Shown: positions 1-64,000 of the stretch, piece after piece
Numbering within the stretch: position 1 is the stretch's first letter
Layout of the letters: each line of letters begins with the position of its first letter
Origin: Candidatus Eiseniibacteriota bacterium
Lineage (GTDB): Bacteria > Orphanbacterota > Orphanbacteria > Orphanbacterales > Orphanbacteraceae
Assembly (NCBI GenBank): GCA_029262235.1
Contig: JAJCZU010000001.1
Span: 29,916 to 93,915 of the forward strand
Length of the DNA stretch: 64,000 nt
Direction: 5' to 3'
Notes under the pieces: generated by a model
Seen by the model: the letters and a program-made list of their open reading frames with translations, nothing else
Told to the model about the DNA's origin: nothing
Database searches by the model: none
Made by a program: the position numbers and the translations under genes

Positions 1-1325
1 CTGAGTGTGCGCATGGTCGTTGCGGTCGCGGCAGCAGCTTCAGTGCCCTTTTCGTCGACGCGCACGAACGCTTCGTGAAACACGCGGTCGACCCAGAGCT
101 TTTCCGCTGCGGAGATGCCGGTGAAGTCCGCGCGCGCAGGGTCGAACGGGAGCGCAAGGCCCATCGCGGCGAGCGGCTTCTCGAGCGAGGCCTTCGTGCG
201 CATTTCGAACTTGGGGAGAAAGACGTCGATTTTGCGTGTTTCGAGTTTCGCGGTCCACGATTGCAAAGTGTCGAGCGTGAGTTTCTCTTCGAGAGCGGGC
301 AGCCCGCCCCGCTCGGCCGGGAGCAGCACGACCATCGAGAACTTGTCGCCCTCGTACGGCAGCTCGAGAACCCACGTCTTCTTCACGCTGGCCGCTCGAT
401 AGGAACCGGTGCGAACGAGGAACGGTGTTTCGACGGAGTCCGCGGTCGCAATGTGGAACGGCAACGGTTTTGTATTCTCAGGATCGAATGCGTCTTTCCA
501 TTCGCCGAGAAAGTAAATCGCGTTGGCGAGTACGAGGCGCGTGTTCGCAGTCAGGCTTCCTTCGGGGAGCAGGTTCGGGATCTTCTGCTCGGTCTGATCG
601 CCGATCCACGTGTTGATTTTCTTCCGCTCGCCGTCCGCGTTGCCGCGGAAATCCGCCGGCTCGGCGCCGGAACCATAGCTCTGCTTCACGGCGTCACGAA
701 ACGAAGTCTCCCAGGGGAGCGTCTGTTCGTGCCACATGCGGTTCGCGATCCGAAACGTCGTGGGGTCGCCATCGGGAATCGCCATCGCGCGCGCGGCGAG
801 TTCGTGATTCGCGGCGTGGAAGCCGTTGGACTCGCCCGCATCGGAGCCGTCGCCTGCTCCTGCGTCCCCGCCCGCTCCCGCGCCCAGAAATGCGAGTATC
901 TCCGCCGCCGTTTCGCCGCGTGCCCCGAGGGCAAGCGGCGCGATCGCCTGGCTCACGCTGTACGGCGACAGAAACAGATTGCCTCCCGCGCCGGGCGGGA
1001 TCGCTCGATAGAGACGAAATGTGAGATCGTTCAGGCCGTCGACAACCGCAGTGACAGGGACGGATGCGGTCGCCTTGTTCTCTCCGCCGCTCTTCTCGTT
1101 CACGTCGCGCACGTTCCTTTCGTGGTCGGATTCGACAGCGGTGCCCGCTGCGTCGGCGTTCGCGCTCTCGCGCGGTTCCTCGCATGCGGGTAAGAGTGCC
1201 AGAAGAAGGATGCCGAGCGCTTTCACGATCTTGTCCGTGAAACGGGAACGATAGTGAGTATCCTGACGTCTCGTTGTGGTTGTGATCGCCACTCTGTTTC
1301 TGCGTTTCCTTTCCGGAGATTTCAT
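1..1325 (-). CDS. Serpin family protease inhibitor, probable lipoprotein (C-terminus cut by window edge)
   Basis: The reading frame is open from the window edge to an ATG at 1325. It holds a serpin fold ending in the hinge of the reactive-centre loop. The visible hinge EKGTEAAAATATT matches the inhibitory consensus of small residues after a Gly-Thr-Glu, so a working protease inhibitor is likely; the scissile P1 residue and the last roughly 50 residues lie outside the window. A lipobox-like LLALLPAC follows a hydrophobic stretch, which suggests lipid anchoring on the outside of the cell. A GTG at 1226 would give a much shorter n-region and is an alternative start. The promoter at 1343-1372 sits directly before the ATG. 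The next gene is an exported subtilisin-like protease; an immunity or protective role against proteases is inferred only. Confidence 0.88.
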   Translation of the reverse strand, partial: MKSPERKRRNRVAITTTTRRQDTHYRSRFTDKIVKALGILLLALLPACEEPRESANADAAGTAVESDHERNVRDVNEKSGGENKATASVPVTAVVDGLNDLTFRLYRAIPPGAGGNLFLSPYSVSQAIAPLALGARGETAAEILAFLGAGAGGDAGAGDGSDAGESNGFHAANHELAARAMAIPDGDPTTFRIANRMWHEQTLPWETSFRDAVKQSYGSGAEPADFRGNADGERKKINTWIGDQTEQKIPNLLPEGSLTANTRLVLANAIYFLGEWKDAFDPENTKPLPFHIATADSVETPFLVRTGSYRAASVKKTWVLELPYEGDKFSMVVLLPAERGGLPALEEKLTLDTLQSWTAKLETRKIDVFLPKFEMRTKASLEKPLAAMGLALPFDPARADFTGISAAEKLWVDRVFHEAFVRVDEKGTEAAAATATTMRTL

Positions 1326-1342
1326 CCTTGCCGACCGCCACT

Positions 1343-1372
1343 AATATAAGAAGGAAACGCATGCAATGTCGA
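1343..1372 (-). promoter_or_regulatory. Sigma70-type promoter of the serpin gene
   Basis: On the minus strand TCGACA (1367-1372) is separated by 18 bp from TATATT (1343-1348), five of six matches to each consensus hexamer. The predicted start of transcription is only about 10 nt before the ATG at 1325. Confidence 0.5.
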
Positions 1373-1461
1373 GTGTGAGGGGCGCCGATCAGACAGCGCC
1401 GCGTGCCGCGTGTCCGCCTGCCTTGTGTGCGCGCTGCCGCTTACCGCGCGGGCACGACCCG

Positions 1462-1501
1462 AAAAAAAGCGACCCGGAGAACGTTTTGCCCTCCGGGTCG
1501 C
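1462..1501 (-). terminator. Rho-independent terminator after the subtilisin-like protease gene
   Basis: GCGACCCGGAG (1469-1479) pairs perfectly with CTCCGGGTCGC (1491-1501) around an 11-nt loop. On the minus strand it is followed by a run of seven T (1462-1468). It lies 22 bp beyond the stop codon of the protease gene. Confidence 0.9.
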
Positions 1502-1523
1502 TTGCGATTGGCAGTAGTACCGA

Positions 1524-4500
1524 CTATTTGAACCGCACTACGCGCTGCGTGTCAGTCAGCTTCTCAGTTTCGAGACGCATCAGGTAGACCCCGGACGAGA
1601 CCGGCAGCCCCGCTTCGTTTCGGCCGTCCCATGTGATGTTCTGGACGCCGGCGTCGAGCGTGCCCTCGGCCAGCGTGCGCACCATGCGCCCGGCCAGGTT
1701 GTAGACGCGTACCGCGCCCGGCTGCGCTTTCGGCAGCGACAGTCTGACCTGCGTATTACGGATGAACGGATTCGAACCCGTGATCGCAAGGCCCGGGATG
1801 ATCGGTTCGATGCTCTCGCCCCCGGCAACGCCGGTCGGATTCTGTTTCACGATGATCTTGCCGGTGTCCTTGTCGAACGTGAAGAAGTCGTTTGAGGAGG
1901 TGACCTCGAGGTCGACACAGTTCGTGTCGCCGGCGGATGCCGTGAACGGGATCCAGACCTTCATCGTGACCACGGTGTTGGTCCCCGGCGCGAGGTCGAG
2001 CAGAAGCTTCGTGCGTTCGAATCCGCCGTCGTCGAACAGGAAGAGCCAGTCGGTCGTGTCGGTCGCGACGGGGCAGAGCGAGTACGTGTCGAACGACGTA
2101 CCCGTGTTCGCCACCGTGAAGTCGAGGTAGACCGTGTCGCCTGCCGCTTCGCAGGTGTCGTTCAGCGAAGTCACGGTGACGCCCGTCGTCGCGACCGGCG
2201 GGTTCGCGGCCGAGACCGCGGGGCCTCCGAACTGCTGCACTTCATCGCCTACGAGCACGGCGCCGTAGCGCGAACCGAAACCGGTCGGAACGCGGAACGA
2301 AACGGTTTCCGCCGCGCCCGGGGCACCCGGAACGCCGAGGTACGGTCCGATCACGTCATGCGGAGTCACCGGCTGCGATGCCAGGTACTCGGCCGCGCTC
2401 GTGATCGGCGTCGAGGAGAAGCGTACTTCGTAGTTGTTCGCGACGCGGTTGTAAGTCGGGGTCATCGACGTGTTCTCGTCTACAGCCGTCCAGTCGAGCG
2501 TGACCGTGGTTTCGCCGGTGCCGTTGATAGCCGCGCCGATGATGGGCGGCGCCAGTGCGATCGGGCCCTCGTCGTCGAACGCGAAGATGATGATGTCGTC
2601 GATACCGATGAAGCCTTGATCGTCGGCTTCACTTACGAAGTCGATGATGATGTCCTTCTTGCCGCACAGGAACGACAGATCCTTCGTGAACCGGCCCCCG
2701 CCGAACGGAATCGGGTCGCTTCCCATCAGGATGCCGCCGGCGTAATACTCGACGCGGCACGCGTCCATCGCGAACGGGCCGCACGGAAACTGCACGTCGT
2801 GGCAGTAGAAGAAATCGAGAGTCGCGACCGTGTACTCCGTGAAGTCCATTGTGGGCGTCGGCATGCGATACGCGAACTCGAAGACGCCCGTGCAATGATC
2901 GCCTACAAACGGATGCGGCGCGCGTGCCATTTCATAGACGCCGCGGTTCAGGCACGGCGGAGCATCGGACGCAAGCGTCCAGCCGGCCATCCCCATGAAC
3001 GGGGCTTCGCCGTGACGGCTCATGTCGAAATCTTCGAAGAAGTTGATCATCAGGTCGTCCTCGACCTCGCCCCAGTCGGCCGTACCGCCGGGTCCCGGAT
3101 TCGCCGCGCCGTAGTTCACGCGGGTGCGGACGATCATCGGCAGCCCGAGCATGTGCTTGCCGTAGTCGGGAAGCGGAATGGAGAGCGTTTTCGTGTCGCT
3201 GCCCCAGGTCGACGGATCTTCGATGTGATCCACGATGACGTGTTCACTGGCTCCGGTGAATGCGAAGTCCGTGTTGTAGTCGATCCACATGTCGACATGG
3301 AGGTCCGACGCGCCGCCGTAGCGCGGGCCGGTGTGGTCGCTCACGCTGAGGTCGATCGTTGCCGTACCGGGCGCGCCCATATATGAAGGCAGGAACGGAA
3401 TGTCGGGGAGAGACTGCGGGAAGACGCCGTCGTCGCCGCCGTCACGGTCGTACATGCCGAGGAAGACGTTGTCCTGGCCGTCGTAATCGGCGGGATCGTT
3501 CGGATCGAGCTCTGTCGTCGCGATCTGGCCGAGCCATTCGTATGCGTAGTTTCTGTGACTCGCGACCGGCGCCGCGGGGGCGTCCATCCAGTCTTCGAGC
3601 GGCGAGAAATGAATCAGGCCGGCGCCGTCTTTCACGCCGGGAAGATCGACCGCGATCGTGCTCACGTAGTGTTCGAATTCCTTCGCGGTCATGTCGCGAT
3701 ACTTGTTCTTGAAGATCGCGGCGATGCCCGCAACGTACGGCGACGACATCGACGTGCCGCTTTTCTCTTCGTAGCCGCCGCCCGATTTCGTCGACCAGAT
3801 GTCGACGCCGGGAGCGACGCAGTCGAGTGTGGAGTCGTAATTCGAGAAGGCGGCTACCGTCGTGTCCGAGGCCGTTGCTCCGACCGAGATCACGCCCGGA
3901 ATGTTGGCGGGGAATCCTACGGCCGACGCGGAGTCGTTGCCGGACGCGGCCACGGGAATAATGCCGGCGGAAAGCGCGTTCGCCACCGCTTCGTACATCA
4001 CGTTGTTTTCGGGGAAGCCGATCGACATGTTGATGATTTCGACATCCGTGCTGTCGGCCGCCCAGTTGATCCCCTGTGCGGCATTGTCGGAAGTCCCGGT
4101 GCCGCCGGCGTTCATGACGCGGATGCTCACGAACTCGGCTTCATAGGCGACGCCCGCCATGCCGACCGCGTTCGAGACCGCGCAGGCGATGCCGGCTACG
4201 TGCGTGCCGTGGCCGTTCGGGTCGTTCGGGATCGCGTCGCCTTCGACGAAATCGTAATGTCCGCTGGCCGCGGCGTTCCCGGCGAGATCCGCATGACCGA
4301 GATCGGTGCCCGAATCGATGATGCCGATCCGCACGGTGTCCGCTCCGCCATCGGCCCAGCGCCAGAGATGAAACAGGTTCGTCTGAAACACGTGCCACGC
4401 ATTCGGCGTGGTCGGGGGCAGGTCGTCCGTGATGTGCGGATCCTGCGGTGCCCCCGGAAGCCAGCCGTAGTAGTTCGGTTCGACCCATTTGACATTCGAA

Positions 4501-4787
4501 TCGCGATTAAAGTGATCGATTGCCTCATTCACGGTCATGCCGTCGGGAATCCGCACGCGGGAGTAGTGCAGGGTCAGGTCCTCCCTGAGCACCGTGGCCC
4601 CGAACGAATCGAGCGCCCCGCTTTTCTGCGACGCGCTCGTGGATTCCGTGAATTTGATCAGAATCTCGCCCGGTACGTGGGCGGCGAGATCGGCCGCGAA
4701 TACGGGCGCTACGGGCAGAATCGAAGCCAGGGCGAGCAAGAGCACGCCGGCGATCGCCGTAAAGTGTTGCGGGGTAATTCGATACAT
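1524..4787 (-). CDS. Secreted subtilisin-like serine protease (S8) with C-terminal FlgD-like sorting domain
   Basis: A 1087-residue exported protease. A signal peptide (about 1-32) is followed by a fervidolysin-like propeptide (about 36-110) and an S8 catalytic domain with Asp158 (IIDSGTD), His193 (GHGTHVAG), oxyanion Asn284 (ASGND) and Ser346 (SGTSMSSP). A long middle part of beta-sandwich character contains no second enzyme that I recognise. The last 75 residues are a FlgD/type-IX-like module (YNLAGRMVRTL, WDGRNEAG, SSGVYLMRL) ending in VVRFK. The start at 4787 is chosen because AAGGAG lies 8 nt upstream; an ATG 48 bp earlier has no ribosome site. The gene is monocistronic, with its own terminator. 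Its likely role is extracellular protein degradation. Confidence 0.93.
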   Translation of the reverse strand: MYRITPQHFTAIAGVLLLALASILPVAPVFAADLAAHVPGEILIKFTESTSASQKSGALDSFGATVLREDLTLHYSRVRIPDGMTVNEAIDHFNRDSNVKWVEPNYYGWLPGAPQDPHITDDLPPTTPNAWHVFQTNLFHLWRWADGGADTVRIGIIDSGTDLGHADLAGNAAASGHYDFVEGDAIPNDPNGHGTHVAGIACAVSNAVGMAGVAYEAEFVSIRVMNAGGTGTSDNAAQGINWAADSTDVEIINMSIGFPENNVMYEAVANALSAGIIPVAASGNDSASAVGFPANIPGVISVGATASDTTVAAFSNYDSTLDCVAPGVDIWSTKSGGGYEEKSGTSMSSPYVAGIAAIFKNKYRDMTAKEFEHYVSTIAVDLPGVKDGAGLIHFSPLEDWMDAPAAPVASHRNYAYEWLGQIATTELDPNDPADYDGQDNVFLGMYDRDGGDDGVFPQSLPDIPFLPSYMGAPGTATIDLSVSDHTGPRYGGASDLHVDMWIDYNTDFAFTGASEHVIVDHIEDPSTWGSDTKTLSIPLPDYGKHMLGLPMIVRTRVNYGAANPGPGGTADWGEVEDDLMINFFEDFDMSRHGEAPFMGMAGWTLASDAPPCLNRGVYEMARAPHPFVGDHCTGVFEFAYRMPTPTMDFTEYTVATLDFFYCHDVQFPCGPFAMDACRVEYYAGGILMGSDPIPFGGGRFTKDLSFLCGKKDIIIDFVSEADDQGFIGIDDIIIFAFDDEGPIALAPPIIGAAINGTGETTVTLDWTAVDENTSMTPTYNRVANNYEVRFSSTPITSAAEYLASQPVTPHDVIGPYLGVPGAPGAAETVSFRVPTGFGSRYGAVLVGDEVQQFGGPAVSAANPPVATTGVTVTSLNDTCEAAGDTVYLDFTVANTGTSFDTYSLCPVATDTTDWLFLFDDGGFERTKLLLDLAPGTNTVVTMKVWIPFTASAGDTNCVDLEVTSSNDFFTFDKDTGKIIVKQNPTGVAGGESIEPIIPGLAITGSNPFIRNTQVRLSLPKAQPGAVRVYNLAGRMVRTLAEGTLDAGVQNITWDGRNEAGLPVSSGVYLMRLETEKLTDTQRVVRFK

Positions 4788-4926
4788 TACAGGTTCTCCT
4801 TGTGGTTGCGGGGGCCCGATCGGTTTCGGCTCCATCGGGCGACTCGATTGATTGCCTGCGTATATGACTCGGACAGAGAATTCGTTTCTTACAAGAAAAA
4901 ACTATGCGACATATAATAATAACATG

Positions 4927-4958
4927 AAAAGGGGGATCCGGTGGTTATCGGATCCCCC
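4927..4958 (-). terminator. Rho-independent terminator after the MFS permease gene
   Basis: GGGGGATCCG (4931-4940) pairs perfectly with CGGATCCCCC (4949-4958) around an 8-nt loop. It is followed on the minus strand by TTTT (4927-4930). The rest of the 289-bp gap between the protease start and the permease stop is AT-rich near 4860-4930 and probably holds the protease promoter, but no convincing -35/-10 pair could be placed. Confidence 0.75.
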
Positions 4959-5076
4959 GAGCCCGTCGCCGCCAGGCGCACGATCGAACCCACACGTTGC
5001 TCCCCTTTCTATAGAAAAGGTAGCCATGGGAATGATACGGACGCGGAGGGCCGGAATTTGGGATGGAACGTGGCCG

Positions 5077-6384
5077 TCAGTCGATAACGGGGGCGGGTTC
5101 GGCCACTTTTACGGCCCGGGTCGGGGTCAGGAACGGGAGCAGGATCAGCGGAAGTGCCAGGAGCCCGATTTCGATCATGAGGACCCAGGCGTAGCCGTTC
5201 GCTTCGGCGGCCTGGCCCTGCCAGGTGGCGCTGTACGCGTAGACCACGTTCCGCATCGCCATGTAGCCCGTGAACTGTGTGGCGGCGACCTTCGGGTTCG
5301 TGAGCCCCATAAAGAGGGCGAGATTGGTGCCCGCTACGAGGCCGCTCGTGAAGTTATATATGGTAGCGACCACGAAGAACTCCGTGATCGTGACCCCCTC
5401 CATACCGGTGCCCACGAGCTTCTGGGCGAGCCAGAACGTGGGGAAAGCCGTCAGGATATACCAGACCGCGAGCATGCGGCGATGCCCGAAGCGGTCCGAG
5501 ACCCATCCCCCGACCACGCAGCCGAGTGCCGCGGCGACGGTCGTCATGAGGGTGAGATTCGCGATCGCGTTCTCGTCCATGCCGAGATCGACCTGCATGG
5601 TGGCGCCGAGCGCGAGGCCGATGGCGACCGTGCCGGGCGGCAGCAGGGCGAACAGCACGCCGAGGGCCGGGCCGCGTCCCGACTTGAAGAGGCCGGTGAA
5701 CAGGTCCTTCAGGAACGCCTTGAGACGCCCCCAGAATACGGCGATGACGCTTCCGGTTCGCGTGGCAGCCGCTTCGACCGCTTCATATATGGGTTCTTGA
5801 ATGCGTAGTGTCACCGCGACCAGGATAATCGCCAGTGCGCCGAGCACGAGCGCATACGACCAGTTGAAGCCGAACGCCCCGGCGATATAGAGGGCGCCGC
5901 TGCCGCCGATCGCCTGCCCCAGATACGACGCGCCGAACATGAAGCCGTTGGCCGTGCCGCGCTCGTGCTCCGGGAGCACGCTCACCGCGAGCGCATCGAT
6001 CGCCACGTCCTGCGTGGCGGCGAACACATTGTGGATCGCGATCAATATAGTAAGGAGAACGAGGTTCGTCCCCGGATCGACGACCAGCACGACCCCGAGC
6101 GTCACGATCATCATGAGCTGGGAGCTCGCGATCCAGAACTTGCGCGGCCCGAGCAGCTTCGGCTGGATCAGGTCGACGAGCGGCGCCCACGCCCACTTGA
6201 AGCTCCACGGTCCGTAGAGCCACGCCGTGAAGAACCCGATCTCCGCGAGGCCGACGCCGTTCTGTCTCAGATAGGTCACGAGGGCGATCGCGCTGAAGCC
6301 GAACGGAATGCCTTCGCTCATATACAGTAAAGAGAATGTGATGATGCGGCCGAGCCTGGAATCGAGGGGGTTCGCGCGTGACAT
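5077..6384 (-). CDS. MFS permease, AmpG-like
   Basis: A 435-residue integral membrane protein with about twelve hydrophobic segments in the N-terminal arrangement of the AmpG/PAT branch of the major facilitator superfamily (LLYMSEGIPFGFSA, then a TAWLYGPWSFKWAWAPLVD stretch). AmpG proteins import anhydro-muropeptides during peptidoglycan recycling; relatives carry acetyl-CoA or unknown solutes, so the substrate is open. No other recycling gene is nearby. No Shine-Dalgarno site precedes the ATG. Instead a TATACT hexamer ends exactly 6 nt upstream, which suggests a leaderless mRNA. It lies downstream of the E1 gene on the same strand but is separated from it by a strong terminator. Confidence 0.8.
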   Translation of the reverse strand: MSRANPLDSRLGRIITFSLLYMSEGIPFGFSAIALVTYLRQNGVGLAEIGFFTAWLYGPWSFKWAWAPLVDLIQPKLLGPRKFWIASSQLMMIVTLGVVLVVDPGTNLVLLTILIAIHNVFAATQDVAIDALAVSVLPEHERGTANGFMFGASYLGQAIGGSGALYIAGAFGFNWSYALVLGALAIILVAVTLRIQEPIYEAVEAAATRTGSVIAVFWGRLKAFLKDLFTGLFKSGRGPALGVLFALLPPGTVAIGLALGATMQVDLGMDENAIANLTLMTTVAAALGCVVGGWVSDRFGHRRMLAVWYILTAFPTFWLAQKLVGTGMEGVTITEFFVVATIYNFTSGLVAGTNLALFMGLTNPKVAATQFTGYMAMRNVVYAYSATWQGQAAEANGYAWVLMIEIGLLALPLILLPFLTPTRAVKVAEPAPVID

Positions 6385-6390
6385 CCGGCG

Positions 6391-6396
6391 AGTATA
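6391..6396 (-). promoter_or_regulatory. -10 element of a probable leaderless promoter (MFS permease)
   Basis: TATACT on the minus strand, followed by exactly six bases and then the ATG at 6384. A poor -35 (TTCCGG) lies 17 bp upstream. The same geometry recurs before five other genes in the window. Confidence 0.45.
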
Positions 6397-6432
6397 CAGC
6401 AGAAGCCTGGAATCCGGAATCGGGGAGAAACG

Positions 6433-6462
6433 AAAAAGCCCGCCTCTCGTTCGAGGCGGGCT
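6433..6462 (-). terminator. Rho-independent terminator after the E1 fusion gene
   Basis: AGCCCGCCTC (6437-6446) pairs with GAGGCGGGCT (6453-6462) around a 6-nt loop. On the minus strand it is followed by five T (6433-6437). It lies about 50 bp beyond the E1 stop codon and isolates E1 from the MFS gene. Confidence 0.85.
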
Positions 6463-6513
6463 CGGTCATTCAGAGTGCCGGTTGCACAGGCTTGCGAGTC
6501 GCCCGTTACCCGC

Positions 6514-8631
6514 CTAGAACTCCCGGAGATCCTTCGCCGCCGCAACAATGTCCGGAATCTGCGGCAGGATCGTGTCCTCGAGAATCGGGTTGTAGCCTAC
6601 AGGACAGTCCATCGTGGCGACGCGCTTCACGGGGCCGTCGAGATCCTCGAACAGTTCGTCCGCGATCCAGGCGGCGATTTCGGCGCCGTACCCGAAGCTG
6701 ATCGGATCTTCGTACGCCACGATGACCTTGCCAGTCTTCTTTACCGATTCGCCGACCATGTCCCTGTCCCAGGGGGCGAGCGAGCGAAGATCGATGATCT
6801 CGCACTCGATGCCGTGCTCGTTCGCGAGCTGCTTGGCCGCCATTTCGGAACGACGAACGAGAGCGCCGTAGGTCACGATCGTAATGTCGCTCCCCTCGCG
6901 ATGGATCCGGCCCTTGCCGAACGGCACCATGTACTCCTTGCCCGGGTATTGCGCTTTCGCATACGGCTGGCGGTATATGTGCTTGTGCTCGAGGAACAGC
7001 ACGGGGTCGTCGCACCGGATCGCGGTCCGAAGGAGCCCGTGGGCGTCGAGCGCGTTCGACGGCATGACGACGCGCAGACCAGGATTGTGCGTCATCAGCG
7101 TGACCCCCGACTGGCTGTGATAGACGGCGCCGCCCTGGAGGTAACCACCGATGGGTACACGAATTACGGCCGGCGAACTGAACGTGTTCCGGGAGCGCCA
7201 GCGCATCATCGCGAGTTCGTTCCGGATCTGCATGTACGCGGGCCAGATATAATCGTAAAACTGAATTTCAACGACGGGTTTCATGCCGCGTGTGGCCCAT
7301 CCGACGGCCCGGCCGACAATATTGGCCTCGGCGAGCGGCGAATTGAAGACGCGGTCTTCGCCATAGGCACGCTGAAGCCCATGTGTCAGCTTGAAGACGC
7401 CCCCCTTGCCCTTCACGCGCTTCATGTTTTCGGCGCGGCTCACATCGGCGACGTCCTGGCCGAATACGACGATGCGCGGGTCGCGCCCCATTTCGTCGTG
7501 CAGCGCGCGGTTGATCAGGCCCACCATCGAGTCGGGTTCGCCCTCGAACTGCGGCTCGGCCTCGAAATCGGAGCCCGTGGGGTCGATATCGGGCGAGTAG
7601 ACGAATTTCTGCGCGTCGTCCGGCGTCGGCTTCGGCGCGTCAATCGCACGGTCTTCCGCCTCGGTGACTTCGGCCTTTACGTCCGCGTGAATCTGTTCGA
7701 TCTCGGCCGCCGTGGCCACCCCTTCGTCGAGCATGCGCTTCGCAAAGCGCGGCACGGGGTCGCGCGCGGTTTCCGCTTCGATCTCTTCGGTCGTACGGTA
7801 GTTCTTCTGATCGTCGGACATCGAATGGGAGTACGGCCGCACCACGCTGGCGTGCACGAAAGCAGGCCCTTTGCCCGCGCGGATGTGCTTCACGACTTCT
7901 TCGAACGTGTCGTGGCACGCCACCGGGTCGCAGCCGTCGACCTTCCGCATCAGCAGATTCGGGTAGCCCGAGAGCAGCTGCGAAATATCGCCCCCGGCCG
8001 TCTGTACCTCGACCGGCACCGAGATCGCGTATTCATTATCTTCGACGAGCACGAGAACCGGGAGCTTGCGATTGCAGATCGTGTTCATCGCCTCCCAGAA
8101 TTCGCCCTCGCTCGTCGTCCCGTCGCCGAGAGTGGCGAGCACGACCGCGTCCTTCGGGAACGTTCCGTCGAGATCCTTGCGCCCCGCGCCGTACCGGCAC
8201 GCTTCGGCAAGGCCCGCCGCCTGCAGCATCTGCATCCCGGTCGGGCTCGAATTCGAAACGAGGTTCAGATCCTTGTGGCCCCAGTGCGACGGCATCTGCC
8301 GGCCGCCCGAAGCGGGATCGTCGATCGCGCCGACCGCGGACAGAAACATTTCATACGGCGTGACGCCGATCGCCAGGCAGAGCCCGCGGTCGCGGTAGTA
8401 CGTGTAGAACCAGTCGTGTCCCGGCCGAAGCGCGCGACCGGCCATCACCGTGACCGCCTCGTGGCCCGCGCCCGAGATCTGGAAGTAGATCTGATTCTTG
8501 CGCTTCAGCTTGATTTCCGCGTCGTCGAGCGCGCGCGAAAGGTACATGGTTCGATAGACCTGCAGACAGTCTTCGCGACTCAGCGATCCAAGGCCCCCGC
8601 GGCCGTTCTTCGTTGCTCGTGGCTTTCCCAT
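6514..8631 (-). CDS. 2-oxoacid dehydrogenase E1, alpha and beta subunits fused
   Basis: A 705-residue fusion of the two E1 chains of a branched-chain 2-oxoacid or pyruvate dehydrogenase complex. The alpha part (about 1-340) carries the thiamine-diphosphate motif [11 protein letters not shown] near residue 169, with its Asn about 28 residues later. The beta part (from about 380) begins with a [18 protein letters not shown]-type start and contains the [11 protein letters not shown] and LEHKHIYR stretches typical of E1-beta. The ATG at 8631 is preceded by GAGG; a longer frame reaching 8724 lacks a ribosome site. No E2 or E3 gene is adjacent. A second, longer fused E1 is at 50741-53263. Substrate preference cannot be read from the sequence. 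Confidence 0.9.
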
Positions 8632-8760
8632 GAATATCCTCGAAGGTTCGTGATAATAAGAATGATCGAAAAAGGGGGTCCCACGAAACCGGACAGTGGT
8701 GAAATCGCGGCCCTGTCGGTACAATCGACCCGCGGCGGCGACTATCCCCGATTTCAGAAC

Positions 8761-8773
8761 ACAATAATATTGT
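8761..8773. promoter_or_regulatory. Candidate operator palindrome in the E1 / binding-protein divergent region
   Basis: ACAATA-A-TATTGT, a perfect 6+1+6 inverted repeat, lies 44 bp before the start of the binding-protein gene within the 186-bp divergent region. It does not match a Fur or NrdR box. Operator function is inferred from symmetry and position. Confidence 0.3.
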
Positions 8774-8817
8774 AGAAGATACGATCTTCCCCGGCAACCG
8801 TTTCGAAGGGATCTTCC

Positions 8818-9714
8818 TTGAACAGACTCCAGACCCTCGTATTGGCTGCCGTTGGCCTGTTTACGATGCTCGCCCTCTTCGTCACACGGGAGCGCACGCC
8901 GCCTCCTCCGCCCCCGGAGGTGCCGGTGACCGATCAGCGCATTCTATCCCTTTCGCCCAATATCACGGAAACACTGTTCGCCCTGGGTCTCGGCCCGCAG
9001 GTCGTGGGCGTCACGGAATTCTGCAGATACCCGGCCGAGGCGCTTCAGAAGGAGACGATCGGCGGACTTCTGAACCCGAATATCGAGAAGATGTTCGCCC
9101 TCGAGCCCACCATGGCGATCATGCTTCCGGCCCAGGAGGATCTCGCCCGCAAGCTCGAAGCGCACGGAATCCGCACCGTCGTGATCGGGAACGATCGCAT
9201 GGCTGACATCCTCGAGTCGATTCTCGCGATCGGGCGCGCGACCCGCACATTCGATCGCGCGGCGCAGCTTACGGGATCGATTCGCGATATCGTCGCGAAG
9301 ACCCAGATCGACAAGCCGAAGCGACGGTGGAAAGTCATGATGGTCGTCGAGCGCCAGCCGCGCATGCTTACGGATCTCTACGTCGTGGGGCCCGGCACGT
9401 ATCTCGACGAAATCCTGACGATGATCGGATGTGAGAATGTGTACGGCAACGCGCTGGCAAAGTATCCGACAACGACCGTCGAGGAAGTGCTTCACCGTCA
9501 GCCCGACGTGATCATCGAACTCGGCCCGAGCCGCGCGAACCGCGAGGAAGCGACCGCCGAGGCGCGCAAGACGTGGGCGGCCATTCCGAATCTCGAAGCC
9601 GTGCGCAACGGGCGCGTGTTCGTCATGACGGGCGATCATCTGCTCGTGCCGGGACCGCGCATCGGGCGTACGATTGCGGAGATGGCAGCGCTTGTGAAGG
9701 GGCTGGGGGAGTAG
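8818..9714 (+). CDS. Periplasmic corrinoid/siderophore-type binding protein (BtuF-like)
   Basis: A 298-residue helical-backbone substrate-binding protein of the BtuF/FhuD class. An N-terminal hydrophobic anchor (about 6-22) has no lipobox and is followed by a Pro-rich linker and the family opening [19 protein letters not shown]. The GVTEFCRYP and [11 protein letters not shown] segments are typical of vitamin B12 and metal-chelate receptors. The start is TTG at 8818, with GAAGGG about 8 nt upstream. The ATPase and permease genes follow 566 bp later on the same strand, and together they should form one importer. A corrinoid substrate is favoured because the window also encodes B12-dependent NrdJ and a cobalamin adenosyltransferase; iron-siderophore or heme remains possible. 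Confidence 0.82.
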
Positions 9715-9781
9715 GAAACCGAAACATCGTCGTGATGTCGTGTTTTTCTCGGTCTTGCGCGGGTCCTGTCACGCCGGGACA

Positions 9782-9812
9782 GCCCCACACCTCGACAGGC
9801 TCGGTGCGGGGC
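9782..9812. repeat. Palindromic hairpin, possible dispersed intergenic repeat
   Basis: GCCCCACACC (9782-9791) pairs with GGTGCGGGGC (9803-9812) with one mismatch. The loop TCGACAGGCTC contains the GAGCCTGTCGA core seen in palindromic intergenic repeats of several bacterial lineages. No T-run follows on either strand. Only one copy was found in this window. Confidence 0.35.
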
Positions 9813-10109
9813 GCCCCGTCCGGCGCGCCACCCGCGCAGGATCCGGGAAGCAACGACCTCGCGACATGCTTTCGATTTCCTTGAAGCGTGAGGAAGTAGG
9901 AAGTAGAGAAGAGAAGAGGGAGAGGGAGAAGCGGAAGGTCGTACGCGGTGGTGTGGGGATTTCGCGCGGCGTTCGGGACCATGAGTTAATCCGGAATACT
10001 TCGCGGAGCGCGTTTTCGGATCGAAAACGTGTATCCTTCGAGGTCCGGTTCGGGGGGATGGACCGCGCACGTGGACCCGGGGCCTGCAAGAATGTTGCAG
10101 TGCAGAGTG

Positions 10110-10202
10110 GCCGAGGGGATGCGGTTCTCGGATTCCGCTCGGCCTCCGTACTTGGCCATTTGGCCAGGACGAGCGGATCGAGAGAAGCCGCATCCTCTCG
10201 GC
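10110..10202. repeat. Long imperfect inverted repeat (structured leader or element)
   Basis: The 5' arm 10110-10141 and the 3' arm 10170-10202 form a stem of about 28 pairs, with one bulge and one 4-by-4 internal loop. The 28-nt apical region contains a further TGGCCA/TGGCCA self-complement. It ends 78 bp before the ATPase start codon. No U-tract follows, so it is not a classical terminator. It could be an mRNA stability or processing element or a leader structure. Confidence 0.6.
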
Positions 10203-10280
10203 CGCATCTTTCCTGCGACGATCGGTGAAGTTCCGCGATCCTGCGATCGCATTCCGTCACGCATCGAAACTGGAGTTTGA

Positions 10281-11066
10281 GTGGGTAAGCTGCTTTCGAT
10301 CGAAAACGTACGCTGGCGCGCGGGTGGCAAAGAGATTCTACGCGGTGTTTCGTTCGATATGGATCTGCATCAGTTCGTAACTGTGATCGGTCCGAACGGG
10401 GCGGGGAAGTCGACGCTCATCAAACAGATCGCGGGCGTTCTTCCGATGCAGGAGGGCGACATTCGATTGCGCGGCCGGTCGGTTCGCGAACTCGAAGGAC
10501 GGGAGCGGGCGCGGATCGTGGCATACGTTCCGCAGACCCGGGACCCCGACATTCCGTTCACGCCGCGCGAGCTCGTCGAGCAGGCCCGGTATCCTTATCT
10601 CGGCGCGTTCGGCAAGCTGAGTCAAAGCGACCGGCGCCTGGTGGATCAGGCGATCGCGCTTACGCGCGCGGGCAGCTTCGTCGACCAGCCGTTCGGCACG
10701 CTCTCCGGCGGGGAACAGCAGAAGGTACTGATCGCGGCGGCAATCGCACAGGACACGCCGCTCATCCTGCTCGACGAACCGACGACGTTTCTGGATCCGT
10801 CGGTGCAGGACGAAGTGTACGAACTGCTGCGCCAGATCCGGGCGGAGCGCCGCGTTTCGATCCTCGTCGTCACACACGATCTGAATCGCGCGATTCTGTC
10901 GACCGACCGCATGATTGCGCTGCGGGCGGGGGAGATCGTGCGAAGCGGGGCGCCCGCGGAGATCGCGCGCGAAGACGTGCTGCGCGAAGTGTTCGGGAGC
11001 GAATTCCTCACGATCGATCACCCCACATCAGGACATCCGATGATCCTGCCGCGGGGGGAGTCGTAA
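10281..11066 (+). CDS. ABC importer ATPase (BtuD/FecE type)
   Basis: A 261-residue ATP-binding subunit: Walker A GPNGAGKST near residue 38, signature LSGGEQQKV, Walker B LILLDEPTTFLD, and a switch histidine in VVTHDLN. The segment AYVPQTRDPDIPFTPRELV is typical of the FecE/BtuD/HmuV group. It starts at GTG 10281 with TGGAG 6 nt upstream, and its stop directly abuts the permease start codon, so the two are translationally coupled. It energises uptake of the ligand delivered by the binding protein at 8818-9714. Confidence 0.9.
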   Translation: MGKLLSIENVRWRAGGKEILRGVSFDMDLHQFVTVIGPNGAGKSTLIKQIAGVLPMQEGDIRLRGRSVRELEGRERARIVAYVPQTRDPDIPFTPRELVEQARYPYLGAFGKLSQSDRRLVDQAIALTRAGSFVDQPFGTLSGGEQQKVLIAAAIAQDTPLILLDEPTTFLDPSVQDEVYELLRQIRAERRVSILVVTHDLNRAILSTDRMIALRAGEIVRSGAPAEIAREDVLREVFGSEFLTIDHPTSGHPMILPRGES

Positions 11067-12059
11067 ATGCGGGTGACGCAGAAACGTCCGATGCTGACGC
11101 TATCGCTGTTCGCGGTGTTCTTTGTCGTTGCGGCCGTTCTCGGCCCGTTCGTGGGATCGCAGGAAATTACGATCGCGGATCTCGTGCGCGGCGAGGGCAC
11201 GACGCAGTTTTTCATCTTCTGGACGCTGCGTGTCCCGCGCCTGCTGCTCGGGCTGCTCGCGGGCGCCTCGCTGGCGCTTGCGGGGCTTTCGTTTCAGACG
11301 CTCTTTCGCAACCCGCTCGCGACGCCGTTTACGCTCGGTGTTTCGTCGGGCGCCGCGTTCGGCGTGGCGGTGGCCGTTCTGCTGAACCTCGGCGGCTACA
11401 TGTTCGGAATCGAAGTCACGCCTCTGTTCGCGCTTCTCGGCGCGGTTCTCGTCATCATGATCCTGATGCGTTTGTCGAGAACGGACGCCGGGCTCAGCAC
11501 GCGCGACCTGCTTTTGGCCGGAGTCGCGCTCTCGTATTTCTTTTCGGCGCTTCTGCTTTTCGGGCAGTACCTGGCGGACTTCACGCAGACCTTTCGCATG
11601 GTGCGCTGGCTCATGGGGCGGCTCGAAACAATCGGCTATGGCCCGACGCTGATGATCCTGCCGGCGTTCGTGTACGGATTTCTTACGCTGCTTCTTCACA
11701 GGCGTGAAATGGATCTGCTGCTTGCCGGTGAGGAGATTGCACTCAGTCGCGGTGTCGGTGTCGACTCGCTTCGCAGGCAGCTTTACATCAGCGCCTCGCT
11801 GCTTACGGCAACGACTGTCGCCGCCTGCGGACCGATCGGTTTCGTGGGGCTGGTCGTGCCGCACATTCTGCGACTTCTTCTCGGTGTGACGCACGGACCG
11901 CTCATTGTCGGCTCGCTGCTGTTCGGGGGGCCGTTTCTCGTGACGTGCGACGCGCTCGCCCGGAACGTGATACCGGGCGCCGAACTTCCGGTCGGGATCG
12001 TAACCGCGATTCTAGGCGGCCCCTTCTTCCTGTGGCTCCTCATGCAGCGACGGAAATAA
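11067..12059 (+). CDS. ABC importer permease (FecCD/BtuC family)
   Basis: A 330-residue inner-membrane permease of the FecCD family with about ten hydrophobic segments. It has the family-defining LRVPRLLLGLLAGASLALAG stretch after the first helix, the FRNPLATPFTLG motif and GPIGFVGLVVPHILR, which contains the ATPase-contacting loop. It starts immediately after the ATPase stop codon. Its last 48 bases overlap the 3' end of the convergent gene at 12012-13358. With its partners it would carry corrinoid or a ferric chelate from periplasm to cytoplasm. Confidence 0.92.
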   Translation: MRVTQKRPMLTLSLFAVFFVVAAVLGPFVGSQEITIADLVRGEGTTQFFIFWTLRVPRLLLGLLAGASLALAGLSFQTLFRNPLATPFTLGVSSGAAFGVAVAVLLNLGGYMFGIEVTPLFALLGAVLVIMILMRLSRTDAGLSTRDLLLAGVALSYFFSALLLFGQYLADFTQTFRMVRWLMGRLETIGYGPTLMILPAFVYGFLTLLLHRREMDLLLAGEEIALSRGVGVDSLRRQLYISASLLTATTVAACGPIGFVGLVVPHILRLLLGVTHGPLIVGSLLFGGPFLVTCDALARNVIPGAELPVGIVTAILGGPFFLWLLMQRRK

Positions 12060-13358
12060 CACGCCACGCAGCGCAAGCACGCGCGACTTCCACAAGAACA
12101 GAACGGCATCCACGAAATCGGCGCAGACGAAAAGCGCGGTACCGAGCACGGCTCCGTTGACACCGGGGTGGCGGTTCACGACGAACAGGCCGGCGCCGAT
12201 GATCATGAGCAGCTTGATTCCGGATGCGATCCCGAAAATCTCCGTGGCGCGCGCGCGCATGATGAGCCCCTGACAGACGGATCGCACCGAGAGCAGGATC
12301 GGTTCGATCAGAATGAGAAGCATGGCCGGGGCGACAAGGGCTTCCATCCGGGGCGAAAGCGCGAACGCATTCCGCAGAAGGAGGTGGCGCACAGGCGGAT
12401 TAATGAGAACAAGAATGATTCCGATGTAAACAAGTGTAATGATGAAGCTGAAGCGAATGATTTTTCTCATGTCGGAGCCCGACTCGGGAAGAATGAGCGA
12501 GACGTTGTGAAGCGCCCACAGGGGGGAACACGTCATGAGTACGACCGGCGCGATCAGGCCGAAGCCCGCCTGGGCGAGTTCGGGGTCCGGCAGGCGGCCG
12601 AGGATCGCGTTGATCACCGGACGCGTGCTCGTCCACACGTAGGCCGAAATCGCGAGGGGGTAGCTGACGCGAATGATTTCGCGATACGTGATGTCGCGGC
12701 GATTCTTGAGCAGCGGAAAGCGATCGCGCACGAACGGGTAGACCCCGATCCAGATGACGATCATTTCGATCGTGAGTCCCGTGAGCAGAGCAAAGGCGCC
12801 CGCAATCGCGCCGGACCCCGTCTTCAGTACGACGACGATTCCGATCGCGGTCGAGAGCGACAAGATGCGAAAGAGTGTCGCGCGCGCCACGAGAATCGTG
12901 CGCTTCATCCGGATTCCGATGCCGTTGCCTACTCCGCGAAGCGCGATCAGTATGGGAATCGGCGCGAGGATCGCCAATACGACCGCGGCGCGCTCGGCCA
13001 CACGCGGGGTCGTGGCGATGATGTCGAGAAACACGAAATCGCGAAGCGGCGTGAGAGCGATGGCGAGTGCCCCGATCGTCGCGCTCGTGCCGATCGTGAG
13101 CGCGCAGATCATGAGTTTGCGGAATGACGCGTGCCCGGCGATCAGGGCGGCCGTTACCTGCTGCATGGAAAGGCACGGCGCTTCGAGAAACAAAATGATC
13201 GAGAAGCCGATCCAGTAGGCGGCGAAGTCGAGCGTGGGGTCCGGCGCGCGTCCGACCGCGATGTTGATGACCGGGCCGGACAGGGTCATCATCTGCGAAG
13301 TAGCCATCAGCGGAAGGTAAAAACGCAGAATATCGCGGGATGTCAGGCGCTCCGTCAT
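12012..13358 (-). CDS. MATE/MOP-superfamily-like multipass membrane protein
   Basis: A 448-residue protein with about twelve hydrophobic helices arranged as two related halves. The segments LPLMATSQMMTLSGPVINIA (N-terminal half) and YPLAISAYVWTSTRPVINAI (C-terminal half) resemble the half-repeats of MATE-type exporters and of the related ANK-type and polysaccharide-flippase proteins. The substrate is not predictable. No Shine-Dalgarno site is seen; a TATACT hexamer lies 7 nt before the ATG. The 3' end overlaps the permease gene antiparallel for 48 bp. An assignment to an ANKH-like branch is possible but unproven. Confidence 0.6.
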   Translation of the reverse strand: MTERLTSRDILRFYLPLMATSQMMTLSGPVINIAVGRAPDPTLDFAAYWIGFSIILFLEAPCLSMQQVTAALIAGHASFRKLMICALTIGTSATIGALAIALTPLRDFVFLDIIATTPRVAERAAVVLAILAPIPILIALRGVGNGIGIRMKRTILVARATLFRILSLSTAIGIVVVLKTGSGAIAGAFALLTGLTIEMIVIWIGVYPFVRDRFPLLKNRRDITYREIIRVSYPLAISAYVWTSTRPVINAILGRLPDPELAQAGFGLIAPVVLMTCSPLWALHNVSLILPESGSDMRKIIRFSFIITLVYIGIILVLINPPVRHLLLRNAFALSPRMEALVAPAMLLILIEPILLSVRSVCQGLIMRARATEIFGIASGIKLLMIIGAGLFVVNRHPGVNGAVLGTALFVCADFVDAVLFLWKSRVLALRGVLFPSLHEEPQEEGAA

Positions 13359-13365
13359 GGGCGCG

Positions 13366-13371
13366 AGTATA
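13366..13371 (-). promoter_or_regulatory. -10 element of a probable leaderless promoter (MATE-like gene)
   Basis: TATACT on the minus strand, 7 nt before the ATG at 13358, with no ribosome-binding site between them. Confidence 0.4.
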
Positions 13372-13468
13372 GCGGCTTTCGACTCTTTCGTCCGTCGCCG
13401 CGCGCGTCCGGCCGCATGCGTCGCTCGGTGTCATGACCGCCGGGGTGGCGCCCTCGATCCGCAGCGCC

Positions 13469-13474
13469 TATGCT
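13469..13474 (+). promoter_or_regulatory. -10 element of a probable leaderless promoter (EcsC gene)
   Basis: TATGCT followed by exactly six bases and then ATG 13481. This spacing supports 13481 rather than the upstream ATG at 13433 as the start. Confidence 0.35.
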
Positions 13475-13480
13475 GTTCGT

Positions 13481-14278
13481 ATGACTGTTTACGAACGACG
13501 CATGGGCGATGACGATCTCGAAGACCTGAAGCGCGCCCGCGCCTTCCTCGAGAATCCGAGCCTTGCCGTGCGATTGACGAATCTCGTGGGGCGTCCGATC
13601 GAAGCGTCGCTCGGCGTACTCCCGCTGCCGATTCGGAATCGCGTGCATGCCCTGACACGCATCGCCATTCAGAAATCTCTCGAAACGGCGGTCAGCACAC
13701 TGGGCGACCGTTCGCTGCGTCCGTCTTCGGACGGGCTGCACAAGATTCTGGCCGGCGCGTCCGGAGCGGGGGGCGGCGCGTTCGGCATCCTGGCGCTGCC
13801 GATCGAACTGCCGGTTTCGACAATGATCATGTTGCGTTCGATTGCCGATATTGCGCGCGCGGAAGGGGAGGACATCACGTCGTACGACGGGAAGCTGTCG
13901 TGCGTGGAAGTGTTCGCGCTCGGCGGGCCGACGAAAGGGGACGACGGCGCGGAGACGGGGTACTACGCGATCCGCGCCGCGCTCGCGAAAGCCGTTTCGG
14001 AGGCGAGCAGTTATCTCGTGCAGCGCGGACTCGTGGACGGAACGGCGCCGGCCGTCGTTCGTCTCGTGTCACAGATCGCCGCGCGCTTCGGCGTTGTCGT
14101 CAGCGAGAAGACTGCGGCTCAGGCGCTCCCGGCGCTCGGCGCGATCGGCGGGGCCACGATCAATCTCATCTTCATCGACCACTTTCAGGAAATGGCGCGC
14201 GGCCACTTCATCGTGCGACGGCTGGAGCGAAAGTACGACGCCGAAATCGTGCGCGACGAGTACGAACGGCTCGCCTGA
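13481..14278 (+). CDS. EcsC family protein
   Basis: A 265-residue protein matching the EcsC family, a domain of unknown biochemical role often found near stress or transport genes. Diagnostic stretches are PLPIRNRVHALTRIAIQKSL, a glycine-rich hydrophobic core (GASGAGGGAFGILALPIELP) and the GAIGGATINLIFIDHFQ segment near the end. The hydrophobic parts suggest peripheral or membrane association. An ATG at 13433 would add 16 residues; 13481 is preferred because of the -10 hexamer 6 nt before it. The gene stands alone between the MATE-like gene and a repeat-rich spacer. Confidence 0.8.
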   Translation: MTVYERRMGDDDLEDLKRARAFLENPSLAVRLTNLVGRPIEASLGVLPLPIRNRVHALTRIAIQKSLETAVSTLGDRSLRPSSDGLHKILAGASGAGGGAFGILALPIELPVSTMIMLRSIADIARAEGEDITSYDGKLSCVEVFALGGPTKGDDGAETGYYAIRAALAKAVSEASSYLVQRGLVDGTAPAVVRLVSQIAARFGVVVSEKTAAQALPALGAIGGATINLIFIDHFQEMARGHFIVRRLERKYDAEIVRDEYERLA

Positions 14279-14324
14279 CTCCGTCGCCGGATCCTCCCGC
14301 GACTCCATCGCCGGATCCTCCTCG
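14277..14324. repeat. 24-bp direct repeat, two copies
   Basis: Two adjacent 24-bp units (14277-14300 and 14301-14324) share GACTCC-TCGCCGGATCCTCC. The first begins on the EcsC stop codon (TGA 14276-14278). This and the array at 14445-14556 are the main content of the 268-bp gap between the EcsC gene and the paralogue gene; the remainder shows nothing recognisable. Confidence 0.7.
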
Positions 14325-14444
14325 CCCTCGCCCTGTCGGGCCGTCTGTCGCGCCTGCCGGAGCGGGTTCGTCCGATCCCCGTCCCTCCAATGGGGCTCGG
14401 ACTGCGGGGGACCCGGCGACGGAGCCGCTGGGAGGACACGCGAG

Positions 14445-14556
14445 GCGGACCCGGACCGAAGGCGAGCGTCAGCGGACCCGGGTGAAGGCGAGCGTCAGCG
14501 GACCCGGACCGAAGGTGAGCGTCAGCGGACCCCGTGCGAGTGAGCGTCAGCGGACC
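14445..14556. repeat. Tandem array of 25-27-bp units at the 3' end of the exported paralogue gene
   Basis: Units begin with GCGGAC at 14445, 14472, 14498 and 14525, with a partial one at 14550; periods are 27, 26, 27 and 25 bp. Read on the minus strand, every unit contains GGTCCGCTGACGCTC, and the first of these supplies the last codons and TGA stop of the gene ending at 14547. The array is therefore a repeated copy of a gene terminus. Confidence 0.85.
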
Positions 14557-16133
14557 TTGACGATGCGCGCGGCGCTGGACCGGCCCGCGTCCATGCTCGA
14601 TGTCTTGCGCGCGAAGTAGACGCCGGGCGCGGCGGGCGTGCCGGATGATTCGCGGCCGTCCCATGCGACGGTCGTCATGCCGGCGGTGGTGCTCAGCGTA
14701 CGCACGAGCCGCCCCCGCACATCGTATACATGCACAGTCTCGGCTGCCTCGAACGGCCGGTGGGCGCGGAGTTCGGTGCCGCCGCGTGTCACGCTGGGCG
14801 CGGCGAACAGTAGACCTTCCGCGAACGGGCGCGTTCCGCTCGCACCCGCTTCCCCATTGCCGGCGGCCACGTCTGTCGTGACGTCGATGGATTCCCAGTC
14901 GCCCGACCAAGTGACCTGAAGCACGGGGCCCGAATCCTGGATCACGTCCAGCGGATAGAACTCGAACGACACGCGAAATCCCGTGAGCGTCGTCGCGTTT
15001 TTCGTATAGACGGGGATCACGACCGGGTTCCCCATGTCGACGAGCTGTCCTTCCATGAGATCGATCGTCATGAGCACGAACGAATCGCCGTCCTGCGCTC
15101 CCTGCGCGTCGTATGTGCGCACGTGAATCGGAAGCGCCATGCTCGTCATGCCCATATCCGGTGAAAACGGGTCGGGCGGGTAGGCGATCTCGGCGGTGCC
15201 GCCGGACACGCCGGCGAAGTTCACGAAGAGTTCGTACTGGCCGTACCAGTCGTAGTTGTAGCCGCCGTCGACGTCTGTCGTCATCGTGATCGCGCACGAC
15301 TCGCCGTTTCCGAGAGGCCGATCGTCCCATACCCCGTGCAGCGCCGGAATCGCGGGGCCGGTCTGAATGTCCTGCCACCCGATCTCTGTCTGATAGACGG
15401 GATTTCCGATTTCGTCGAGCGTCCGAAAGATACAGGGCGACGAGGGAAGCGGATTCGTTTCGACGAGCAGCCAGTCGCCGAGGAAATGCGGGATGATGCG
15501 CCCTTCTCCGATCGTACGGATGTCCTGCAGGACGTAGTTTTCGGATTCGCCGCTCGACCCGTTGAACGTGAAGGTCAGCGAGAAGCGGGTCGCCTTCGTA
15601 AAGTCGATGGCGTTCCAGTTCGAGAGGGGAAACTTGTATGTGCCCGCGCCGGGAAAGTGCGGAATCTGCGCCTGGCTGCTGTTGCTGTCGCTGAACGTGA
15701 TGAACACGAACCCGCCGACGATCGCGGGAACGGCCGAGAAGTCGAGTTGCAGTGAGTCGACGCCGCCGTTCTCGGTCAGGTCTTTCGTGCCGTCCCAGTC
15801 CCACTCGACCTTGATCGTTCCGAGCCCGTTGCTGCTTTGTACCAGCAGATAGTCGTCGTACGAATGGGGTGCGCTCACGACAATAGACTGAATGCCGCCC
15901 TGGGTCGCGTGCGGGGCGAGCGTGAACTTGCGCGCGGGCGTGATCACGTGTCCGCCGCCGCTCGAGCTGACCGGCACGGTCGCGATGACGGTGTCGTCGA
16001 CCGCGACGACGCTGGCGTTGCCGTGCTCGAAGTCGTCGATGATCGTCAGTGCACGCGCCGGTGCCGCGGTCGTGAGCAGCGCGGCGAGACAGGCAAGTGT
16101 GATGCCAGGCGGGATGTGCTGTTTCCTGTTCAT
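14547..16133 (-). CDS. Exported protein of unknown function with FlgD-like C-terminal domain (paralogue B)
   Basis: A 528-residue secreted protein: signal peptide about 1-29, a beta-rich N-terminal domain opening with TIIDDFEHGN, a conserved middle (LVETNPLPSSPCIFRTLDE, IGWQDIQ, DVDGGYNYDWYGQYELFV) and a C-terminal sorting-type module (YDVRGRLVRTL, WDGRESSG, APGVYFARK) ending in IVKVR. No catalytic motif is recognised. The gene directly upstream encodes a paralogue over its whole length, and the middle is nearly identical even at DNA level, so this is a tandem duplication. The 16-bp gap implies one transcript. The ATG at 16133 has GGAG about 10 nt upstream. The last codons lie inside a tandem repeat. 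Confidence 0.8.
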   Translation of the reverse strand: MNRKQHIPPGITLACLAALLTTAAPARALTIIDDFEHGNASVVAVDDTVIATVPVSSSGGGHVITPARKFTLAPHATQGGIQSIVVSAPHSYDDYLLVQSSNGLGTIKVEWDWDGTKDLTENGGVDSLQLDFSAVPAIVGGFVFITFSDSNSSQAQIPHFPGAGTYKFPLSNWNAIDFTKATRFSLTFTFNGSSGESENYVLQDIRTIGEGRIIPHFLGDWLLVETNPLPSSPCIFRTLDEIGNPVYQTEIGWQDIQTGPAIPALHGVWDDRPLGNGESCAITMTTDVDGGYNYDWYGQYELFVNFAGVSGGTAEIAYPPDPFSPDMGMTSMALPIHVRTYDAQGAQDGDSFVLMTIDLMEGQLVDMGNPVVIPVYTKNATTLTGFRVSFEFYPLDVIQDSGPVLQVTWSGDWESIDVTTDVAAGNGEAGASGTRPFAEGLLFAAPSVTRGGTELRAHRPFEAAETVHVYDVRGRLVRTLSTTAGMTTVAWDGRESSGTPAAPGVYFARKTSSMDAGRSSAARIVKVR

Positions 16134-16149
16134 AGTCCTTCGTCTCCTG

Positions 16150-17694
16150 TTATCGAACGAGCACGATGCGGGCCGATGTCGCGTCCCGATCACTTGATTT
16201 GCGTGCGAAGTAAATACCGGCTGCCGCGCGCGCGCCTGCAGTTTCGCGACCGTCCCAGGCGACGGTTCGCATTCCCGGTGCCGTGCTCAGTTCGCGCACG
16301 AGCCGCCCGCGGATGTCGTAGATCGCAATCGCGTCGCCTGACACAAACGGCCGGGCACTGCGCAGTTCGGTTCCGTCACGCGTGATGTTCGGCACCGCTG
16401 AGAGGCCCGCGAGCGTCGGCATGATCGCGCCGTCCGTATCGGCCCCTCCCGCAACGCCCGTCGTAATCGAGATCTCCTCCCACTCGCCGCTCCAGTCGAT
16501 TTCGAAAACGGGTTCGGAATCGAGGATGATGTCCTGCGTGATGAGTTCGAACGCCAGTATGAATCCGGTAAGCGTGCTCTGGTTCTTGCTGAAGACCGGG
16601 GTAACGAACGGGTTCTGGATCTCGGCGGGCTGGTTCTCGCCGAGACTGATCGCCATCATCACGCGCGAGTCGCCGTTCTGCACGCCCAGGGGGTCGCGAG
16701 TCAGCACATGAATCGGAAGCGCGATACTCTTCAAGTCATGGACGGGATCGGGCGGGTACACGATCTCCACCGTCCGGCCCGGCACGTCCGCGACGTCCAC
16801 GAACATCTCGTAGTACCCGTACCACTCGTAATTGTAGCCGCCGTCGACATCCGTGTTCATCGTGATGGCGCAGGTCTCTCCGTTGCCGTAGGGCGCGTCG
16901 CTCCAGACACCGTGTATCGCCGGAATCGTCCCGCCGACCTGGATGTCCTGCCATCCGATGTTCGTCTGATAGACGGGATTTCCGATTTCGTCGAGTGTCC
17001 GAAAGATGCAGGGCGACGAGGGGAGCGGATTCGTTTCGACGAGCGTCCAGTCACCGAGGAAGTTCGGCGTGACCGTGCCCTGCCCTTTCGTTCGAATGTC
17101 GTTGATCTCGAACAATGCCGAGCCCTGGCCCCCGAACTGTGTGTGGATCGAGATCGCGACGACCTGCGTCATGTCGATGAAGGTCCAGATCGCGAGGTCA
17201 TACTTGTAGAGCCCGGGCGCCGGCATGGGCCGTGCCTGGCCGTGCAGACCGTTTACGTCTTCGAACGTGACGAAGAGCGCGCCTCCCGACGCCGGTGTCG
17301 CCGTAACGTCGAAGCAGATCGTGTCGACCGCGCCCCCTTCCGTGAGGTCCACCGGGAACCCCCAGCGCCATTCGACTTCGATGTTGCCGTTGCCCGTCTC
17401 GCTCGAATGCCTCATGCGCGTCCCCCCGCCCGTACCGAGCTGGGCGCTCAGGACGCCGGGGTTGACCGTGCTCGGCCTGTAATGGAATCGTCGGCTCGAC
17501 GAAATGACGTGGCCCGATCCGGCGGGCCCGACGGGAACGATCGTGATTGTCGTGTCGCTCACCGACTCCCCGTAGGTGCCTACATTGAAGTCGTCGATTA
17601 CGACGAAAGCAGCGGCCGGGACCGGCGCGAGCAGCAGCCACAGGGTCGCGGCGGCCGGGCCGTATCTCAGAGTTGCGGTCCAGAGTGCGTGCAT
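16150..17694 (-). CDS. Exported protein of unknown function with FlgD-like C-terminal domain (paralogue A)
   Basis: A 514-residue secreted protein, the first gene of the tandem pair. Signal peptide about 1-29, N-terminal beta-rich domain (VVIDDFNVGTYGES), the shared middle (LVETNPLPSSPCIFRTLDE, IGWQDIQ, DVDGGYNYEWYGYYEMFV) and a C-terminal FlgD-like module (YDIRGRLVRELS, WDGRETAG, AAGIYFARK) ending in IVLVR. The N-terminal halves of the two copies have diverged much more than their centres, which suggests that only the centre is under tight constraint or has been homogenised by gene conversion. An ECF sigma factor is divergently transcribed 121 bp away; regulation by it is a guess from position. 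Confidence 0.8.
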   Translation of the reverse strand: MHALWTATLRYGPAAATLWLLLAPVPAAAFVVIDDFNVGTYGESVSDTTITIVPVGPAGSGHVISSSRRFHYRPSTVNPGVLSAQLGTGGGTRMRHSSETGNGNIEVEWRWGFPVDLTEGGAVDTICFDVTATPASGGALFVTFEDVNGLHGQARPMPAPGLYKYDLAIWTFIDMTQVVAISIHTQFGGQGSALFEINDIRTKGQGTVTPNFLGDWTLVETNPLPSSPCIFRTLDEIGNPVYQTNIGWQDIQVGGTIPAIHGVWSDAPYGNGETCAITMNTDVDGGYNYEWYGYYEMFVDVADVPGRTVEIVYPPDPVHDLKSIALPIHVLTRDPLGVQNGDSRVMMAISLGENQPAEIQNPFVTPVFSKNQSTLTGFILAFELITQDIILDSEPVFEIDWSGEWEEISITTGVAGGADTDGAIMPTLAGLSAVPNITRDGTELRSARPFVSGDAIAIYDIRGRLVRELSTAPGMRTVAWDGRETAGARAAAGIYFARKSSDRDATSARIVLVR

Positions 17695-17789
17695 CGATAT
17701 CCTCCTGCGGAATGCGTATCAAAAGGGTCTCTCTGCCCTTACAGCCGCAGATCGGGCACGGAACCCGACAACGAATGGCGAGACGGGTG

Positions 17790-17795
17790 TATAAT
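17790..17795 (+). promoter_or_regulatory. -10 element of the ECF sigma factor promoter
   Basis: A consensus TATAAT followed by AGGAGG at 17802-17807 and the ATG at 17816. A weak GACA-containing -35 lies 17-19 bp upstream. Confidence 0.55.
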
Positions 17796-17815
17796 TCCCG
17801 CAGGAGGCTCGCTTT

Positions 17816-18373
17816 ATGACCGATCAGCCCGGTGTGACGGTATTGCTGAGACTGGCGACGGAAGGGGACAGGGAAGCGCTGGACCAGGTGTTTCCGGTCA
17901 TCTACGACGAGTTACGCGCCCTCGCGCGTTCGAAGCGGTCCGTTTCGGGGGCCGGGGAGACGCTGCGAACCACCGCCCTCGTCAACGAGGCGTATCTGCG
18001 CCTCGTCGGCAAAGACGCCCTCGATATCCAGAGCCGCAGGCACTTCTTTTTCCTCGTTTCACGGGCGATGCACGATCTGGTCGTAGAGGAGGCGCGGAAG
18101 CAGGGCTCACTGAAAAAGGGGGGCAATCTGCAGAGGGTGGAACTTCCCGATCTCGAGCAGGTGCTCGATCAGTCCCCTGAGGAGATTCTGGCGCTCGAAC
18201 GCGCTCTCGACAAGCTGAAGGGCGAGGACTCGGACGATCACGATGTCGTGATGCTCCGCTTCTTCTCCGGGCTCACGATGCAGGAGATCGCCGATACGCT
18301 GCAGGTTTCGACCCGCACCGTCGAAAGGCGGTGGCGATTTTCCAAGGCCTGGCTCGCACGCGAACTCGCCTGA
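17816..18373 (+). CDS. ECF-type RNA polymerase sigma factor (Sig70_X6 / TIGR02999-like)
   Basis: A 185-residue extracytoplasmic-function sigma factor. Region 2 includes VIYDELRALARSKR and LVNEAYLRLVG, followed by RRHFFFLVSRAMHDLVVEEARKQ. Region 4 ends with LRFFSGLTMQEIADTLQVS and TRTVERRWRFSKAWL, the helix-turn-helix that reads the -35. This subgroup is abundant in Planctomycetes, Acidobacteria and FCB lineages and is usually controlled by Ser/Thr kinases rather than anti-sigma factors; no kinase of that type is adjacent. AGGAGG 8 nt before the ATG gives strong initiation. It is divergent from the tandem exported paralogues and convergent with the GNAT gene, with 7 bp between stops. Confidence 0.92.
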   Translation: MTDQPGVTVLLRLATEGDREALDQVFPVIYDELRALARSKRSVSGAGETLRTTALVNEAYLRLVGKDALDIQSRRHFFFLVSRAMHDLVVEEARKQGSLKKGGNLQRVELPDLEQVLDQSPEEILALERALDKLKGEDSDDHDVVMLRFFSGLTMQEIADTLQVSTRTVERRWRFSKAWLARELA

Positions 18374-18380
18374 ACTCGAG

Positions 18381-18842
18381 TCACGGGCCGCGGCGTACCA
18401 TGAGCGTGGCGCCTTCCCCGCAGAGCGATCGAAACTCCGTGGACTCGCGCACACCGGGCGGCGCTTCGGCCCGCGGAATCGTTTGAAACCCGAAACGTTC
18501 AAACCACACAGGCACTGTCTCGGTAAGCAGATAGATCGTTTGCACGTTCCCGGCTTCAGCAGACGCGATCCGTTCGCGCACGAGTCGTTCGCCGATCCCG
18601 CGTCCCCGTTCGTCCTCACTGACGGCAACGGAACGAAGGAGCCTCGCGTCTCCGGCGTTTTCGAGCGCGGCGCAGCCGGCAACGGTGTTGCCGCGCACGG
18701 CTAAAACGAACGCCGGCTCCGTATCGTCGCCCAGGTTCGGGGCTTCGGCGAGATCCGAGATCGGAAGCGTCGATCCGGCAAGCAATCGCAGGATCTCGAC
18801 TCTGTCGCCACGCTCTTCTTCGCGTATGATTACATCCTGCAT
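18381..18842 (-). CDS. GNAT-family N-acetyltransferase, ArsN2-like
   Basis: A 153-residue acyl-CoA-dependent acetyltransferase. The LLAGSTLPISDLAE segment and the acetyl-CoA loop VAVSEDERGRGIGERLV match the ArsN2-type branch, named for its occurrence near arsenic resistance genes. There is no arsenic gene in this window, so a role in arsenic or arsinothricin acetylation is not supported beyond family resemblance. The substrate should be a small amine. It is divergent from the ABC ATPase at 18976. Confidence 0.78.
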   Translation of the reverse strand: MQDVIIREEERGDRVEILRLLAGSTLPISDLAEAPNLGDDTEPAFVLAVRGNTVAGCAALENAGDARLLRSVAVSEDERGRGIGERLVRERIASAEAGNVQTIYLLTETVPVWFERFGFQTIPRAEAPPGVRESTEFRSLCGEGATLMVRRGP

Positions 18843-18975
18843 CAGGATCTTTCCCTTTCGATCACTGCCCTTTGTCTCTTATTATAATTGATCGAAACCG
18901 GAACGCGCTCACGTTCGTAAGAGATCAACATACACGGACCCTCATTCGAGCTTACTTTCCCGACCGGAGGCAATC

Positions 18976-19842
18976 TTGCTCAGCATTCAGAATCTATCGA
19001 AGACGTACCCGAACGGCGTGCAGGCCCTCAAAAACGTGACTCTCGAAATTCCACGTGGAATGTTCGGGCTTCTCGGGCCGAACGGCGCCGGCAAGTCGAC
19101 GCTCATGCGCACCATCGCGACTCTGCAGGCGGCGGACAGCGGAACGATCATGCTCGACGACCTCGACGTTCTGAAGCGGCGCGAGGAAGTGCGCAAAGTG
19201 CTGGGCTACCTGCCGCAGGAGTTCGGCGTCTACCCGCGCATCTCCGCGCTCAGCATGCTCGACCATTTCGCGCTCCTGAAGGGCGTCACGAACAAGGGCG
19301 AGCGAAAGCGTGTGGTCGAAGGCCTGCTGCGCCAGACGAATCTCTGGGAAGTGCGCAAGCGTCGCCTCGACACATACTCGGGCGGGATGAAGCAGCGGTT
19401 CGGTATCGCGCAGGCCCTGCTCGGCGATCCGCGCCTGATCATCGTCGACGAACCGACCGCGGGCCTCGACCCGGAGGAGCGCAACCGCTTTCACAACCTG
19501 CTTGCCGAGATCGGCGAGAACGTCGTCGTGCTTCTTTCCACGCACATCGTGGAAGACGTGCGCGATCTGTGCAGTCAGATGGCGATCATTTCGGAAGGCG
19601 AAGTGCTGCTCTCGGGGAAACCGGAGGAGATCATTCGCGGTATCGACGGGAAGATCTGGGTGAAGGAGATCGAAAAGGCCGAGCTCGAGTCGTACAAGAG
19701 CGAGCACACCGTGATCTCTACGCGGCTCTACGGCGGAAAAACGCTGATTCACGTGCACGGCGATACGGCGCCTCCCGGATTCTCGCCCGTCACGCCAGAC
19801 CTCAAAGACGTCTACTTCTCGGCGCTCAAGAGGGTCGCGTAA
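18976..19842 (+). CDS. ABC-type exporter ATPase
   Basis: A 288-residue ATP-binding subunit of the ABC-2 drug/peptide exporter class: Walker A GPNGAGKST near residue 39, Q-loop YLPQEFGVYP, signature YSGGMKQRFGIAQ, Walker B LIIVDEPTAGLD, switch region LSTHIVEDV. It starts at TTG 18976 with GGAGG 6 nt upstream. Its stop codon overlaps the start of the next gene (TAATG), so the pair is translationally coupled and forms one transporter whose partner carries a fused peptidase domain. Confidence 0.9.
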   Translation: MLSIQNLSKTYPNGVQALKNVTLEIPRGMFGLLGPNGAGKSTLMRTIATLQAADSGTIMLDDLDVLKRREEVRKVLGYLPQEFGVYPRISALSMLDHFALLKGVTNKGERKRVVEGLLRQTNLWEVRKRRLDTYSGGMKQRFGIAQALLGDPRLIIVDEPTAGLDPEERNRFHNLLAEIGENVVVLLSTHIVEDVRDLCSQMAIISEGEVLLSGKPEEIIRGIDGKIWVKEIEKAELESYKSEHTVISTRLYGGKTLIHVHGDTAPPGFSPVTPDLKDVYFSALKRVA

Positions 19843-22800
19843 TGTGGCTTCGCATTGCCCGCTTCGAGCTTTTCTATCAGTTCAAGCAGCCGCTCATCTA
19901 CATCATGTGGCTGCTCTTCTTCCTGCTCACGTTCGGTGCGGTATCATCTGACTCCGTGCAGGTCGGCGGCGCCATAGGGAACGTGAACCGGAACGCGCCG
20001 TTCGTGATCGTGCAGCTCATGTCCGTGATGTCGATCATCGGCATCTTTGCGATCACGGCGTTCGTGGCCGGCGCCGCGCTTCGTGATTTCGACAAGAAGA
20101 CAGCCGAACTCTACTTTTCGAAACCGATTCGCAAGCTCGACTACATCTTCGGACGCTTTATCGGCTCGACTTTCCTGTCGATCCTCGCGGTTTCGGGATC
20201 CGCATTCGGCATCTTCTTCGGCAGCATGATGCCCTGGGTGGACCCGGAGCGGATCGGGCCGTTCATGATCGACCCGTATCTGTTCAGCATGGGCGTGATG
20301 GTCATTCCGAACGTGATTCTGATCAGCGCGATCTTCTTCGTTGTCGCGTCGGCGACGCGCAGCATGCTGTTCACGTATCTCGGAGTCGTCGTATTCTTTG
20401 TCGCCTATTCGATTTCCGGCCAGTTCCGGCGCAATCTCGACAGCGAGTATCTTGCGAGTCTGCTCGATCCCTTCGGGATGTCCGCGTTTCAAAACGCCAC
20501 GAAGTACTGGACGATCTCCGAGAAGATCACGATCGTGCCGCCGTTCGAAGGGGCGCTGCTTCAGAATCGCATGATCTGGGTCGGGGTGGCGGCGCTTGTT
20601 TTCCTGCTCGGATACGTCACGTTCAGCTACACGAAACGAGCGAGCAAAAAGAAGAAGATACTGCTGGACGGTTCGATCGGGGAAGCGGCCGCGGCAGCGG
20701 TCGGGCAGGCCCCGCCGCGCGCGCAGGTGAACTTCCGTTCCGGCACGGCGCTCTCCCAGTACGCGGGCCAGGCAAAGGTCGAGATCTTCTCGATTCTGAA
20801 GTCCGTGCCGTTTCTCGTCATGCTGCTGTTCGGAATCGCCAATGTGATCGGAGGCGCAAGCCAGACGCATCAGTTCTTCGGCACTTCGCTTCTGCCCGCC
20901 ACTTATCTGATGGTGCAGACGATCGAAGGCTCGTATGTATTTCTGCTCATTATCATCATGACATTTTACGCGGGGGAACTCGTCTGGCGCGAACGCGCTC
21001 TCAAGATGGACGGCATGTACGACGCGCTCCCGTTTCCGGACTGGGTTCCGTTCGCGGCCAAGCTCACCGCGCTCTTTCTCGTATCGATCTGCTTCCTCGC
21101 GATCGGCGTGCTCACCACGATGGGCTATCAGGCGTTCAGGGGCTACACTCAGTTCGAAATGATGGTCTATCTGAAGGGCATGTTCATGCTCTGCTATCCG
21201 TTCTTTCTCGCCTGCGTCCTTGCGATCGTGGTGCAGGTGCTCTCGAAGAACAAATTTCTCGGCTATCTCGTCATGATCCTCTATCTGATCAGCGACGTGA
21301 TCTTTCTGGCCTTTCATATGGAGCACAACCTCTACATCTTCGGCGGGAGTCCGAGCGCGACCTGGTCCGACATGAACGGATTCGGTCACTTCGTGGAACC
21401 GAAAGCGTGGTTCTTCGCGTACTGGACGCTCGTTACGGTGGTGCTCGTGACGATTGCGATCGTGTACTGGCGGCGGGGTACGGAAGAGCCGTTCCGCAAG
21501 CGCACGATCGAAGCGAAGCGCCGCTGGCGCGGGCTGGTCAAGTTCGCGACACTGGGCAGTATTGCGGGTGCCGCCGCGCTCGGGGCCTTCATCTTCTACA
21601 ACACGAACGTGCTGAACGAGTACATGACGGGCGACGAGGGCAAAGATCGATCGGCCGACTACGAGAAGCAGTATCGCCAGTATCTCGGCGAACCGCAGCC
21701 GCGAGTGACGGCGGTGTCGATCGACGCCGACCTCTATCCTTCGGAGCGGCGTCTCGACATGAAAGCCCGCTACACGTACGTCAACAAAACGGACGCTCCG
21801 ATCGCGCGCCTCTACATGAATCAGCCGCCGCGCAGCGAGATTCGATCAATGGACATCGGCGGACATTCGGTTCACATGGCAGACTCGACGCTCGGCTTCT
21901 ACGTCCTCGACCTCGACCGGCCGATGGCGCCGGGTGAGGAGCGCCCGTTCGTGTTCGAAGTCGCCGTGACGAACGACGGCTTTCGGAACGGAGCCACGGA
22001 TTATGCGCTCGTCGGGAACGGATCGTTCTGGAACAGCCGGCATTACCTGCCCGTCTTCGGATACGATCCTGCGCACGAACTGCTGGACCGGAACGACCGT
22101 CGCAAGCGGGAACTGCCGCCGCCGCATCGTATGAACAAGATCGACGACGAGGCGGCGCGTATGGACAACTACATTTCGATCGACGGGGACTGGATCGAAT
22201 TCGAGGCGACCGTCAGCACCGACCCGGACCAGATCGCGATCGCGCCCGGCTATCTGCAGCGTGAATGGGAGGCGGACGGACGGCGTTACTTCCACTACGA
22301 GATGGACGCCCCGATTCTGAACTTCTACGCGTTTCTCTCCGGGCGGTACGAGGTCTATCGCGACAAGTGGCAGGATGTCGACATCGAGATCTACCATCAT
22401 CCGGCGCACGACTCGAACATCCCGCGGATGGCCGACGCGATGAAGAAGTCGCTCGACTACTTTACGGCGAACTTCAGTCCTTATCAGCATCGCCAGGCGC
22501 GCATCATCGAGTTTCCGCGCTACGACATTTTCGCGCAGTCGTTTCCGAACACGATTCCGTTCTCGGAGGGTTTCGGCTTCATCATGAATCACGAGAAGGA
22601 GGAGGACATCGACTTCGTCTTCTACGTGACCGCGCATGAAATCGCGCACCAGTGGTGGGCGCATCAGGTGATGGGCGGCAACATGCAGGGGTCGACGATG
22701 CTCGTCGAGACGATGGCGCAGTATTCCGCGCTCATGGTCATGGAGAAGGAGTTCGGCAAGGAGAACATGCGCAAGTTTCTGAAGTACGAGCTCGACCGCT

Positions 22801-23399
22801 ATCTGAGCGCGCGCGGAGGCGAGCTGATCGAAGAGATGCCGCTGCTTCTCGTCGAGAACCAGCAGTACATTCACTATCGCAAGGGAAGCGTGGTCATGTA
22901 CGCGCTGCAGGACTATATCGGCGAAGAGAATCTGAACGCCGCGATCGCGGATTACATCGCGGAAGTCGGCTTTCAGGAGCCGCCCTACACGACATCGCTC
23001 GAGTTCTACGAGCACGTGAAGGCGGCGACGCCGGACTCACTGCAGAGCGTGCTTGTGGATCTCTTCGAGACGATCACTCTGTTCGAGAATCGCGTCACGG
23101 ACGTCGCGGCCGAGGAAGACGGCAACGGCGGCTACACCGTGCATCTTTCGATCGCGGCGGCCAAGTACAGGAGCGACGGGCAGGGAGTGGAGACCGAGAT
23201 CCCGATTGCGGACTGGGTCGACATCGGCGTGTTCGGTGAAGACGATGCCGTGCTCTATCTGGCGAAGCACAAGATCGACGCGGGGGAAATGACGATCGAT
23301 ATTGCGGTCGAAGCGGAACCGGTCGAAGCGGGAGTGGATCCGTTTCACAAGCTCATCGACCGGAACTCGAGCGACAACCGTAAAAAGATTCAGCTCTAG
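19842..23399 (+). CDS. ABC-2 permease fused to an M1-family metallopeptidase
   Basis: A 1185-residue fusion. The first part has two blocks of transmembrane helices of ABC-2 permease type (about 1-260 and 310-600). After one more helix (about 565-590) comes an extracytoplasmic M1 aminopeptidase-like domain (about 620-1110). The zinc site reads HEIAHQWWAHQ, with His932, His936 and probable Glu956. There are 19 residues between the second His and this Glu, one more than the classical M1 spacing, and the usual GxMEN substrate loop is replaced by IPFSEGFGFI. Proteins of this build are known from Bacteroidota and relatives, where their function is not established. The start at 19842 is fixed by the overlap with the ATPase stop. 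A role in processing and exporting or sensing a peptide is inferred. Confidence 0.9.
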   Translation: MWLRIARFELFYQFKQPLIYIMWLLFFLLTFGAVSSDSVQVGGAIGNVNRNAPFVIVQLMSVMSIIGIFAITAFVAGAALRDFDKKTAELYFSKPIRKLDYIFGRFIGSTFLSILAVSGSAFGIFFGSMMPWVDPERIGPFMIDPYLFSMGVMVIPNVILISAIFFVVASATRSMLFTYLGVVVFFVAYSISGQFRRNLDSEYLASLLDPFGMSAFQNATKYWTISEKITIVPPFEGALLQNRMIWVGVAALVFLLGYVTFSYTKRASKKKKILLDGSIGEAAAAAVGQAPPRAQVNFRSGTALSQYAGQAKVEIFSILKSVPFLVMLLFGIANVIGGASQTHQFFGTSLLPATYLMVQTIEGSYVFLLIIIMTFYAGELVWRERALKMDGMYDALPFPDWVPFAAKLTALFLVSICFLAIGVLTTMGYQAFRGYTQFEMMVYLKGMFMLCYPFFLACVLAIVVQVLSKNKFLGYLVMILYLISDVIFLAFHMEHNLYIFGGSPSATWSDMNGFGHFVEPKAWFFAYWTLVTVVLVTIAIVYWRRGTEEPFRKRTIEAKRRWRGLVKFATLGSIAGAAALGAFIFYNTNVLNEYMTGDEGKDRSADYEKQYRQYLGEPQPRVTAVSIDADLYPSERRLDMKARYTYVNKTDAPIARLYMNQPPRSEIRSMDIGGHSVHMADSTLGFYVLDLDRPMAPGEERPFVFEVAVTNDGFRNGATDYALVGNGSFWNSRHYLPVFGYDPAHELLDRNDRRKRELPPPHRMNKIDDEAARMDNYISIDGDWIEFEATVSTDPDQIAIAPGYLQREWEADGRRYFHYEMDAPILNFYAFLSGRYEVYRDKWQDVDIEIYHHPAHDSNIPRMADAMKKSLDYFTANFSPYQHRQARIIEFPRYDIFAQSFPNTIPFSEGFGFIMNHEKEEDIDFVFYVTAHEIAHQWWAHQVMGGNMQGSTMLVETMAQYSALMVMEKEFGKENMRKFLKYELDRYLSARGGELIEEMPLLLVENQQYIHYRKGSVVMYALQDYIGEENLNAAIADYIAEVGFQEPPYTTSLEFYEHVKAATPDSLQSVLVDLFETITLFENRVTDVAAEEDGNGGYTVHLSIAAAKYRSDGQGVETEIPIADWVDIGVFGEDDAVLYLAKHKIDAGEMTIDIAVEAEPVEAGVDPFHKLIDRNSSDNRKKIQL

Positions 23400-23443
23400 C
23401 TGCTTCGTGCGGGCGGCAGCGCGAAGGCTGCTCCGCGTGCCGG

Positions 23444-24064
23444 CTACTTCGCGCGCTCGGCCTTGTTTCGATAGAGCTTCTTGTCCGGCACGGCGACCAT
23501 GTCTTCGACGCTCATTTTGCCGCCGAGAAACTCGTTGATCTTCTCGGCCTGCTCGCGCGGCTTGTCGATCATGTCGCGAAAGCCGATGTCGATCGAAGTG
23601 AAGTTCTCGCGCATGCGCATCATGCTCTCGACCTGGCCGATGTGCGCCGTATAGAGCTCTTTCATGCGCGCGTCTTCGGTTTCGTTGTCGGCGCCCCGAT
23701 GGTCGAGCATCTTGTTCTGCGACGCGAGCACCTCGTCGAGGTGGCGGCGCATGAAAATCACGCGGTATTCGTTCTCGTCCGGCAGGTCTTTCAGCAGAAA
23801 CGATATGACCTTGATCACGCGGCCGCGCGCTTCCTTCACCCACGACTTGTCATCCATCTCATGCAGGTGCTTCACGCGCTCGTCTTCGTAATATCCTTTG
23901 GGATTGTCGACGTCGGCCGTGCGGATGCCGTCCTGAATCGTATTGTAGCCGCCGGCTTCGAGCATTTTCATCGCCATCGACGTGCCGGACCGCGGGAGAC
24001 CGGAAACGACGACGATCGGTTCCCCGTACTTCAGCTTGCGAAAGAAATTCTTGAAAGGGGACAT
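23444..24064 (-). CDS. Sulfotransferase-like P-loop protein
   Basis: A 206-residue protein with the PAPS-binding 5'-phosphosulfate loop VSGLPRSGTSMAMKML near its N-terminus and a second segment, YRVIFMRRHLDEVLASQNKM, matching the 3'-phosphate-binding region of the sulfotransferase family. It is short for the family and has no membrane anchor. AGGAGG lies just before the ATG at 24064. It is monocistronic, convergent with the ABC-M1 fusion (44-bp gap without a terminator). The acceptor is unknown; the sulfatase-fold protein at 27725-29602 is not obviously linked to it. Confidence 0.8.
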   Translation of the reverse strand: MSPFKNFFRKLKYGEPIVVVSGLPRSGTSMAMKMLEAGGYNTIQDGIRTADVDNPKGYYEDERVKHLHEMDDKSWVKEARGRVIKVISFLLKDLPDENEYRVIFMRRHLDEVLASQNKMLDHRGADNETEDARMKELYTAHIGQVESMMRMRENFTSIDIGFRDMIDKPREQAEKINEFLGGKMSVEDMVAVPDKKLYRNKAERAK

Positions 24065-24212
24065 CGTTCCTCCTCGAATATGCGCGCGGCCGAACCGGCC
24101 GGGATCAGCTGTTTCTCCGTGTACGGCAGGCGCCCCGAACGGGCAGGCGCCGCCACCGTTGCAGGAACAGAGTATACCGGATTCGAGCGTTTTCGGAAGG
24201 GAATCGCCTGCG

Positions 24213-25226
24213 CTAGCGCAGGACTTCGGGATTCAGAACGCGAAACTCGACGCGGCGGTTGAGTGCGTGCGCCGTGGACGATTCTCCCGGCACGAGCAGG
24301 CGTGTTTCGCCGTACCCCGCGCTTTCGAGGCGCGCGCCGTCGATCCCGAGAACGTCGATGAACTGGCGTCGCACGGATTCCGCGCGTTGCCGGCTCAGCT
24401 TCTCGTTGTAGGCGGCGGATCCGCGGGAGTCGGTATGCCCTTCGAAGCGCATGCGCACTTCGGGAAATTCACGGAGAAAGTCCGCGACCGCTTCGAGAAT
24501 CGGATAGGAGTAAGGGAGTACCTGCGCCTGGTTGAACTCGAACAGGACCTGGTTCGAGCGAAGGAATCCGCTGAACATGAGGTCGCGCCGGATGGCGCCC
24601 GGATCGACGATCGCCACAGCGCCCTGCTCATCCGCCGGAGGCGGTGCGGGCGCATCGCGAAATACGGTTTTCACGCTCTCACGGTCGACGTACACGGTTT
24701 CCACGCGCGCCGGGACCGGCGCTGCGATCGCACCCGTGCCCGGAAGCACGATCGTAGTCGTACTCTCGGGGCGGCGTCTTGGCGGGCTCGTCGTGTCCCG
24801 TTTCGCCACGGCGGGCTCTCCTGCCGTCAGTTCGCGGTAGCGCCGGATCTCGTCGCGTACGAGCAGCTTCAGCAGTTCGGCCGAATTCTGATCCAGTCGC
24901 ACTCGCTCGGCCTGGGTCACGGCAAGCGTGTCCGTTCCGCCGTGCTGCCGCTTGATCACCACGCCGCCGGGCGGACCATAGCGGAAATAGACGAGGCCGA
25001 GGTCGGGAACGTGAACGGATGTCCACTCCTCGCCCGTGGCGTTCGTCATCCCCGTGTCGGGCGTGGCCGCGGCCGAAGTATCGACCGTGACCACGTCGCC
25101 GTCAGCGTGAGAAAACGGAGCGGACGCCATCAGAAGGAGAAGCGCCGCTCCGCGAACGAAGGAGGCGACCCGGGCTTTCACCCGGATCGCGACTCCTCGT
25201 TTGAGACTGGATACGCGCGTTGTCAT
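24213..25226 (-). CDS. OmpA-family outer-membrane protein
   Basis: A 337-residue exported protein. Signal peptide about 1-41, a variable region with the segment LGLVYFRYGPPGGVVIK, a Pro/Thr-rich linker, and a C-terminal OmpA domain (about 225-337) with FEGHTDSRG, the peptidoglycan-binding LSRQRAESVRRQF and a final NRRVEFRVL. It should tether the outer membrane to peptidoglycan. Its ATG overlaps the stop of the upstream beta-barrel gene (ATGA), so the two are translated together. The FRYGPPGGV segment is also present in that upstream protein. Confidence 0.9.
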   Translation of the reverse strand: MTTRVSSLKRGVAIRVKARVASFVRGAALLLLMASAPFSHADGDVVTVDTSAAATPDTGMTNATGEEWTSVHVPDLGLVYFRYGPPGGVVIKRQHGGTDTLAVTQAERVRLDQNSAELLKLLVRDEIRRYRELTAGEPAVAKRDTTSPPRRRPESTTTIVLPGTGAIAAPVPARVETVYVDRESVKTVFRDAPAPPPADEQGAVAIVDPGAIRRDLMFSGFLRSNQVLFEFNQAQVLPYSYPILEAVADFLREFPEVRMRFEGHTDSRGSAAYNEKLSRQRAESVRRQFIDVLGIDGARLESAGYGETRLLVPGESSTAHALNRRVEFRVLNPEVLR

Positions 25227-27460
25227 CGGTTCAGCGAGAAGCCGACGTTCAGACGGTGCACGTTATAGAGATCGACGCCCTGGTGCTCGATGAAGCCGTT
25301 CCAGGTGCCGAAGTCTTTTTCGACGCCGTACGAGAGGTTCAGAACGCCTTCGTTCTTACCGCTTGCGCCGGCTTCTTTGCTCAGGAACAGAATCCCGGCG
25401 CCGCCCGTCACGTACGGATTCCAGCTGTACCAGCCGAACTGATCAGCCATGTTCCAGCGAAGGTTCAGTGCGAGCAGGTTCGACGTGAAGTCGCTGCCTA
25501 CGCCGAGCGCGTATTCCGGCTGGAGCTGGACGGATCCGTCGTCGTTCATCGGGCGCGTATCGAAACGGAAGCCCATGATGAACTGTTCCGGTTCGTCGAC
25601 CGAAGAACCGATGTAGTACTCCGGATTCGAGAATCCGAGGCCGACACCTTCCTTCGAAACTTTGCCGTCCGTGGTCGCGACCACGTCACCCTTCGAGTCG
25701 AGGATGATCGTCTTCGTGCCGCGATTCGAATCGTCGATTTCGTCCTGGAGATTTCTCTCCACGCGGTCAGTTTTCTTTTCGATGCGCTCGTCGATCTTGT
25801 CGAGGAGACGATCTTCCATCTCTTTCATCTGCTTTTTGACCGAGGCCGTATCGCCCATTTCATCCCGGATCGCATCCCGGATAATCGTGCGAAGGTCGTC
25901 CGCGCTCTGGCCATCACCGAGGAGCGCGCCGGTTTTCGGAGCTTCGGTCGGAGCGGCCTGCACCGGAGCAGGAGCGACGCCGTCGCCACCCTTCGACTCG
26001 ATGCTTACGCCACCGGCGGGTCCGTAGCGGATGTAGATTTCACCGACGGTCGGGACCGGAAGGGTCACGATTTTGTCGCCCTGGTAATTACGCACCGCGT
26101 TCTCGGCGGGCATGCTCTTGTCGATCTTCTTCACGACGATGGTGTCTTTCGTGACCTTTTCCATCTTCGGCTCGGCGACTTTGCCCTTCGCCATCAGATC
26201 TCTTTCATCTTCGTCGGCGTCGTACCAGACCGGCTCTTCTTCCACGGCCGCCGTCTTCATCTTGTCGGGATCTCCGCCGATAATGAAGGTGGTACCGACC
26301 GTGTAGACCCAGTTATGGAACAGGTCGTCCGGATCGCTGGTATTTTCAGGATCATCGATCGCGCTGAAGATATAGTCGCGCGCGGCCACGTTGATCAGCC
26401 ACTTCTTGTTGAGCGTGATGTCCGCGCCGACACCGCCGATGAGAATGATCTCGTCGTCGGGCTGCGTGCCTTCCATGTCATCGACTTTGTAACCGGACAT
26501 GTAGTCGAGGTTACCGGCGCCGAGGATGAGGTGCGGCGAAACGCCGGGCGAGGGGTTCAGGTTGAACTGCGCTTCGCCACCGTAACTCTGGATCTGCTGG
26601 AAGTCGTCCCAGTCGTTGTTCACGCCGCGCCAGTAGAAGGCGCGGAAATCGACGTACTCGCCGAAGCCGAGGCCGACGCGCGTACCGATGAAGTCCTGGT
26701 CAGCGAGGTCGATCGCCTTGTCGTAATCGAAGCGACCCACGAACGGTTCCACTTTGAGCGAAAGCCCCTTGAGGCCGCCCGAGAACTGTTCGCGATAGGC
26801 GCGGTCGATGTCCGTATCTTCGTCGCCGCTGTAACCGCCGATAAAGAAGTTGAGGCCGGCGCCGAACGCGATGTTGTGCTGCAGGTCGCCGTCATCGTTT
26901 CCTTCGGCGAGCAGCTTCAGCGTTTCGCCGGGATCAGCCGTGGCTTCGTCGAGACGAAACGCGTTGTCTTCCGCGTAAATCATCATCTCGGCGCGGTCCG
27001 TGACGCTGAAGCGAATGCCGGCGCCGTACTTGAGGCCGATGCGGTCGCTCTTCTCACCCGTGTCCGGATTGAAGCGAACGATGCCGCCCCCACCATAGAG
27101 ATACGGAACGAAGCGGTCGGCCGGAAGGCTGAACTGGACGTCGGCGCCGAAGTTCGTGTACTCGGTGTTGCCGAGATTGTCGCCTTCACCGTCGATGCCG
27201 ATCTTGTCGTTGTAGAGATAGAAGCCGCGCAGGGCGACCGACTCCCCGAAGTTGACCGACATGCGGCCCCCGTAGAGGATGTCGTCTTTCAGCAGGACGT
27301 CGTCGTCCCATTGCATCTGCTCGATGCTCGGGGCGAACGTGTAGCTGAGCCCGTCGATGCCGGCGGCACTCGGGGTGGCGGGAAGGGCCAGGAACGCAAC
27401 GGCGGCGCCGAGAACGGCGCCCGCGATCCAGACGGTCTTCTTTCGTAACTGTGAGTTCAT
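25223..27460 (-). CDS. Large outer-membrane beta-barrel protein
   Basis: A 745-residue exported protein. Signal peptide about 1-31; alternating-hydrophobicity strands to about residue 410 (an OmpA/OprF-type barrel); a middle region with IYIRYGPAGGVSIES and a charged coiled coil (MKEMEDRLLDKIDERIEKK); then a second strand-rich region ending HRLNVGFSLNR. No known porin subfamily is recognised. The start at 27460 has AGGAGG 11 nt upstream; a longer frame to 27574 lacks one. It forms an operon with the OmpA-family gene, and the shared RYGPxGGV motif suggests that the two work at the same place in the envelope. Confidence 0.82.
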   Translation of the reverse strand: MNSQLRKKTVWIAGAVLGAAVAFLALPATPSAAGIDGLSYTFAPSIEQMQWDDDVLLKDDILYGGRMSVNFGESVALRGFYLYNDKIGIDGEGDNLGNTEYTNFGADVQFSLPADRFVPYLYGGGGIVRFNPDTGEKSDRIGLKYGAGIRFSVTDRAEMMIYAEDNAFRLDEATADPGETLKLLAEGNDDGDLQHNIAFGAGLNFFIGGYSGDEDTDIDRAYREQFSGGLKGLSLKVEPFVGRFDYDKAIDLADQDFIGTRVGLGFGEYVDFRAFYWRGVNNDWDDFQQIQSYGGEAQFNLNPSPGVSPHLILGAGNLDYMSGYKVDDMEGTQPDDEIILIGGVGADITLNKKWLINVAARDYIFSAIDDPENTSDPDDLFHNWVYTVGTTFIIGGDPDKMKTAAVEEEPVWYDADEDERDLMAKGKVAEPKMEKVTKDTIVVKKIDKSMPAENAVRNYQGDKIVTLPVPTVGEIYIRYGPAGGVSIESKGGDGVAPAPVQAAPTEAPKTGALLGDGQSADDLRTIIRDAIRDEMGDTASVKKQMKEMEDRLLDKIDERIEKKTDRVERNLQDEIDDSNRGTKTIILDSKGDVVATTDGKVSKEGVGLGFSNPEYYIGSSVDEPEQFIMGFRFDTRPMNDDGSVQLQPEYALGVGSDFTSNLLALNLRWNMADQFGWYSWNPYVTGGAGILFLSKEAGASGKNEGVLNLSYGVEKDFGTWNGFIEHQGVDLYNVHRLNVGFSLNR

Positions 27461-27724
27461 CAAATCGATTTCCTCCTGATTCAGTGTGGTCGCACGCGCA
27501 TTGGTGGTTCGCGCTCGACCGGCCTCGGGACGAGGCCAGTAGAAAAGGTCGTCTTCGCGCGCGATCTGCGCCATAGGAAAGCAATGCGGGCGACATTGTT
27601 TTTCACCTCCAAAATAGACGTGTCGAGCGCCGGGAAAGTCACACGGAACCGTAATAAATCCGCGGAGGGGTTCAATCAGGCGTAAGGAGGACGCAGGAGG
27701 GCAATTCCAGCAGGGGCGGACGGG

Positions 27725-29602
27725 TCAGTCGAGGTAGCCGAAGGCCTTCAGCTCCCGCACGGTGGCTTCGTCGAGTTCGACAGATTCGGTCCGGCGCCCG
27801 GCTTCGGCCGCGATATCGGCCTCGATTTCACGTCGCCAGAGGCTGATCAGGCGGGTCAGGGAATCGGTCGTTTCGGGGTAGTGGGCGAAAAGGTCCTCCT
27901 GCTCGAGCCGGTCGTTCCTGTATTCGAAAAGTTCCCAGCGCCCCTCGGCCACCTTTCCGACGAGGTGAAACCGGTCGTTCAGGGTGGCCACGGTCCCGAG
28001 AGAGTCGTTGATTTCGCTGAACGAGAACCGGCGGAAATTCCCGGCGCCGTCCCCCCGCATGAGTCCGGAAAGGGATTGTCCGCTCACCTTGCCCGGCGTT
28101 TCGACTCCGGTGACAGCGAGCAGCGTGGGAAGCACGTCGACGAGCCCCACCGCCCGGGCCACTCGTTCGCCTCCCCGCTCCCCCCCGGGAAGTCTGATGA
28201 TCAGCGGCACGTGCGTGACGGTCCGGTAGAGTTCGGCGTGGAGAACGGAGCCGTGTTCGAGAAATTCTTCGCCATGGTCCGAAGTGAGCACGACGATCGT
28301 GTTCTCCCCGAGCGGGCTTTCTTCCAGGTACCGCAGGAACGGCGCGATCGCGTCGTCGGTTTCCCGTATGCCCCCGGCATAGAGAGCGCGCAGGTATTCC
28401 GTGGCGGCTTCATCGATCGCGAGGTCGGGGTTTTCGCCCCGCCGTACCTGTCGCTGATATTTCACGAGCTCCATCGAGTTCGACGAGACCGGGCCGTCGT
28501 ACGGCTTCTCGACGAAGCGCTTCTTATAAGGAGCGGTGCGCGCGTACGGCGAGTGAATATCGTAGATGTGCACGAACAGAAAGAACGGTTTCCCCGCGTA
28601 GCGGTCGAGCCACGACTTTGCCTTTGCCACGATTCGTTTCGCGCCGTCGCCACGGCGGACATACCGGTCGTACCCCTGCTCGAGCCCGTAGGTTTTCGTC
28701 AGAAAGTGGGAGTCGACGATGCCGAGAGTGCGATACCCGGCTTCCCGAAAGATCTCGGCCGCGAAGATGCGCCACTTCGGCACTTTTTTCCCCTCGGCGC
28801 TCGCCATGTTGACGGACGGATACCGGGAAGTCAGCAGCGAGCCGTGGGAAAGAAGCGTGTTCGGCGCCTGGCTGTATGCGTTCTCGAAAAGCACGGAAGA
28901 GCGCGCGAATCGATCGATCGCCGGCGAGGTGTCGCGCGTCTCCCCGTAGCATCCGAGGTAGTCCGCGCGCAGCGTGTCGAGTGAAATGAGGATGACGTTC
29001 GGCCCCCCCGGCGCGCGCGCGAAGAGAACGGCGGTGCCCGCGTGGAGAAGCAGAACGAAGAGTGCGGCCGCGATGCCGGCCGGAAGCGCGATGCGCCGGC
29101 AGAGCCCGGGGAGCGGCGTTTTTCGAAGCGCGATGATGACGAGCCAGGCGCTGACCGCGACGGCGCCGCCGACGAGGAGCGCCTTCCCGACGATCGCGAC
29201 ATTGCCGAGCCAGACGTGTCCTTCGAGAAAGGCGCGCGGGATCGAGAGCCCGAGCACCGCTTCGCGTGCGCGCCACGACTCGCGATAGAAAATGCGGTTC
29301 TGTTCGTAGCCTGCGGGAAGTGCTCTCAATAGAAAGGCCAGAATGCCGAGCGCCGCGGGAATCGCTTGGGCGCGAAGGACGGGAATGCGGCCCGCGATCG
29401 CTGTGAGAACGAGGACCGCGGCAGTGAGCGCGCCGGCCCGCAGCAGCGCCGCCTCCACCGTGTCGATCAGAACGAGCGCCGCGTTACGCAGAAAGCCCTG
29501 GCTCCAGAACGATTGCGCGCGTACCTCGGCGACGCCGGCCACGAATCCCGCAGCGGCGGCGATCGCGAGAATCAGAATGATCGTGCGAAGAACTGGTTTC
29601 AC
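27725..29602 (-). CDS. Membrane-anchored sulfatase-fold (alkaline phosphatase superfamily) protein
   Basis: A 625-residue protein with about five N-terminal transmembrane helices (to about 215) and a periplasmic sulfatase-fold domain. Metal ligands are visible in ISLDTLRADYLGCYG and in LTSDHGEEF. The nucleophile region reads APNTLLSHGSLLTSRYP and lacks the Cys/Ser-x-Pro-x-Arg formylglycine signature, so a Thr or Ser nucleophile, as in the phospho-transferring relatives, is more likely than classical sulfatase chemistry. The C-terminus VRELKAFGYLD is typical of this subgroup. The start is GTG 29602 (AGGA upstream), 28 bp after the preceding gene's stop; a longer frame into that gene has no ribosome site. 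Confidence 0.82.
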   Translation of the reverse strand: MKPVLRTIILILAIAAAAGFVAGVAEVRAQSFWSQGFLRNAALVLIDTVEAALLRAGALTAAVLVLTAIAGRIPVLRAQAIPAALGILAFLLRALPAGYEQNRIFYRESWRAREAVLGLSIPRAFLEGHVWLGNVAIVGKALLVGGAVAVSAWLVIIALRKTPLPGLCRRIALPAGIAAALFVLLLHAGTAVLFARAPGGPNVILISLDTLRADYLGCYGETRDTSPAIDRFARSSVLFENAYSQAPNTLLSHGSLLTSRYPSVNMASAEGKKVPKWRIFAAEIFREAGYRTLGIVDSHFLTKTYGLEQGYDRYVRRGDGAKRIVAKAKSWLDRYAGKPFFLFVHIYDIHSPYARTAPYKKRFVEKPYDGPVSSNSMELVKYQRQVRRGENPDLAIDEAATEYLRALYAGGIRETDDAIAPFLRYLEESPLGENTIVVLTSDHGEEFLEHGSVLHAELYRTVTHVPLIIRLPGGERGGERVARAVGLVDVLPTLLAVTGVETPGKVSGQSLSGLMRGDGAGNFRRFSFSEINDSLGTVATLNDRFHLVGKVAEGRWELFEYRNDRLEQEDLFAHYPETTDSLTRLISLWRREIEADIAAEAGRRTESVELDEATVRELKAFGYLD

Positions 29603-29630
29603 GCTGGTTCCTGCGCTGGTTTTCGCGCCA

Positions 29631-31520
29631 TCAGCGCACGAGGAGCATCGATTTTGTTTCGACGAAGTCCTGCCCGCGCAGGCGGTAGAAGTACTTGCCT
29701 GACGCCGCCGGGCGTCCGCGATCGTCGGTTCCGTTCCACGCCACACTCTGCACCCCTGACGTCCCCGCGCTTCCGCTCAGAAGCGTGCGAACGAGCCGGC
29801 CCCGCAGATCGTAAACGGCGAGTTCGACCGGATCGCCGCGTTCGGCAAAGAATACGATCGTGGTGGCGGGGTTGAACGGGTTCGGCGCGTTCCCCGCGAG
29901 GCGTGCGGATGCACGCGGTACGAAGAGCGGGACGTCGACGGCCTCGAGCAGGTCGAACCGGATGACGTGGAGTCCGAGATCGATGTCGCTCGCGATCACG
30001 AGGCCCGACGGGAGGAACGGATAGACGCCCCAGTTTCCGGCGTAGAGCGCGGGCGGCCCGCCGAGAAACGTATCGTAGTACCCGATCTCCACGGGCGCGG
30101 CCGGATCGTGCACGTCAACGACGCGCACGCCTTCGGTGTAGTACGAGATGTACGCGATCTCGTCTCGCACGAACACGTTGTGAATGCTCGTGGCGCCTCC
30201 GCTCTGATACTGGCCGACCTGCACGATGTTCTGCTTGTCGCCGATATCCCAGATTCGAAGCCTGCCCCCGGCCGTTTCGTCGACGCCGGCGTAATAGCGC
30301 TTGTCCCCGAGGAGCCAGCCCGCGTGCGGATTCGCCCCCGCGTAGGTCCAGCTCGCGACTTCGATCAGCGTCGAGTCATCGGGATTCGCGATGATGTGCA
30401 TCTGGTTGTCGCTGATCCCGCCCGCGTAGATCGTGTCGTCGAATACGTAAAGATCGTGAATGTAGTAGTTGAAAGAAGCGTTCCAGATCGCCGTCTGCAC
30501 CGGGTTCACCGGATCGCTCAGGCTGAATACGTGCGTGCCGACCGATGAGCCGCACGCGTAGCCGAGCGCGCGCGTCGTGTCGATGAAGATGTTGTGCGCC
30601 GTCGTGAACTCCGTGTCCCACGTGTTCACGAGTACCGGGTTCTGCGGATCCGTAAGGGCAACGATCTGCAGCCCCGTGCCGGTGCCGCCGCCCTCTGTTA
30701 CGATGTATGCATGTTCCGCGTAGGTCTTGATGTCGCGCCAGTTCGAATTCGGACCCGGAATGTAGCCGACCTGCTGCGGATTCGCGGGATCGGCCAGGTC
30801 ATAGAAGACCGTGCCGTCCTGATGGCCCAGGATCGCGTATTCGTTCCCTGCAGAGTCGACGTATCCCCAGATGTCGCTGTACCGCCCGCCGTATTCATCC
30901 TTCTGCCCGAGGAGCGTCATGTTGAGGCGCGGCCCCTGCATCACGCCGGTATCCGAACAGCCGGCGCTGATTCCGCAGGGAGTGTATGAGTAGACCTCAT
31001 ACGTGTAAGCCCCCGGCGGGGGATCGACGTCCGTGCAGCTCGTGCTGTTCGGCGGCAGGTCGCAGACCGTCAGGCCGCCTCGATACACGAGGAACCCGGC
31101 TTCGCCTTCACCGGTATCGTCCCAGGTGACAACGACGTTTTTCGAGCCCGTGTCCGTTGCCGCGCAGTTTGCGGGCGGGGGCGGAGTGAACGTCCAGACG
31201 TTCGCCACCAGGCTGCACACCGCGGACTGGCCCGCTCCGTTGAACGCGGCGACGGCGCATTCGTACGACCCTTCGGCGAGCCCCGTTACGAGACACATCT
31301 GCGCATTCGGGCCGGTCTCGCAGTAGAGGCTGTCGTCCAGCCAGACGCGGTAGCCGTCTTCGTTCGAGGCGTTGTCGGTCCAGGTGATCGAAAGCGATGG
31401 CACGCAGCCGGCGGCGTCACACCCGCCGGGAGCGTCGGGAATCTGCGCGGAAACAGGGGACGCGGGCAGGAGCGCTGCCACGGTACAAAGGAGAATGGCG
31501 AAGCGAACCGCGTTATACAT
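29631..31520 (-). CDS. Secreted choice-of-anchor-B-type beta-propeller protein with FlgD-like C-terminus
   Basis: A 629-residue exported protein. Signal peptide about 1-25, two fibronectin-III-like modules (about 35-215), then an LVIVD-repeat propeller of the choice-of-anchor-B family (repeats such as DPQNPVLVNTWDTEFTTAHN, GVRVVDVHDPAAPVEIGYYD), and a C-terminal sorting-type module (YDLRGRLVRTLLSG, WNGTDDRG, ASGKYFYRLRG) ending MLLVR. Members of this family are cell-surface proteins of unknown function with diverse C-terminal anchors, which fits the module seen here. Its ATG overlaps the end of the glutamine amidotransferase gene by 8 bp; the sulfatase-fold gene follows after 28 bp, so all three may share a transcript. 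Confidence 0.85.
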   Translation of the reverse strand: MYNAVRFAILLCTVAALLPASPVSAQIPDAPGGCDAAGCVPSLSITWTDNASNEDGYRVWLDDSLYCETGPNAQMCLVTGLAEGSYECAVAAFNGAGQSAVCSLVANVWTFTPPPPANCAATDTGSKNVVVTWDDTGEGEAGFLVYRGGLTVCDLPPNSTSCTDVDPPPGAYTYEVYSYTPCGISAGCSDTGVMQGPRLNMTLLGQKDEYGGRYSDIWGYVDSAGNEYAILGHQDGTVFYDLADPANPQQVGYIPGPNSNWRDIKTYAEHAYIVTEGGGTGTGLQIVALTDPQNPVLVNTWDTEFTTAHNIFIDTTRALGYACGSSVGTHVFSLSDPVNPVQTAIWNASFNYYIHDLYVFDDTIYAGGISDNQMHIIANPDDSTLIEVASWTYAGANPHAGWLLGDKRYYAGVDETAGGRLRIWDIGDKQNIVQVGQYQSGGATSIHNVFVRDEIAYISYYTEGVRVVDVHDPAAPVEIGYYDTFLGGPPALYAGNWGVYPFLPSGLVIASDIDLGLHVIRFDLLEAVDVPLFVPRASARLAGNAPNPFNPATTIVFFAERGDPVELAVYDLRGRLVRTLLSGSAGTSGVQSVAWNGTDDRGRPAASGKYFYRLRGQDFVETKSMLLVR

Positions 31521-32247
31521 TCGCTCGCCTTTCTGCCGCGTGTTCCACGAAACGGGAGAGAAGTGTGAGGCATTCCGGGGTCGGTCGGAACGCGGCGATA
31601 ATCGCGTCGACATCGGCGCTCGATTCCGTGTAGTTCTCGTCGTAAATCCGAAGCCGGTGGCCGAGTTCGTCGTGCGTGAGTTCGGGATGAAACTGCGTGG
31701 CATAGATCGGGGCGTTCCCGACGCGTATGGCGTGGCACGGCGCCGACTCGCTCCCGGCGAGAACGACGATCGACGGATCGCGCGGCATCGCGAGCACCCA
31801 GTCGTGATGCCCCATCTGCGCGGCGAACGTGGGGGGAAGATGGCCGAATACGGGATCGGCGGCGCCTTCCCCGGTAAGCTCCATCGAGTATGTGCCGAGT
31901 TCGAGCTTGTCTTCGAATCGACCGATCGTACCGCCGAGCCCTTCGATCAGAATGTGGAGGCCGAAGCACGCGCCGAACGTCGGCTTTCCCCACCTGACGA
32001 GCTGAGGCACGAGCTCGATAAATCGCTCGATTCCCGGATGGCGTCTGCCCGACAGCGCATAGTCGCCCGAGCCCCCCATGAAGAAGCCGTCGTACTCCAT
32101 GATCCGCGCCGCGTCGGGCGGGTCGTCGAGCACGTTCCAGAACGTGAGCGATTCAGGCGGCACGCCCGCATGCCTGAGAAAACACGCCTGCTCATGTTCG
32201 AGCATGACGTCACCCGGGTCGCGAAATTGAAACAATATCCAGCGCAT
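31513..32247 (-). CDS. Class I glutamine amidotransferase
   Basis: A 244-residue amidotransferase domain: nucleophile Cys in TFGACFGLHILIEGLGG and the His-x-Glu pair in ATQFHPELTHDEL. It is the stand-alone GATase-1 type related to the GMP synthase amidotransferase domain, which releases ammonia from glutamine or hydrolyses gamma-glutamyl compounds; the acceptor is unknown. There is no Shine-Dalgarno site; a perfect TATAAT ends exactly 6 nt before the ATG. It is divergent from trmB with 78 bp between starts. A much longer open frame extends antisense into trmB but has no support. Confidence 0.85.
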   Translation of the reverse strand: MRWILFQFRDPGDVMLEHEQACFLRHAGVPPESLTFWNVLDDPPDAARIMEYDGFFMGGSGDYALSGRRHPGIERFIELVPQLVRWGKPTFGACFGLHILIEGLGGTIGRFEDKLELGTYSMELTGEGAADPVFGHLPPTFAAQMGHHDWVLAMPRDPSIVVLAGSESAPCHAIRVGNAPIYATQFHPELTHDELGHRLRIYDENYTESSADVDAIIAAFRPTPECLTLLSRFVEHAAERRANV

Positions 32248-32253
32248 CCCATC

Positions 32254-32259
32254 ATTATA
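32254..32259 (-). promoter_or_regulatory. -10 element of a probable leaderless promoter (amidotransferase)
   Basis: A consensus TATAAT on the minus strand, six bases before the ATG at 32247. Confidence 0.55.
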
Positions 32260-32313
32260 CCCGAATCGCGCCAACGCCGCTTGGCCGGGGTATGGCTCAT
32301 GGATCGCCTCTGT

Positions 32314-32319
32314 TAGAAT
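32314..32319 (+). promoter_or_regulatory. -10 element of a probable leaderless promoter (trmB)
   Basis: TAGAAT, six bases before ATG 32326, with no ribosome-binding site between. Confidence 0.45.
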
Positions 32320-32325
32320 CGTGCC

Positions 32326-33270
32326 ATGAGAAAGAGTTATCCCACGCTCGATTCGTTCGTGCACTGGCGCGAATCCGCGCGCCCGATCGTGTGGGCGGAC
32401 CAGTTCGGTCGCACCGCTCCGCTCGAAGTGGAGATCGGTTACGGCAACGGGGAGTATCTGATCCGGCGGGCATCCGAGAACCCGGGCACGAATTTCGTAG
32501 GCATCGAGCTCTACTGGGAATCGATCAAGCGGGCGATGCGGCGTATCAAACGGGAGGGAGTCGAGAACGTGCGACTGCTGCTCGGGGACGCGAACGAACT
32601 CCTGCCGCGCGTTTTCGAACCCGAAACGCTCGACCATGCCTACTCGCTCTTTCCGTGCCCCTGGCCGAAGGGGCGGCACGAGCACCATCGCCTTTTCACG
32701 ACCGCGTGCCTTCAGGTCATCAACAGCCGGCTGAAGCCGCATGGCAGGATGCGGATCGTGACGGACCACGCGGATTTTCGTGACTGGGTTCTTTCGCAGA
32801 CGAGTGACACCGGTTTCGATGTCGCGTGCACCGAAACGCCGTCCGGCTTCGAGACGAAGTACGAACGAAAGTGGATTCAGGGCGGGCAGCAGATCTTCTA
32901 CGAAATCAACATGACAAGGGTGACCGGGATCGACCGCCCGTTGACCGAGGACTATCCGATGAAAATGTATCGACTGGACGACTTCAACGCCGCCGCGTTC
33001 GCGCCGGAAGGGTGTACGGGGCCCGTTGTCGTTGAGTTCAAGGAGTGGATGTTCGATCCCGAGCGCGAGAAGGTGATGATACGCGCGTTCGTCGGTGAAA
33101 CGGACATGCAGCAGAACGTGTGGATCGAAATCGCGAAGAGGGAAGGCGTGTGGGTTCTGCGGCCGGCGATCGGCGGCGGCGCGATCCCGACCCGCGGGCT
33201 TCAGGTCGCGCTCGACCTCGTGCGGGATGCGGCGCTACGGAAGCGGCCGCGCGAGGTTCAGGCTGAATAG
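32326..33270 (+). CDS. trmB: tRNA (guanine-N7-)-methyltransferase TrmB with C-terminal extension
   Basis: A 314-residue protein that would methylate G46 of tRNA using S-adenosylmethionine. SAM motif LEVEIGYGNGEYLIRRA, then FVGIELYWESIKRA, and the tRNA-methyltransferase stretch ending KYERKWIQGG. In the signature usually written FPDPWPK the Asp is replaced by Cys111 (FPCPWPK), with GRHEHHRL after it. The family is usually about 210-230 residues; here roughly 100 extra residues (from about 205) form a separate domain that I do not recognise. The last 36 bp overlap the convergent egtD-like gene. Confidence 0.87.
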   Translation: MRKSYPTLDSFVHWRESARPIVWADQFGRTAPLEVEIGYGNGEYLIRRASENPGTNFVGIELYWESIKRAMRRIKREGVENVRLLLGDANELLPRVFEPETLDHAYSLFPCPWPKGRHEHHRLFTTACLQVINSRLKPHGRMRIVTDHADFRDWVLSQTSDTGFDVACTETPSGFETKYERKWIQGGQQIFYEINMTRVTGIDRPLTEDYPMKMYRLDDFNAAAFAPEGCTGPVVVEFKEWMFDPEREKVMIRAFVGETDMQQNVWIEIAKREGVWVLRPAIGGGAIPTRGLQVALDLVRDAALRKRPREVQAE

Positions 33271-34230
33271 CCCGTTCGAGTCGAACCATCGCTCCGCGAG
33301 TTCGAAACGCGCCTCGCGCAACAGCTCATCGATCTCGTCGATCGAGTACTTGTGCGAGTTCTCCGTATGAATCCGCTCACCGGCTCCGAATGAAAACGTG
33401 CTCCCGGTTTCGTCGATCGTGACTTCCTGGGCCTCTTCACTCACGAGAAACATCTGAATGCTGCCGGTTTCGGGATTGAACTTCGCTTCGTGCCGGAACT
33501 TCGCGCGGTTGAAGTGGCCGCCGAGCTCCGCATTGATCCTGTCGAGCAGATTGAGATTGAAGTCGGCGGTCACGCCGGCAGCATCGTTGTAAGCGCTCTC
33601 GAGAATCGCGACGTCTTTGCGCAGGTCGATCCCGACCAGCAGGCCGTCACGCTCGCTCAGAGACTCGCGCACTTTTCGCAGGAACGCGACCGCGCGGGGC
33701 CGCGTGAGATTGCCGATCGTCGAGCCGAGCCAGAGTACGAGCTTGGCGCCGGACTCGGCTGCCTCGATCCGGCGGAGGCCGTCTTCGAAATGGCCGGCAA
33801 TCGCGTGCACGGTAAGCCGCCGATGGCGCTCGAGCAGCTGCAGCGAGCTCTCGCGCAGAATCTCCTCGGAGATATCGATCGGTTCGTAGCGAAGCGATCC
33901 GTGCTCCGCGATCCACACCGATATCAGCAGGTCCGTCTTCACCGAACTGCCGCTGCCGAGTTCCACGAGAACCGTGTCCCGCGGGAACCGCCGCGCGATT
34001 TCGCCGGAGCGCCGGGCGAGAATCTCACGCTCCGAGCGCGTGAGGTAGTACTCGGGAAGTTCGCAGATCTGCTCGAACAGCAGCGAACCGGTTTCGTCGT
34101 AGAAGAAGCGGCAGTCGAGCCGTTTCGGGTCGCGCGCAAGACCGGCTTCGACAGCTTCGGCGAAGGATTCGCTCTGCAGTTGTTCGCCTTCGATCAGGCG
34201 GAATCGATTGTCGGCGGTAGCCGGATTCAC
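33235..34230 (-). CDS. egtD: EgtD-like L-histidine N-alpha-methyltransferase
   Basis: A 331-residue methyltransferase of the DUF2260/EgtD family, which trimethylates histidine to hercynine, the first step of ergothioneine synthesis. Seen: FYDETGSLLFEQICELPEYY, ELGSGSSVKTDLLI (SAM site), VLWLGSTIGNLTR, and the C-terminal SFGAGERIHTENSHKYS that contacts histidine. The usual partner EgtB (sulfoxide synthase) is not in the window, so the end product could be hercynine itself or ergothioneine completed elsewhere. A GTGAGG sequence lies about 9 nt before the ATG. The 3' end overlaps trmB antiparallel for 36 bp. Confidence 0.88.
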   Translation of the reverse strand: MNPATADNRFRLIEGEQLQSESFAEAVEAGLARDPKRLDCRFFYDETGSLLFEQICELPEYYLTRSEREILARRSGEIARRFPRDTVLVELGSGSSVKTDLLISVWIAEHGSLRYEPIDISEEILRESSLQLLERHRRLTVHAIAGHFEDGLRRIEAAESGAKLVLWLGSTIGNLTRPRAVAFLRKVRESLSERDGLLVGIDLRKDVAILESAYNDAAGVTADFNLNLLDRINAELGGHFNRAKFRHEAKFNPETGSIQMFLVSEEAQEVTIDETGSTFSFGAGERIHTENSHKYSIDEIDELLREARFELAERWFDSNGLFSLNLARPLP

Positions 34231-34296
34231 AGAAACCTCACTTGAGACGATACTGATTTCGCGGCGATCGCATGGCGATCGACTGAAAGCCTATCA

Positions 34297-35064
34297 TTAT
34301 TTGTCATTGAGTGCCCAGTCGTAGTCAAGTTTCTTCAGCTTGAGATCGCCCCGATGCCCGGCAATGAAGGTCTGCGCAGCTTTCGGCGCATAGCGCAGCA
34401 GAAAATCGACGCGGTCGCGCCCGTCCCGCTCGAAATCCTCCCGGAACCAGAACAGGATTTCGGATACATGCAGGGTCGCGTTTTCGCCGCTCAGGAAGCC
34501 GCTTTCCATGCCGTACCGCAAGCCCTTCTCCTCGTTCGCGAAAAAGGCGCGCGTGACGCGGTCGAGCTGTTCGTCGAGCGCTTCGGCGCGATATGCCTCC
34601 GCGATCAGATCCGGGCACGAAAACGAGGCGCAGTTGATCGCAAAATGAATGCGCGGGTCGCCCAGCGGCCGCAGGAACTCGTGTTCAATCGCGTCGAGCG
34701 ACTGCTTCTCTCCACCCACGACCCAGCCTTCCCAGTTCCAGCGATCGCCGCGCGGGATGTCCTTGATGCTCTCGATGCCGGGGTAGTGGTTCAGGATGAG
34801 CTTGATCGTGAACGCGTTGTAGGCGTTGATCCAGAACGCTTTCTTTTCGTTCGCCGTCATCTTCGCCACGTCGGCTTTCGCGATGGTCGCGAGATAGGCG
34901 TCCAGTCGCGCTTCGTCCTTCCGGAGTCCGGCGTAATCGACCTCGCCGTTCGCGACATGCTTTGCGAGCAACTCGCCGAACGAGTCGTGAAGTTCCGCAG
35001 CGGCGGGCGACGAGAGAGTGAGCAGCGCGAAAGCCGCAGCGAGAATCCATGTCCTGTCGATCAT
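34297..35064 (-). CDS. Exported DUF547 protein
   Basis: A 255-residue protein: signal peptide about 1-22, then a DUF547 domain with the conserved KKAFWINAYNAFTIKLILNH and FAINCASFSCPDL stretches. The conserved Asn, Cys and His residues of this domain suggest an enzyme of papain-like type, but no activity has been established that I can name with confidence. The start at 35064 has AAGGA about 9 nt upstream. It is the last gene of the redox operon, 71 bp after the MerA-like gene. DUF547 proteins are frequently found beside TVP38 and MerA-like genes, which supports a shared process. Confidence 0.85.
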   Translation of the reverse strand: MIDRTWILAAAFALLTLSSPAAAELHDSFGELLAKHVANGEVDYAGLRKDEARLDAYLATIAKADVAKMTANEKKAFWINAYNAFTIKLILNHYPGIESIKDIPRGDRWNWEGWVVGGEKQSLDAIEHEFLRPLGDPRIHFAINCASFSCPDLIAEAYRAEALDEQLDRVTRAFFANEEKGLRYGMESGFLSGENATLHVSEILFWFREDFERDGRDRVDFLLRYAPKAAQTFIAGHRGDLKLKKLDYDWALNDK

Positions 35065-35135
35065 GTATGACGTTCCTTGTTCAAAGTCTCGCAATGCAAA
35101 GCCTGCAAACGAATGCCGTTCGAAGAGCAAGCGGT

Positions 35136-36653
35136 CTAGCGCGTGAATGAAAACCATTTCTCGAACAGCGACTTGACTAAGGGCGTGAGTCGCGTTCGAT
35201 TGTAGGCATCGCCGAGCCGCTTGATCGCTTCGGCCTGCGTGGGGTAGGGATGAATCGCCTTGGCGATCGTGCCGAGTCCCGCGCCGGCAGCCATCGCCAC
35301 CGTGATCTCGCTGATGAGATCGCCCGCGTGTTTCGCGACGATTGTAGCGCCCACGATTTTGTCGGTCCCCTTCCGCACGTGAATCTTCACGAGTCCGTTC
35401 TCTTCGTCGAGAATCGCGCGGTCCACATGCGAAAGCTCCTCCGTGTACGTGTCGATCTCGATGCCCTGCTCTTCCGCGTCAGCGGGATAAAGGCCGACGT
35501 GCGCAATCTCGGGATCGGTGTAAGTCGCCCACGGCACGGTGAGCGCGCTCGCCTTGCCGCGCCCGAGAAAGAGCGCGTTGCCGATCACGATGCGCGCGAG
35601 CGCGTCCGCCGTGTGGGTGAACTGATACTTCGAGCAGATGTCGCCGGCAGCGAAGATGTTCGGATTCGACGTGCGCAGACGATCATCGACCGTGACGCCG
35701 TGTTTCGTGTAAACGACGCCGGCCTCTTCGAGCCCGAGCCCTTCGACGTTCGGCTTGCGCCCGGCGGCAACCAGGACGCGGTCGGCCTCGACTGCGGCGT
35801 GACTTCCGTCCGCCCTCTCGATCCTGGCTTTGACGCGTGCGCCCTGCCTTTCAAGACCCGCGATCGTGACGCCGAGTTCCAAACGAATGCCGTCGGCCTC
35901 GAGTGCGGCCCGCACGATGTCCGCGGCGTCTTCGTCTTCTTTGATCAGAATGCGCGGCGCAAGTTCGAGAATCGTCACATTCGATCCGAATCGCCGGAAC
36001 GACTGCGCCATCTCGCACCCGATCGGGCCGGCGCCGATCACGATGAGATCCGCAGGAAGCTCGGTGAGTTCGAACAGCGTTTCGTTCGTGAGGTAGTCGA
36101 TGTCGTCGAGGCCCGGGATCGGCGGTGCCGATGCGCGTCCGCCGGTCGCGATGCACGCTTTGCTGAACGTGAGCACCTGGCCGTCGACTTCGACCTGGTT
36201 CCGGCCGACGAACTTTGCCTGCCCGAGATAAATGTCGACACCGAGGTCGCGAAAGCGGGGCGCGGAGTCGTGCGGCGCGATCTGGGCACGCAGCCGCCGC
36301 ATGCGTTCCATCACGGCGGGGAAATCGACGCGCGGTTCGCCGCCGGTGCGGATCCCGAGCGTGTGGGCGTCGCGCACTTCTGCATACGCCTTGGCCACGC
36401 GCAGCAACGCCTTCGATGGAACGCACCCGACGTTCAGGCAGTCGCCGCCCAGCATGTTCTTCTCGATGAGCGCGGCCTTCGCGCCGAGTCCTGCCGCGCC
36501 GGCGGCGGCCACGAGTCCTGCCGTGCCACCCCCGATCGCGATGATGTTGTACTTGCCGTCGGGCTTCGGATTCGTCCAGTCGGGCGGATGGACGTTCGCG
36601 ATCAGCTTTTGATTGTGTTCGTCATTCGGAAGCATTTCGATTTTGCCGCTCAT
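35136..36653 (-). CDS. MerA-like FAD/NAD(P)-dependent disulfide oxidoreductase (no mercury-binding tail)
   Basis: A 505-residue class I pyridine nucleotide-disulfide oxidoreductase. FAD site IIAIGGGTAGLVAAAGAAGL (about 37-56), redox pair Cys72 and Cys77 in GGDCLNVGCVPSK, NAD(P) site VIGAGPIGCEMAQ, second FAD motif FAAGDI, and dimer-interface base HPYPTQAEA near the C-terminus. The fold and length fit mercuric reductase and dihydrolipoamide dehydrogenase, but the C-terminal vicinal Cys pair that binds Hg(II) is missing (the chain ends WFSFTR), and there is no HMA domain. Reduction of another disulfide or thiol carrier is therefore likelier. It overlaps the TVP38 gene by 4 bp (ATGA), a pairing commonly seen in other genomes. 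Confidence 0.88.
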   Translation of the reverse strand: MSGKIEMLPNDEHNQKLIANVHPPDWTNPKPDGKYNIIAIGGGTAGLVAAAGAAGLGAKAALIEKNMLGGDCLNVGCVPSKALLRVAKAYAEVRDAHTLGIRTGGEPRVDFPAVMERMRRLRAQIAPHDSAPRFRDLGVDIYLGQAKFVGRNQVEVDGQVLTFSKACIATGGRASAPPIPGLDDIDYLTNETLFELTELPADLIVIGAGPIGCEMAQSFRRFGSNVTILELAPRILIKEDEDAADIVRAALEADGIRLELGVTIAGLERQGARVKARIERADGSHAAVEADRVLVAAGRKPNVEGLGLEEAGVVYTKHGVTVDDRLRTSNPNIFAAGDICSKYQFTHTADALARIVIGNALFLGRGKASALTVPWATYTDPEIAHVGLYPADAEEQGIEIDTYTEELSHVDRAILDEENGLVKIHVRKGTDKIVGATIVAKHAGDLISEITVAMAAGAGLGTIAKAIHPYPTQAEAIKRLGDAYNRTRLTPLVKSLFEKWFSFTR

Positions 36654-37387
36654 GACCCTGCCCGCGACGGCGCCGTGGCCGCCTGTTCGAGTTCATCCTT
36701 GCGAATCGCTTCGTTAAGCGCCCGCTTCGAAATGCGTGTCACGAAAATCGTAACGATCACCGTGGCGGCAAGCCCCGCGGCGAACAGGATCTGCTGCCCC
36801 GCACCTCCTTCGACGTTCCCCGCGAAGAGATCCGAGATGTTTTTGACCGCGCTGCCGAGGTAGACGTACATCAGCGTTCCCGGCAGCATGCCGATCCATG
36901 AGGCGAAGAAGTACTGTTTGAAACTCACCTTCGTAATGCCGTACGCGTAGTTCAGCAGATTGAACGGAAAGACGGGAGAGAGCCTCGTGAGCAGCACGAT
37001 CTTGAAGCCCTCGCGTCCCACCGCTTCATCGATTGCCTGGAACTTGCGATTCGACTGCACCTTCGCTTCGACCCATCGCCGCGCGAGTTTGCGTCCGATC
37101 AGAAACGCCGCGGCCGCTCCGAGAGTCGCGCCGATCGAAACGGCGATGCCGCCGGTAACCAGGCCGAACACGAATCCGGCGCCGAGCGTCAGAAGGGAGC
37201 CGGGGATCAGAAACACGCAGGCCACGATGTAGGCGCCCGCTAAGAAAACCGGCCCTGCCGGCCCCATGTCCCCGGCGGCGGTCAGAAGGCGCTGAATCCA
37301 TTCGTTCACCGGGAGGTAGCGGAACAGGGCGAAGAGACCCGCGGCCACTGCCAGCGCGACGGCGATCCGGGCGGCGTTCGATTTCAT
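36650..37387 (-). CDS. TVP38/TMEM64 (DedA-like) membrane protein
   Basis: A 245-residue inner-membrane protein of the TVP38/TMEM64 family: the hydrophobic core with FLIPGSLLTLGAGFVFG, the re-entrant loop region IGATLGAAAAFLIGRKLARR, and the conserved RLSPVFPFNLLNYAYGIT segment with GMLPGTLMYVYLG. Eukaryotic relatives are lipid scramblases; bacterial roles are uncertain. GGAGG sits 5 nt before the ATG at 37387; an ATG at 37390 is equally possible. It is translationally coupled to the MerA-like gene downstream and lies 47 bp after the redox fusion gene, inside the five-gene operon. Confidence 0.88.
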   Translation of the reverse strand: MKSNAARIAVALAVAAGLFALFRYLPVNEWIQRLLTAAGDMGPAGPVFLAGAYIVACVFLIPGSLLTLGAGFVFGLVTGGIAVSIGATLGAAAAFLIGRKLARRWVEAKVQSNRKFQAIDEAVGREGFKIVLLTRLSPVFPFNLLNYAYGITKVSFKQYFFASWIGMLPGTLMYVYLGSAVKNISDLFAGNVEGGAGQQILFAAGLAATVIVTIFVTRISKRALNEAIRKDELEQAATAPSRAGS

Positions 37388-37434
37388 CATGACCTCCGGC
37401 GGGGCAGGGGAGAAAGACAAAAGGCGTGGCGCGA

Positions 37435-39717
37435 CTACGATTCGCTCGTGAGTGCCGTCTTCGTTTCAGATGTTACAGCGGGATCGTCGCCGAACGAAAG
37501 AACGTCCATCGGGCATACCGTTACGCAGATCCCGCAGCCGATGCACGACGAGTCGTTGTTCGTCAGGGGTTCCTGTTTCAGCGCGTAGCTCATGACGTCG
37601 ATCCCGACCTGGCAGTTCCGTGTGCATTCCGTGCAGGCGATGCACTTGTCGTTCGACTTGATCTGAAATCGGCCGAACCACTTCGAATAAAGCCCCATGA
37701 GCTTCGCGAGCGGGCACCAGAAGCGGCACCACACTTTGCCGCCGAGAAACGGATAGAGCGTGACCGGCAGGATCCCGACGAGCCAGACGTCGACGTAGAT
37801 CCGGTAGATGTGCAGGCCCGCCTCGGAGGGCGCGCGCACGAATGCGATCGAGTCCTTGATCAGGATGCCGACCGTGACGACGATTGCGAAAATGAGAACG
37901 GCCATGTTCATCCATTCCCAGCGAATCGTCCCCTTCCCCTTGGGGGCGAGATGCCGCCAGCGGTCACCGAGCGTTTCCGCAAGGCCGCCGCACCCGCAGA
38001 TCCACGAGCAGAACCGCTTGCCATGGAAGAACGACAGAATCGGAATGAGAACGAAAGTGAGCACCACGCCCCAGATAATCCAGATCTGGTGCGGGTCGTA
38101 GAAGAACGTATAGAAGAAGAGCGGCCACGCGTAGACGACGCCGTAAGAGCGCCACGCCTGACCCGCGAACTGCGGATCGTTTGCGAGCGTATCGCCGACC
38201 CAGTGCATCTGCACGGCCCACTGAAACAGAAATTCGGGAATCAGAAAGAAGAAGATCCACTGAAAGCCGATCAGGGAGACGTAGCGCCAGATCTGGAAGC
38301 TGTCCCTGCGGTCGAAGCCCCAGCGTTTCATTGCCTGAATGCCGAACACGGTCATGAGCACGGTATAGAGAACCGTGTACCAGAACGACCACGGCCGGTT
38401 GCCGAACGAAAGCGCTTCGTATCCCCAGCCGCGGAACGGCCAGAACTCTTCGCCGTTGCCGACTTTCGCGCCGTACGCGGTGAAGCACGCGAGAAACGAA
38501 ATGCCGAGCCACGAGTACTTGTTGCCGCGCGACGCCGTTACGAAGAGCGCCGCGATCGCGACCAGCGCGAGTGCGCCGCTTGCGATCGGCGGCACGTTTG
38601 CGGCGAGTCCGGCCATGCGCGTGTCGGGCCCGTAGAGAGCGGCGAAGAAGAGGGCCGCGATCGTAAGGCCGAGGCTCGCGAGCCAGTTGCCGTGCCATTC
38701 GTTCTCGAGTCGAATGCCGACCGATCGCAGGAATCCGACCGGTAGTTCGGCGCCGACCAGTACGAACGCGTGGTCGAATTTTCGTTCTTCTTCGCGTTTC
38801 GTACCGCCGTCCTTTCGCTCGAGCGTGTACGCGTTCGTATCGAAGCGAAGCACGTTCGACTCGTAGATGACCTCGATCCGCCCGGCACTCACTGCGGCTT
38901 TCAACTGGCGCTCGTTGTCCTTGAACACGCGCCCGAACTCCGCGCCCCGATAGCTGAGGGTCACGCGGTTCGCCTCGGAGAGCACGAGCGCGGCTTCGAT
39001 CGCGCTGTTTCCGCCGCCCACGACGAGAATATCTTCGCCCTCGTAAATGCGCGGCGAGTAAAGGCGGTGATAGACGCGTTCCTGCTCTTCGCCCGGAACG
39101 CCGAGCTTGCGCGGGTTGCCGCGCTGGCCGATCGCGATGATGACGCGCCGCGCGCGATACTCGCTCTTCGATGTCTTCACGACGAACGGCGCTTTTTTAT
39201 CCGCGCGCGTAATCGACTCGACGCCTTCCTCGCGTCGCACGTCGAGATCGTTTTCCGTAATCATCTCGTTCCAGCGCGCGACGAGATCTTCTTTCCGCGC
39301 GCCGTCGAGCCAGAGCTTGCCCTTGGGCGGCTTGCTGTCGGGTTCGGCGTACACCCATTTCTTCTCGGGAAAGTTTTCGATCGTGTTCGCGATCTTGCTC
39401 TTCTCGAGCAGAAGGCACGAAAGCCCCGCTTCTTTCGCTTCGAGCGCCGCGTTCAGTCCGGCCGCGCCCGCGCCCGCGATCACGACGTCATAGACGTTCG
39501 AGTCGCTCCCTTTCGCGCCGGGAAGCGAGGCGATGTGATGAATGACTTCGTACCCCTGTTCCATCGCGAGCTTGATGACGGGGGCGCCGGCGAGATCGCC
39601 GATGATATACATGTCGTCGACGTTCGACTCGTTGTGCGCGCGCAGTTCCGGGCGCCGGTTCGGCATGTTCGCCGTATCGAGCAACCGGTCGAGAGGGCGT
39701 TTGATGAAGTTCAGCAT
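37435..39717 (-). CDS. NAD(P)-dependent flavoprotein fused to a membrane polyferredoxin
   Basis: A 760-residue two-part electron carrier. The N-terminal half (about 70-340) is a thioredoxin-reductase-like flavoprotein: FAD site GAGAAGLNAALEA (82-94) and NAD(P) site GGGNSAIEAAL (234-244). No redox-active CxxC is seen between them. A short IIGDLAGAPVIKLAMEQG copy of the usual C-terminal FAD motif sits unusually at residues 38-55. The C-terminal half has about six transmembrane helices of NapH/NosR type, Cys-rich loops (CSWICGC at 570-576; CRFWC at 664-668) and two [4Fe-4S] sites: CIACTECTRNC (692-702) and CIGCGICVTVCP (725-736). It should move electrons between NAD(P)H and the membrane or periplasm. 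It lies 20 bp after the metal-binding protein gene in the redox operon. Confidence 0.85.
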   Translation of the reverse strand: MLNFIKRPLDRLLDTANMPNRRPELRAHNESNVDDMYIIGDLAGAPVIKLAMEQGYEVIHHIASLPGAKGSDSNVYDVVIAGAGAAGLNAALEAKEAGLSCLLLEKSKIANTIENFPEKKWVYAEPDSKPPKGKLWLDGARKEDLVARWNEMITENDLDVRREEGVESITRADKKAPFVVKTSKSEYRARRVIIAIGQRGNPRKLGVPGEEQERVYHRLYSPRIYEGEDILVVGGGNSAIEAALVLSEANRVTLSYRGAEFGRVFKDNERQLKAAVSAGRIEVIYESNVLRFDTNAYTLERKDGGTKREEERKFDHAFVLVGAELPVGFLRSVGIRLENEWHGNWLASLGLTIAALFFAALYGPDTRMAGLAANVPPIASGALALVAIAALFVTASRGNKYSWLGISFLACFTAYGAKVGNGEEFWPFRGWGYEALSFGNRPWSFWYTVLYTVLMTVFGIQAMKRWGFDRRDSFQIWRYVSLIGFQWIFFFLIPEFLFQWAVQMHWVGDTLANDPQFAGQAWRSYGVVYAWPLFFYTFFYDPHQIWIIWGVVLTFVLIPILSFFHGKRFCSWICGCGGLAETLGDRWRHLAPKGKGTIRWEWMNMAVLIFAIVVTVGILIKDSIAFVRAPSEAGLHIYRIYVDVWLVGILPVTLYPFLGGKVWCRFWCPLAKLMGLYSKWFGRFQIKSNDKCIACTECTRNCQVGIDVMSYALKQEPLTNNDSSCIGCGICVTVCPMDVLSFGDDPAVTSETKTALTSES

Positions 39718-39736
39718 GAAGTCGTTCGGTCCTCTC

Positions 39737-40423
39737 TCAGGTCGGGTTCACTTCGGATCGTGCCGCGGGTTCGAGAGCGCGGCCGCAGTGAAGGCACGCG
39801 CTTGCGGAAGGATGGTTCGCTTTCCCGCATGCTGGACATCGAAGGGAAGCTCTCGTGGTCGGGACCTTGCGAAGGCCGGTCGCATGGAACTCCGTTTCAC
39901 GCGATTGTCTGGCCAGCACCATGCCGAGACCGACCACGTTCAGTGCAAAGCCGAGCGCGAACGAAGAACCGGCCGGAATCCCCTTGCGAACGGCCGCGAA
40001 TGCCGCGGCTCCTCCAAACATCACGCCGAGCAGCACATAGCAGCCGATCCAGAACGGGAGGCCGATCCGGCTCATGCGGTGCGGTGCCGAGTCGGCCTGA
40101 AAGAGAGCGCCGCGCGGTTCGATCCCGGCGGTCAGAGGGTCGAGGCCGCCGGTGCGTTCGAGTTCGTGAAAGTGTTCCAGGCACGCGGGAGAGCAGAGAG
40201 GAATCACGCGGCCTTTATAGAGACCGGAATGTTCGGCAGACGTGTGGGCGTTTCCGCAGAGCAGGCAGGGCGATGAGTCTTCAGCCAGGGCCGCCGGGCC
40301 GGCGTATGCCCCGGCGAGAATCAGCAGGCACGAAAACAGCAGCGTGATCCGGTTCGTCAATGTGTTCGTAACCTTTCGCGTCGCGCGGGCGATTCCAGAG
40401 TCGCGATGAGCGTTCTTCGCCAT
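39737..40423 (-). CDS. Membrane protein with TRASH/YHS-like metal site and C-terminal zinc ribbon
   Basis: A 228-residue protein of no family I can name. After an N-terminal hydrophobic segment (about 25-47) comes a possible metal site with Cys53, Cys56, Cys77 and Cys81 (PCLLCG ... LCSPACLEHF), resembling the TRASH/YHS fold used in copper and heavy-metal handling. Two transmembrane helices follow (about 121-141 and 152-171). The C-terminus is a zinc ribbon, CPAC-x10-CLHC (196-213). It is the first gene of the redox operon, 20 bp before the flavoprotein-polyferredoxin gene. No Shine-Dalgarno site is evident, so the exact start is uncertain. A metallochaperone or sensor role for the operon is inferred. 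Confidence 0.7.
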   Translation of the reverse strand: MAKNAHRDSGIARATRKVTNTLTNRITLLFSCLLILAGAYAGPAALAEDSSPCLLCGNAHTSAEHSGLYKGRVIPLCSPACLEHFHELERTGGLDPLTAGIEPRGALFQADSAPHRMSRIGLPFWIGCYVLLGVMFGGAAAFAAVRKGIPAGSSFALGFALNVVGLGMVLARQSRETEFHATGLRKVPTTRASLRCPACGKANHPSASACLHCGRALEPAARSEVNPT

Positions 40424-40488
40424 TACGTACGAACCATACCGGGAGTGACCGGCCGAGTCGAGTCATTCGCAGCGCCGGCGGACGGGGG

Positions 40489-42003
40489 CTACGTAACGGC
40501 CGGATCCCGCTTCAGATGTTCCGGCACGATCCGATTCTCCAGCAGATCGAACAGAAGCTCGGTCAGGATGGCGAGCAGCGCGGCCGGAATCGCGCCTTCG
40601 AGAATCAGCGACGTGTCGTTCAGCGCGAGGCCCGTGACGATCGGCTCGCCGAGTCCGCCGGCGCCGATGAATGCCGCGAGGGTCGCCGTACCGATGTTGA
40701 TCACCGCCGCGGTCTTGATGCCGGCGAGAATGAGCGGTGCCGCGAGCGGGATCTCGACGTGCCGCAGACGTTGCCAGGCGGTGAGTCCGATGCCGCGCGC
40801 AACGCGCTTCAGATTCGGGTCGATCGCGAGCAGCGCGGCCGTCGTATTGCGCAGAATGGGGAGAAGCGCGTAGAGAAAGAGCGCGACGATCGCCGGCCGG
40901 AAGCCGATGCCGAGCACCGGGATCATGAACGCGAGCAGCGCGATCGAGGGAATCGTCTGCAGCAGGCCGGCGAGATAGAGAACGGGGCGGGCGAGGGCGC
41001 GTGTGCGATAGATCAGCACGCCGAGCGGAACGGCAACGAGAATGCCGAGTGCGAGCGCGATGAGCGTGAGCTGCAAGTGCCGTGCTCCGCGCCGCACCAC
41101 CGCGTCGAGGCGGCTCTCACGCACGGGCGGGCGGGTTCGATCTGACGACAGGGCCTCGTTCCCGCCGGGCCTCTCTTCCAGGAATTCGTGCGCCACTTCC
41201 GCGAACGTGCGGTCGTCGAGAAGCACCTTGCCGTTCATGGCGCGCATGGCCGCTTCGTCGATCGTGCCCGCAAGGCGCTCCAGCACGGGCCGGACGCGCG
41301 CTTCGACTCCGGGCGCCACGAGAGGGGCGGCCTGATACTCGGGAAAATAGCCGCGATCGTCCGCGAGCAGCACGAGGTCGTACTTCTGTATGTCGCCGTC
41401 CGTCGAATAGCAGTCGGTGGCGTCAAGGTTCTTCGTCCGCATCGCCTCGTAGGCGAGACCGTGTTCGATTCCCGCAGGCTTCTGCGGAAGTCCGTAGCGT
41501 GCGGCAAGCCCGGGCCATCCGTCCTGCCGGTTCAGAAACTCGTGACTGAAGGCGATGGCGAGCCCGGGGTGCGCGGCGAGATCGCCGATCGATGTGAGCG
41601 ACAATCGTTCGGCCGTCTCCCGGCGTACCGCGATCGCATATGTGTTGTCGAACCCGAGCGAGGGAAGGAACGCGAGCCCCGTTTCTTCGCGCACGACACT
41701 CTGGAGGTCGGAAAACGAGGAGCGCGTTTCGCGCTTCAGAATCGCCTGTTCGATCGTGCCCGAGTACTCGGGGTAGAGATCGATTTCACCGTTTCGAAGT
41801 GCTTCGTAACAGACGAGGGTTCCGCCGAGGCCGAAGCGGCGCTCGACACGGATCCCTTCGCGCTCGAGCGCCCGGGCGAGCAGTTCGCCGAGAATGTATC
41901 CTTCCGTGAAGTTCTTCGAGCCTACGCGAATCGTTTCTTCGGCATGAGCCGAATGCGGGGTGAAAACGGCAAGGGTCGCTATGACGGCGAGGGTGCGTTT
42001 CAT
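40489..42003 (-). CDS. Quaternary-amine-type ABC importer: binding protein fused to permease (SBP then TMD)
   Basis: A 504-residue fusion. Signal peptide about 1-21; a glycine betaine/choline-type binding domain (about 22-290) with IRVGSKNFTEGYILGELLA and EIDLYPEYSGTIEQA; then a permease domain (about 310-490) with LLQTIPSIALLAFMIPVLGI and the ATPase-contacting loop GIGLTAWQRLRHVEIPLAAP. Such fusions are known in the OpuC/EgtU family, often with the permease first; here the binding domain is N-terminal. Its start overlaps the ATPase stop (ATGA). Ligand options include glycine betaine, choline, carnitine or ergothioneine. Confidence 0.88.
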   Translation of the reverse strand: MKRTLAVIATLAVFTPHSAHAEETIRVGSKNFTEGYILGELLARALEREGIRVERRFGLGGTLVCYEALRNGEIDLYPEYSGTIEQAILKRETRSSFSDLQSVVREETGLAFLPSLGFDNTYAIAVRRETAERLSLTSIGDLAAHPGLAIAFSHEFLNRQDGWPGLAARYGLPQKPAGIEHGLAYEAMRTKNLDATDCYSTDGDIQKYDLVLLADDRGYFPEYQAAPLVAPGVEARVRPVLERLAGTIDEAAMRAMNGKVLLDDRTFAEVAHEFLEERPGGNEALSSDRTRPPVRESRLDAVVRRGARHLQLTLIALALGILVAVPLGVLIYRTRALARPVLYLAGLLQTIPSIALLAFMIPVLGIGFRPAIVALFLYALLPILRNTTAALLAIDPNLKRVARGIGLTAWQRLRHVEIPLAAPLILAGIKTAAVINIGTATLAAFIGAGGLGEPIVTGLALNDTSLILEGAIPAALLAILTELLFDLLENRIVPEHLKRDPAVT

Positions 42004-42734
42004 CGCGACTCCTCGTACGCGCGAAAAAAGCCGGCTACGAAATCGTTTGCCGGCTGCGCCAGGATCGTCTGCGTTTCCGCCTGCTGCTCGACGCGCCCCT
42101 CGTTCACGACGACGATCTCGTCGGCCAGCTTCTGCGCCTCGTGCAGGTCGTGCGTCACGAGCACGATCGTCCGCCTGCCCGCTTCGCGAATGCGTTCGAA
42201 CTCGCGATGCACCTCGCCGCGCGTCAGCGGGTCGAGCGCGCCGAACGGCTCGTCGAGCAGGAACAGCGGCGGGTCGAGCATCATCGCGCGGCAAAGGCCC
42301 ACGCGCTGCATTTCGCCGCCCGAAAGTTCGTGCGGGTGACGCGTCTCGTAATGTTCCGGGAGTTCGACGAGCGCCATGAGTTCGCGAACGCGCGCGCTGC
42401 GGCGCGCCCCGTCCCAGCCGTTCATCTCGGCGAGAATCGCGATGTTGCGCGCGACATTCCAATGCGGGAACAGGCCGATTCCCTGCACCGCGTAACCGAT
42501 TTTTCTGCGAAGCTGGGGAAGCTCGCCGTAATCGACCGGCGCGTCGAAGACCCGCACGCTGCCGGCGTCCGGACGGACCATGCCGTTGATCATCTGGAGA
42601 AGGGTGGACTTGCCGCTGCCGCTCGGGCCGATGATCGCCGTCGTTCGATTGGCCGGGATCGAAAGTGAAACGGATTCGGCCGCAATCTCCCGCCCGTAGC
42701 GTTTCGAAACCGAATCGAACTGAACGACGCTCAT
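42000..42734 (-). CDS. ABC importer ATPase (OpuCA/ProV-like)
   Basis: A 244-residue ATPase: Walker A GPSGSGKST near residue 36, the quaternary-amine-importer Q-loop KIGYAVQGIGLFPHWNVARN, signature LSGGEMQRVGLCRA, Walker B LFLLDEPFGALDPLTR, switch THDLHEA. There are no C-terminal CBS domains, so osmotic gating of the OpuA/ProV kind is unlikely. It is coupled to the fused binding-protein/permease gene downstream (4-bp overlap) and sits 21 bp after ddl. Confidence 0.9.
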   Translation of the reverse strand: MSVVQFDSVSKRYGREIAAESVSLSIPANRTTAIIGPSGSGKSTLLQMINGMVRPDAGSVRVFDAPVDYGELPQLRRKIGYAVQGIGLFPHWNVARNIAILAEMNGWDGARRSARVRELMALVELPEHYETRHPHELSGGEMQRVGLCRAMMLDPPLFLLDEPFGALDPLTRGEVHREFERIREAGRRTIVLVTHDLHEAQKLADEIVVVNEGRVEQQAETQTILAQPANDFVAGFFRAYEESR

Positions 42735-42755
42735 GGTCTCCCTGCTGCGCCCGCG

Positions 42756-43913
42756 TTACTTCTCGTCTGCGTCTCCGGGGAACGCAAAGTGCGTCGTAAC
42801 GTCCGCGCGGTCATCGTGGCGTTCGATCGCGAGCGCGATCAGCTTGTGCAGCAGCTCGTCGTACGGAATGCCGCTGGCATCCCACATCTTCGAGTACATC
42901 GAAATCGGCGTGAAGCCGGGAATCGTGTTGATTTCGTTCAGGTAGATCGTGCCGTCGTTTCTGTCGAGCAGGAAGTCGACGCGCGCCATCCCCGCGCATT
43001 CTGCCGCGACGAATGCCCGGCATGCCGCCTCCTGCACCGCGGCGATCGTCTTCTTCGGAAGGTCGGCCGGAATGTAGAGCGCGCTCGTGTCGTCGACGTA
43101 CTTTGCGGCGTAGTCGTAGAACTCGCCGGCGGGGACGATCTCACCCGGCAGTGAGGCAGCGGGCTCGTCGTTCCCGAGCACGCTGCATTCGATTTCGCGC
43201 GCGTCGATCCCCTCTTCGATCACGATCTTCGTGTCGTACTTCGCCGCCTCGTTCATCGCATCGTCCAGATACGCAAGGTCGGCAATTTTCGAAATGCCGA
43301 CGCTCGACCCCATGTTGGCCGGCTTCACGAAGAGCGGCAGCTTCAACGATTCGATCCGTGCGCGCACGAAGTCCGGGTCGCGACGCCACACCGCGCGACT
43401 TACGGCGACCCACGGCGCAACGTCGAGACCCGCGTCGCGCGCGATCCGCTTGAACAGATCCTTGTCCATGCAGAGCGATGATCCCGCGACACCCGAACCG
43501 ACGTACGGGATGCCCGTCAGCTCGAGAAAGCCCTGCACGGTGCCGTCTTCGCCCATGGGTCCGTGCAGCACGGGAAAGATCACGTCGACGGGGCCACGGG
43601 CGGACGGATTCGCGACAAGGGAGCCGAGACCGCCGCGTGCGCGATCTTCGTCCGAGATCTCGTTGTGATAGGCGGGTTTCGGGCCGCCGAGCCTGAGCTT
43701 CGACTGCTGGGCGAGAAGCGCGTGCGCTTTCGGATGCACGATCCATTCGCCCTCGCGCGTGATCCCGATCGGGACGACTTCGTAGCGCCCGGAAACGCGC
43801 AACGTGTCCATCACGGCTTTCGCCGAAACGAGGGATACGTCGTGCTCTCCCGAGCGCCCGCCGAAAAGAACGCCGATCCGAAGCTTCTGCTGTTCCCTTG
43901 ATGTCACTTTCAA
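42756..43913 (-). CDS. ddl: D-alanine--D-alanine ligase
   Basis: A 385-residue ATP-grasp enzyme that joins two D-alanines for peptidoglycan precursor synthesis. Seen: IGVLFGGRSGEHDVSLVSA at the N-terminus, PVLHGPMGEDGTVQGFLEL, the ATP-grasp loop LFVKPANMGSSVGISK, and the C-terminal YLNEINTIPGFTPISMYSK. The omega-loop region reads AAKYVDDTSALYIPADL. The start is TTG 43913, with AGGAG five bases upstream; a GTG at 43907 is the alternative. No other mur gene is adjacent; it sits between a VOC gene and the quaternary-amine importer, probably in one transcript. Confidence 0.93.
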   Translation of the reverse strand: MKVTSREQQKLRIGVLFGGRSGEHDVSLVSAKAVMDTLRVSGRYEVVPIGITREGEWIVHPKAHALLAQQSKLRLGGPKPAYHNEISDEDRARGGLGSLVANPSARGPVDVIFPVLHGPMGEDGTVQGFLELTGIPYVGSGVAGSSLCMDKDLFKRIARDAGLDVAPWVAVSRAVWRRDPDFVRARIESLKLPLFVKPANMGSSVGISKIADLAYLDDAMNEAAKYDTKIVIEEGIDAREIECSVLGNDEPAASLPGEIVPAGEFYDYAAKYVDDTSALYIPADLPKKTIAAVQEAACRAFVAAECAGMARVDFLLDRNDGTIYLNEINTIPGFTPISMYSKMWDASGIPYDELLHKLIALAIERHDDRADVTTHFAFPGDADEK

Positions 43914-43972
43914 TCTCGCTCCTGCATAAGTCGATTTATTGATGTATGGCCTTTGCGCCGGCCCGTTCGCTG

Positions 43973-44362
43973 CTACTGAATCGGGCTCGCAAGCTCGATC
44001 AACACGCCGTCCGGGTCGCGAACATAGGCGACTGTCTGCCCCCACGCTTTGTCGGCGGCGGGCCGGAGGCGCAGGGCGCCGGCCTCGACGGCCCGGTCGT
44101 AGGCGGCCGCGACGTCATCGGTTGTGAACGTCAGCTCGATTGCCGGCGCGCGATCCTTCGGGTCGGGGTCGCGAAACCCGAGCGGCAGATTTTCTTTCGC
44201 GAGTTCGAGCGCCACGAACGCAAGCGCGACACTGCCGGTGTCCATTTCCGCGTAGTCGCCGCTCTCGTGAACGAAGCGGGGCGTGAGCCCGAACGCTTCT
44301 TCGTAAAACCGGACGCTGCGCTCTACGCTTTTTACGTAAAGGATCGTATGCGTGAACTTCAT
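43973..44362 (-). CDS. VOC/glyoxalase-fold protein
   Basis: A 129-residue vicinal-oxygen-chelate protein made of two beta-alpha-beta-beta-beta units. The opening FTHTILYVKSVERSVRFYEE carries the usual first metal-ligand His, and the closing YVRDPDGVLIELASP carries the final Glu. This could be a glyoxalase, dioxygenase or resistance-type protein; the motifs do not decide. Its ATG overlaps the epimerase stop (ATGA). Confidence 0.85.
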   Translation of the reverse strand: MKFTHTILYVKSVERSVRFYEEAFGLTPRFVHESGDYAEMDTGSVALAFVALELAKENLPLGFRDPDPKDRAPAIELTFTTDDVAAAYDRAVEAGALRLRPAADKAWGQTVAYVRDPDGVLIELASPIQ

Positions 44363-45198
44363 GTCGTTTCGTCCTCGATCATGGCGCCGTACCCTTCACG
44401 AAAAGTAGGGTATCGAAATACGAACCCCGTGGCGCGCATGCGATCGCTTCGCACGCGCTTGCTCCCGCGACCCGCGGCCGCGCTGCCTTCATCGTGCGCC
44501 GGCGGCGGAACGCCGAGTCGCTTCGCGATCCATTCGTACACTTCGCGCAGGTCGGCCTGGTCACAGTCCGTGCCATTATAGATGGCCGCGGGCGATTTCA
44601 CCCGCATCAAGTGCGCGGCCGCACGCGCGGCGTCGTCGGCATGAATGCGGTTCGTGAATTGAGAAGTGCGCGGCGTGCGGGCGCTGCTGTCGCGTACGCG
44701 ATCGAGCAGCCGCGTGCGGCCCGGGCCGTAGATTCCGCCGTAGCGGAGCGCAATATTGGGAACGGTCAGCTCCGCAAGAACGCTTTCCGCCTCCAGCAGG
44801 ATCCGGCCCGTGTAGCGGGAAGGCTCTGTCGGCGAGCTCTCGTCGACTTCCTCGCCGTTTGTCTGCCCGTAAACGGATGTGCTCGATGTGAAAAGAACAC
44901 GCGAGACACCTGCTTCGCGCGCGCGCGCGATCGCGTTGCCGAGTCCGTCGACGTAGGCTGCGCGATACGCGTCTTCGCCCGACCCGCTTGCGGCCGCGGC
45001 GTAGATCAGCCAGTCGATCCGCGCGGGGAGCGCGCCCCAGGTGGAAGGGCGCGTCAGGTCGCCCGCAACGGGCTTGATCGGGTGCGGGATCTTCGCGGCG
45101 TTCCGCCGCAGCCCACAGACCGCGTGCCCCTCGTCCGCGAGAATGAGCCCGATCCTCGAGCCGACGTCGCCGCAGCCCGCAATCAGCACGTTCTTCAT
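44359..45198 (-). CDS. NAD-dependent epimerase/dehydratase-like protein (YeeZ-type)
   Basis: A 279-residue Rossmann protein of the extended-SDR/NmrA-like kind. The nucleotide-binding loop is LIAGCGDVGSRIGLIL rather than the usual GxxGxxG, and the active-site Tyr is in FTSSTSVYGQTNG with the conserved RYGGIYGPGRTRL later, as in the YeeZ subfamily. The substrate is unknown. The ATG at 45198 is divergent from the SDR gene at 45354. It heads a possible five-gene transcript: epimerase, VOC, ddl, importer ATPase, importer fusion. Confidence 0.83.
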   Translation of the reverse strand: MKNVLIAGCGDVGSRIGLILADEGHAVCGLRRNAAKIPHPIKPVAGDLTRPSTWGALPARIDWLIYAAAASGSGEDAYRAAYVDGLGNAIARAREAGVSRVLFTSSTSVYGQTNGEEVDESSPTEPSRYTGRILLEAESVLAELTVPNIALRYGGIYGPGRTRLLDRVRDSSARTPRTSQFTNRIHADDAARAAAHLMRVKSPAAIYNGTDCDQADLREVYEWIAKRLGVPPPAHDEGSAAAGRGSKRVRSDRMRATGFVFRYPTFREGYGAMIEDETT

Positions 45199-45353
45199 CG
45201 GGACCCTCCGGGAAAGAGGTGGCTGTTCGCACGAGGCGTAGCATAATGTGAAACTGAGCGGGTGTTCATGCTGTTCACCGTTCAGGCGTGGTTGCGATCG
45301 TTCCCGGCCAGCCTTGCCCCGATTCAGGTTTCGTTCAAGGAGTTTTCGTTTTC

Positions 45354-46181
45354 ATGTGGGCGAAAGGTAAGACTGCCTGGGTCACCGGCGCATCGTCCGG
45401 CATCGGCGAAGAGCTCGCGCACGAGATGGCACGCGCGGGCGCGAACGTCGTGCTTTCCGCGCGCGGCGAGAAGGAACTCGCGCGTGTGGCACGCGAAGTC
45501 GCGCGTGTGGCACGCGAAGTCGCGCCCGAGACCACGCTCGTGCTCCCGCTCGACATGCGCGAACCAGCCCTGTTCGATGACGCCGTCGGCGCCGTGCGTG
45601 CCCGCTTCGGGCGGCTCGATCATCTGATCCTGAACGCGGGCGTGAGCCAGCGCGGCTACGTAAGCGAGACGACGCGCGCGATCGACGAGATCCTGATGCG
45701 GACGAACTTTCTCGGGCCCGCGGCGCTTGCCCGGGCGGCCCTTCCGCTTCTTTCGGAGGATGGCGGTGGCCGCATCACGGTCGTGAGCTCGGTGCTCGGG
45801 AAATACGGCACCGTTTCGAAAGCGAGCTACGCGGCCTCGAAGCACGCGCTTCACGGTTTCTTCGATTCGTTGCGATACGAAGTAGAACGCGATGGCATCG
45901 GCGTCACGATCGCGTGTCCGGGCGTCGTCGAAACGGATATAGCCAAGCGCGCGATCGGGCCCGACGGGGAGCCGCTCGGCGAAGCGAACGCGTACAAACG
46001 GCCCGGTGGCATGAGTGCCGCGCGGTGCGCGCGCCTCATCGCGCGTGCGATCGAAACCGGGCGCGAGGAAATCACGATCGGCGGCGTCGAGGCGCATGCC
46101 GTAGCGCTGAAGCGGCACTTTCCGCGCCTCTTCAGCCTGGCGCATCGCATCTATACGCGCAAGAAACCGAAATGGAGCTAG
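45354..46181 (+). CDS. Short-chain dehydrogenase/reductase
   Basis: A 275-residue classical SDR: TGASSGIGEELA cofactor loop, LILNAGVSQRG (NNAG-type motif), catalytic Ser in VVSSVLGKYG and YxxxK in SYAASKHALHG. The C-terminal stretch is like the DHRS7-type branch. An exact 21-bp tandem duplication at 45480-45521 adds the repeated heptapeptide ARVAREV in the loop before the second strand. The start at 45354 is chosen because AAGGAG lies upstream and the SDR fold begins immediately after it. A small membrane protein gene follows after 14 bp. Confidence 0.88.
   Translation: MWAKGKTAWVTGASSGIGEELAHEMARAGANVVLSARGEKELARVAREVARVAREVAPETTLVLPLDMREPALFDDAVGAVRARFGRLDHLILNAGVSQRGYVSETTRAIDEILMRTNFLGPAALARAALPLLSEDGGGRITVVSSVLGKYGTVSKASYAASKHALHGFFDSLRYEVERDGIGVTIACPGVVETDIAKRAIGPDGEPLGEANAYKRPGGMSAARCARLIARAIETGREEITIGGVEAHAVALKRHFPRLFSLAHRIYTRKKPKWS
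45480..45521 (+). repeat. Exact 21-bp tandem duplication within the SDR gene
   Basis: Two identical 21-bp units (45480-45500 and 45501-45521), each beginning GCGCGTGTGGCACGCG, keep the reading frame and duplicate seven residues. Confidence 0.9.
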
Positions 46182-46195
46182 AAGGAGGAGACGCG

Positions 46196-46630
46196 ATGGT
46201 ACTGACGCTGTTTTTTGTCACTTTCGCGATTGCGTTCACCGTGTGCTGGGTCGTGGCCCGGATCTTTCGCGGGTCTACGGAGGCGATTCTCGACCGCATC
46301 ATCAACGACCCGATCAGCGCGGCATGGCAACGTTACCTGCAGTTCGCGATCTTCGTCGTGGGGATTTCGAGCGGTGTGAAGTTCTATCGGCTGGAAAGCT
46401 ATCTGCTGCCGCAGATCCATGGCGGCGGGCCCGACGCGAAGGCCGAGATTCTCGTGCTGACGCGCGACCGCTGGATTCTGGAAGTGTACCGAACCGTGAT
46501 CGGCACGCTGCAGGGAGTGGCGTGGATGCTGCTCGTCTTTTTCGTCGTGGCCCTGATCGCGTTCGTGATCGTGCGGATCGCCGAGTCTCGTAGCAAACGC
46601 GACGCAGGCTCGGCCGGTTCGGGCAGCTAG
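46196..46630 (+). CDS. Small membrane protein of unknown function
   Basis: A 144-residue protein with hydrophobic helices at about 2-20, 35-50 and 105-128, separated by polar loops (WQRYLQF, RLESYLLPQIHG, RDRWILEVYRTVIG). I do not recognise a family. AAGGAGGAG lies just upstream of the ATG and 14 bp separate it from the SDR stop, so it is cotranscribed with the SDR. Its stop overlaps the end of the convergent YgfZ-like gene by 4 bp. Confidence 0.75.
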   Translation: MVLTLFFVTFAIAFTVCWVVARIFRGSTEAILDRIINDPISAAWQRYLQFAIFVVGISSGVKFYRLESYLLPQIHGGGPDAKAEILVLTRDRWILEVYRTVIGTLQGVAWMLLVFFVVALIAFVIVRIAESRSKRDAGSAGSGS

Positions 46631-47688
46631 CGGAACGGCGTCTCTTCGAACCGCATGACGACGGTCCCGCGCGCGGTTTCGCACGTGACGGGGGCGCCCG
46701 CTTCGATCACCTTTGCGCGTACGAGGCCGAGCGCGACGGCGCGGTTCAGTGTCGGGCCGAATGCGGCCGATGTCACACGTCCTACGCTCTTTCCGTCGCT
46801 CATGATGGCGGTGCCGGGGGCCGGGAGTGCTGCCTCGTCATGAGGAGAGCCGGTTTCGATGCCGGCAGTGTCCAGCGCCTCGATACCGAGCCCCACGATG
46901 CGCTTCGGCGGCTTGCCGATATAGTGCATCTTCGCCACCACTTCCTGCCCGCGGTAGCATCCTTTCGTAAGCGAAACGAGCTCAGGCATCCCCGCTTCGA
47001 GCGGGCCGATGTCGCCCGTCAGTTCCGCACCGGCGCGCGGGATACCGGCTTCGATGCGGAGCGTTTCGTGCGCCGTGTACCCGACGGGCGTTGCGTTGGC
47101 TTCGACAAGTCCCGTCCAGAACGAGAGCGTCCGGTCGGACGGCAAATGGTGGTCGTAGCCGGGCTCACCCGTGCGATTCCTGCTCACGACCGTGTGATCC
47201 TGCATGTTTTCCTGTCGGACCACCTCAACACCAGAGAGGTGAATCGACGCTCGCAGCTGCGATTCGTCGGCGAACTCCACATCATCGAGAATGGCGTACT
47301 TCGTAAGATCGGCCAGCAGTGTGTCGAGTTCGGCGCGCGGCGTCACGATTACGAAAGAGTCCTCTTCACAGATCAGATCGAAGACAGCGACGAACTTGCC
47401 CTTTGTGGTGAGAAAGGCGGATGGCCGGGACTCGCCGGGGATCATGGCGGATACGTCACTCGTCACCATGCGATGGAGAAAGGCGGCGCGATCTTCCCCC
47501 TTGACCCGGATGGAGCCGAGGTGCGACAGGTCGATCACGGCGGGGCCCTCTCGTGCCGCGTGGTGCTCGGCGACCGGGTCCCCGAAGTGAAGCGCCGTCG
47601 GCACGCCGAAGGGCGACCCCATGCTCGCCGCACCCGAGTCGCTCAGGAACCGGAACAGGCCGTGCAGATTTTTTTTGCTCGATTCCAT
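46627..47688 (-). CDS. ygfZ: Folate-binding YgfZ/GcvT-like protein
   Basis: A 353-residue protein with the aminomethyltransferase (GcvT) fold and the YgfZ signature KGCYRGQEVVAKMHYIG with its conserved Cys. YgfZ proteins assist iron-sulfur cluster assembly or repair with folate; GcvT proper would lack this motif. Clients in this window could include the polyferredoxin at 37435-39717. The start at 47688 is supported by a TTGCCC-17-TACATA promoter whose -10 ends six bases before the ATG, suggesting a leaderless mRNA. An A8 run in codons 4-7 is a possible slippage site. It is divergent from proline dehydrogenase. Confidence 0.85.
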   Translation of the reverse strand: MESSKKNLHGLFRFLSDSGAASMGSPFGVPTALHFGDPVAEHHAAREGPAVIDLSHLGSIRVKGEDRAAFLHRMVTSDVSAMIPGESRPSAFLTTKGKFVAVFDLICEEDSFVIVTPRAELDTLLADLTKYAILDDVEFADESQLRASIHLSGVEVVRQENMQDHTVVSRNRTGEPGYDHHLPSDRTLSFWTGLVEANATPVGYTAHETLRIEAGIPRAGAELTGDIGPLEAGMPELVSLTKGCYRGQEVVAKMHYIGKPPKRIVGLGIEALDTAGIETGSPHDEAALPAPGTAIMSDGKSVGRVTSAAFGPTLNRAVALGLVRAKVIEAGAPVTCETARGTVVMRFEETPFR

Positions 47689-47694
47689 ATCTGA

Positions 47695-47723
47695 TATGTA
47701 ACGGATGGGTGTTGCGCGGGCAA
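47695..47723 (-). promoter_or_regulatory. Leaderless-type promoter of the YgfZ-like gene
   Basis: On the minus strand TTGCCC (47718-47723), a 17-bp spacer and TACATA (47695-47700), then exactly six bases to the ATG at 47688. Confidence 0.5.
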
Positions 47724-47732
47724 GGAGCGCGG

Positions 47733-47751
47733 TATAATCCGGGCGTGGAGG
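47733..47751 (+). promoter_or_regulatory. -10 element and ribosome-binding site of proline dehydrogenase
   Basis: A consensus TATAAT at 47733-47738 and GGAGG at 47747-47751. The ribosome site is placed six bases before the ATC codon at 47758 and no ATG, GTG or TTG is available in the gene frame nearby, which decides the unusual start. Confidence 0.55.
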
Positions 47752-47757
47752 TGTGAT

Positions 47758-48660
47758 ATCGCCGGTTTCATCGACAAGGCAACGGTCGGCCTTCTGCCGC
47801 TCGTCCCGAAGCCCATCGTCAAGCGGATCTCGTCGCGCTACATCGCCGGCGAAACGCTCGAGGAAGCGGTTGCGGTCATCAAGGACCTGAACGCGAAGGG
47901 CGCGTGCGCCACTCTCGACGTTCTCGGCGAGTATATCGAGTCGCTCGACCAGGCCGACCAGTCGGTCGAAGCGTACATGGCCGCGCTCGAAGCGATCCGG
48001 CGCCACGGCCTCGACTCCAACATCTCCGTCAAGCTGTCGTCGCTCGGCCTTCTGCTCGACCAGGAATACTGTTTCCAGCGCGTGCGTGTGATCGTGAAAG
48101 AAGCGGCGGAACAGGGGCGGTTCGTGCGCATCGACATGGAAGATTCGAGCGTCACGGAAGTCACGCTTGCGATTCATCGTCGTCTGCGGGAAGAGTTTAC
48201 GAACGTCGGTGTGGCGATTCAGGCGTATATGCGCCGCACCCAGGACGACATCAGCGACATCATCGCGATGGGCGGGAACATTCGTCTCTGCAAGGGGATC
48301 TATGTCGAACCGCGCGCGATCGCGTGGAAGGATCCGATGGCGGTCAACCGGAACTTCGCGTTTGCGCTGCGCCGGGCGCTCGAGCGGGGCGTTTACGTGG
48401 GAATCGCGACGCACGACGAGCGTCTCGTATGGGAGGCCGACGCGATCATTCGCGAACTGCAGCTCGACAAGACGCGTTTCGAATTCCAGATGCTGCTCGG
48501 CGTCGAGGAAGACCTGCGCGACCTGCTCATCGCGGCCGGCCACAAGCTGCGGGTCTACGTTCCGTTCGGCGCTGCCTGGTACGCGTACTCTACCAGGCGG
48601 CTGCGCGAGAATCCCAAGATGGCTGGCTATGTGATGAAGGCGATGTTTTCAGGCAGGTAG
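47758..48660 (+). CDS. Proline dehydrogenase (monofunctional), apparent ATC start
   Basis: A 300-residue FAD-dependent enzyme that oxidises proline to 1-pyrroline-5-carboxylate. The barrel motifs VKLSSLG, VRIDMEDSS, VAIQAYMRRT, RLCKGIY and VGIATHDERL are all present. Homology clearly extends upstream of the first in-frame ATG (47977) through VPKPIVKRISSRYIAGETLE, which matches the family N-terminus. The frame is open to 47758, where ATC-GCC-GGT-TTC lies six bases after GGAGG. Either ATC initiates, or a G-to-C change (in the genome or in the assembly) altered an ATG at that codon. Starting at 47977 would delete 73 conserved residues. No P5C dehydrogenase gene is adjacent. Confidence 0.88.
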   Translation: MAGFIDKATVGLLPLVPKPIVKRISSRYIAGETLEEAVAVIKDLNAKGACATLDVLGEYIESLDQADQSVEAYMAALEAIRRHGLDSNISVKLSSLGLLLDQEYCFQRVRVIVKEAAEQGRFVRIDMEDSSVTEVTLAIHRRLREEFTNVGVAIQAYMRRTQDDISDIIAMGGNIRLCKGIYVEPRAIAWKDPMAVNRNFAFALRRALERGVYVGIATHDERLVWEADAIIRELQLDKTRFEFQMLLGVEEDLRDLLIAAGHKLRVYVPFGAAWYAYSTRRLRENPKMAGYVMKAMFSGR

Positions 48661-48689
48661 CGTTGTTTCTTCAGGCAGGCACGCGCCCC

Positions 48690-49376
48690 TCAGCTCTCGA
48701 TAATCGCCAGAAACTCGTCGATGCTCGTCAGGTCTTCCATGACCGCGTAAGCGCCCTCTCTGGCGAGATCCTGCGCCGGCGTCGACCCTGTGGCGACCCC
48801 GACCGTGCGCGCCCCCGCTTCGTTTCCGCTTCGAATGTCGAAAATCGTGTCGCCGATCACATACACGGCATCGCGTCCGAGGTCCGGGGCGCCGGCATGG
48901 TCTTTCCCCTTCTGCACGGCCACCTTCGTGAGTTCCGGCCGGATCTCCGAGTCGCTGCCGAATCCGCCGAAATGGAAATAGTGGTCGAGGTGCCCCCGCT
49001 GAAGCTTCAGCTTTCCCGTTTCGGCGAAATTGCCGGTAGCGAGCCCCAGATGATAGCTGTGATTGTCGGTCAGACGGTCGAGGAGCGGCACGACGCCGTC
49101 GAGAACGCGGAAACCGGGGCCCGGCTCGAGCTCGGAAACAATGTACTTTGCATAGAGAGATCGAATGGAGTCCATTTGTTCTCGTGATGGCTCCTCGCCC
49201 CTGTGAAGCTGACCCATCTGGCGGATGATCGCGTAATCGGTCATGCCGTGAAAACGGATTCCTTCCATTCCGTCGGGAGTTCCCGTCACTTCCTCAAACG
49301 CTCTGTTCAGCGCCCGCGCTCCGGCTCCCCCCGACAGCAGCAAAGTGGCGTCGATGTCGAAAATCAATAATTTCAT
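48690..49376 (-). CDS. HAD-superfamily phosphatase
   Basis: A 228-residue haloacid dehalogenase-like hydrolase: nucleophile motif FDIDATLLLSGG, motif II LGLATGN, and metal motif VYVIGDTIFDI, with an alpha-helical cap between motifs I and II as in phosphoglycolate phosphatase. The substrate is not predictable. The start at 49376 has GGGGAAG upstream; an ATG at 49436 would add 20 residues without a ribosome site. It is convergent with proline dehydrogenase. Confidence 0.87.
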   Translation of the reverse strand: MKLLIFDIDATLLLSGGAGARALNRAFEEVTGTPDGMEGIRFHGMTDYAIIRQMGQLHRGEEPSREQMDSIRSLYAKYIVSELEPGPGFRVLDGVVPLLDRLTDNHSYHLGLATGNFAETGKLKLQRGHLDHYFHFGGFGSDSEIRPELTKVAVQKGKDHAGAPDLGRDAVYVIGDTIFDIRSGNEAGARTVGVATGSTPAQDLAREGAYAVMEDLTSIDEFLAIIES

Positions 49377-49443
49377 GGACTTCCCCGTGATTCCGAGGCC
49401 CGGCGCCCGCGAACGAGCGATTTCGGCCCCGGCCATGCTGTGC

Positions 49444-49449
49444 TATAAT
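49444..49449 (+). promoter_or_regulatory. Extended -10 promoter of the GH114-like gene
   Basis: TGC-TATAAT, a consensus hexamer with the TGn extension, followed by a leader of about 50 nt to ATG 49504. The -35 is poor. Confidence 0.5.
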
Positions 49450-49503
49450 GAACGGCTACAAACGACCAAGACGGCTGCAAACCGCTATTTGCGGCTCAAT
49501 AAC

Positions 49504-50727
49504 ATGGAAAAAATGCGAACGATCCCTTTCATTGCCCTTCTTTTGTCTCCCTGTGCCCTGTTCGCGGACCTCCCCGATCCGTGCGGGTGGGCGTATCAGC
49601 TACAGAATACAGTGCCGCAACAGGTTGTCGCAAATCCGACTTTTAATGTCAAAGTAACTGACTACTCGAGCAATGGCGCGGCTTCCGGGGAATATACGCA
49701 GCAGGAAGTACTCGACATGAAGCAGTCGGGCAAATCCCTGCTCGCGTATCTGTCGATCGGCGAAGCGGAAACGTACCGTTTCTACTGGCAGGGAAGCTGG
49801 AACGGGAACCCGCCCGCGTGGCTCGGTCCGTTCAATCCGAACTTCCCGGACAACTACAAAGTGCGCTACTGGATGCCGGAGTGGCAGGACATCATCTTTT
49901 CCTATCTGGACCGGATTCTCGCCCAGGGGTTTGACGGCATCTATCTGGACCTGATCGACGCGTATCTTTTCTGGGAGACGGAGAACCCCGATTCCGACAA
50001 GGACATGATCGCGTTCGTCGACACGCTCGCCGGTTACGCCGCGGCGAACGGTGCGCCCGACTTCGTGATCGTTCCGCAGAACGGCGAGTTCATTACGGTT
50101 TCGCCCGGGGTAACGGCGACCGAGGCCGACAACTACTACTCGACGATCGACGCGATCGGTGTGGAGAGCGTCTTTTTCCGCGGCGGGGCGCAGGTCAACA
50201 ATCCCTACAATCCCGAAACTGTGCGCATCGTGCAGCTCGACGAATATCTGATCCGGGGCAAGCCGGTGTTTTCGTGTGAATACATTACCGACGACTCGCT
50301 GATCGCGATCTATCTCGACACCGCCGCCGCCTACAGCTATATGCCGTATCATTCGACGCAGGATCTCGATTCGCTGCGTGACGGGCAGTGTGACTTCACG
50401 AGCGTGGCCGCCGCGGCGCCTGCCGCTCCGCGCACGGCGGCGTTCCAGCTCGAGCCTTCGATTACGCGCTCCGGCACCACGATCGCGTTCGCGCGCGCTT
50501 TCGGCGAGACGGGCGCGCTCCGCGAAACGCGCGCGCTCGGGGTCTACAGTGTGACAGGCCGGCTCGTGCGTGATCTTACTGCGCGTGTTGCCGGCGCTTC
50601 GGGCGCACCGCGCATCGTGTGGGACGGGCGCGACCGGAATGGACGCAGCGTGGCGGCCGGGACGTACTTCGTGCGGTGGGCGGGGCAGAGCAGATCGAGC
50701 ACCGAGCGGCTCGTGATCATCCGCTAG
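49504..50727 (+). CDS. Secreted GH114-like (TM1410/MJ1477 family) protein with FlgD-like C-terminus
   Basis: A 407-residue exported protein. Signal peptide about 1-21, then a TIM-barrel domain of the GH114 / TM1410 group, whose characterised member hydrolyses alpha-1,4-polygalactosamine: LLAYLSIGEAETYRFYW, then GFDGIYLDLIDAYLFWE and the conserved YYSTIDAIGVESVFFRG are seen. From about residue 320 a C-terminal module (YSVTGRLVRDL, WDGRDRNG, AAGTYFVRWAG) ends in RLVIIR, shared with four other secreted proteins in this window. The ribosome site is weak; ATG 49513 is an alternative start. Substrate is inferred only from family. Confidence 0.82.
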   Translation: MEKMRTIPFIALLLSPCALFADLPDPCGWAYQLQNTVPQQVVANPTFNVKVTDYSSNGAASGEYTQQEVLDMKQSGKSLLAYLSIGEAETYRFYWQGSWNGNPPAWLGPFNPNFPDNYKVRYWMPEWQDIIFSYLDRILAQGFDGIYLDLIDAYLFWETENPDSDKDMIAFVDTLAGYAAANGAPDFVIVPQNGEFITVSPGVTATEADNYYSTIDAIGVESVFFRGGAQVNNPYNPETVRIVQLDEYLIRGKPVFSCEYITDDSLIAIYLDTAAAYSYMPYHSTQDLDSLRDGQCDFTSVAAAAPAAPRTAAFQLEPSITRSGTTIAFARAFGETGALRETRALGVYSVTGRLVRDLTARVAGASGAPRIVWDGRDRNGRSVAAGTYFVRWAGQSRSSTERLVIIR

Positions 50728-50740
50728 TCAGACACGACTC

Positions 50741-53263
50741 CTAATACTCCAGCAGATTCTTCGCGGCTTCGTACACACTCTCTTCACCAGCCAGATAGAA
50801 CGCTTCGAGCGGCGGCGAGTACGGCACGGGCGTGTCGAGCGCGCCGACGACGCGCACGGGCGCGTCGAGATCCTCGAACGCTTCTTCCTGGATCTTGGAC
50901 GCGAGCGACTCGCCGATTCCACCCGTTTTCGCGTCCTCCTGCACGATCATGACTTTGCCGCAATGGCGCGTGACGGCGAGCAGGGCTTCACGGTCGAGCG
51001 GCACGAGCGAGCGGAGGTCGAGAACGGCAACCGAATGCCCGTCACGCGCGAGGCGGTCGGCGACGCGCGACGCCAGATGCACATACGCGCCGTATGAAAC
51101 GAGGGCGAGGTCCGAGCCGGCGCGCCTGAGCGCCGCCTTCCCGAGCGGCATGTCGGCCTGCGCGGCGTCGTCGATCGACTGGCGGATCGAAGGGTCGCGA
51201 TACAGGCCGATGTGTTCGTAATAGAGCACGGGATCGGGGTCGCGGAGCGCGGCCAGAAGCAGCGCGCGCGCGTCGTGCGGCGTGGACGGCACGACGATTT
51301 TGAGGCCGGGCGTGCGGTAGAACCACGGCTCGGTGTTCTGGCTGTGATACGGCCCGGCCGACCGCAGGCCGCCCCACGGCATGCGGAGCACCATCGGCAC
51401 TTCGCCGCCCCATCGATATCGGATTTTGGCGGCGTTGTTGACGAGCTGATTAAACCCGGTGGCCACGAAGTCGTTGAACTGGATCTCGCCGATCGGGCGC
51501 CGGCCCGCGAGCGCCGCGCCGACGCAAACGCCGATGATGCCGCCCTCCGCGAGCGTGGCATTCAGAATGCGGTCGCCGTGCCGCGCGAGCAGCGGCCGCA
51601 GAAGCATGAACGCGTTCCCGTACTTGCCGCCGACATCCTGCCCGTATACGAACGCGCGTTCGTCCTGGTCGAGCGCGTCTCCGACCCCGGCCATCACGGC
51701 TTCCAGAAACGTGGCCCCGCCGGGATCGAACGGCGGCGCGTCTTCGACCGGCGGGAGGGAGGCGTCTGCGCCCGTTCGTTCGTCTGTGTCGTTCGCAAGC
51801 GGATCCACGTGAACGCGCGGCGGCTCGTTCGCGAAAACGGGCGCACCCGCACCGGACGCGTCAGGCCACTCCGCGTCGATCACGGCACGGGCCGCGTTCT
51901 CCACGATCTCTTCCGCTTCACGCTTCAGTTTCTCGATCTCCCCTTCTTTCAGTACGCCGAGTCCCTCGAGCTTCGCCGCGTAGTACGGGATCGGGTCGCG
52001 TCCGGCCCAGAAATCGTACGCTGCGCGGTCGGCGTAGCCGTCGCTTGCGAGCGGCGGATAATCCCACGACGGCTTCGGTTCCCTGCCCAGATAGAGCATG
52101 TCGTCGTGGTGCGCGTGCCCGCACATGCGCATGGCCACGAGTTCGATCAGCGCGGGGCCGTGGCCGGCGCGCGCGCGTTCCGCCGCCCATGCGAACGCGG
52201 CGAGAATCGCCTCGGGGTCGGTGCCGTCGATCGTGAGGCCGGGGATGCCGTAGCCGATCGCCTTGTCCGCGAAGACGCGCACGGCCGACTGATCGGGCAC
52301 GGGCGTCGAAAGCGCGGTTTGATTGTTCTGCACGCAGAAGATCGCAGGAAGTCGGCGCGCGGCCGCGAGGTTGATCGCCTCGTGCCACTCGCCGAGCGAC
52401 GAGCCCCCCTCGCCGATATACGAAACGGCGACGCGGTCTTCGCCCGCGAGCTGGAATCCCATCGCCATGCCGACCGCGGTCAGCGTCGAAATCGAAAGCG
52501 GCGCCGCCGCGGGAAGAATGCCGCCGGCCAGATCGCCGATGTGCAGGTCCTTGCCGTTCATCGGCGGCCCCGCTTTCGCCATCTGCGCCGAGAGCACCAT
52601 GCGCACGGTTTCGGGTGCCGGGTTCATCGCGAGCGCCGCGCCGAGATCGCGAATGAGCGGAGCCACGACGTCGCCGTTCCAGTTCGTGCCGCCATCTGCA
52701 TTCGCGCCACCTTCCGCATTCGCGGCGCGGTACGCCTTCCCGCGCCGCAGTCGCATCGCCGACGCGTAAATCGCCTCCTGCCCCAGCGACCGGAAGCCCT
52801 TCCCCTGGAACGATTTCGCGCCGTAGCGCACTTCGCTCCCCGAAAAGAACGCCTTGAGTCGATTGTCGGTCGCCCGCGTCAGGAGCATGCCGCGCAGGAT
52901 CTCGCGCCGTTCCTGCTTCGTGATCGACGCCCGGACCATTTCGCGGTCGAAAAACCCTTCGAGATCCTCGATCAGGCGCCGTTCCTCCTGCGCCAGCCGT
53001 TCGGAGGCCGAAACGCCCGGTGTTACTTCCCGGGCCACGAGCGGGTCCGGGGTGTGGATCCGGGCCTGGAAGCGGGCGAGAAATCGCCTGCGAATGGACC
53101 GAATGGCAGGCCGGGGCGATGCGCCGGCCTGTACGGCGTCGTCCCACGCCTCGCGGGCCGTGGCCAGGGCGAGGGGCGCCCGCTCCACGACGAATGCGAG
53201 CAGGCGTTCTTCGAGCTCTTTCGGGGCGATCCGGGCCCCGGCGGCGGTTCTTGTGCGGTTCAT
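50741..53263 (-). CDS. 2-oxoacid dehydrogenase E1 fusion, second copy with N-terminal extension
   Basis: An 840-residue alpha-beta fused E1. An extra N-terminal region (about 1-120, charged and helical) precedes the alpha domain, with thiamine-diphosphate motif GEGGSSLGEWHEAIN near residue 281 and MRMCGHAHHDDM later. The beta domain starts at about residue 515 (GATFLEAVMAGVGDAL, FVYGQDVGGKYG). An imperfect 18-bp repeat encodes NAEGGANADGGT near residue 185. It is related to the fused E1 at 6514-8631 but clearly diverged, so the cell has two E1 fusions probably serving different 2-oxoacids. No E2/E3 is adjacent. Convergent with the GH114-like gene (13-bp gap). Confidence 0.9.
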   Translation of the reverse strand: MNRTRTAAGARIAPKELEERLLAFVVERAPLALATAREAWDDAVQAGASPRPAIRSIRRRFLARFQARIHTPDPLVAREVTPGVSASERLAQEERRLIEDLEGFFDREMVRASITKQERREILRGMLLTRATDNRLKAFFSGSEVRYGAKSFQGKGFRSLGQEAIYASAMRLRRGKAYRAANAEGGANADGGTNWNGDVVAPLIRDLGAALAMNPAPETVRMVLSAQMAKAGPPMNGKDLHIGDLAGGILPAAAPLSISTLTAVGMAMGFQLAGEDRVAVSYIGEGGSSLGEWHEAINLAAARRLPAIFCVQNNQTALSTPVPDQSAVRVFADKAIGYGIPGLTIDGTDPEAILAAFAWAAERARAGHGPALIELVAMRMCGHAHHDDMLYLGREPKPSWDYPPLASDGYADRAAYDFWAGRDPIPYYAAKLEGLGVLKEGEIEKLKREAEEIVENAARAVIDAEWPDASGAGAPVFANEPPRVHVDPLANDTDERTGADASLPPVEDAPPFDPGGATFLEAVMAGVGDALDQDERAFVYGQDVGGKYGNAFMLLRPLLARHGDRILNATLAEGGIIGVCVGAALAGRRPIGEIQFNDFVATGFNQLVNNAAKIRYRWGGEVPMVLRMPWGGLRSAGPYHSQNTEPWFYRTPGLKIVVPSTPHDARALLLAALRDPDPVLYYEHIGLYRDPSIRQSIDDAAQADMPLGKAALRRAGSDLALVSYGAYVHLASRVADRLARDGHSVAVLDLRSLVPLDREALLAVTRHCGKVMIVQEDAKTGGIGESLASKIQEEAFEDLDAPVRVVGALDTPVPYSPPLEAFYLAGEESVYEAAKNLLEY

Positions 53264-53313
53264 GGCGCCAGTCTAATATAGTGGGGCTATTCACGGGACC
53301 CGTAAGATTCAGC

Positions 53314-53343
53314 TTGACCCGTTTTCCCGGGCCTTGGTATCTT
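53314..53343 (+). promoter_or_regulatory. Sigma70-type promoter of rpsD
   Basis: TTGACC (53314-53319), an 18-bp spacer and TATCTT (53338-53343), leaving a leader of about 110 nt before rpsD. Confidence 0.6.
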
Positions 53344-53433
53344 GCTTAGTTCCTAGACGGCTGCCCGCGCATTGGTATGCCCATCTCGGGTCCTTACGAC
53401 CCACGCGGGGTGGCTCCGCGATTCAAACTGAAG

Positions 53434-53450
53434 GAATCCGGCAAGGATTC
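53434..53450 (+). promoter_or_regulatory. Hairpin directly before the rpsD ribosome-binding site
   Basis: GAATCC (53434-53439) and GGATTC (53445-53450) form a perfect 6-bp stem with a 5-nt loop that ends one base before AGGAG (53451-53455). S4 commonly represses its own translation through its leader; this hairpin could take part, but no known S4 leader fold was recognised. Confidence 0.35.
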
Positions 53451-53461
53451 AGGAGAAATGG

Positions 53462-54070
53462 ATGAAGTTCACGGGTGCTAAAGTGAAGCTCTCCCGCTCG
53501 CTCGGGATCGCCTTGACGCCGAAGGCGAGCAAGTACATGGAGAGACGCCCCTACGGTCCGGGCGAACATGGACCTCCCCATCTTTCGCGACGCTCCAAGA
53601 CGTCGCCCTACAAGCAGCAGCTGATCGAAAAGCAGCGGCTTCGCGCACAGTACAACGTGCACGAAAAGCAGATGGTCAACTATTACAAGAAAGCCGCCGC
53701 GAAGACCGGCAACACCGGGGACAACCTGGTCGCCCTTCTCGAGTCGCGTCTCGACGCCCTCGTTCTGCGTGGCGGTCTGGCGAACTCGATTTACGCGGCG
53801 CGCCAGTTCGTGAACCACGGACACATCAGCGTGAACGGAAAGCGTGTGAACATTCCCGCGTTCTCCGCGTCGCCGGGTGATGTGATCACCGTTGCGGAGA
53901 AGAGCAGAAAGATGCTCCCGTTTCAGCAGGTTCCGTACACGACGAACCAGCCCGACTACATCCAGTTCGACAAAGCGGCGATGTCGGTCACGTACACGCG
54001 CATACCGGAACGTGAAGACGTGCCCGTGATCTGCGAAGTACCGCTCGTCGTCGAATACTACTCGAAGTAG
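53462..54070 (+). CDS. rpsD: Small ribosomal subunit protein S4
   Basis: A 202-residue primary 16S-rRNA-binding protein that starts 30S assembly. It is the zinc-free form: the N-terminal Cys cluster is absent (GAKVKLSRSLGIALTPKASK, then RRPYGPGEHGPP). The S4 RNA-binding domain (about 93-155) carries ALVLRGGLANSIYAARQFVNHGH (about 96-118) and SVNGKRVNIPAFSASPGD. It stands alone rather than in the alpha operon with rpsM/rpsK/rpoA, with its own promoter and terminator. AGGAG is 6 nt before ATG 53462; an out-of-frame ATG at 53458 is not used. Confidence 0.97.
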   Translation: MKFTGAKVKLSRSLGIALTPKASKYMERRPYGPGEHGPPHLSRRSKTSPYKQQLIEKQRLRAQYNVHEKQMVNYYKKAAAKTGNTGDNLVALLESRLDALVLRGGLANSIYAARQFVNHGHISVNGKRVNIPAFSASPGDVITVAEKSRKMLPFQQVPYTTNQPDYIQFDKAAMSVTYTRIPEREDVPVICEVPLVVEYYSK

Positions 54071-54116
54071 CAAGCGAGCACGGGCGCGCAGGCGCTCAGT
54101 TCTTTACGAGCAATCG

Positions 54117-54149
54117 AAAGCCCGCCGGCAAATGTCGGCGGGCTTTTTT
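54117..54149 (+). terminator. Rho-independent terminator after rpsD
   Basis: AAAGCCCGCCG (54117-54127) pairs perfectly with CGGCGGGCTTT (54136-54146) around an 8-nt loop. The T-run is 54144-54149. Confidence 0.93.
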
Positions 54150-54182
54150 CGTTCCCCGGGAACCCGGAGTAGTGATCGTCCG

Positions 54183-54398
54183 ATGACTTCCCTGCACGAT
54201 GAAAATCCGTTCGCTTTTCGAATCACGAAAGACGGTCGCGTTCTGATCAGCTGGTACGGGAAACAGGTCGTCACTCTGAAGGGCGTCGATGCGCGGAAGT
54301 TCCAGGCGCGGGTGGAGCGAGCTTCGTCCGAAGAAGAACGTCAACTGCTGATGGCGAGGGTGACCGGGAACTTCAAGCGCGGGAACGAGCGGGCGTAG
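54183..54398 (+). CDS. Small conserved protein of unknown function
   Basis: A 71-residue soluble protein. The core FAFRITKDGRVLISWYGKQV, then TLKGVDARKFQARV, and the ending LLMARVTGNFKRGNE look like a short conserved family seen as a hypothetical protein in several phyla; I know no function. The ATG at 54183 is chosen over one at 54132 that falls in the rpsD terminator. No clear ribosome site. Its stop is one base from the end of the convergent sppA gene. Confidence 0.7.
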   Translation: MTSLHDENPFAFRITKDGRVLISWYGKQVVTLKGVDARKFQARVERASSEEERQLLMARVTGNFKRGNERA

Positions 54399-54399
54399 C

Positions 54400-56151
54400 C
54401 TACTCTCCCACCTCACGGAACGGCATCACGGCCCAGAACTCGCGCGCCGCGCTTCGCACCTGCCAGGCGGCCGGCGCGGGGATGCCGTATTCCGCCAGCA
54501 TCGTCTTCAGTTCACTCGCAAGCGATGAGCGGATCATGAAGTTGCCGTCGCGCAGCTTCTCCCAGAACGTGCGTTCCCTGGGGTAGAAGTGCAGCTTCAC
54601 GGCTTCTTCGGGGTCGAGCTCGGCGAGTTCGAGCGCGAGCGATACGGCTTCCTTGACGCCCCCGATGCGGTCGACGAGGCCGTGGTCGTACGCGTCGCCC
54701 CCGGACCAGACGCGCCCGCCGGCGATTCTGTCGACGTCGGCAACGGCGATATTGCGCCCGAGCGAAACGCGTGTCAGGAACTCTTCGTAGCTGTGGTCGA
54801 TCCCGCGCTGGATCTTTTCGCGCTCGGATTCATTCCAGGCGTCGGGGGACTGAAACGTGCCGGCGTTTTCGCCGCGCGTGAACTCTTCGATATGAATGCC
54901 GAGCTTGTCGTAGAGCCCGTCCCATGTCGGACGCAGCGCGAAGACGCCGATCGATCCCGTAACGGTATTGCGGTCGGCCAGGATCGCGTCGGCGCCGGCC
55001 GAAACCCAGTAGCCGCCTGACGCGGCCACGTCGCCCATGGAAACGACGACGGGTTTCTTCATCTTGGCGGATTCGACGGCGCGCCAGATTTCGTCGGACG
55101 CCATCACGGAGCCGCCGGGGCTCGAAACGCGCAGCACGATGGCCGTGATCTTGCCGTCGCCGGCGGCCTTCAGGATCGACTCGGAGATCGTCTCGGAACC
55201 GGCAACACGCGAGTAACCCGACTCGCTCGGGCCGGGCATGATATCGCCCGCGATGAACACGATCGCCACGCCTTCGCTCGCGAACCCGGGGTCGAGCGCG
55301 CCGGCGTCACGATACTCCTCGAGCCCGAAGGACATCGTTTCGCCGTCTTCATGAATGTCGAGCAGCCGTTCGTAGTCGCCCCAGAAGAGCAGCTCGTCGA
55401 CGAGGCCGGCTTCGAGCGCCTCGGTCGCGATCGTGTACGGCCCGGCGCTGACCGCCGCGCTCGCCTCTTCGAACGTCATGCCGCGCCCTTCGGCGATCGC
55501 CTCGAGATACGCTTCGTATCGTGCGTCGAGCAGCGCGTCGATCTGCTCGCGATACGGCTCGGACATCGAGTCTTTGATATACGTTTCGGGATACGACTTG
55601 TACTTGCCCGCGGTCACGGCTTCCCATTTGATGTCGGCTTTCCCGAACAGGTTCTTCAGAAACTGGATCTCGGCATACATGCCGTCGACGAGCAGCATGC
55701 CGGCCGGAGCCAGTACGATTTTCGATGCCGCTGTAGAAATGAAGTAAGGAAGATCGAGCGTGGCGTCCATGTGCACTTCGACGGGCTTGCCCGCGGCGCG
55801 AATGGCGAGAAGGGCGCTTCGGATCTCCTCGGCTTTGCCCCAGCCGACGCCCGCGATTCCGCCGGCCCGCACGACCACGCGCTCGATACGATCGTCAACG
55901 GCCGCCGCGCGCAGCAGATAGACCGCTTCGGTCAGGTTCACGGGGCGGTCACCAAACACGGCGTCCTGAATGGACGAGTGGTGCACTTCGGTCAGTTCGC
56001 GGCGCAGATCGCAGACGAAAACGGAGCCGGATTCGATCGACGGACCGCCGCCCTGGAATATTGCATAGAGCATGACGCCGCCCGCGGCGAAGAGCCCGAG
56101 CAGCAGAAACAGGAAAAAAAGAACGACGACAAGTGTGCGTTTTCCGGCCAT
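54400..56151 (-). CDS. sppA: Signal peptide peptidase SppA (long form)
   Basis: A 583-residue inner-membrane serine protease that degrades cleaved signal peptides. N-terminal transmembrane helix about 6-32; two tandem S49 domains. The catalytic Ser is in MGDVAASGGYWVSAGAD in the C-terminal domain, and the general-base Lys is expected in AVTAGKYKSYPETYIKDSMS of the N-terminal domain, which is the E. coli SppA arrangement. GDIMPGPSESG follows the linker. The start at 56151 is the last ATG before the helix; a longer frame to 56586 runs antisense to the divergent gene and is rejected. Confidence 0.93.
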   Translation of the reverse strand: MAGKRTLVVVLFFLFLLLGLFAAGGVMLYAIFQGGGPSIESGSVFVCDLRRELTEVHHSSIQDAVFGDRPVNLTEAVYLLRAAAVDDRIERVVVRAGGIAGVGWGKAEEIRSALLAIRAAGKPVEVHMDATLDLPYFISTAASKIVLAPAGMLLVDGMYAEIQFLKNLFGKADIKWEAVTAGKYKSYPETYIKDSMSEPYREQIDALLDARYEAYLEAIAEGRGMTFEEASAAVSAGPYTIATEALEAGLVDELLFWGDYERLLDIHEDGETMSFGLEEYRDAGALDPGFASEGVAIVFIAGDIMPGPSESGYSRVAGSETISESILKAAGDGKITAIVLRVSSPGGSVMASDEIWRAVESAKMKKPVVVSMGDVAASGGYWVSAGADAILADRNTVTGSIGVFALRPTWDGLYDKLGIHIEEFTRGENAGTFQSPDAWNESEREKIQRGIDHSYEEFLTRVSLGRNIAVADVDRIAGGRVWSGGDAYDHGLVDRIGGVKEAVSLALELAELDPEEAVKLHFYPRERTFWEKLRDGNFMIRSSLASELKTMLAEYGIPAPAAWQVRSAAREFWAVMPFREVGE

Positions 56152-56265
56152 GAACAGAACCACTCCATCAGGTGGCGGGTGTCGAAAAGGTAGCTCATCC
56201 GCGCATTTCGCGCTAACCTCGTCACTATACATGCTTCGAGCGTGTACCTCTCCCGAAAGGGCACC

Positions 56266-58119
56266 ATGATGACCACCCGATTTTTGATGATTTTCAGAGC
56301 GGCGCGCCGGGCGGCGATTCCCGCCTCGATGACGGCGCTTGCGCTTCTGCTGTTCGCGCCGGGTCCGGCCGGCGCCGATGCCCGCACGGAGTACTTCACG
56401 GCGCTCGCGAACGAAACCGTACCTGCGCGGATCCAGGCGCTCGATCGCTATCTCACGCAGTACCCCGCGGGCACATGGAGCGAGCAGGCGCGCGCGGCGT
56501 ATCTCGCGCTGGCGCTCAGCGAGGAAGTGTCCGGACGCCTGGACATACCGGGCTCGCAAAGCTCGGCCGATGGAATCGGCTCGCAAAGCTCGGCCGACAG
56601 AATCGAACGCGAGGCGAAGGCGTTTCTGGACGAAGCGCCTTCCGATCCGGAACGGCTTCTGCTCGCGAGCGAAATCTTTTCACGTTTCAAGCGCGGCGAC
56701 GGTCTTGCGCTCCCGTACGCGGAGAGGGCGCTCGAGTACCTGCAGGCGATGAATCGGCCCGCCGAAGTGTCAGAAGACGAGTGGCCCGAAGCGCTCGCTA
56801 CACGCGTCGCCCGTGCGCGCTACGCGATCGGGCTCGCACACGCCCGGAGCGCGGCGTGGCTCGCGGCCTATGACGAGATGCGCGAAGCGTCGGCGTGGCT
56901 TGCGCTCGACGAACGTTTTCGCGCGGAGTACGAAACGGTGGCCGCGCGCGCGGGGAAAGATGCGGCGTATACGGAAACGGCCCGCCGCGACCGCGATCGG
57001 CGTGCAGTGCTTGGCGCCACCGATCGCGCGGAGCAGACCCGCCTCGCGGAAGCCTTTATCCGCGCCTACGATCCGGAAAAGCCGCATCGGGAAATGCGCT
57101 TTCTGCTGCTGAAGAACGATCTCGCTGCCGGCAACGCGAAACGCGCGATCGCGACCGCCGACCAGATCGCGCGTCAGTCCGAGTCGCCCCCGGTGTTCAG
57201 CGCGCTCGCGTTCGCGCTGGCCGATGCCGGCGTCGGCCTCGACGAAGCGATCGTGTACGGGGAGAAGGCGCTCGCGCTCGTGACGGCGCGCGCGCGCGAC
57301 CCGCAGACGCCCGCCGGCGACCTGCCCACGCTGAACCGCGATCTGCAGCTCGTGAACGACGCGCTCGGCTGGGCGCACTACAAGCGCGGGAACGACACGC
57401 AGGCGCTCGAATATCTCACGCAGGCGGTCAACGCGGATTACCCGGAGGTACACGCCCATTACGGGCTCGCTCTCGAGCGCGTAGGCAAGACTTACGACGC
57501 CGCGGTTCATCTGGCCGACGCGCGCGTCGGGGGCGTGACCGCCGTAGAGGAAGCGCTCGAGCGGATCCGGCGCCGTGACCTGGCGGCCCGCAACCTGATC
57601 GACGACCGCGTGCGCGGCGCCGAGCGTGAAATCCGCACGCGCGTGAGGCGCGCGGTCAACGCGCCCGCGATGCCCGATTTCGATCTTGTGTCCCTTGCCG
57701 GCAGCACGACGAAGCGGAGTGATCTCGCCGGCCGGCCGTATATCGTGGCGTTCTGGACATCGTGGTGCGGACCGTGCGGCGACGCGATGCCCGTGCTTGC
57801 GAAGCTCGGCGAAAACGGACGCGGCGATCGCGATGTCCCCATCGGCCCGGTCCGTATTCTGCACCTGACCGCCGATCGCGATCCGTGGTCGGCCCGCGCC
57901 TTCGCGACCCGGAACGCGCTTCCGTTCGAAGACGTGCTGTTTCTTTCGAGCGATCCCGACCGCCAGGAGGCGCTTGCGGACGCCCTCTCTCTTGCATCGC
58001 TCCCGCTCTTTCTGCTGGTCGATGCGAACGGAAACGTCGCCTATCGCATGGACGGATACGACGGGAACGCGTTCGCATTCGACATCACGGTCAGGGAGTG
58101 GCTGAAGGAGGCATTTTGA
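56266..58119 (+). CDS. Exported TPR protein with C-terminal thioredoxin-like domain
   Basis: A 617-residue protein: signal peptide or anchor about 1-36, helical repeats of TPR type (about 40-440, clearest in LGWAHYKRGNDTQALEYLTQ), and a C-terminal thioredoxin/TlpA-like domain (about 465-617) with the redox pair Cys501 and Cys504 in FWTSWCGPCGDAMPV and cis-Pro region SLASLPLFLLV. Probably a periplasmic disulfide reductase or thiol-linked scaffold. A 27-bp direct repeat at 56551-56604 duplicates GSQSSAD. AAGGG precedes the ATG at 56266; 56269 is equally possible. Its stop overlaps the histidine kinase start. Confidence 0.85.
   Translation: MMTTRFLMIFRAARRAAIPASMTALALLLFAPGPAGADARTEYFTALANETVPARIQALDRYLTQYPAGTWSEQARAAYLALALSEEVSGRLDIPGSQSSADGIGSQSSADRIEREAKAFLDEAPSDPERLLLASEIFSRFKRGDGLALPYAERALEYLQAMNRPAEVSEDEWPEALATRVARARYAIGLAHARSAAWLAAYDEMREASAWLALDERFRAEYETVAARAGKDAAYTETARRDRDRRAVLGATDRAEQTRLAEAFIRAYDPEKPHREMRFLLLKNDLAAGNAKRAIATADQIARQSESPPVFSALAFALADAGVGLDEAIVYGEKALALVTARARDPQTPAGDLPTLNRDLQLVNDALGWAHYKRGNDTQALEYLTQAVNADYPEVHAHYGLALERVGKTYDAAVHLADARVGGVTAVEEALERIRRRDLAARNLIDDRVRGAEREIRTRVRRAVNAPAMPDFDLVSLAGSTTKRSDLAGRPYIVAFWTSWCGPCGDAMPVLAKLGENGRGDRDVPIGPVRILHLTADRDPWSARAFATRNALPFEDVLFLSSDPDRQEALADALSLASLPLFLLVDANGNVAYRMDGYDGNAFAFDITVREWLKEAF
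56551..56604 (+). repeat. 27-bp tandem duplication within the TPR-thioredoxin gene
   Basis: Units 56551-56577 and 56578-56604 begin GGCTCGCAAAGCTCGGCCGA and differ at two positions. The frame is kept, adding a second copy of a nine-residue polar loop. Confidence 0.88.
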
Positions 58120-60062
58120 CCCCGAAGAAGAAGATGACCGAAAGCGGCACTCGCTTCGAAACGCTCATCGAATCGAGAAGGGCGCTCTACGAGAATTCGC
58201 CGCTCGCGATTCTCGAGTGGGACTGGGAGGGGAAGCTTCTCGTGTGGGCGGGCCGTGCCGAGGAACTGTTCGGCTGGAAAGCGGAAGAGGTCGTCGGAAA
58301 GCGCTGGGACGAAACCGGGTTTTTCCTCGAGGACGATCTGGCTCTGGTTCGCACGAACCTCGACGAACTGCGCAAGAAGCCTTATTCCAATCAGCTCAGC
58401 CGGCATCGCACGAAAGACGGTCGCACGGTCTATTGCGAGTGGTTCAACTCGATCCTGTTCGACGAGGGCAGGCGGGCCGGCCATGTGATCTCCTACGTGC
58501 AGGACGTGACGGACCGGCGCCAGGCGGAGAAACGGCTCATCGAAAGCCATGATCGCTTCGAGAAGATCGCGGCGCAGATACCGGGCGGAATCGGGCAGCG
58601 GATCGTGACCGAGGACGGGAAGCAGTATTTTTCGTATCTCAGCCCGGGCGCGCAGAAGCTTCTCGGCGTGACGTGGGAGGAGGCGCAGAAGGACGCGAGC
58701 GTCGTTGCCCGCAATATTCATCCCGAGGACCGGGCCCGGTTCGCGGAGTCGGTAACGTACGCGGCCCGTTCCATGAAACCCGTGAACTGGCAGGGACGAT
58801 TCGTCGACGGCCCGGAAGTGCGATGGATCCAGATCATGTCGCAGCCGACGGCCCGGCCCGAAGGCGGGATCGTTTTCGACGGTTTCGTGACGGACGTCAC
58901 CTGGCGGAAGCTCGCGGAGGAAGCGCTCGCGATCAGCGAAGAGCGGCTCCAGTTCGCGATTGACGGCGCACAGGACGGTGTATGGGACTGGGACGTGCGG
59001 ACGGGCAAAGTCATCTTCAGCGAGCGGTGGGCTGGCATGCTCGGTTACGACGTGCGCGACCTCGCCCAGGATTTTTCGACCTGGGAATCCCTCGTTCACC
59101 CGGATGACATTGCCGGTTCGATGGAAAAGATCGAGCGCCATCTGTCCGGCCGGGACGAATATTACGAGACGGAATTCCGCATGAAAGACAGCGACGGCCA
59201 GTGGCGCTGGATACTCGCGCGCGGCAAAATCGTAAAGAGAACGGAAGATGGCGAGCCGCTCCGCATGACCGGTACGCACAAGGACATTCAGCAGGAGAAG
59301 ATCGACGCGGAAACGCGCGTGCGGCTCGAGCGCCAGCTGGCCGAGGCGCGCACGATGCAGGCGCTCGGCGTCATGGCCGGCGGCGTGGCCCACGACTTCA
59401 ATAACATCCTGACTGCCATTATCGGGTTCTCCGAGCTGCTGAAGCACGACCTGGTCGATGATGAAGAATCGCTCGAGAACGTGAACGAAGTGCTGATCGC
59501 GAGCAAGCGGGCGAAAGTGATCATTCAGGAGCTCATTACGTTCAGCCGGACGGGCCGTCTGAATCGCAAACCCGCGCTCGTGAGCGGCGCAGTCGACCGC
59601 GCACTCTCTCTGGCCGGCTCGAAGCTCATGAAGAACGTCGAGATCAGGACGCAGATCATGGACGACGAGCCCGATGTGCTGCTCGACAAATCGCAGATCG
59701 ATCGCGCCCTGATGAACCTCGTGCTGAACTCGGCCCAGGCGATCGGCATGGACGGAGGCTGGATCGAGATCAAGGTCGAATCGATCACGTTCAGCGAAAG
59801 CGGAGAGGGGAACGAGATCACGCTCAGCCCCGGGCGCTATGTTCGTCTCGTCGTCAGTGATAATGGCGGCGGCATGACGGCCGACGTGAAAAAGCGGGTT
59901 TTCGAGCCGTTTTATTCCACAAAACCGTCGTCCATCGGGATCGGTCTCGGCCTCGCCGTGGTGCAGGGAATCGTAAGCGCGCATCACGGGGCGATCACGG
60001 TCGAAACCGAGTCCGGTGACGGGACGAGTGTCTCCATTTTCCTGCCGTGTTTCGTGAAATAA
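58116..60062 (+). CDS. Soluble sensor histidine kinase with three PAS domains
   Basis: A 648-residue kinase without transmembrane segments. Three PAS/PAC modules (about 20-135, 150-265, 275-390), then a dimerisation helix with phospho-acceptor His426 in AGGVAHDFNNILTAIIG, and an ATPase domain (about 500-645) with N-box LNLVLNSAQAIG, G1 VVSDNGGGM and G2 GIGLGLAVVQGIV. It starts at TTG 58116, with GGAGG five bases upstream and a TTGA overlap with the preceding stop, so it is coupled to the TPR-thioredoxin protein; ATG 58134 is an alternative. No receiver domain or response regulator gene is adjacent. It senses a cytoplasmic cue, perhaps redox or a small ligand. Confidence 0.92.
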   Translation: MTPKKKMTESGTRFETLIESRRALYENSPLAILEWDWEGKLLVWAGRAEELFGWKAEEVVGKRWDETGFFLEDDLALVRTNLDELRKKPYSNQLSRHRTKDGRTVYCEWFNSILFDEGRRAGHVISYVQDVTDRRQAEKRLIESHDRFEKIAAQIPGGIGQRIVTEDGKQYFSYLSPGAQKLLGVTWEEAQKDASVVARNIHPEDRARFAESVTYAARSMKPVNWQGRFVDGPEVRWIQIMSQPTARPEGGIVFDGFVTDVTWRKLAEEALAISEERLQFAIDGAQDGVWDWDVRTGKVIFSERWAGMLGYDVRDLAQDFSTWESLVHPDDIAGSMEKIERHLSGRDEYYETEFRMKDSDGQWRWILARGKIVKRTEDGEPLRMTGTHKDIQQEKIDAETRVRLERQLAEARTMQALGVMAGGVAHDFNNILTAIIGFSELLKHDLVDDEESLENVNEVLIASKRAKVIIQELITFSRTGRLNRKPALVSGAVDRALSLAGSKLMKNVEIRTQIMDDEPDVLLDKSQIDRALMNLVLNSAQAIGMDGGWIEIKVESITFSESGEGNEITLSPGRYVRLVVSDNGGGMTADVKKRVFEPFYSTKPSSIGIGLGLAVVQGIVSAHHGAITVETESGDGTSVSIFLPCFVK

Positions 60063-60217
60063 AGTGCGCATTGTGTGATTGCGTTTCCGCCCTTTCGAAT
60101 TCCGGCCCGAAATTCCCTTCGCCAATCTGTTGCAAATACGTCGCTTTCGACTTTCTCAAATCGGCGACCATTTTTTCTTTGACAGGATCTGGACTCAAAG
60201 ATTAGATTCCGAAACTA

Positions 60218-60265
60218 CCAGTAGATGTTGTGCCTATCGGTGGCGCTAAGCACTATATGTAGAGT
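60218..60265 (+). promoter_or_regulatory. Tandem NrdR-like boxes upstream of nrdJ
   Basis: Box 1 (60218-60233) matches the published NrdR consensus ACACWATATATWGTGT at about 11 of 16 positions. Box 2 (60250-60265, containing CACTATAT) matches at 13 of 16. They are separated by exactly 16 bp, the spacing expected for cooperative binding of this repressor of ribonucleotide reductase genes. Confidence 0.6.
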
Positions 60266-60328
60266 CCTTTGTTCCGGATCTCTCATCGGAATTAAGAACT
60301 ATTCAGAGCTAACTTATTGGTATTAAGT

Positions 60329-60352
60329 CGGTTATCTGAAAACAGACAACCG
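60329..60352 (+). repeat. Hairpin in the nrdJ upstream region
   Basis: CGGTTATCTG (60329-60338) and CAGACAACCG (60343-60352) pair at nine of ten positions around AAAA. No U-tract follows, so it is not a standard terminator for the kinase gene. Confidence 0.5.
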
Positions 60353-60555
60353 GACGGCTGAGGATTCTTGTCTCCGGCTCAAAATTGCTTGACATTTGTT
60401 TAGTGTTTGTTGAGACTCGGTCCCCCGTCCCGACGAAAAACAGCTTGGATTACGAGATCTTCGACGGCTCCCTTGCCCGGGTGGATCCGCCGACGATTTT
60501 ACCTGTTTATGCAGACCGGCAAACCTGCAGCATTGCAACCCAGGGGGGGAACGAA

Positions 60556-63384
60556 GTGAGTGGTGGCAGAAAGAAACTGTCCGAAAAAGCGACGGGAGCA
60601 GCAGTCCTGCAATCCCGGACGCAGTCTCCCGATCGCGCTTCCTTGCAAGGCCTCTCGTTCGAGAGGGTCTATACAACGGAAGGCATTCACCCGTACGACG
60701 AGGTGGAATGGGAGAAGCGTGACGCTTCGATTCAGGGTGAGGAGGGGCGAACGGTATTCGAGCGCAAAGATCTCGAATTCCCCACGTTCTGGTCGCAGCT
60801 TGCGACGAACGTCACCGTGTCCAAATACTTCCATAAAGTGAAGCCGGACGGAAACGGCGAGCGGAGTCTTCGTCAGCTCATCGATCGAGTTGCGAACACA
60901 ATCACCCAGTGGGGTGACGAAGACGGGTACTTTGCGACGGACGATGATCGCGAAGTCTTCCGCCACGAACTGATCTACCTGCTTCTGCATCAGAATGCCT
61001 GCTTCAACAGCCCCGTCTGGTTCAACGTCGGTATCGAAGAGAAGCCGCAGTGCTCGGCGTGTTTCATCAATGCCGTCGAAGATCGCATGGAATCGATTCT
61101 CGAGCTCGCGAAGACCGAAGGCATGCTCTTCAAGTGGGGTTCGGGGACGGGGTCGAACCTGTCGACGATCCGTTCGTCGCGCGAGTTTCTCTCGAGCGGC
61201 GGCACGTGCTCGGGCCCGGTTTCGTTCATGAAGGGTTACGATGCGTTCGCGGGTGTCATCAAGTCGGGCGGCAAGACGCGTCGCGCGGCGAAGATGGTGA
61301 TCCTGAACGCCGACCATCCCGACGTGCTCGATTTCATTAACTGCAAAGCGGCCGAAGAGAAGAAGGCGTGGATCCTGATCGACAAGGGATACGACGGCAG
61401 CCTCGACGGCGAAGCGTATCAGTCGATCTTCTTCCAGAATTCGAACAATTCGGTGCGGGCGAACGACAAGTTCATGCAGGCCGTTGTCGACGACGGTGAG
61501 TGGAGCACGCGCGCCGTGGCCGACGGTCAGATCGTCGACACGTATTCCGCGCGCGACATCATGTACCGGATCGCGGACGCCACGCACGTGTGCGGCGACC
61601 CCGGCATGCAGTTCGACACGGCGATCAACGACTGGCACACATGCCCGAACACGGACCGCATTCACGCGTCGAATCCGTGCAGTGAGTACATGTTCCTCGA
61701 CAACACGGCGTGCAATCTCGCGTCGATCAATCTCATGCGTTATCGCCAGGACGACGGTTCGTTCGACACGTCGCGCTTTGCGCACACAGTCGACGTCATT
61801 CTGACGGCGCAGGAAATCTTCGTCGACCGCGCGAGCTATCCGACGCCCGCGATCGACAAGAACTCGCACGACTTCCGTCCGCTCGGTCTCGGCTACGCGA
61901 ACCTCGGTGCGCTTCTGATGTCGAACGGCCTTCCGTACGACGGCGATGACGGTCGCGCGTATGCCGCGGCGGTTACGTCGCTTCTGTGCGGCCGCGCGTA
62001 TCGTCAGTCCGCGAAGATGGCGGCCGTGCGCGATCCGTTCAACGGCTACCAGAAAAACCGCAAGCCGATGCTGCGCGTGATCGGCAAGCATCGCGACGCG
62101 GCGTACAAGATCGACGCGGATACGCTGCCTTCACGGCTCTGGGCGGAAGCCACGCGGGCGTGGGATGAGGCGCTCGAGTTCGGCACGGAATACGGCTACC
62201 GCAACTCGCAGGTGACCGTGCTCGCGCCGACCGGCACGATCGGTTTCATGATGGATTGCGACACGACCGGGGTCGAACCCGACATCGCGCTCGTGAAGTA
62301 CAAGAAACTCGTCGGCGGCGGCGTCATGAAGATCGTGAACCAGACGGTGCCGCAGGCGCTCAAGGTTCTCGGTTACGACAGCGCGCAGATCGTCAACATT
62401 CTCGACTATATCGACGCGAACGACACGGTCGAAGGCGCGCCCGGTCTGAAAGACGGTGACCTCGCCGTATTCGATTGCGCTTTCAAGCCGAATACCGGTG
62501 TGCGTTCCATTCATCACATGGGTCACATCCGCATGATGGGCGCGGTGCAGCCGTTCCTTTCGGGCGCGATTTCGAAGACCGTGAACATGCCGACCGAAGC
62601 GACGCCCGAAGAGATCATGGACGCGTACATTCAGTCGTGGAAGCTCGGCGTCAAAGCCGTTGCGATTTATCGCGACGGATCGAAGCGCACGCAGCCGCTC
62701 ACGACGATGGACGAAGGCGAATCTGGCAAGGTGCGCGATGAGAAGAGCGCGAAGGCGAAGCGCAGAAGACTGCCCGACGAACGCCATTCGATCACGCACA
62801 AGTTCAGCGTCGGCGGACATGAAGGCTATATCACCGTCGGTCTCTACGAAGACGGGCTGCCGGGCGAAATCTTCATCACGATGTCGAAAGAGGGCTCGGT
62901 CGTTTCCGGTCTCATGGACGGCTTCGCGACTTCGATTTCGATGGCGCTGCAGTACGGCGTTCCGCTTTCGGTGCTGTGCAACAAGTTCAGCCACATGCGG
63001 TTCGAACCGTCCGGCTTCACGAACAACAAAGAGATTCCGATCGCGAAGTCGGTTACGGATTACATCTTCCGCTGGCTCGATCTCAAGTTCATGCAGCAGG
63101 ACGCGGTCGCGGATTCGATGGACGAAGAAGGCGTGCCGCTCGACCGGAACGATCTGTTTGCGGGCGCGCTCACGATCAAAGATCTCCCGGAAACCGAGCC
63201 CGATGTGGACAATCGAATCAAGGGCGCGTTCGAGGGAACGAGAGCGGAACTGCGCGTGGAGGAAAAACGCATCTTCCAGGCGCAGTCCGATGCGCCGCCG
63301 TGTTACAACTGCGGCGAAATCATGGTTCGCAACGGCGCCTGTTACAAGTGCCTGAATTGCGGTTCCGTTCACGGCTGCTCTTAG
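60556..63384 (+). CDS. nrdJ: Adenosylcobalamin-dependent (class II) ribonucleotide reductase
   Basis: A 942-residue class II enzyme that makes deoxyribonucleotides independently of oxygen, using AdoCbl to create the thiyl radical. Seen: NACFNSPVWFNVGIEEKPQCSACF at the N-terminal half (start about residue 150), SGTCSGP-type loop GGTCSGPVSFMKGYDAF, the active-site NPCSEYMF with its Asn-Cys-Glu triad, and substrate loop APTGTIGFMMDCDTTG. The C-terminal zinc-ribbon-like tail (CYNCG ... CYKCLNCG) supplies shuttle cysteines. The start is GTG 60556 behind AGGGGGG. The cobalamin adenosyltransferase gene follows after 9 bp, making the cofactor for this enzyme. Confidence 0.96.
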   Translation: MSGGRKKLSEKATGAAVLQSRTQSPDRASLQGLSFERVYTTEGIHPYDEVEWEKRDASIQGEEGRTVFERKDLEFPTFWSQLATNVTVSKYFHKVKPDGNGERSLRQLIDRVANTITQWGDEDGYFATDDDREVFRHELIYLLLHQNACFNSPVWFNVGIEEKPQCSACFINAVEDRMESILELAKTEGMLFKWGSGTGSNLSTIRSSREFLSSGGTCSGPVSFMKGYDAFAGVIKSGGKTRRAAKMVILNADHPDVLDFINCKAAEEKKAWILIDKGYDGSLDGEAYQSIFFQNSNNSVRANDKFMQAVVDDGEWSTRAVADGQIVDTYSARDIMYRIADATHVCGDPGMQFDTAINDWHTCPNTDRIHASNPCSEYMFLDNTACNLASINLMRYRQDDGSFDTSRFAHTVDVILTAQEIFVDRASYPTPAIDKNSHDFRPLGLGYANLGALLMSNGLPYDGDDGRAYAAAVTSLLCGRAYRQSAKMAAVRDPFNGYQKNRKPMLRVIGKHRDAAYKIDADTLPSRLWAEATRAWDEALEFGTEYGYRNSQVTVLAPTGTIGFMMDCDTTGVEPDIALVKYKKLVGGGVMKIVNQTVPQALKVLGYDSAQIVNILDYIDANDTVEGAPGLKDGDLAVFDCAFKPNTGVRSIHHMGHIRMMGAVQPFLSGAISKTVNMPTEATPEEIMDAYIQSWKLGVKAVAIYRDGSKRTQPLTTMDEGESGKVRDEKSAKAKRRRLPDERHSITHKFSVGGHEGYITVGLYEDGLPGEIFITMSKEGSVVSGLMDGFATSISMALQYGVPLSVLCNKFSHMRFEPSGFTNNKEIPIAKSVTDYIFRWLDLKFMQQDAVADSMDEEGVPLDRNDLFAGALTIKDLPETEPDVDNRIKGAFEGTRAELRVEEKRIFQAQSDAPPCYNCGEIMVRNGACYKCLNCGSVHGCS

Positions 63385-63393
63385 GAGCGTGCG

Positions 63394-63945
63394 GTGAAAA
63401 TCTATACGAAGACGGGAGACGACGGCAATACGTCGCTCTACGGTGGGGTGCGGACGAGGAAAGACGATCTTCGTGTAGAGGCTTACGGAACTGTCGACGA
63501 GCTGAACAGTGCGGTGGGAGTGATCCTGTCGCAACTGCGGAAGAATGATGGTGCTGGTCCGGGTTCAGATCTGACCCGGATTCAGCACCATCTCTTCCGG
63601 CTCGGCGCCGAACTCGCCGACCCGAAGGGGAAGGCGAAGAGCCGCACGATCGGCGAAGGTGAAATCAAGGGCCTCGAAACCGCGATCGACGGCTACGAAG
63701 AAAATCTCCCCGCGCTTACACAGTTCATTCTTCCCGGCGGCTCGAAGGCCGCATCCGCCGCGCATAACGCCCGCTCCGTCGCCCGGCGCGCCGAACGCAT
63801 CGTCGTTCACCTCGCGCGCCGCGACGAAATCTCGCCTCATATCATCGTTTACCTGAATCGATTGAGTGACTTCCTGTTCGTGCTCGCGCGCGTGATCAAT
63901 CGCGAAGAGGGCGCGGAAGAGACGGCCTGGGACGCAGAGGTTTAA
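63394..63945 (+). CDS. pduO: Cob(I)alamin adenosyltransferase, PduO type
   Basis: A 183-residue ATP:corrinoid adenosyltransferase that converts cob(I)alamin to adenosylcobalamin. The N-terminal ATP loop IYTKTGDDGNTSLYGG, then VEAYGTVDELNSAVG, and the C-terminal ARRAERIVVHLARR with YLNRLSDFLFVLAR are all diagnostic. It starts at GTG 63394 with AGGAG 7 nt upstream, 9 bp after the nrdJ stop. Together with NrdJ and the BtuFCD-like importer it indicates that the cell salvages and uses B12. Confidence 0.96.
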   Translation: MKIYTKTGDDGNTSLYGGVRTRKDDLRVEAYGTVDELNSAVGVILSQLRKNDGAGPGSDLTRIQHHLFRLGAELADPKGKAKSRTIGEGEIKGLETAIDGYEENLPALTQFILPGGSKAASAAHNARSVARRAERIVVHLARRDEISPHIIVYLNRLSDFLFVLARVINREEGAEETAWDAEV

Positions 63946-64000
63946 GAGGAGGGGTGTGGGGGGGCGGGGGGGGGGGGTGGGGCGGGGGGAGAAGAGGGGG
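63946..64000. other. Poly-G low-complexity tail
   Basis: The last 55 bases are almost entirely G, with a run of at least twelve. It does not resemble the rest of the window and may be a sequencing artefact at a contig end. Confidence 0.7.

Follow-up and report, generated by a model that had tools for sequence, protein, structure and literature searches.

The window, a stretch of 64,000 nucleotides from a Candidatus Eiseniibacteriota bacterium, harbours on its minus strand, from 40423 to 34297, five neighbouring genes in the order TRASH-FUS-TVP38-MerA-like-DUF547, where FUS denotes a flavoprotein/NapH fusion and TRASH a TRASH/zinc-ribbon membrane protein (Table 1). A first-pass annotation had described these as a redox operon. 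All five open reading frames are present on the minus strand where it had placed them, the gaps it gave (20, 47, -4 and 71 bp) match the later starts of TVP38 (ATG 37387; the likely start is an ATG at about 37387-37390) and DUF547 (ATG 35064, where the signal peptide begins), and the domains it named were matched (DUF547, Pyr_redox_2/Pyr_redox_dim and VTT_dom, with Pyr_redox_3, Fer4_5 and Fer4_21 making up the fusion). The five neighbouring genes look like an operon; promoter and terminator scans of the region gave matches no more numerous than in shuffles. The egtD gene lies 66 bp downstream of DUF547 on the same strand and is a possible sixth member. Directly upstream of the operon, at 40489-42462 (minus strand), is a choline/glycine-betaine type ABC transporter gene with fused binding protein and permease, and a transporter gene of this type is near the operon in loci L002 and L071 too.

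Table 1. Genes of the block and the adjoining egtD gene, with positions in the window
Feature	Position	Strand	Evidence
TRASH/zinc-ribbon membrane protein, 228 aa	39737..40423	-	ORF call, conservation, profile matches
FUS, flavoprotein/NapH fusion	37435..39717	-	domain matches, alignments, structure model
TVP38/VTT (DedA superfamily) membrane protein	36650..37420	-	VTT_dom 7.1e-35
MerA-like FAD-dependent disulfide oxidoreductase, PRK06370/NF004991 subfamily	35136..36653	-	NF004991 match
Exported DUF547 protein	34297..35064	-	DUF547 3e-26; ORF opens at 35157
egtD, L-histidine N-alpha-methyltransferase (ergothioneine pathway)	33235..34230	-	TIGR03438 352 bits (cut-off 291)

Architecture of the encoded proteins

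FUS joins a YpdA/TrxR-like FAD/NAD(P)H reductase (residues ~24-342) to a NapH-like membrane part of several helices, followed at the C-terminus by a 2x[4Fe-4S] ferredoxin (C692-C735). The NapH-like membrane ferredoxin of the first-pass annotation was borne out by matches above cut-off to Fer4_5/NapH (PF12801, 23.1 bits, cut-off 22) and to the dicluster ferredoxin family (PF14697, 36.9 bits, cut-off 35), with the NapH/MauN subfamily TIGR02163 scoring 62.9 against a cut-off of 213. Rather than the two CX3CP motifs of NapH/MauN, FUS carries CX3CGC (570-576) followed by CX3CP (664-669). C570, C574, C576, C664 and C668, along with the eight cluster cysteines, do not vary among the 34 FUS proteins compared, which come from many phyla. 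The predicted position of both CX3C motifs is close to the cytosolic face, and FUS shows no conserved ligand for an extracytosolic cofactor; a scan of eight window proteins for an FMN-binding domain gave no FMN_bind match.

Residues 76-340 of FUS match YpdA and TrxR/FNR structures, and ESNVDDMYIIGDLAG, near the N-terminus, is the segment that normally ends such reductases. When residues 24-68 were moved behind residue 342, alignments to YpdA, TrxR and FNR reached the equivalent region and scores rose from 96.7 to 105.5 bits for YpdA and from 44.7 to 59.2 for the 3ab1 FNR, while in a control with the same tail reversed the tail stayed unaligned and the scores were 100.6 and 45.5, respectively. 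Since the moved tail extended the alignments and scored higher than the reversed one, these comparisons indicate that the reductase domain is a circularly permuted one of the YpdA/TrxR type. A structure model of modest confidence (pLDDT 76) has the YpdA fold (Z 23). The domain possesses neither the YpdA cysteine (the GGGPCG site reads GAGAAG) nor the CxxC of TrxR, and it scored 151 against the cut-off of 340 for the YpdA family TIGR04018. The window genome encodes a second reductase resembling the FUS N-terminus (42% identity, 785-aa open frame) and apparently devoid of a NapH part, at G000 C2:102658-103617 (L039, L073).

The TRASH protein has a hydrophobic export leader (~21-39), an outer domain bearing C53xxC56 and C77xxxC81, a membrane hairpin of two hydrophobic segments (126-144 and 153-171) and a C-terminal part in which GLRKVPTT precedes a zinc ribbon (C196xxC199...H204P...C210xxC213) resembling the RanBP2/NZF type. 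The segment count would place the ribbon outside, and the charge pattern is ambiguous. No curated family matched above cut-off, the matches being sub-threshold zinc-ribbon ones in Pfam and none in NCBIfam. The outer domain matched the zf-MYM/TRASH structure 2das at a profile E of 0.008; Foldseek with the protein model (pTM 0.44) listed this structure weakly and returned nothing at E < 0.001. The earlier description of a CxxC/CxxxC metal site plus a zinc ribbon stood for the ribbon, whose C196, C199, C210, C213 and H204 are invariant in 21/21 aligned rows, and for C53xxC56, kept in nearly all rows with an outer domain; it did not hold generally for C77xxxC81, which is complete in 7/21 members, the four-Cys site being confined to one clade plus L019. 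Because the outer domain is gone in L006 and L015 and the CxxxC is present in only these seven members, the outer site alone is not essential to all systems.

The MerA-like protein matched NF004991 at 773 bits (cut-off 620) and fell below the cut-off for MerA (TIGR02053, 392 versus 454 bits). It has a CLNVGC active site and was rightly said to lack mercury-binding C-terminal cysteines: its cysteines are at 72, 77, 167, 213 and 340 of 505 residues, with no HMA domain and no C-terminal pair. The window DUF547 protein scored 92 bits with PF04784 (cut-off 27) and carries a conserved CASxSCP, its CX4C pair being invariant in the FUS-linked set; a search of the PDB gave no match.

Gene neighbourhoods within and beyond the family

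The phylum of the window genome (4.47 Mb) is sampled by seven genomes, all of one family. Canonical FUS occurs in three of them and the TRASH gene in the same three; in all three, from two genera, the complete block of five genes is in the same order with egtD after it. The block of L002/G001 comes from the genus of the window (77-94% identity) and that of G004 from another genus (49-75% identity), so it has persisted across substantial divergence. The order kept in L002/G001 and G004 confirmed that the five same-order genes are more than chance, in support of the claimed redox operon. The egtB gene is on another contig (G000 C3:284155-285426), and the window genome should be able to make ergothioneine. 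An ergothioneine-operon reading was rejected, given the position of egtB and the restriction of egtD synteny to this family.

A search with FUS only of ~85,000 species genomes yielded 36 loci with record labels including Acidobacteria, Planctomycetota, Verrucomicrobia, Lentisphaeria, Elusimicrobia, Calditrichota, KSB1, Spirochaetia and Cloacimonadota. A TRASH-type gene is directly upstream of FUS on the same strand in 21 of these. Whole-genome searches of the FUS genomes without an adjoining TRASH gene found no TRASH elsewhere, except in G027, whose second FUS, a canonical one, is immediately preceded by TRASH. Across phyla the conserved core is two genes, FUS and the TRASH protein immediately upstream, often with DUF547, and the five genes form one unit within this bacterial family only (3/3 genomes with FUS). 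Among the loci examined, TVP38 and MerA-like genes adjoin FUS in the window family and not outside it; the five-gene operon is a local elaboration of the FUS-TRASH core, to which this family added the TVP38/MerA-like pair.

Samples of single phyla gave the same coupling. Among 396 Acidobacteriota genomes, full-length canonical FUS was found in six and a strong TRASH match in the identical six (one of them the centre genome; a contig end truncates a seventh FUS), five pairs being adjacent and one split over contigs; by simple counting that ignores relatedness, the chance of such a six-on-six match is near 2e-13. TRASH was directly upstream of all nine canonical FUS genes in 392 Planctomycetota genomes (two already known before the genome sample) and of all three in 387 Verrucomicrobiota genomes (all already known). 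An orphan second TRASH copy occurs in one genome, G009. Weak TRASH matches in G305 and G241, which lack FUS, were rejected as generic two-segment zinc-ribbon proteins.

On a quick FUS tree with midpoint root, the canonical members fall into a single TRASH-bearing clade of 47; loss or replacement of TRASH is mostly confined to one acidobacterial subclade. On this quick tree the window FUS is grouped with sequences from Elusimicrobia and Verrucomicrobia/Lentisphaeria and a single acidobacterial one (SH-aLRT 97), a placement that suggests lateral transfer. The same large glucosidase-like gene is directly downstream of FUS in an Elusimicrobia and an Acidobacteriota genome (L003:4637-6515 and L122:2771-5479), which points to either lateral transfer or misbinned contigs.

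TRASH is absent from L008 and L031, where an exported YHS protein is encoded just upstream of FUS instead (L008:7378-7854, of NF041384 type, and L031:2094-2672); we take the YHS fold to be related to TRASH. In the acidobacterial subclade that lost TRASH (L022-L029), FUS has near it, in most loci directly downstream, the genes for a metallo-beta-lactamase-fold protein and for a short molybdoenzyme resembling sulfite oxidase, in which no signal peptide was seen. A gene for a YceI-like exported lipid-binding protein is within ~10 bp downstream of FUS in L008, L016 and L020. In L119 (2671-4787), genes for ArsS, a peroxidase-like partner and an arsenosugar glycosyltransferase adjoin a distant FUS relative, with ArsS convergent; an arsenosugar/selenium cluster reading was rejected, as these genes converge on FUS and the window genome has no ArsS (TIGR04167 above cut-off).

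DUF547 is a recurrent exported partner of FUS-type genes. An exported DUF547 gene is within 2 kb of a FUS-type gene in 11 loci on the tree from several phyla, both with TRASH (window, L002, L004, L005, L030 and L036) and without it (L117, L135, L148, L157 and L162); L149 also has DUF547 near FUS, with a split frame, and was left out of the tree. The association requires at least eight changes on the FUS tree, and with just one DUF547 gene in the window genome, such adjacency should seldom arise by chance. An apparent FUS-DUF547 fusion in L157 was rejected as an antisense-type shadow frame, the genes adjoining unfused.

Candidate routes and acceptors for the electrons

The FUS-TRASH pair probably moves electrons from NAD(P)H across or into the membrane. 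Observed here are the architecture, the conservation and the two-gene coupling; the donor, direction and acceptor are proposed as follows. NAD(P)H, the donor proposed by the first-pass annotation and favoured by the protein families, would reduce the FAD of the permuted YpdA/TrxR-like domain, which, because it is without redox cysteines, may work as a relay in the manner of TrxR-type ferredoxin-NADP reductases. Judging from related families, electrons would then pass to the two C-terminal [4Fe-4S] clusters and, as in NapH/NosR, to the CX3CGC/CX3CP membrane part, from which the TRASH/zinc-ribbon (or YHS-type) protein most likely hands them to an acceptor outside, a step that would serve thiol or metal reduction. 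The TVP38/MerA-like pair, and perhaps egtD, would have joined this core operon in the window family. NapH-like proteins are modular electron-transfer units (PMC8238504), and our leading, still tentative, reading, which we rate at somewhat under an even chance, is that the pair constitutes an NAD(P)H-driven, two-component membrane electron-transfer (export) module of the NapH type with thiol, metal or quinone as candidate acceptors. Its specific form, in which export dispenses with flavinylated proteins, DsbD and heme and runs from the permuted fusion through the new TRASH/zinc-ribbon protein to exported DUF547-type partners, is conceivable but more doubtful. Export leaves the route across the membrane unexplained because no outer cofactor ligand is conserved and the CX3C motifs are predicted near the cytosolic face. 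The loss of the outer TRASH domain in L006 and L015, the ambiguous side of the zinc ribbon, the modest confidence of the structure models and the rarity of metal genes in FUS neighbourhoods also count against this reading.

Chief among the alternatives is that FUS is an NAD(P)H:quinone oxidoreductase, its FAD and ferredoxin clusters reducing membrane quinone at a NapH-type quinone site and the TRASH protein being an assembly or sensor subunit. It holds this rank because NapH itself is a quinol dehydrogenase (of menaquinol; PMC5928378), which makes quinone a plausible FUS partner, and because FUS has no conserved outer cofactor site. The predicted position of both CX3C motifs near the cytosolic side, the loss of the outer TRASH domain in some members, a UbiE/MenG gene just upstream of TRASH in L014 and the probably cytosolic molybdoenzymes (no signal peptide seen) adjoining the deep FUS relatives in L022 and L034 point the same way. 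We nevertheless consider it rather unlikely, as it leaves unexplained the tight pairing with a TRASH protein that has an invariant Cys4 site, the replacement by YHS and the recurrence of exported DUF547.

FUS could instead be a dedicated metal (cupric) reductase for copper handling whose TRASH/YHS partner binds the metal, akin to CcoG, which reduces Cu(II) and is a membrane protein containing two [4Fe-4S] clusters (PMC7558416). TRASH/YHS domains bind metals in known cases, and downstream of FUS in L032 is the gene for a P-type ATPase whose N-terminus bears a YHS-like metal motif. This reading is improbable: metal-homeostasis families are not enriched among 89 scanned neighbours, one copper gene occurs in 26 loci and the four-Cys TRASH site is limited as described above. 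A copper-only reading was rejected, the L032 ATPase being the sole copper-type one among the 89. Less probable still is extracytosolic thiol/methionine-sulfoxide repair replacing DsbD, with electrons going to the DUF547 CX4C pair or an exported MsrA, for although this pair is invariant, DUF547 is the commonest partner, DUF547 in L030 is followed by an MsrA whose N-terminus is hydrophobic and L006 has MsrA/MsrB genes near FUS, the operon has no thioredoxin-fold carrier that we could find, MsrA is near FUS in only 2/26 loci and DUF547 is an orphan family.

Relation to known electron-transfer systems

To our knowledge, electrons from cytosolic reductant can take only a few routes to the outside: cytochromes, thiol relays of the DsbD type, and flavinylated proteins with NapH-, MsrQ- or PepSY-like membrane partners. 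We found no description of the FUS-TRASH pair in a literature search that reached few subscription papers, and no curated family matched the permuted FUS with its TRASH partner above cut-off as a whole. FUS shares with NapH/NosR/RdhC-type membrane ferredoxins the helices with two CX3C(P)-type motifs, the C-terminal 2x[4Fe-4S] domain and a probable role in modular electron transfer; it differs in having its own NAD(P)H/FAD reductase in front, in a first motif that is CX3CGC and not CX3CP, and in that no FMN-binding domain was found in it or beside it in the window operon. The best solved relatives of the reductase are YpdA (Bdr) and TrxR-type ferredoxin-NADP reductases, with which it has the FAD and NAD(P) Rossmann domains in common, whereas the FUS domain is circularly permuted, lacks the GGGPCG cysteine and the TrxR CxxC and is fused to a membrane part. 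The cupric reductase CcoG/FixG is likewise a membrane protein, has two [4Fe-4S] clusters and is connected with metal reduction, but its electron donor is not known and it ends in an Ig-like domain, while FUS carries its own NAD(P)H module. For TVP38, MerA-like and DUF547, described by the first-pass annotation as frequent neighbours, the pairing of TVP38 with the MerA-like gene is known, including as fusions: COG0398 TVP38/DedA proteins are most often fused to PF07992/PF02852 (pyridine nucleotide-disulfide oxidoreductase) domains (PMC10127716). Here, by contrast, the pair is joined to FUS, TRASH and DUF547, and in one bacterial family only.

FUS and TRASH are built from known superfamily parts and together pair a NapH-like electron-transfer system with a partner from a new family. 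If our reading is true, the known export routes would gain a further one, in which NAD(P)H oxidation and the membrane part are fused in one self-contained protein whose TRASH-type partner looks obligate. The FUS system also makes two orphan families, DUF547 and the TRASH/zinc-ribbon protein, accessible to genetics in several phyla that have been little studied.
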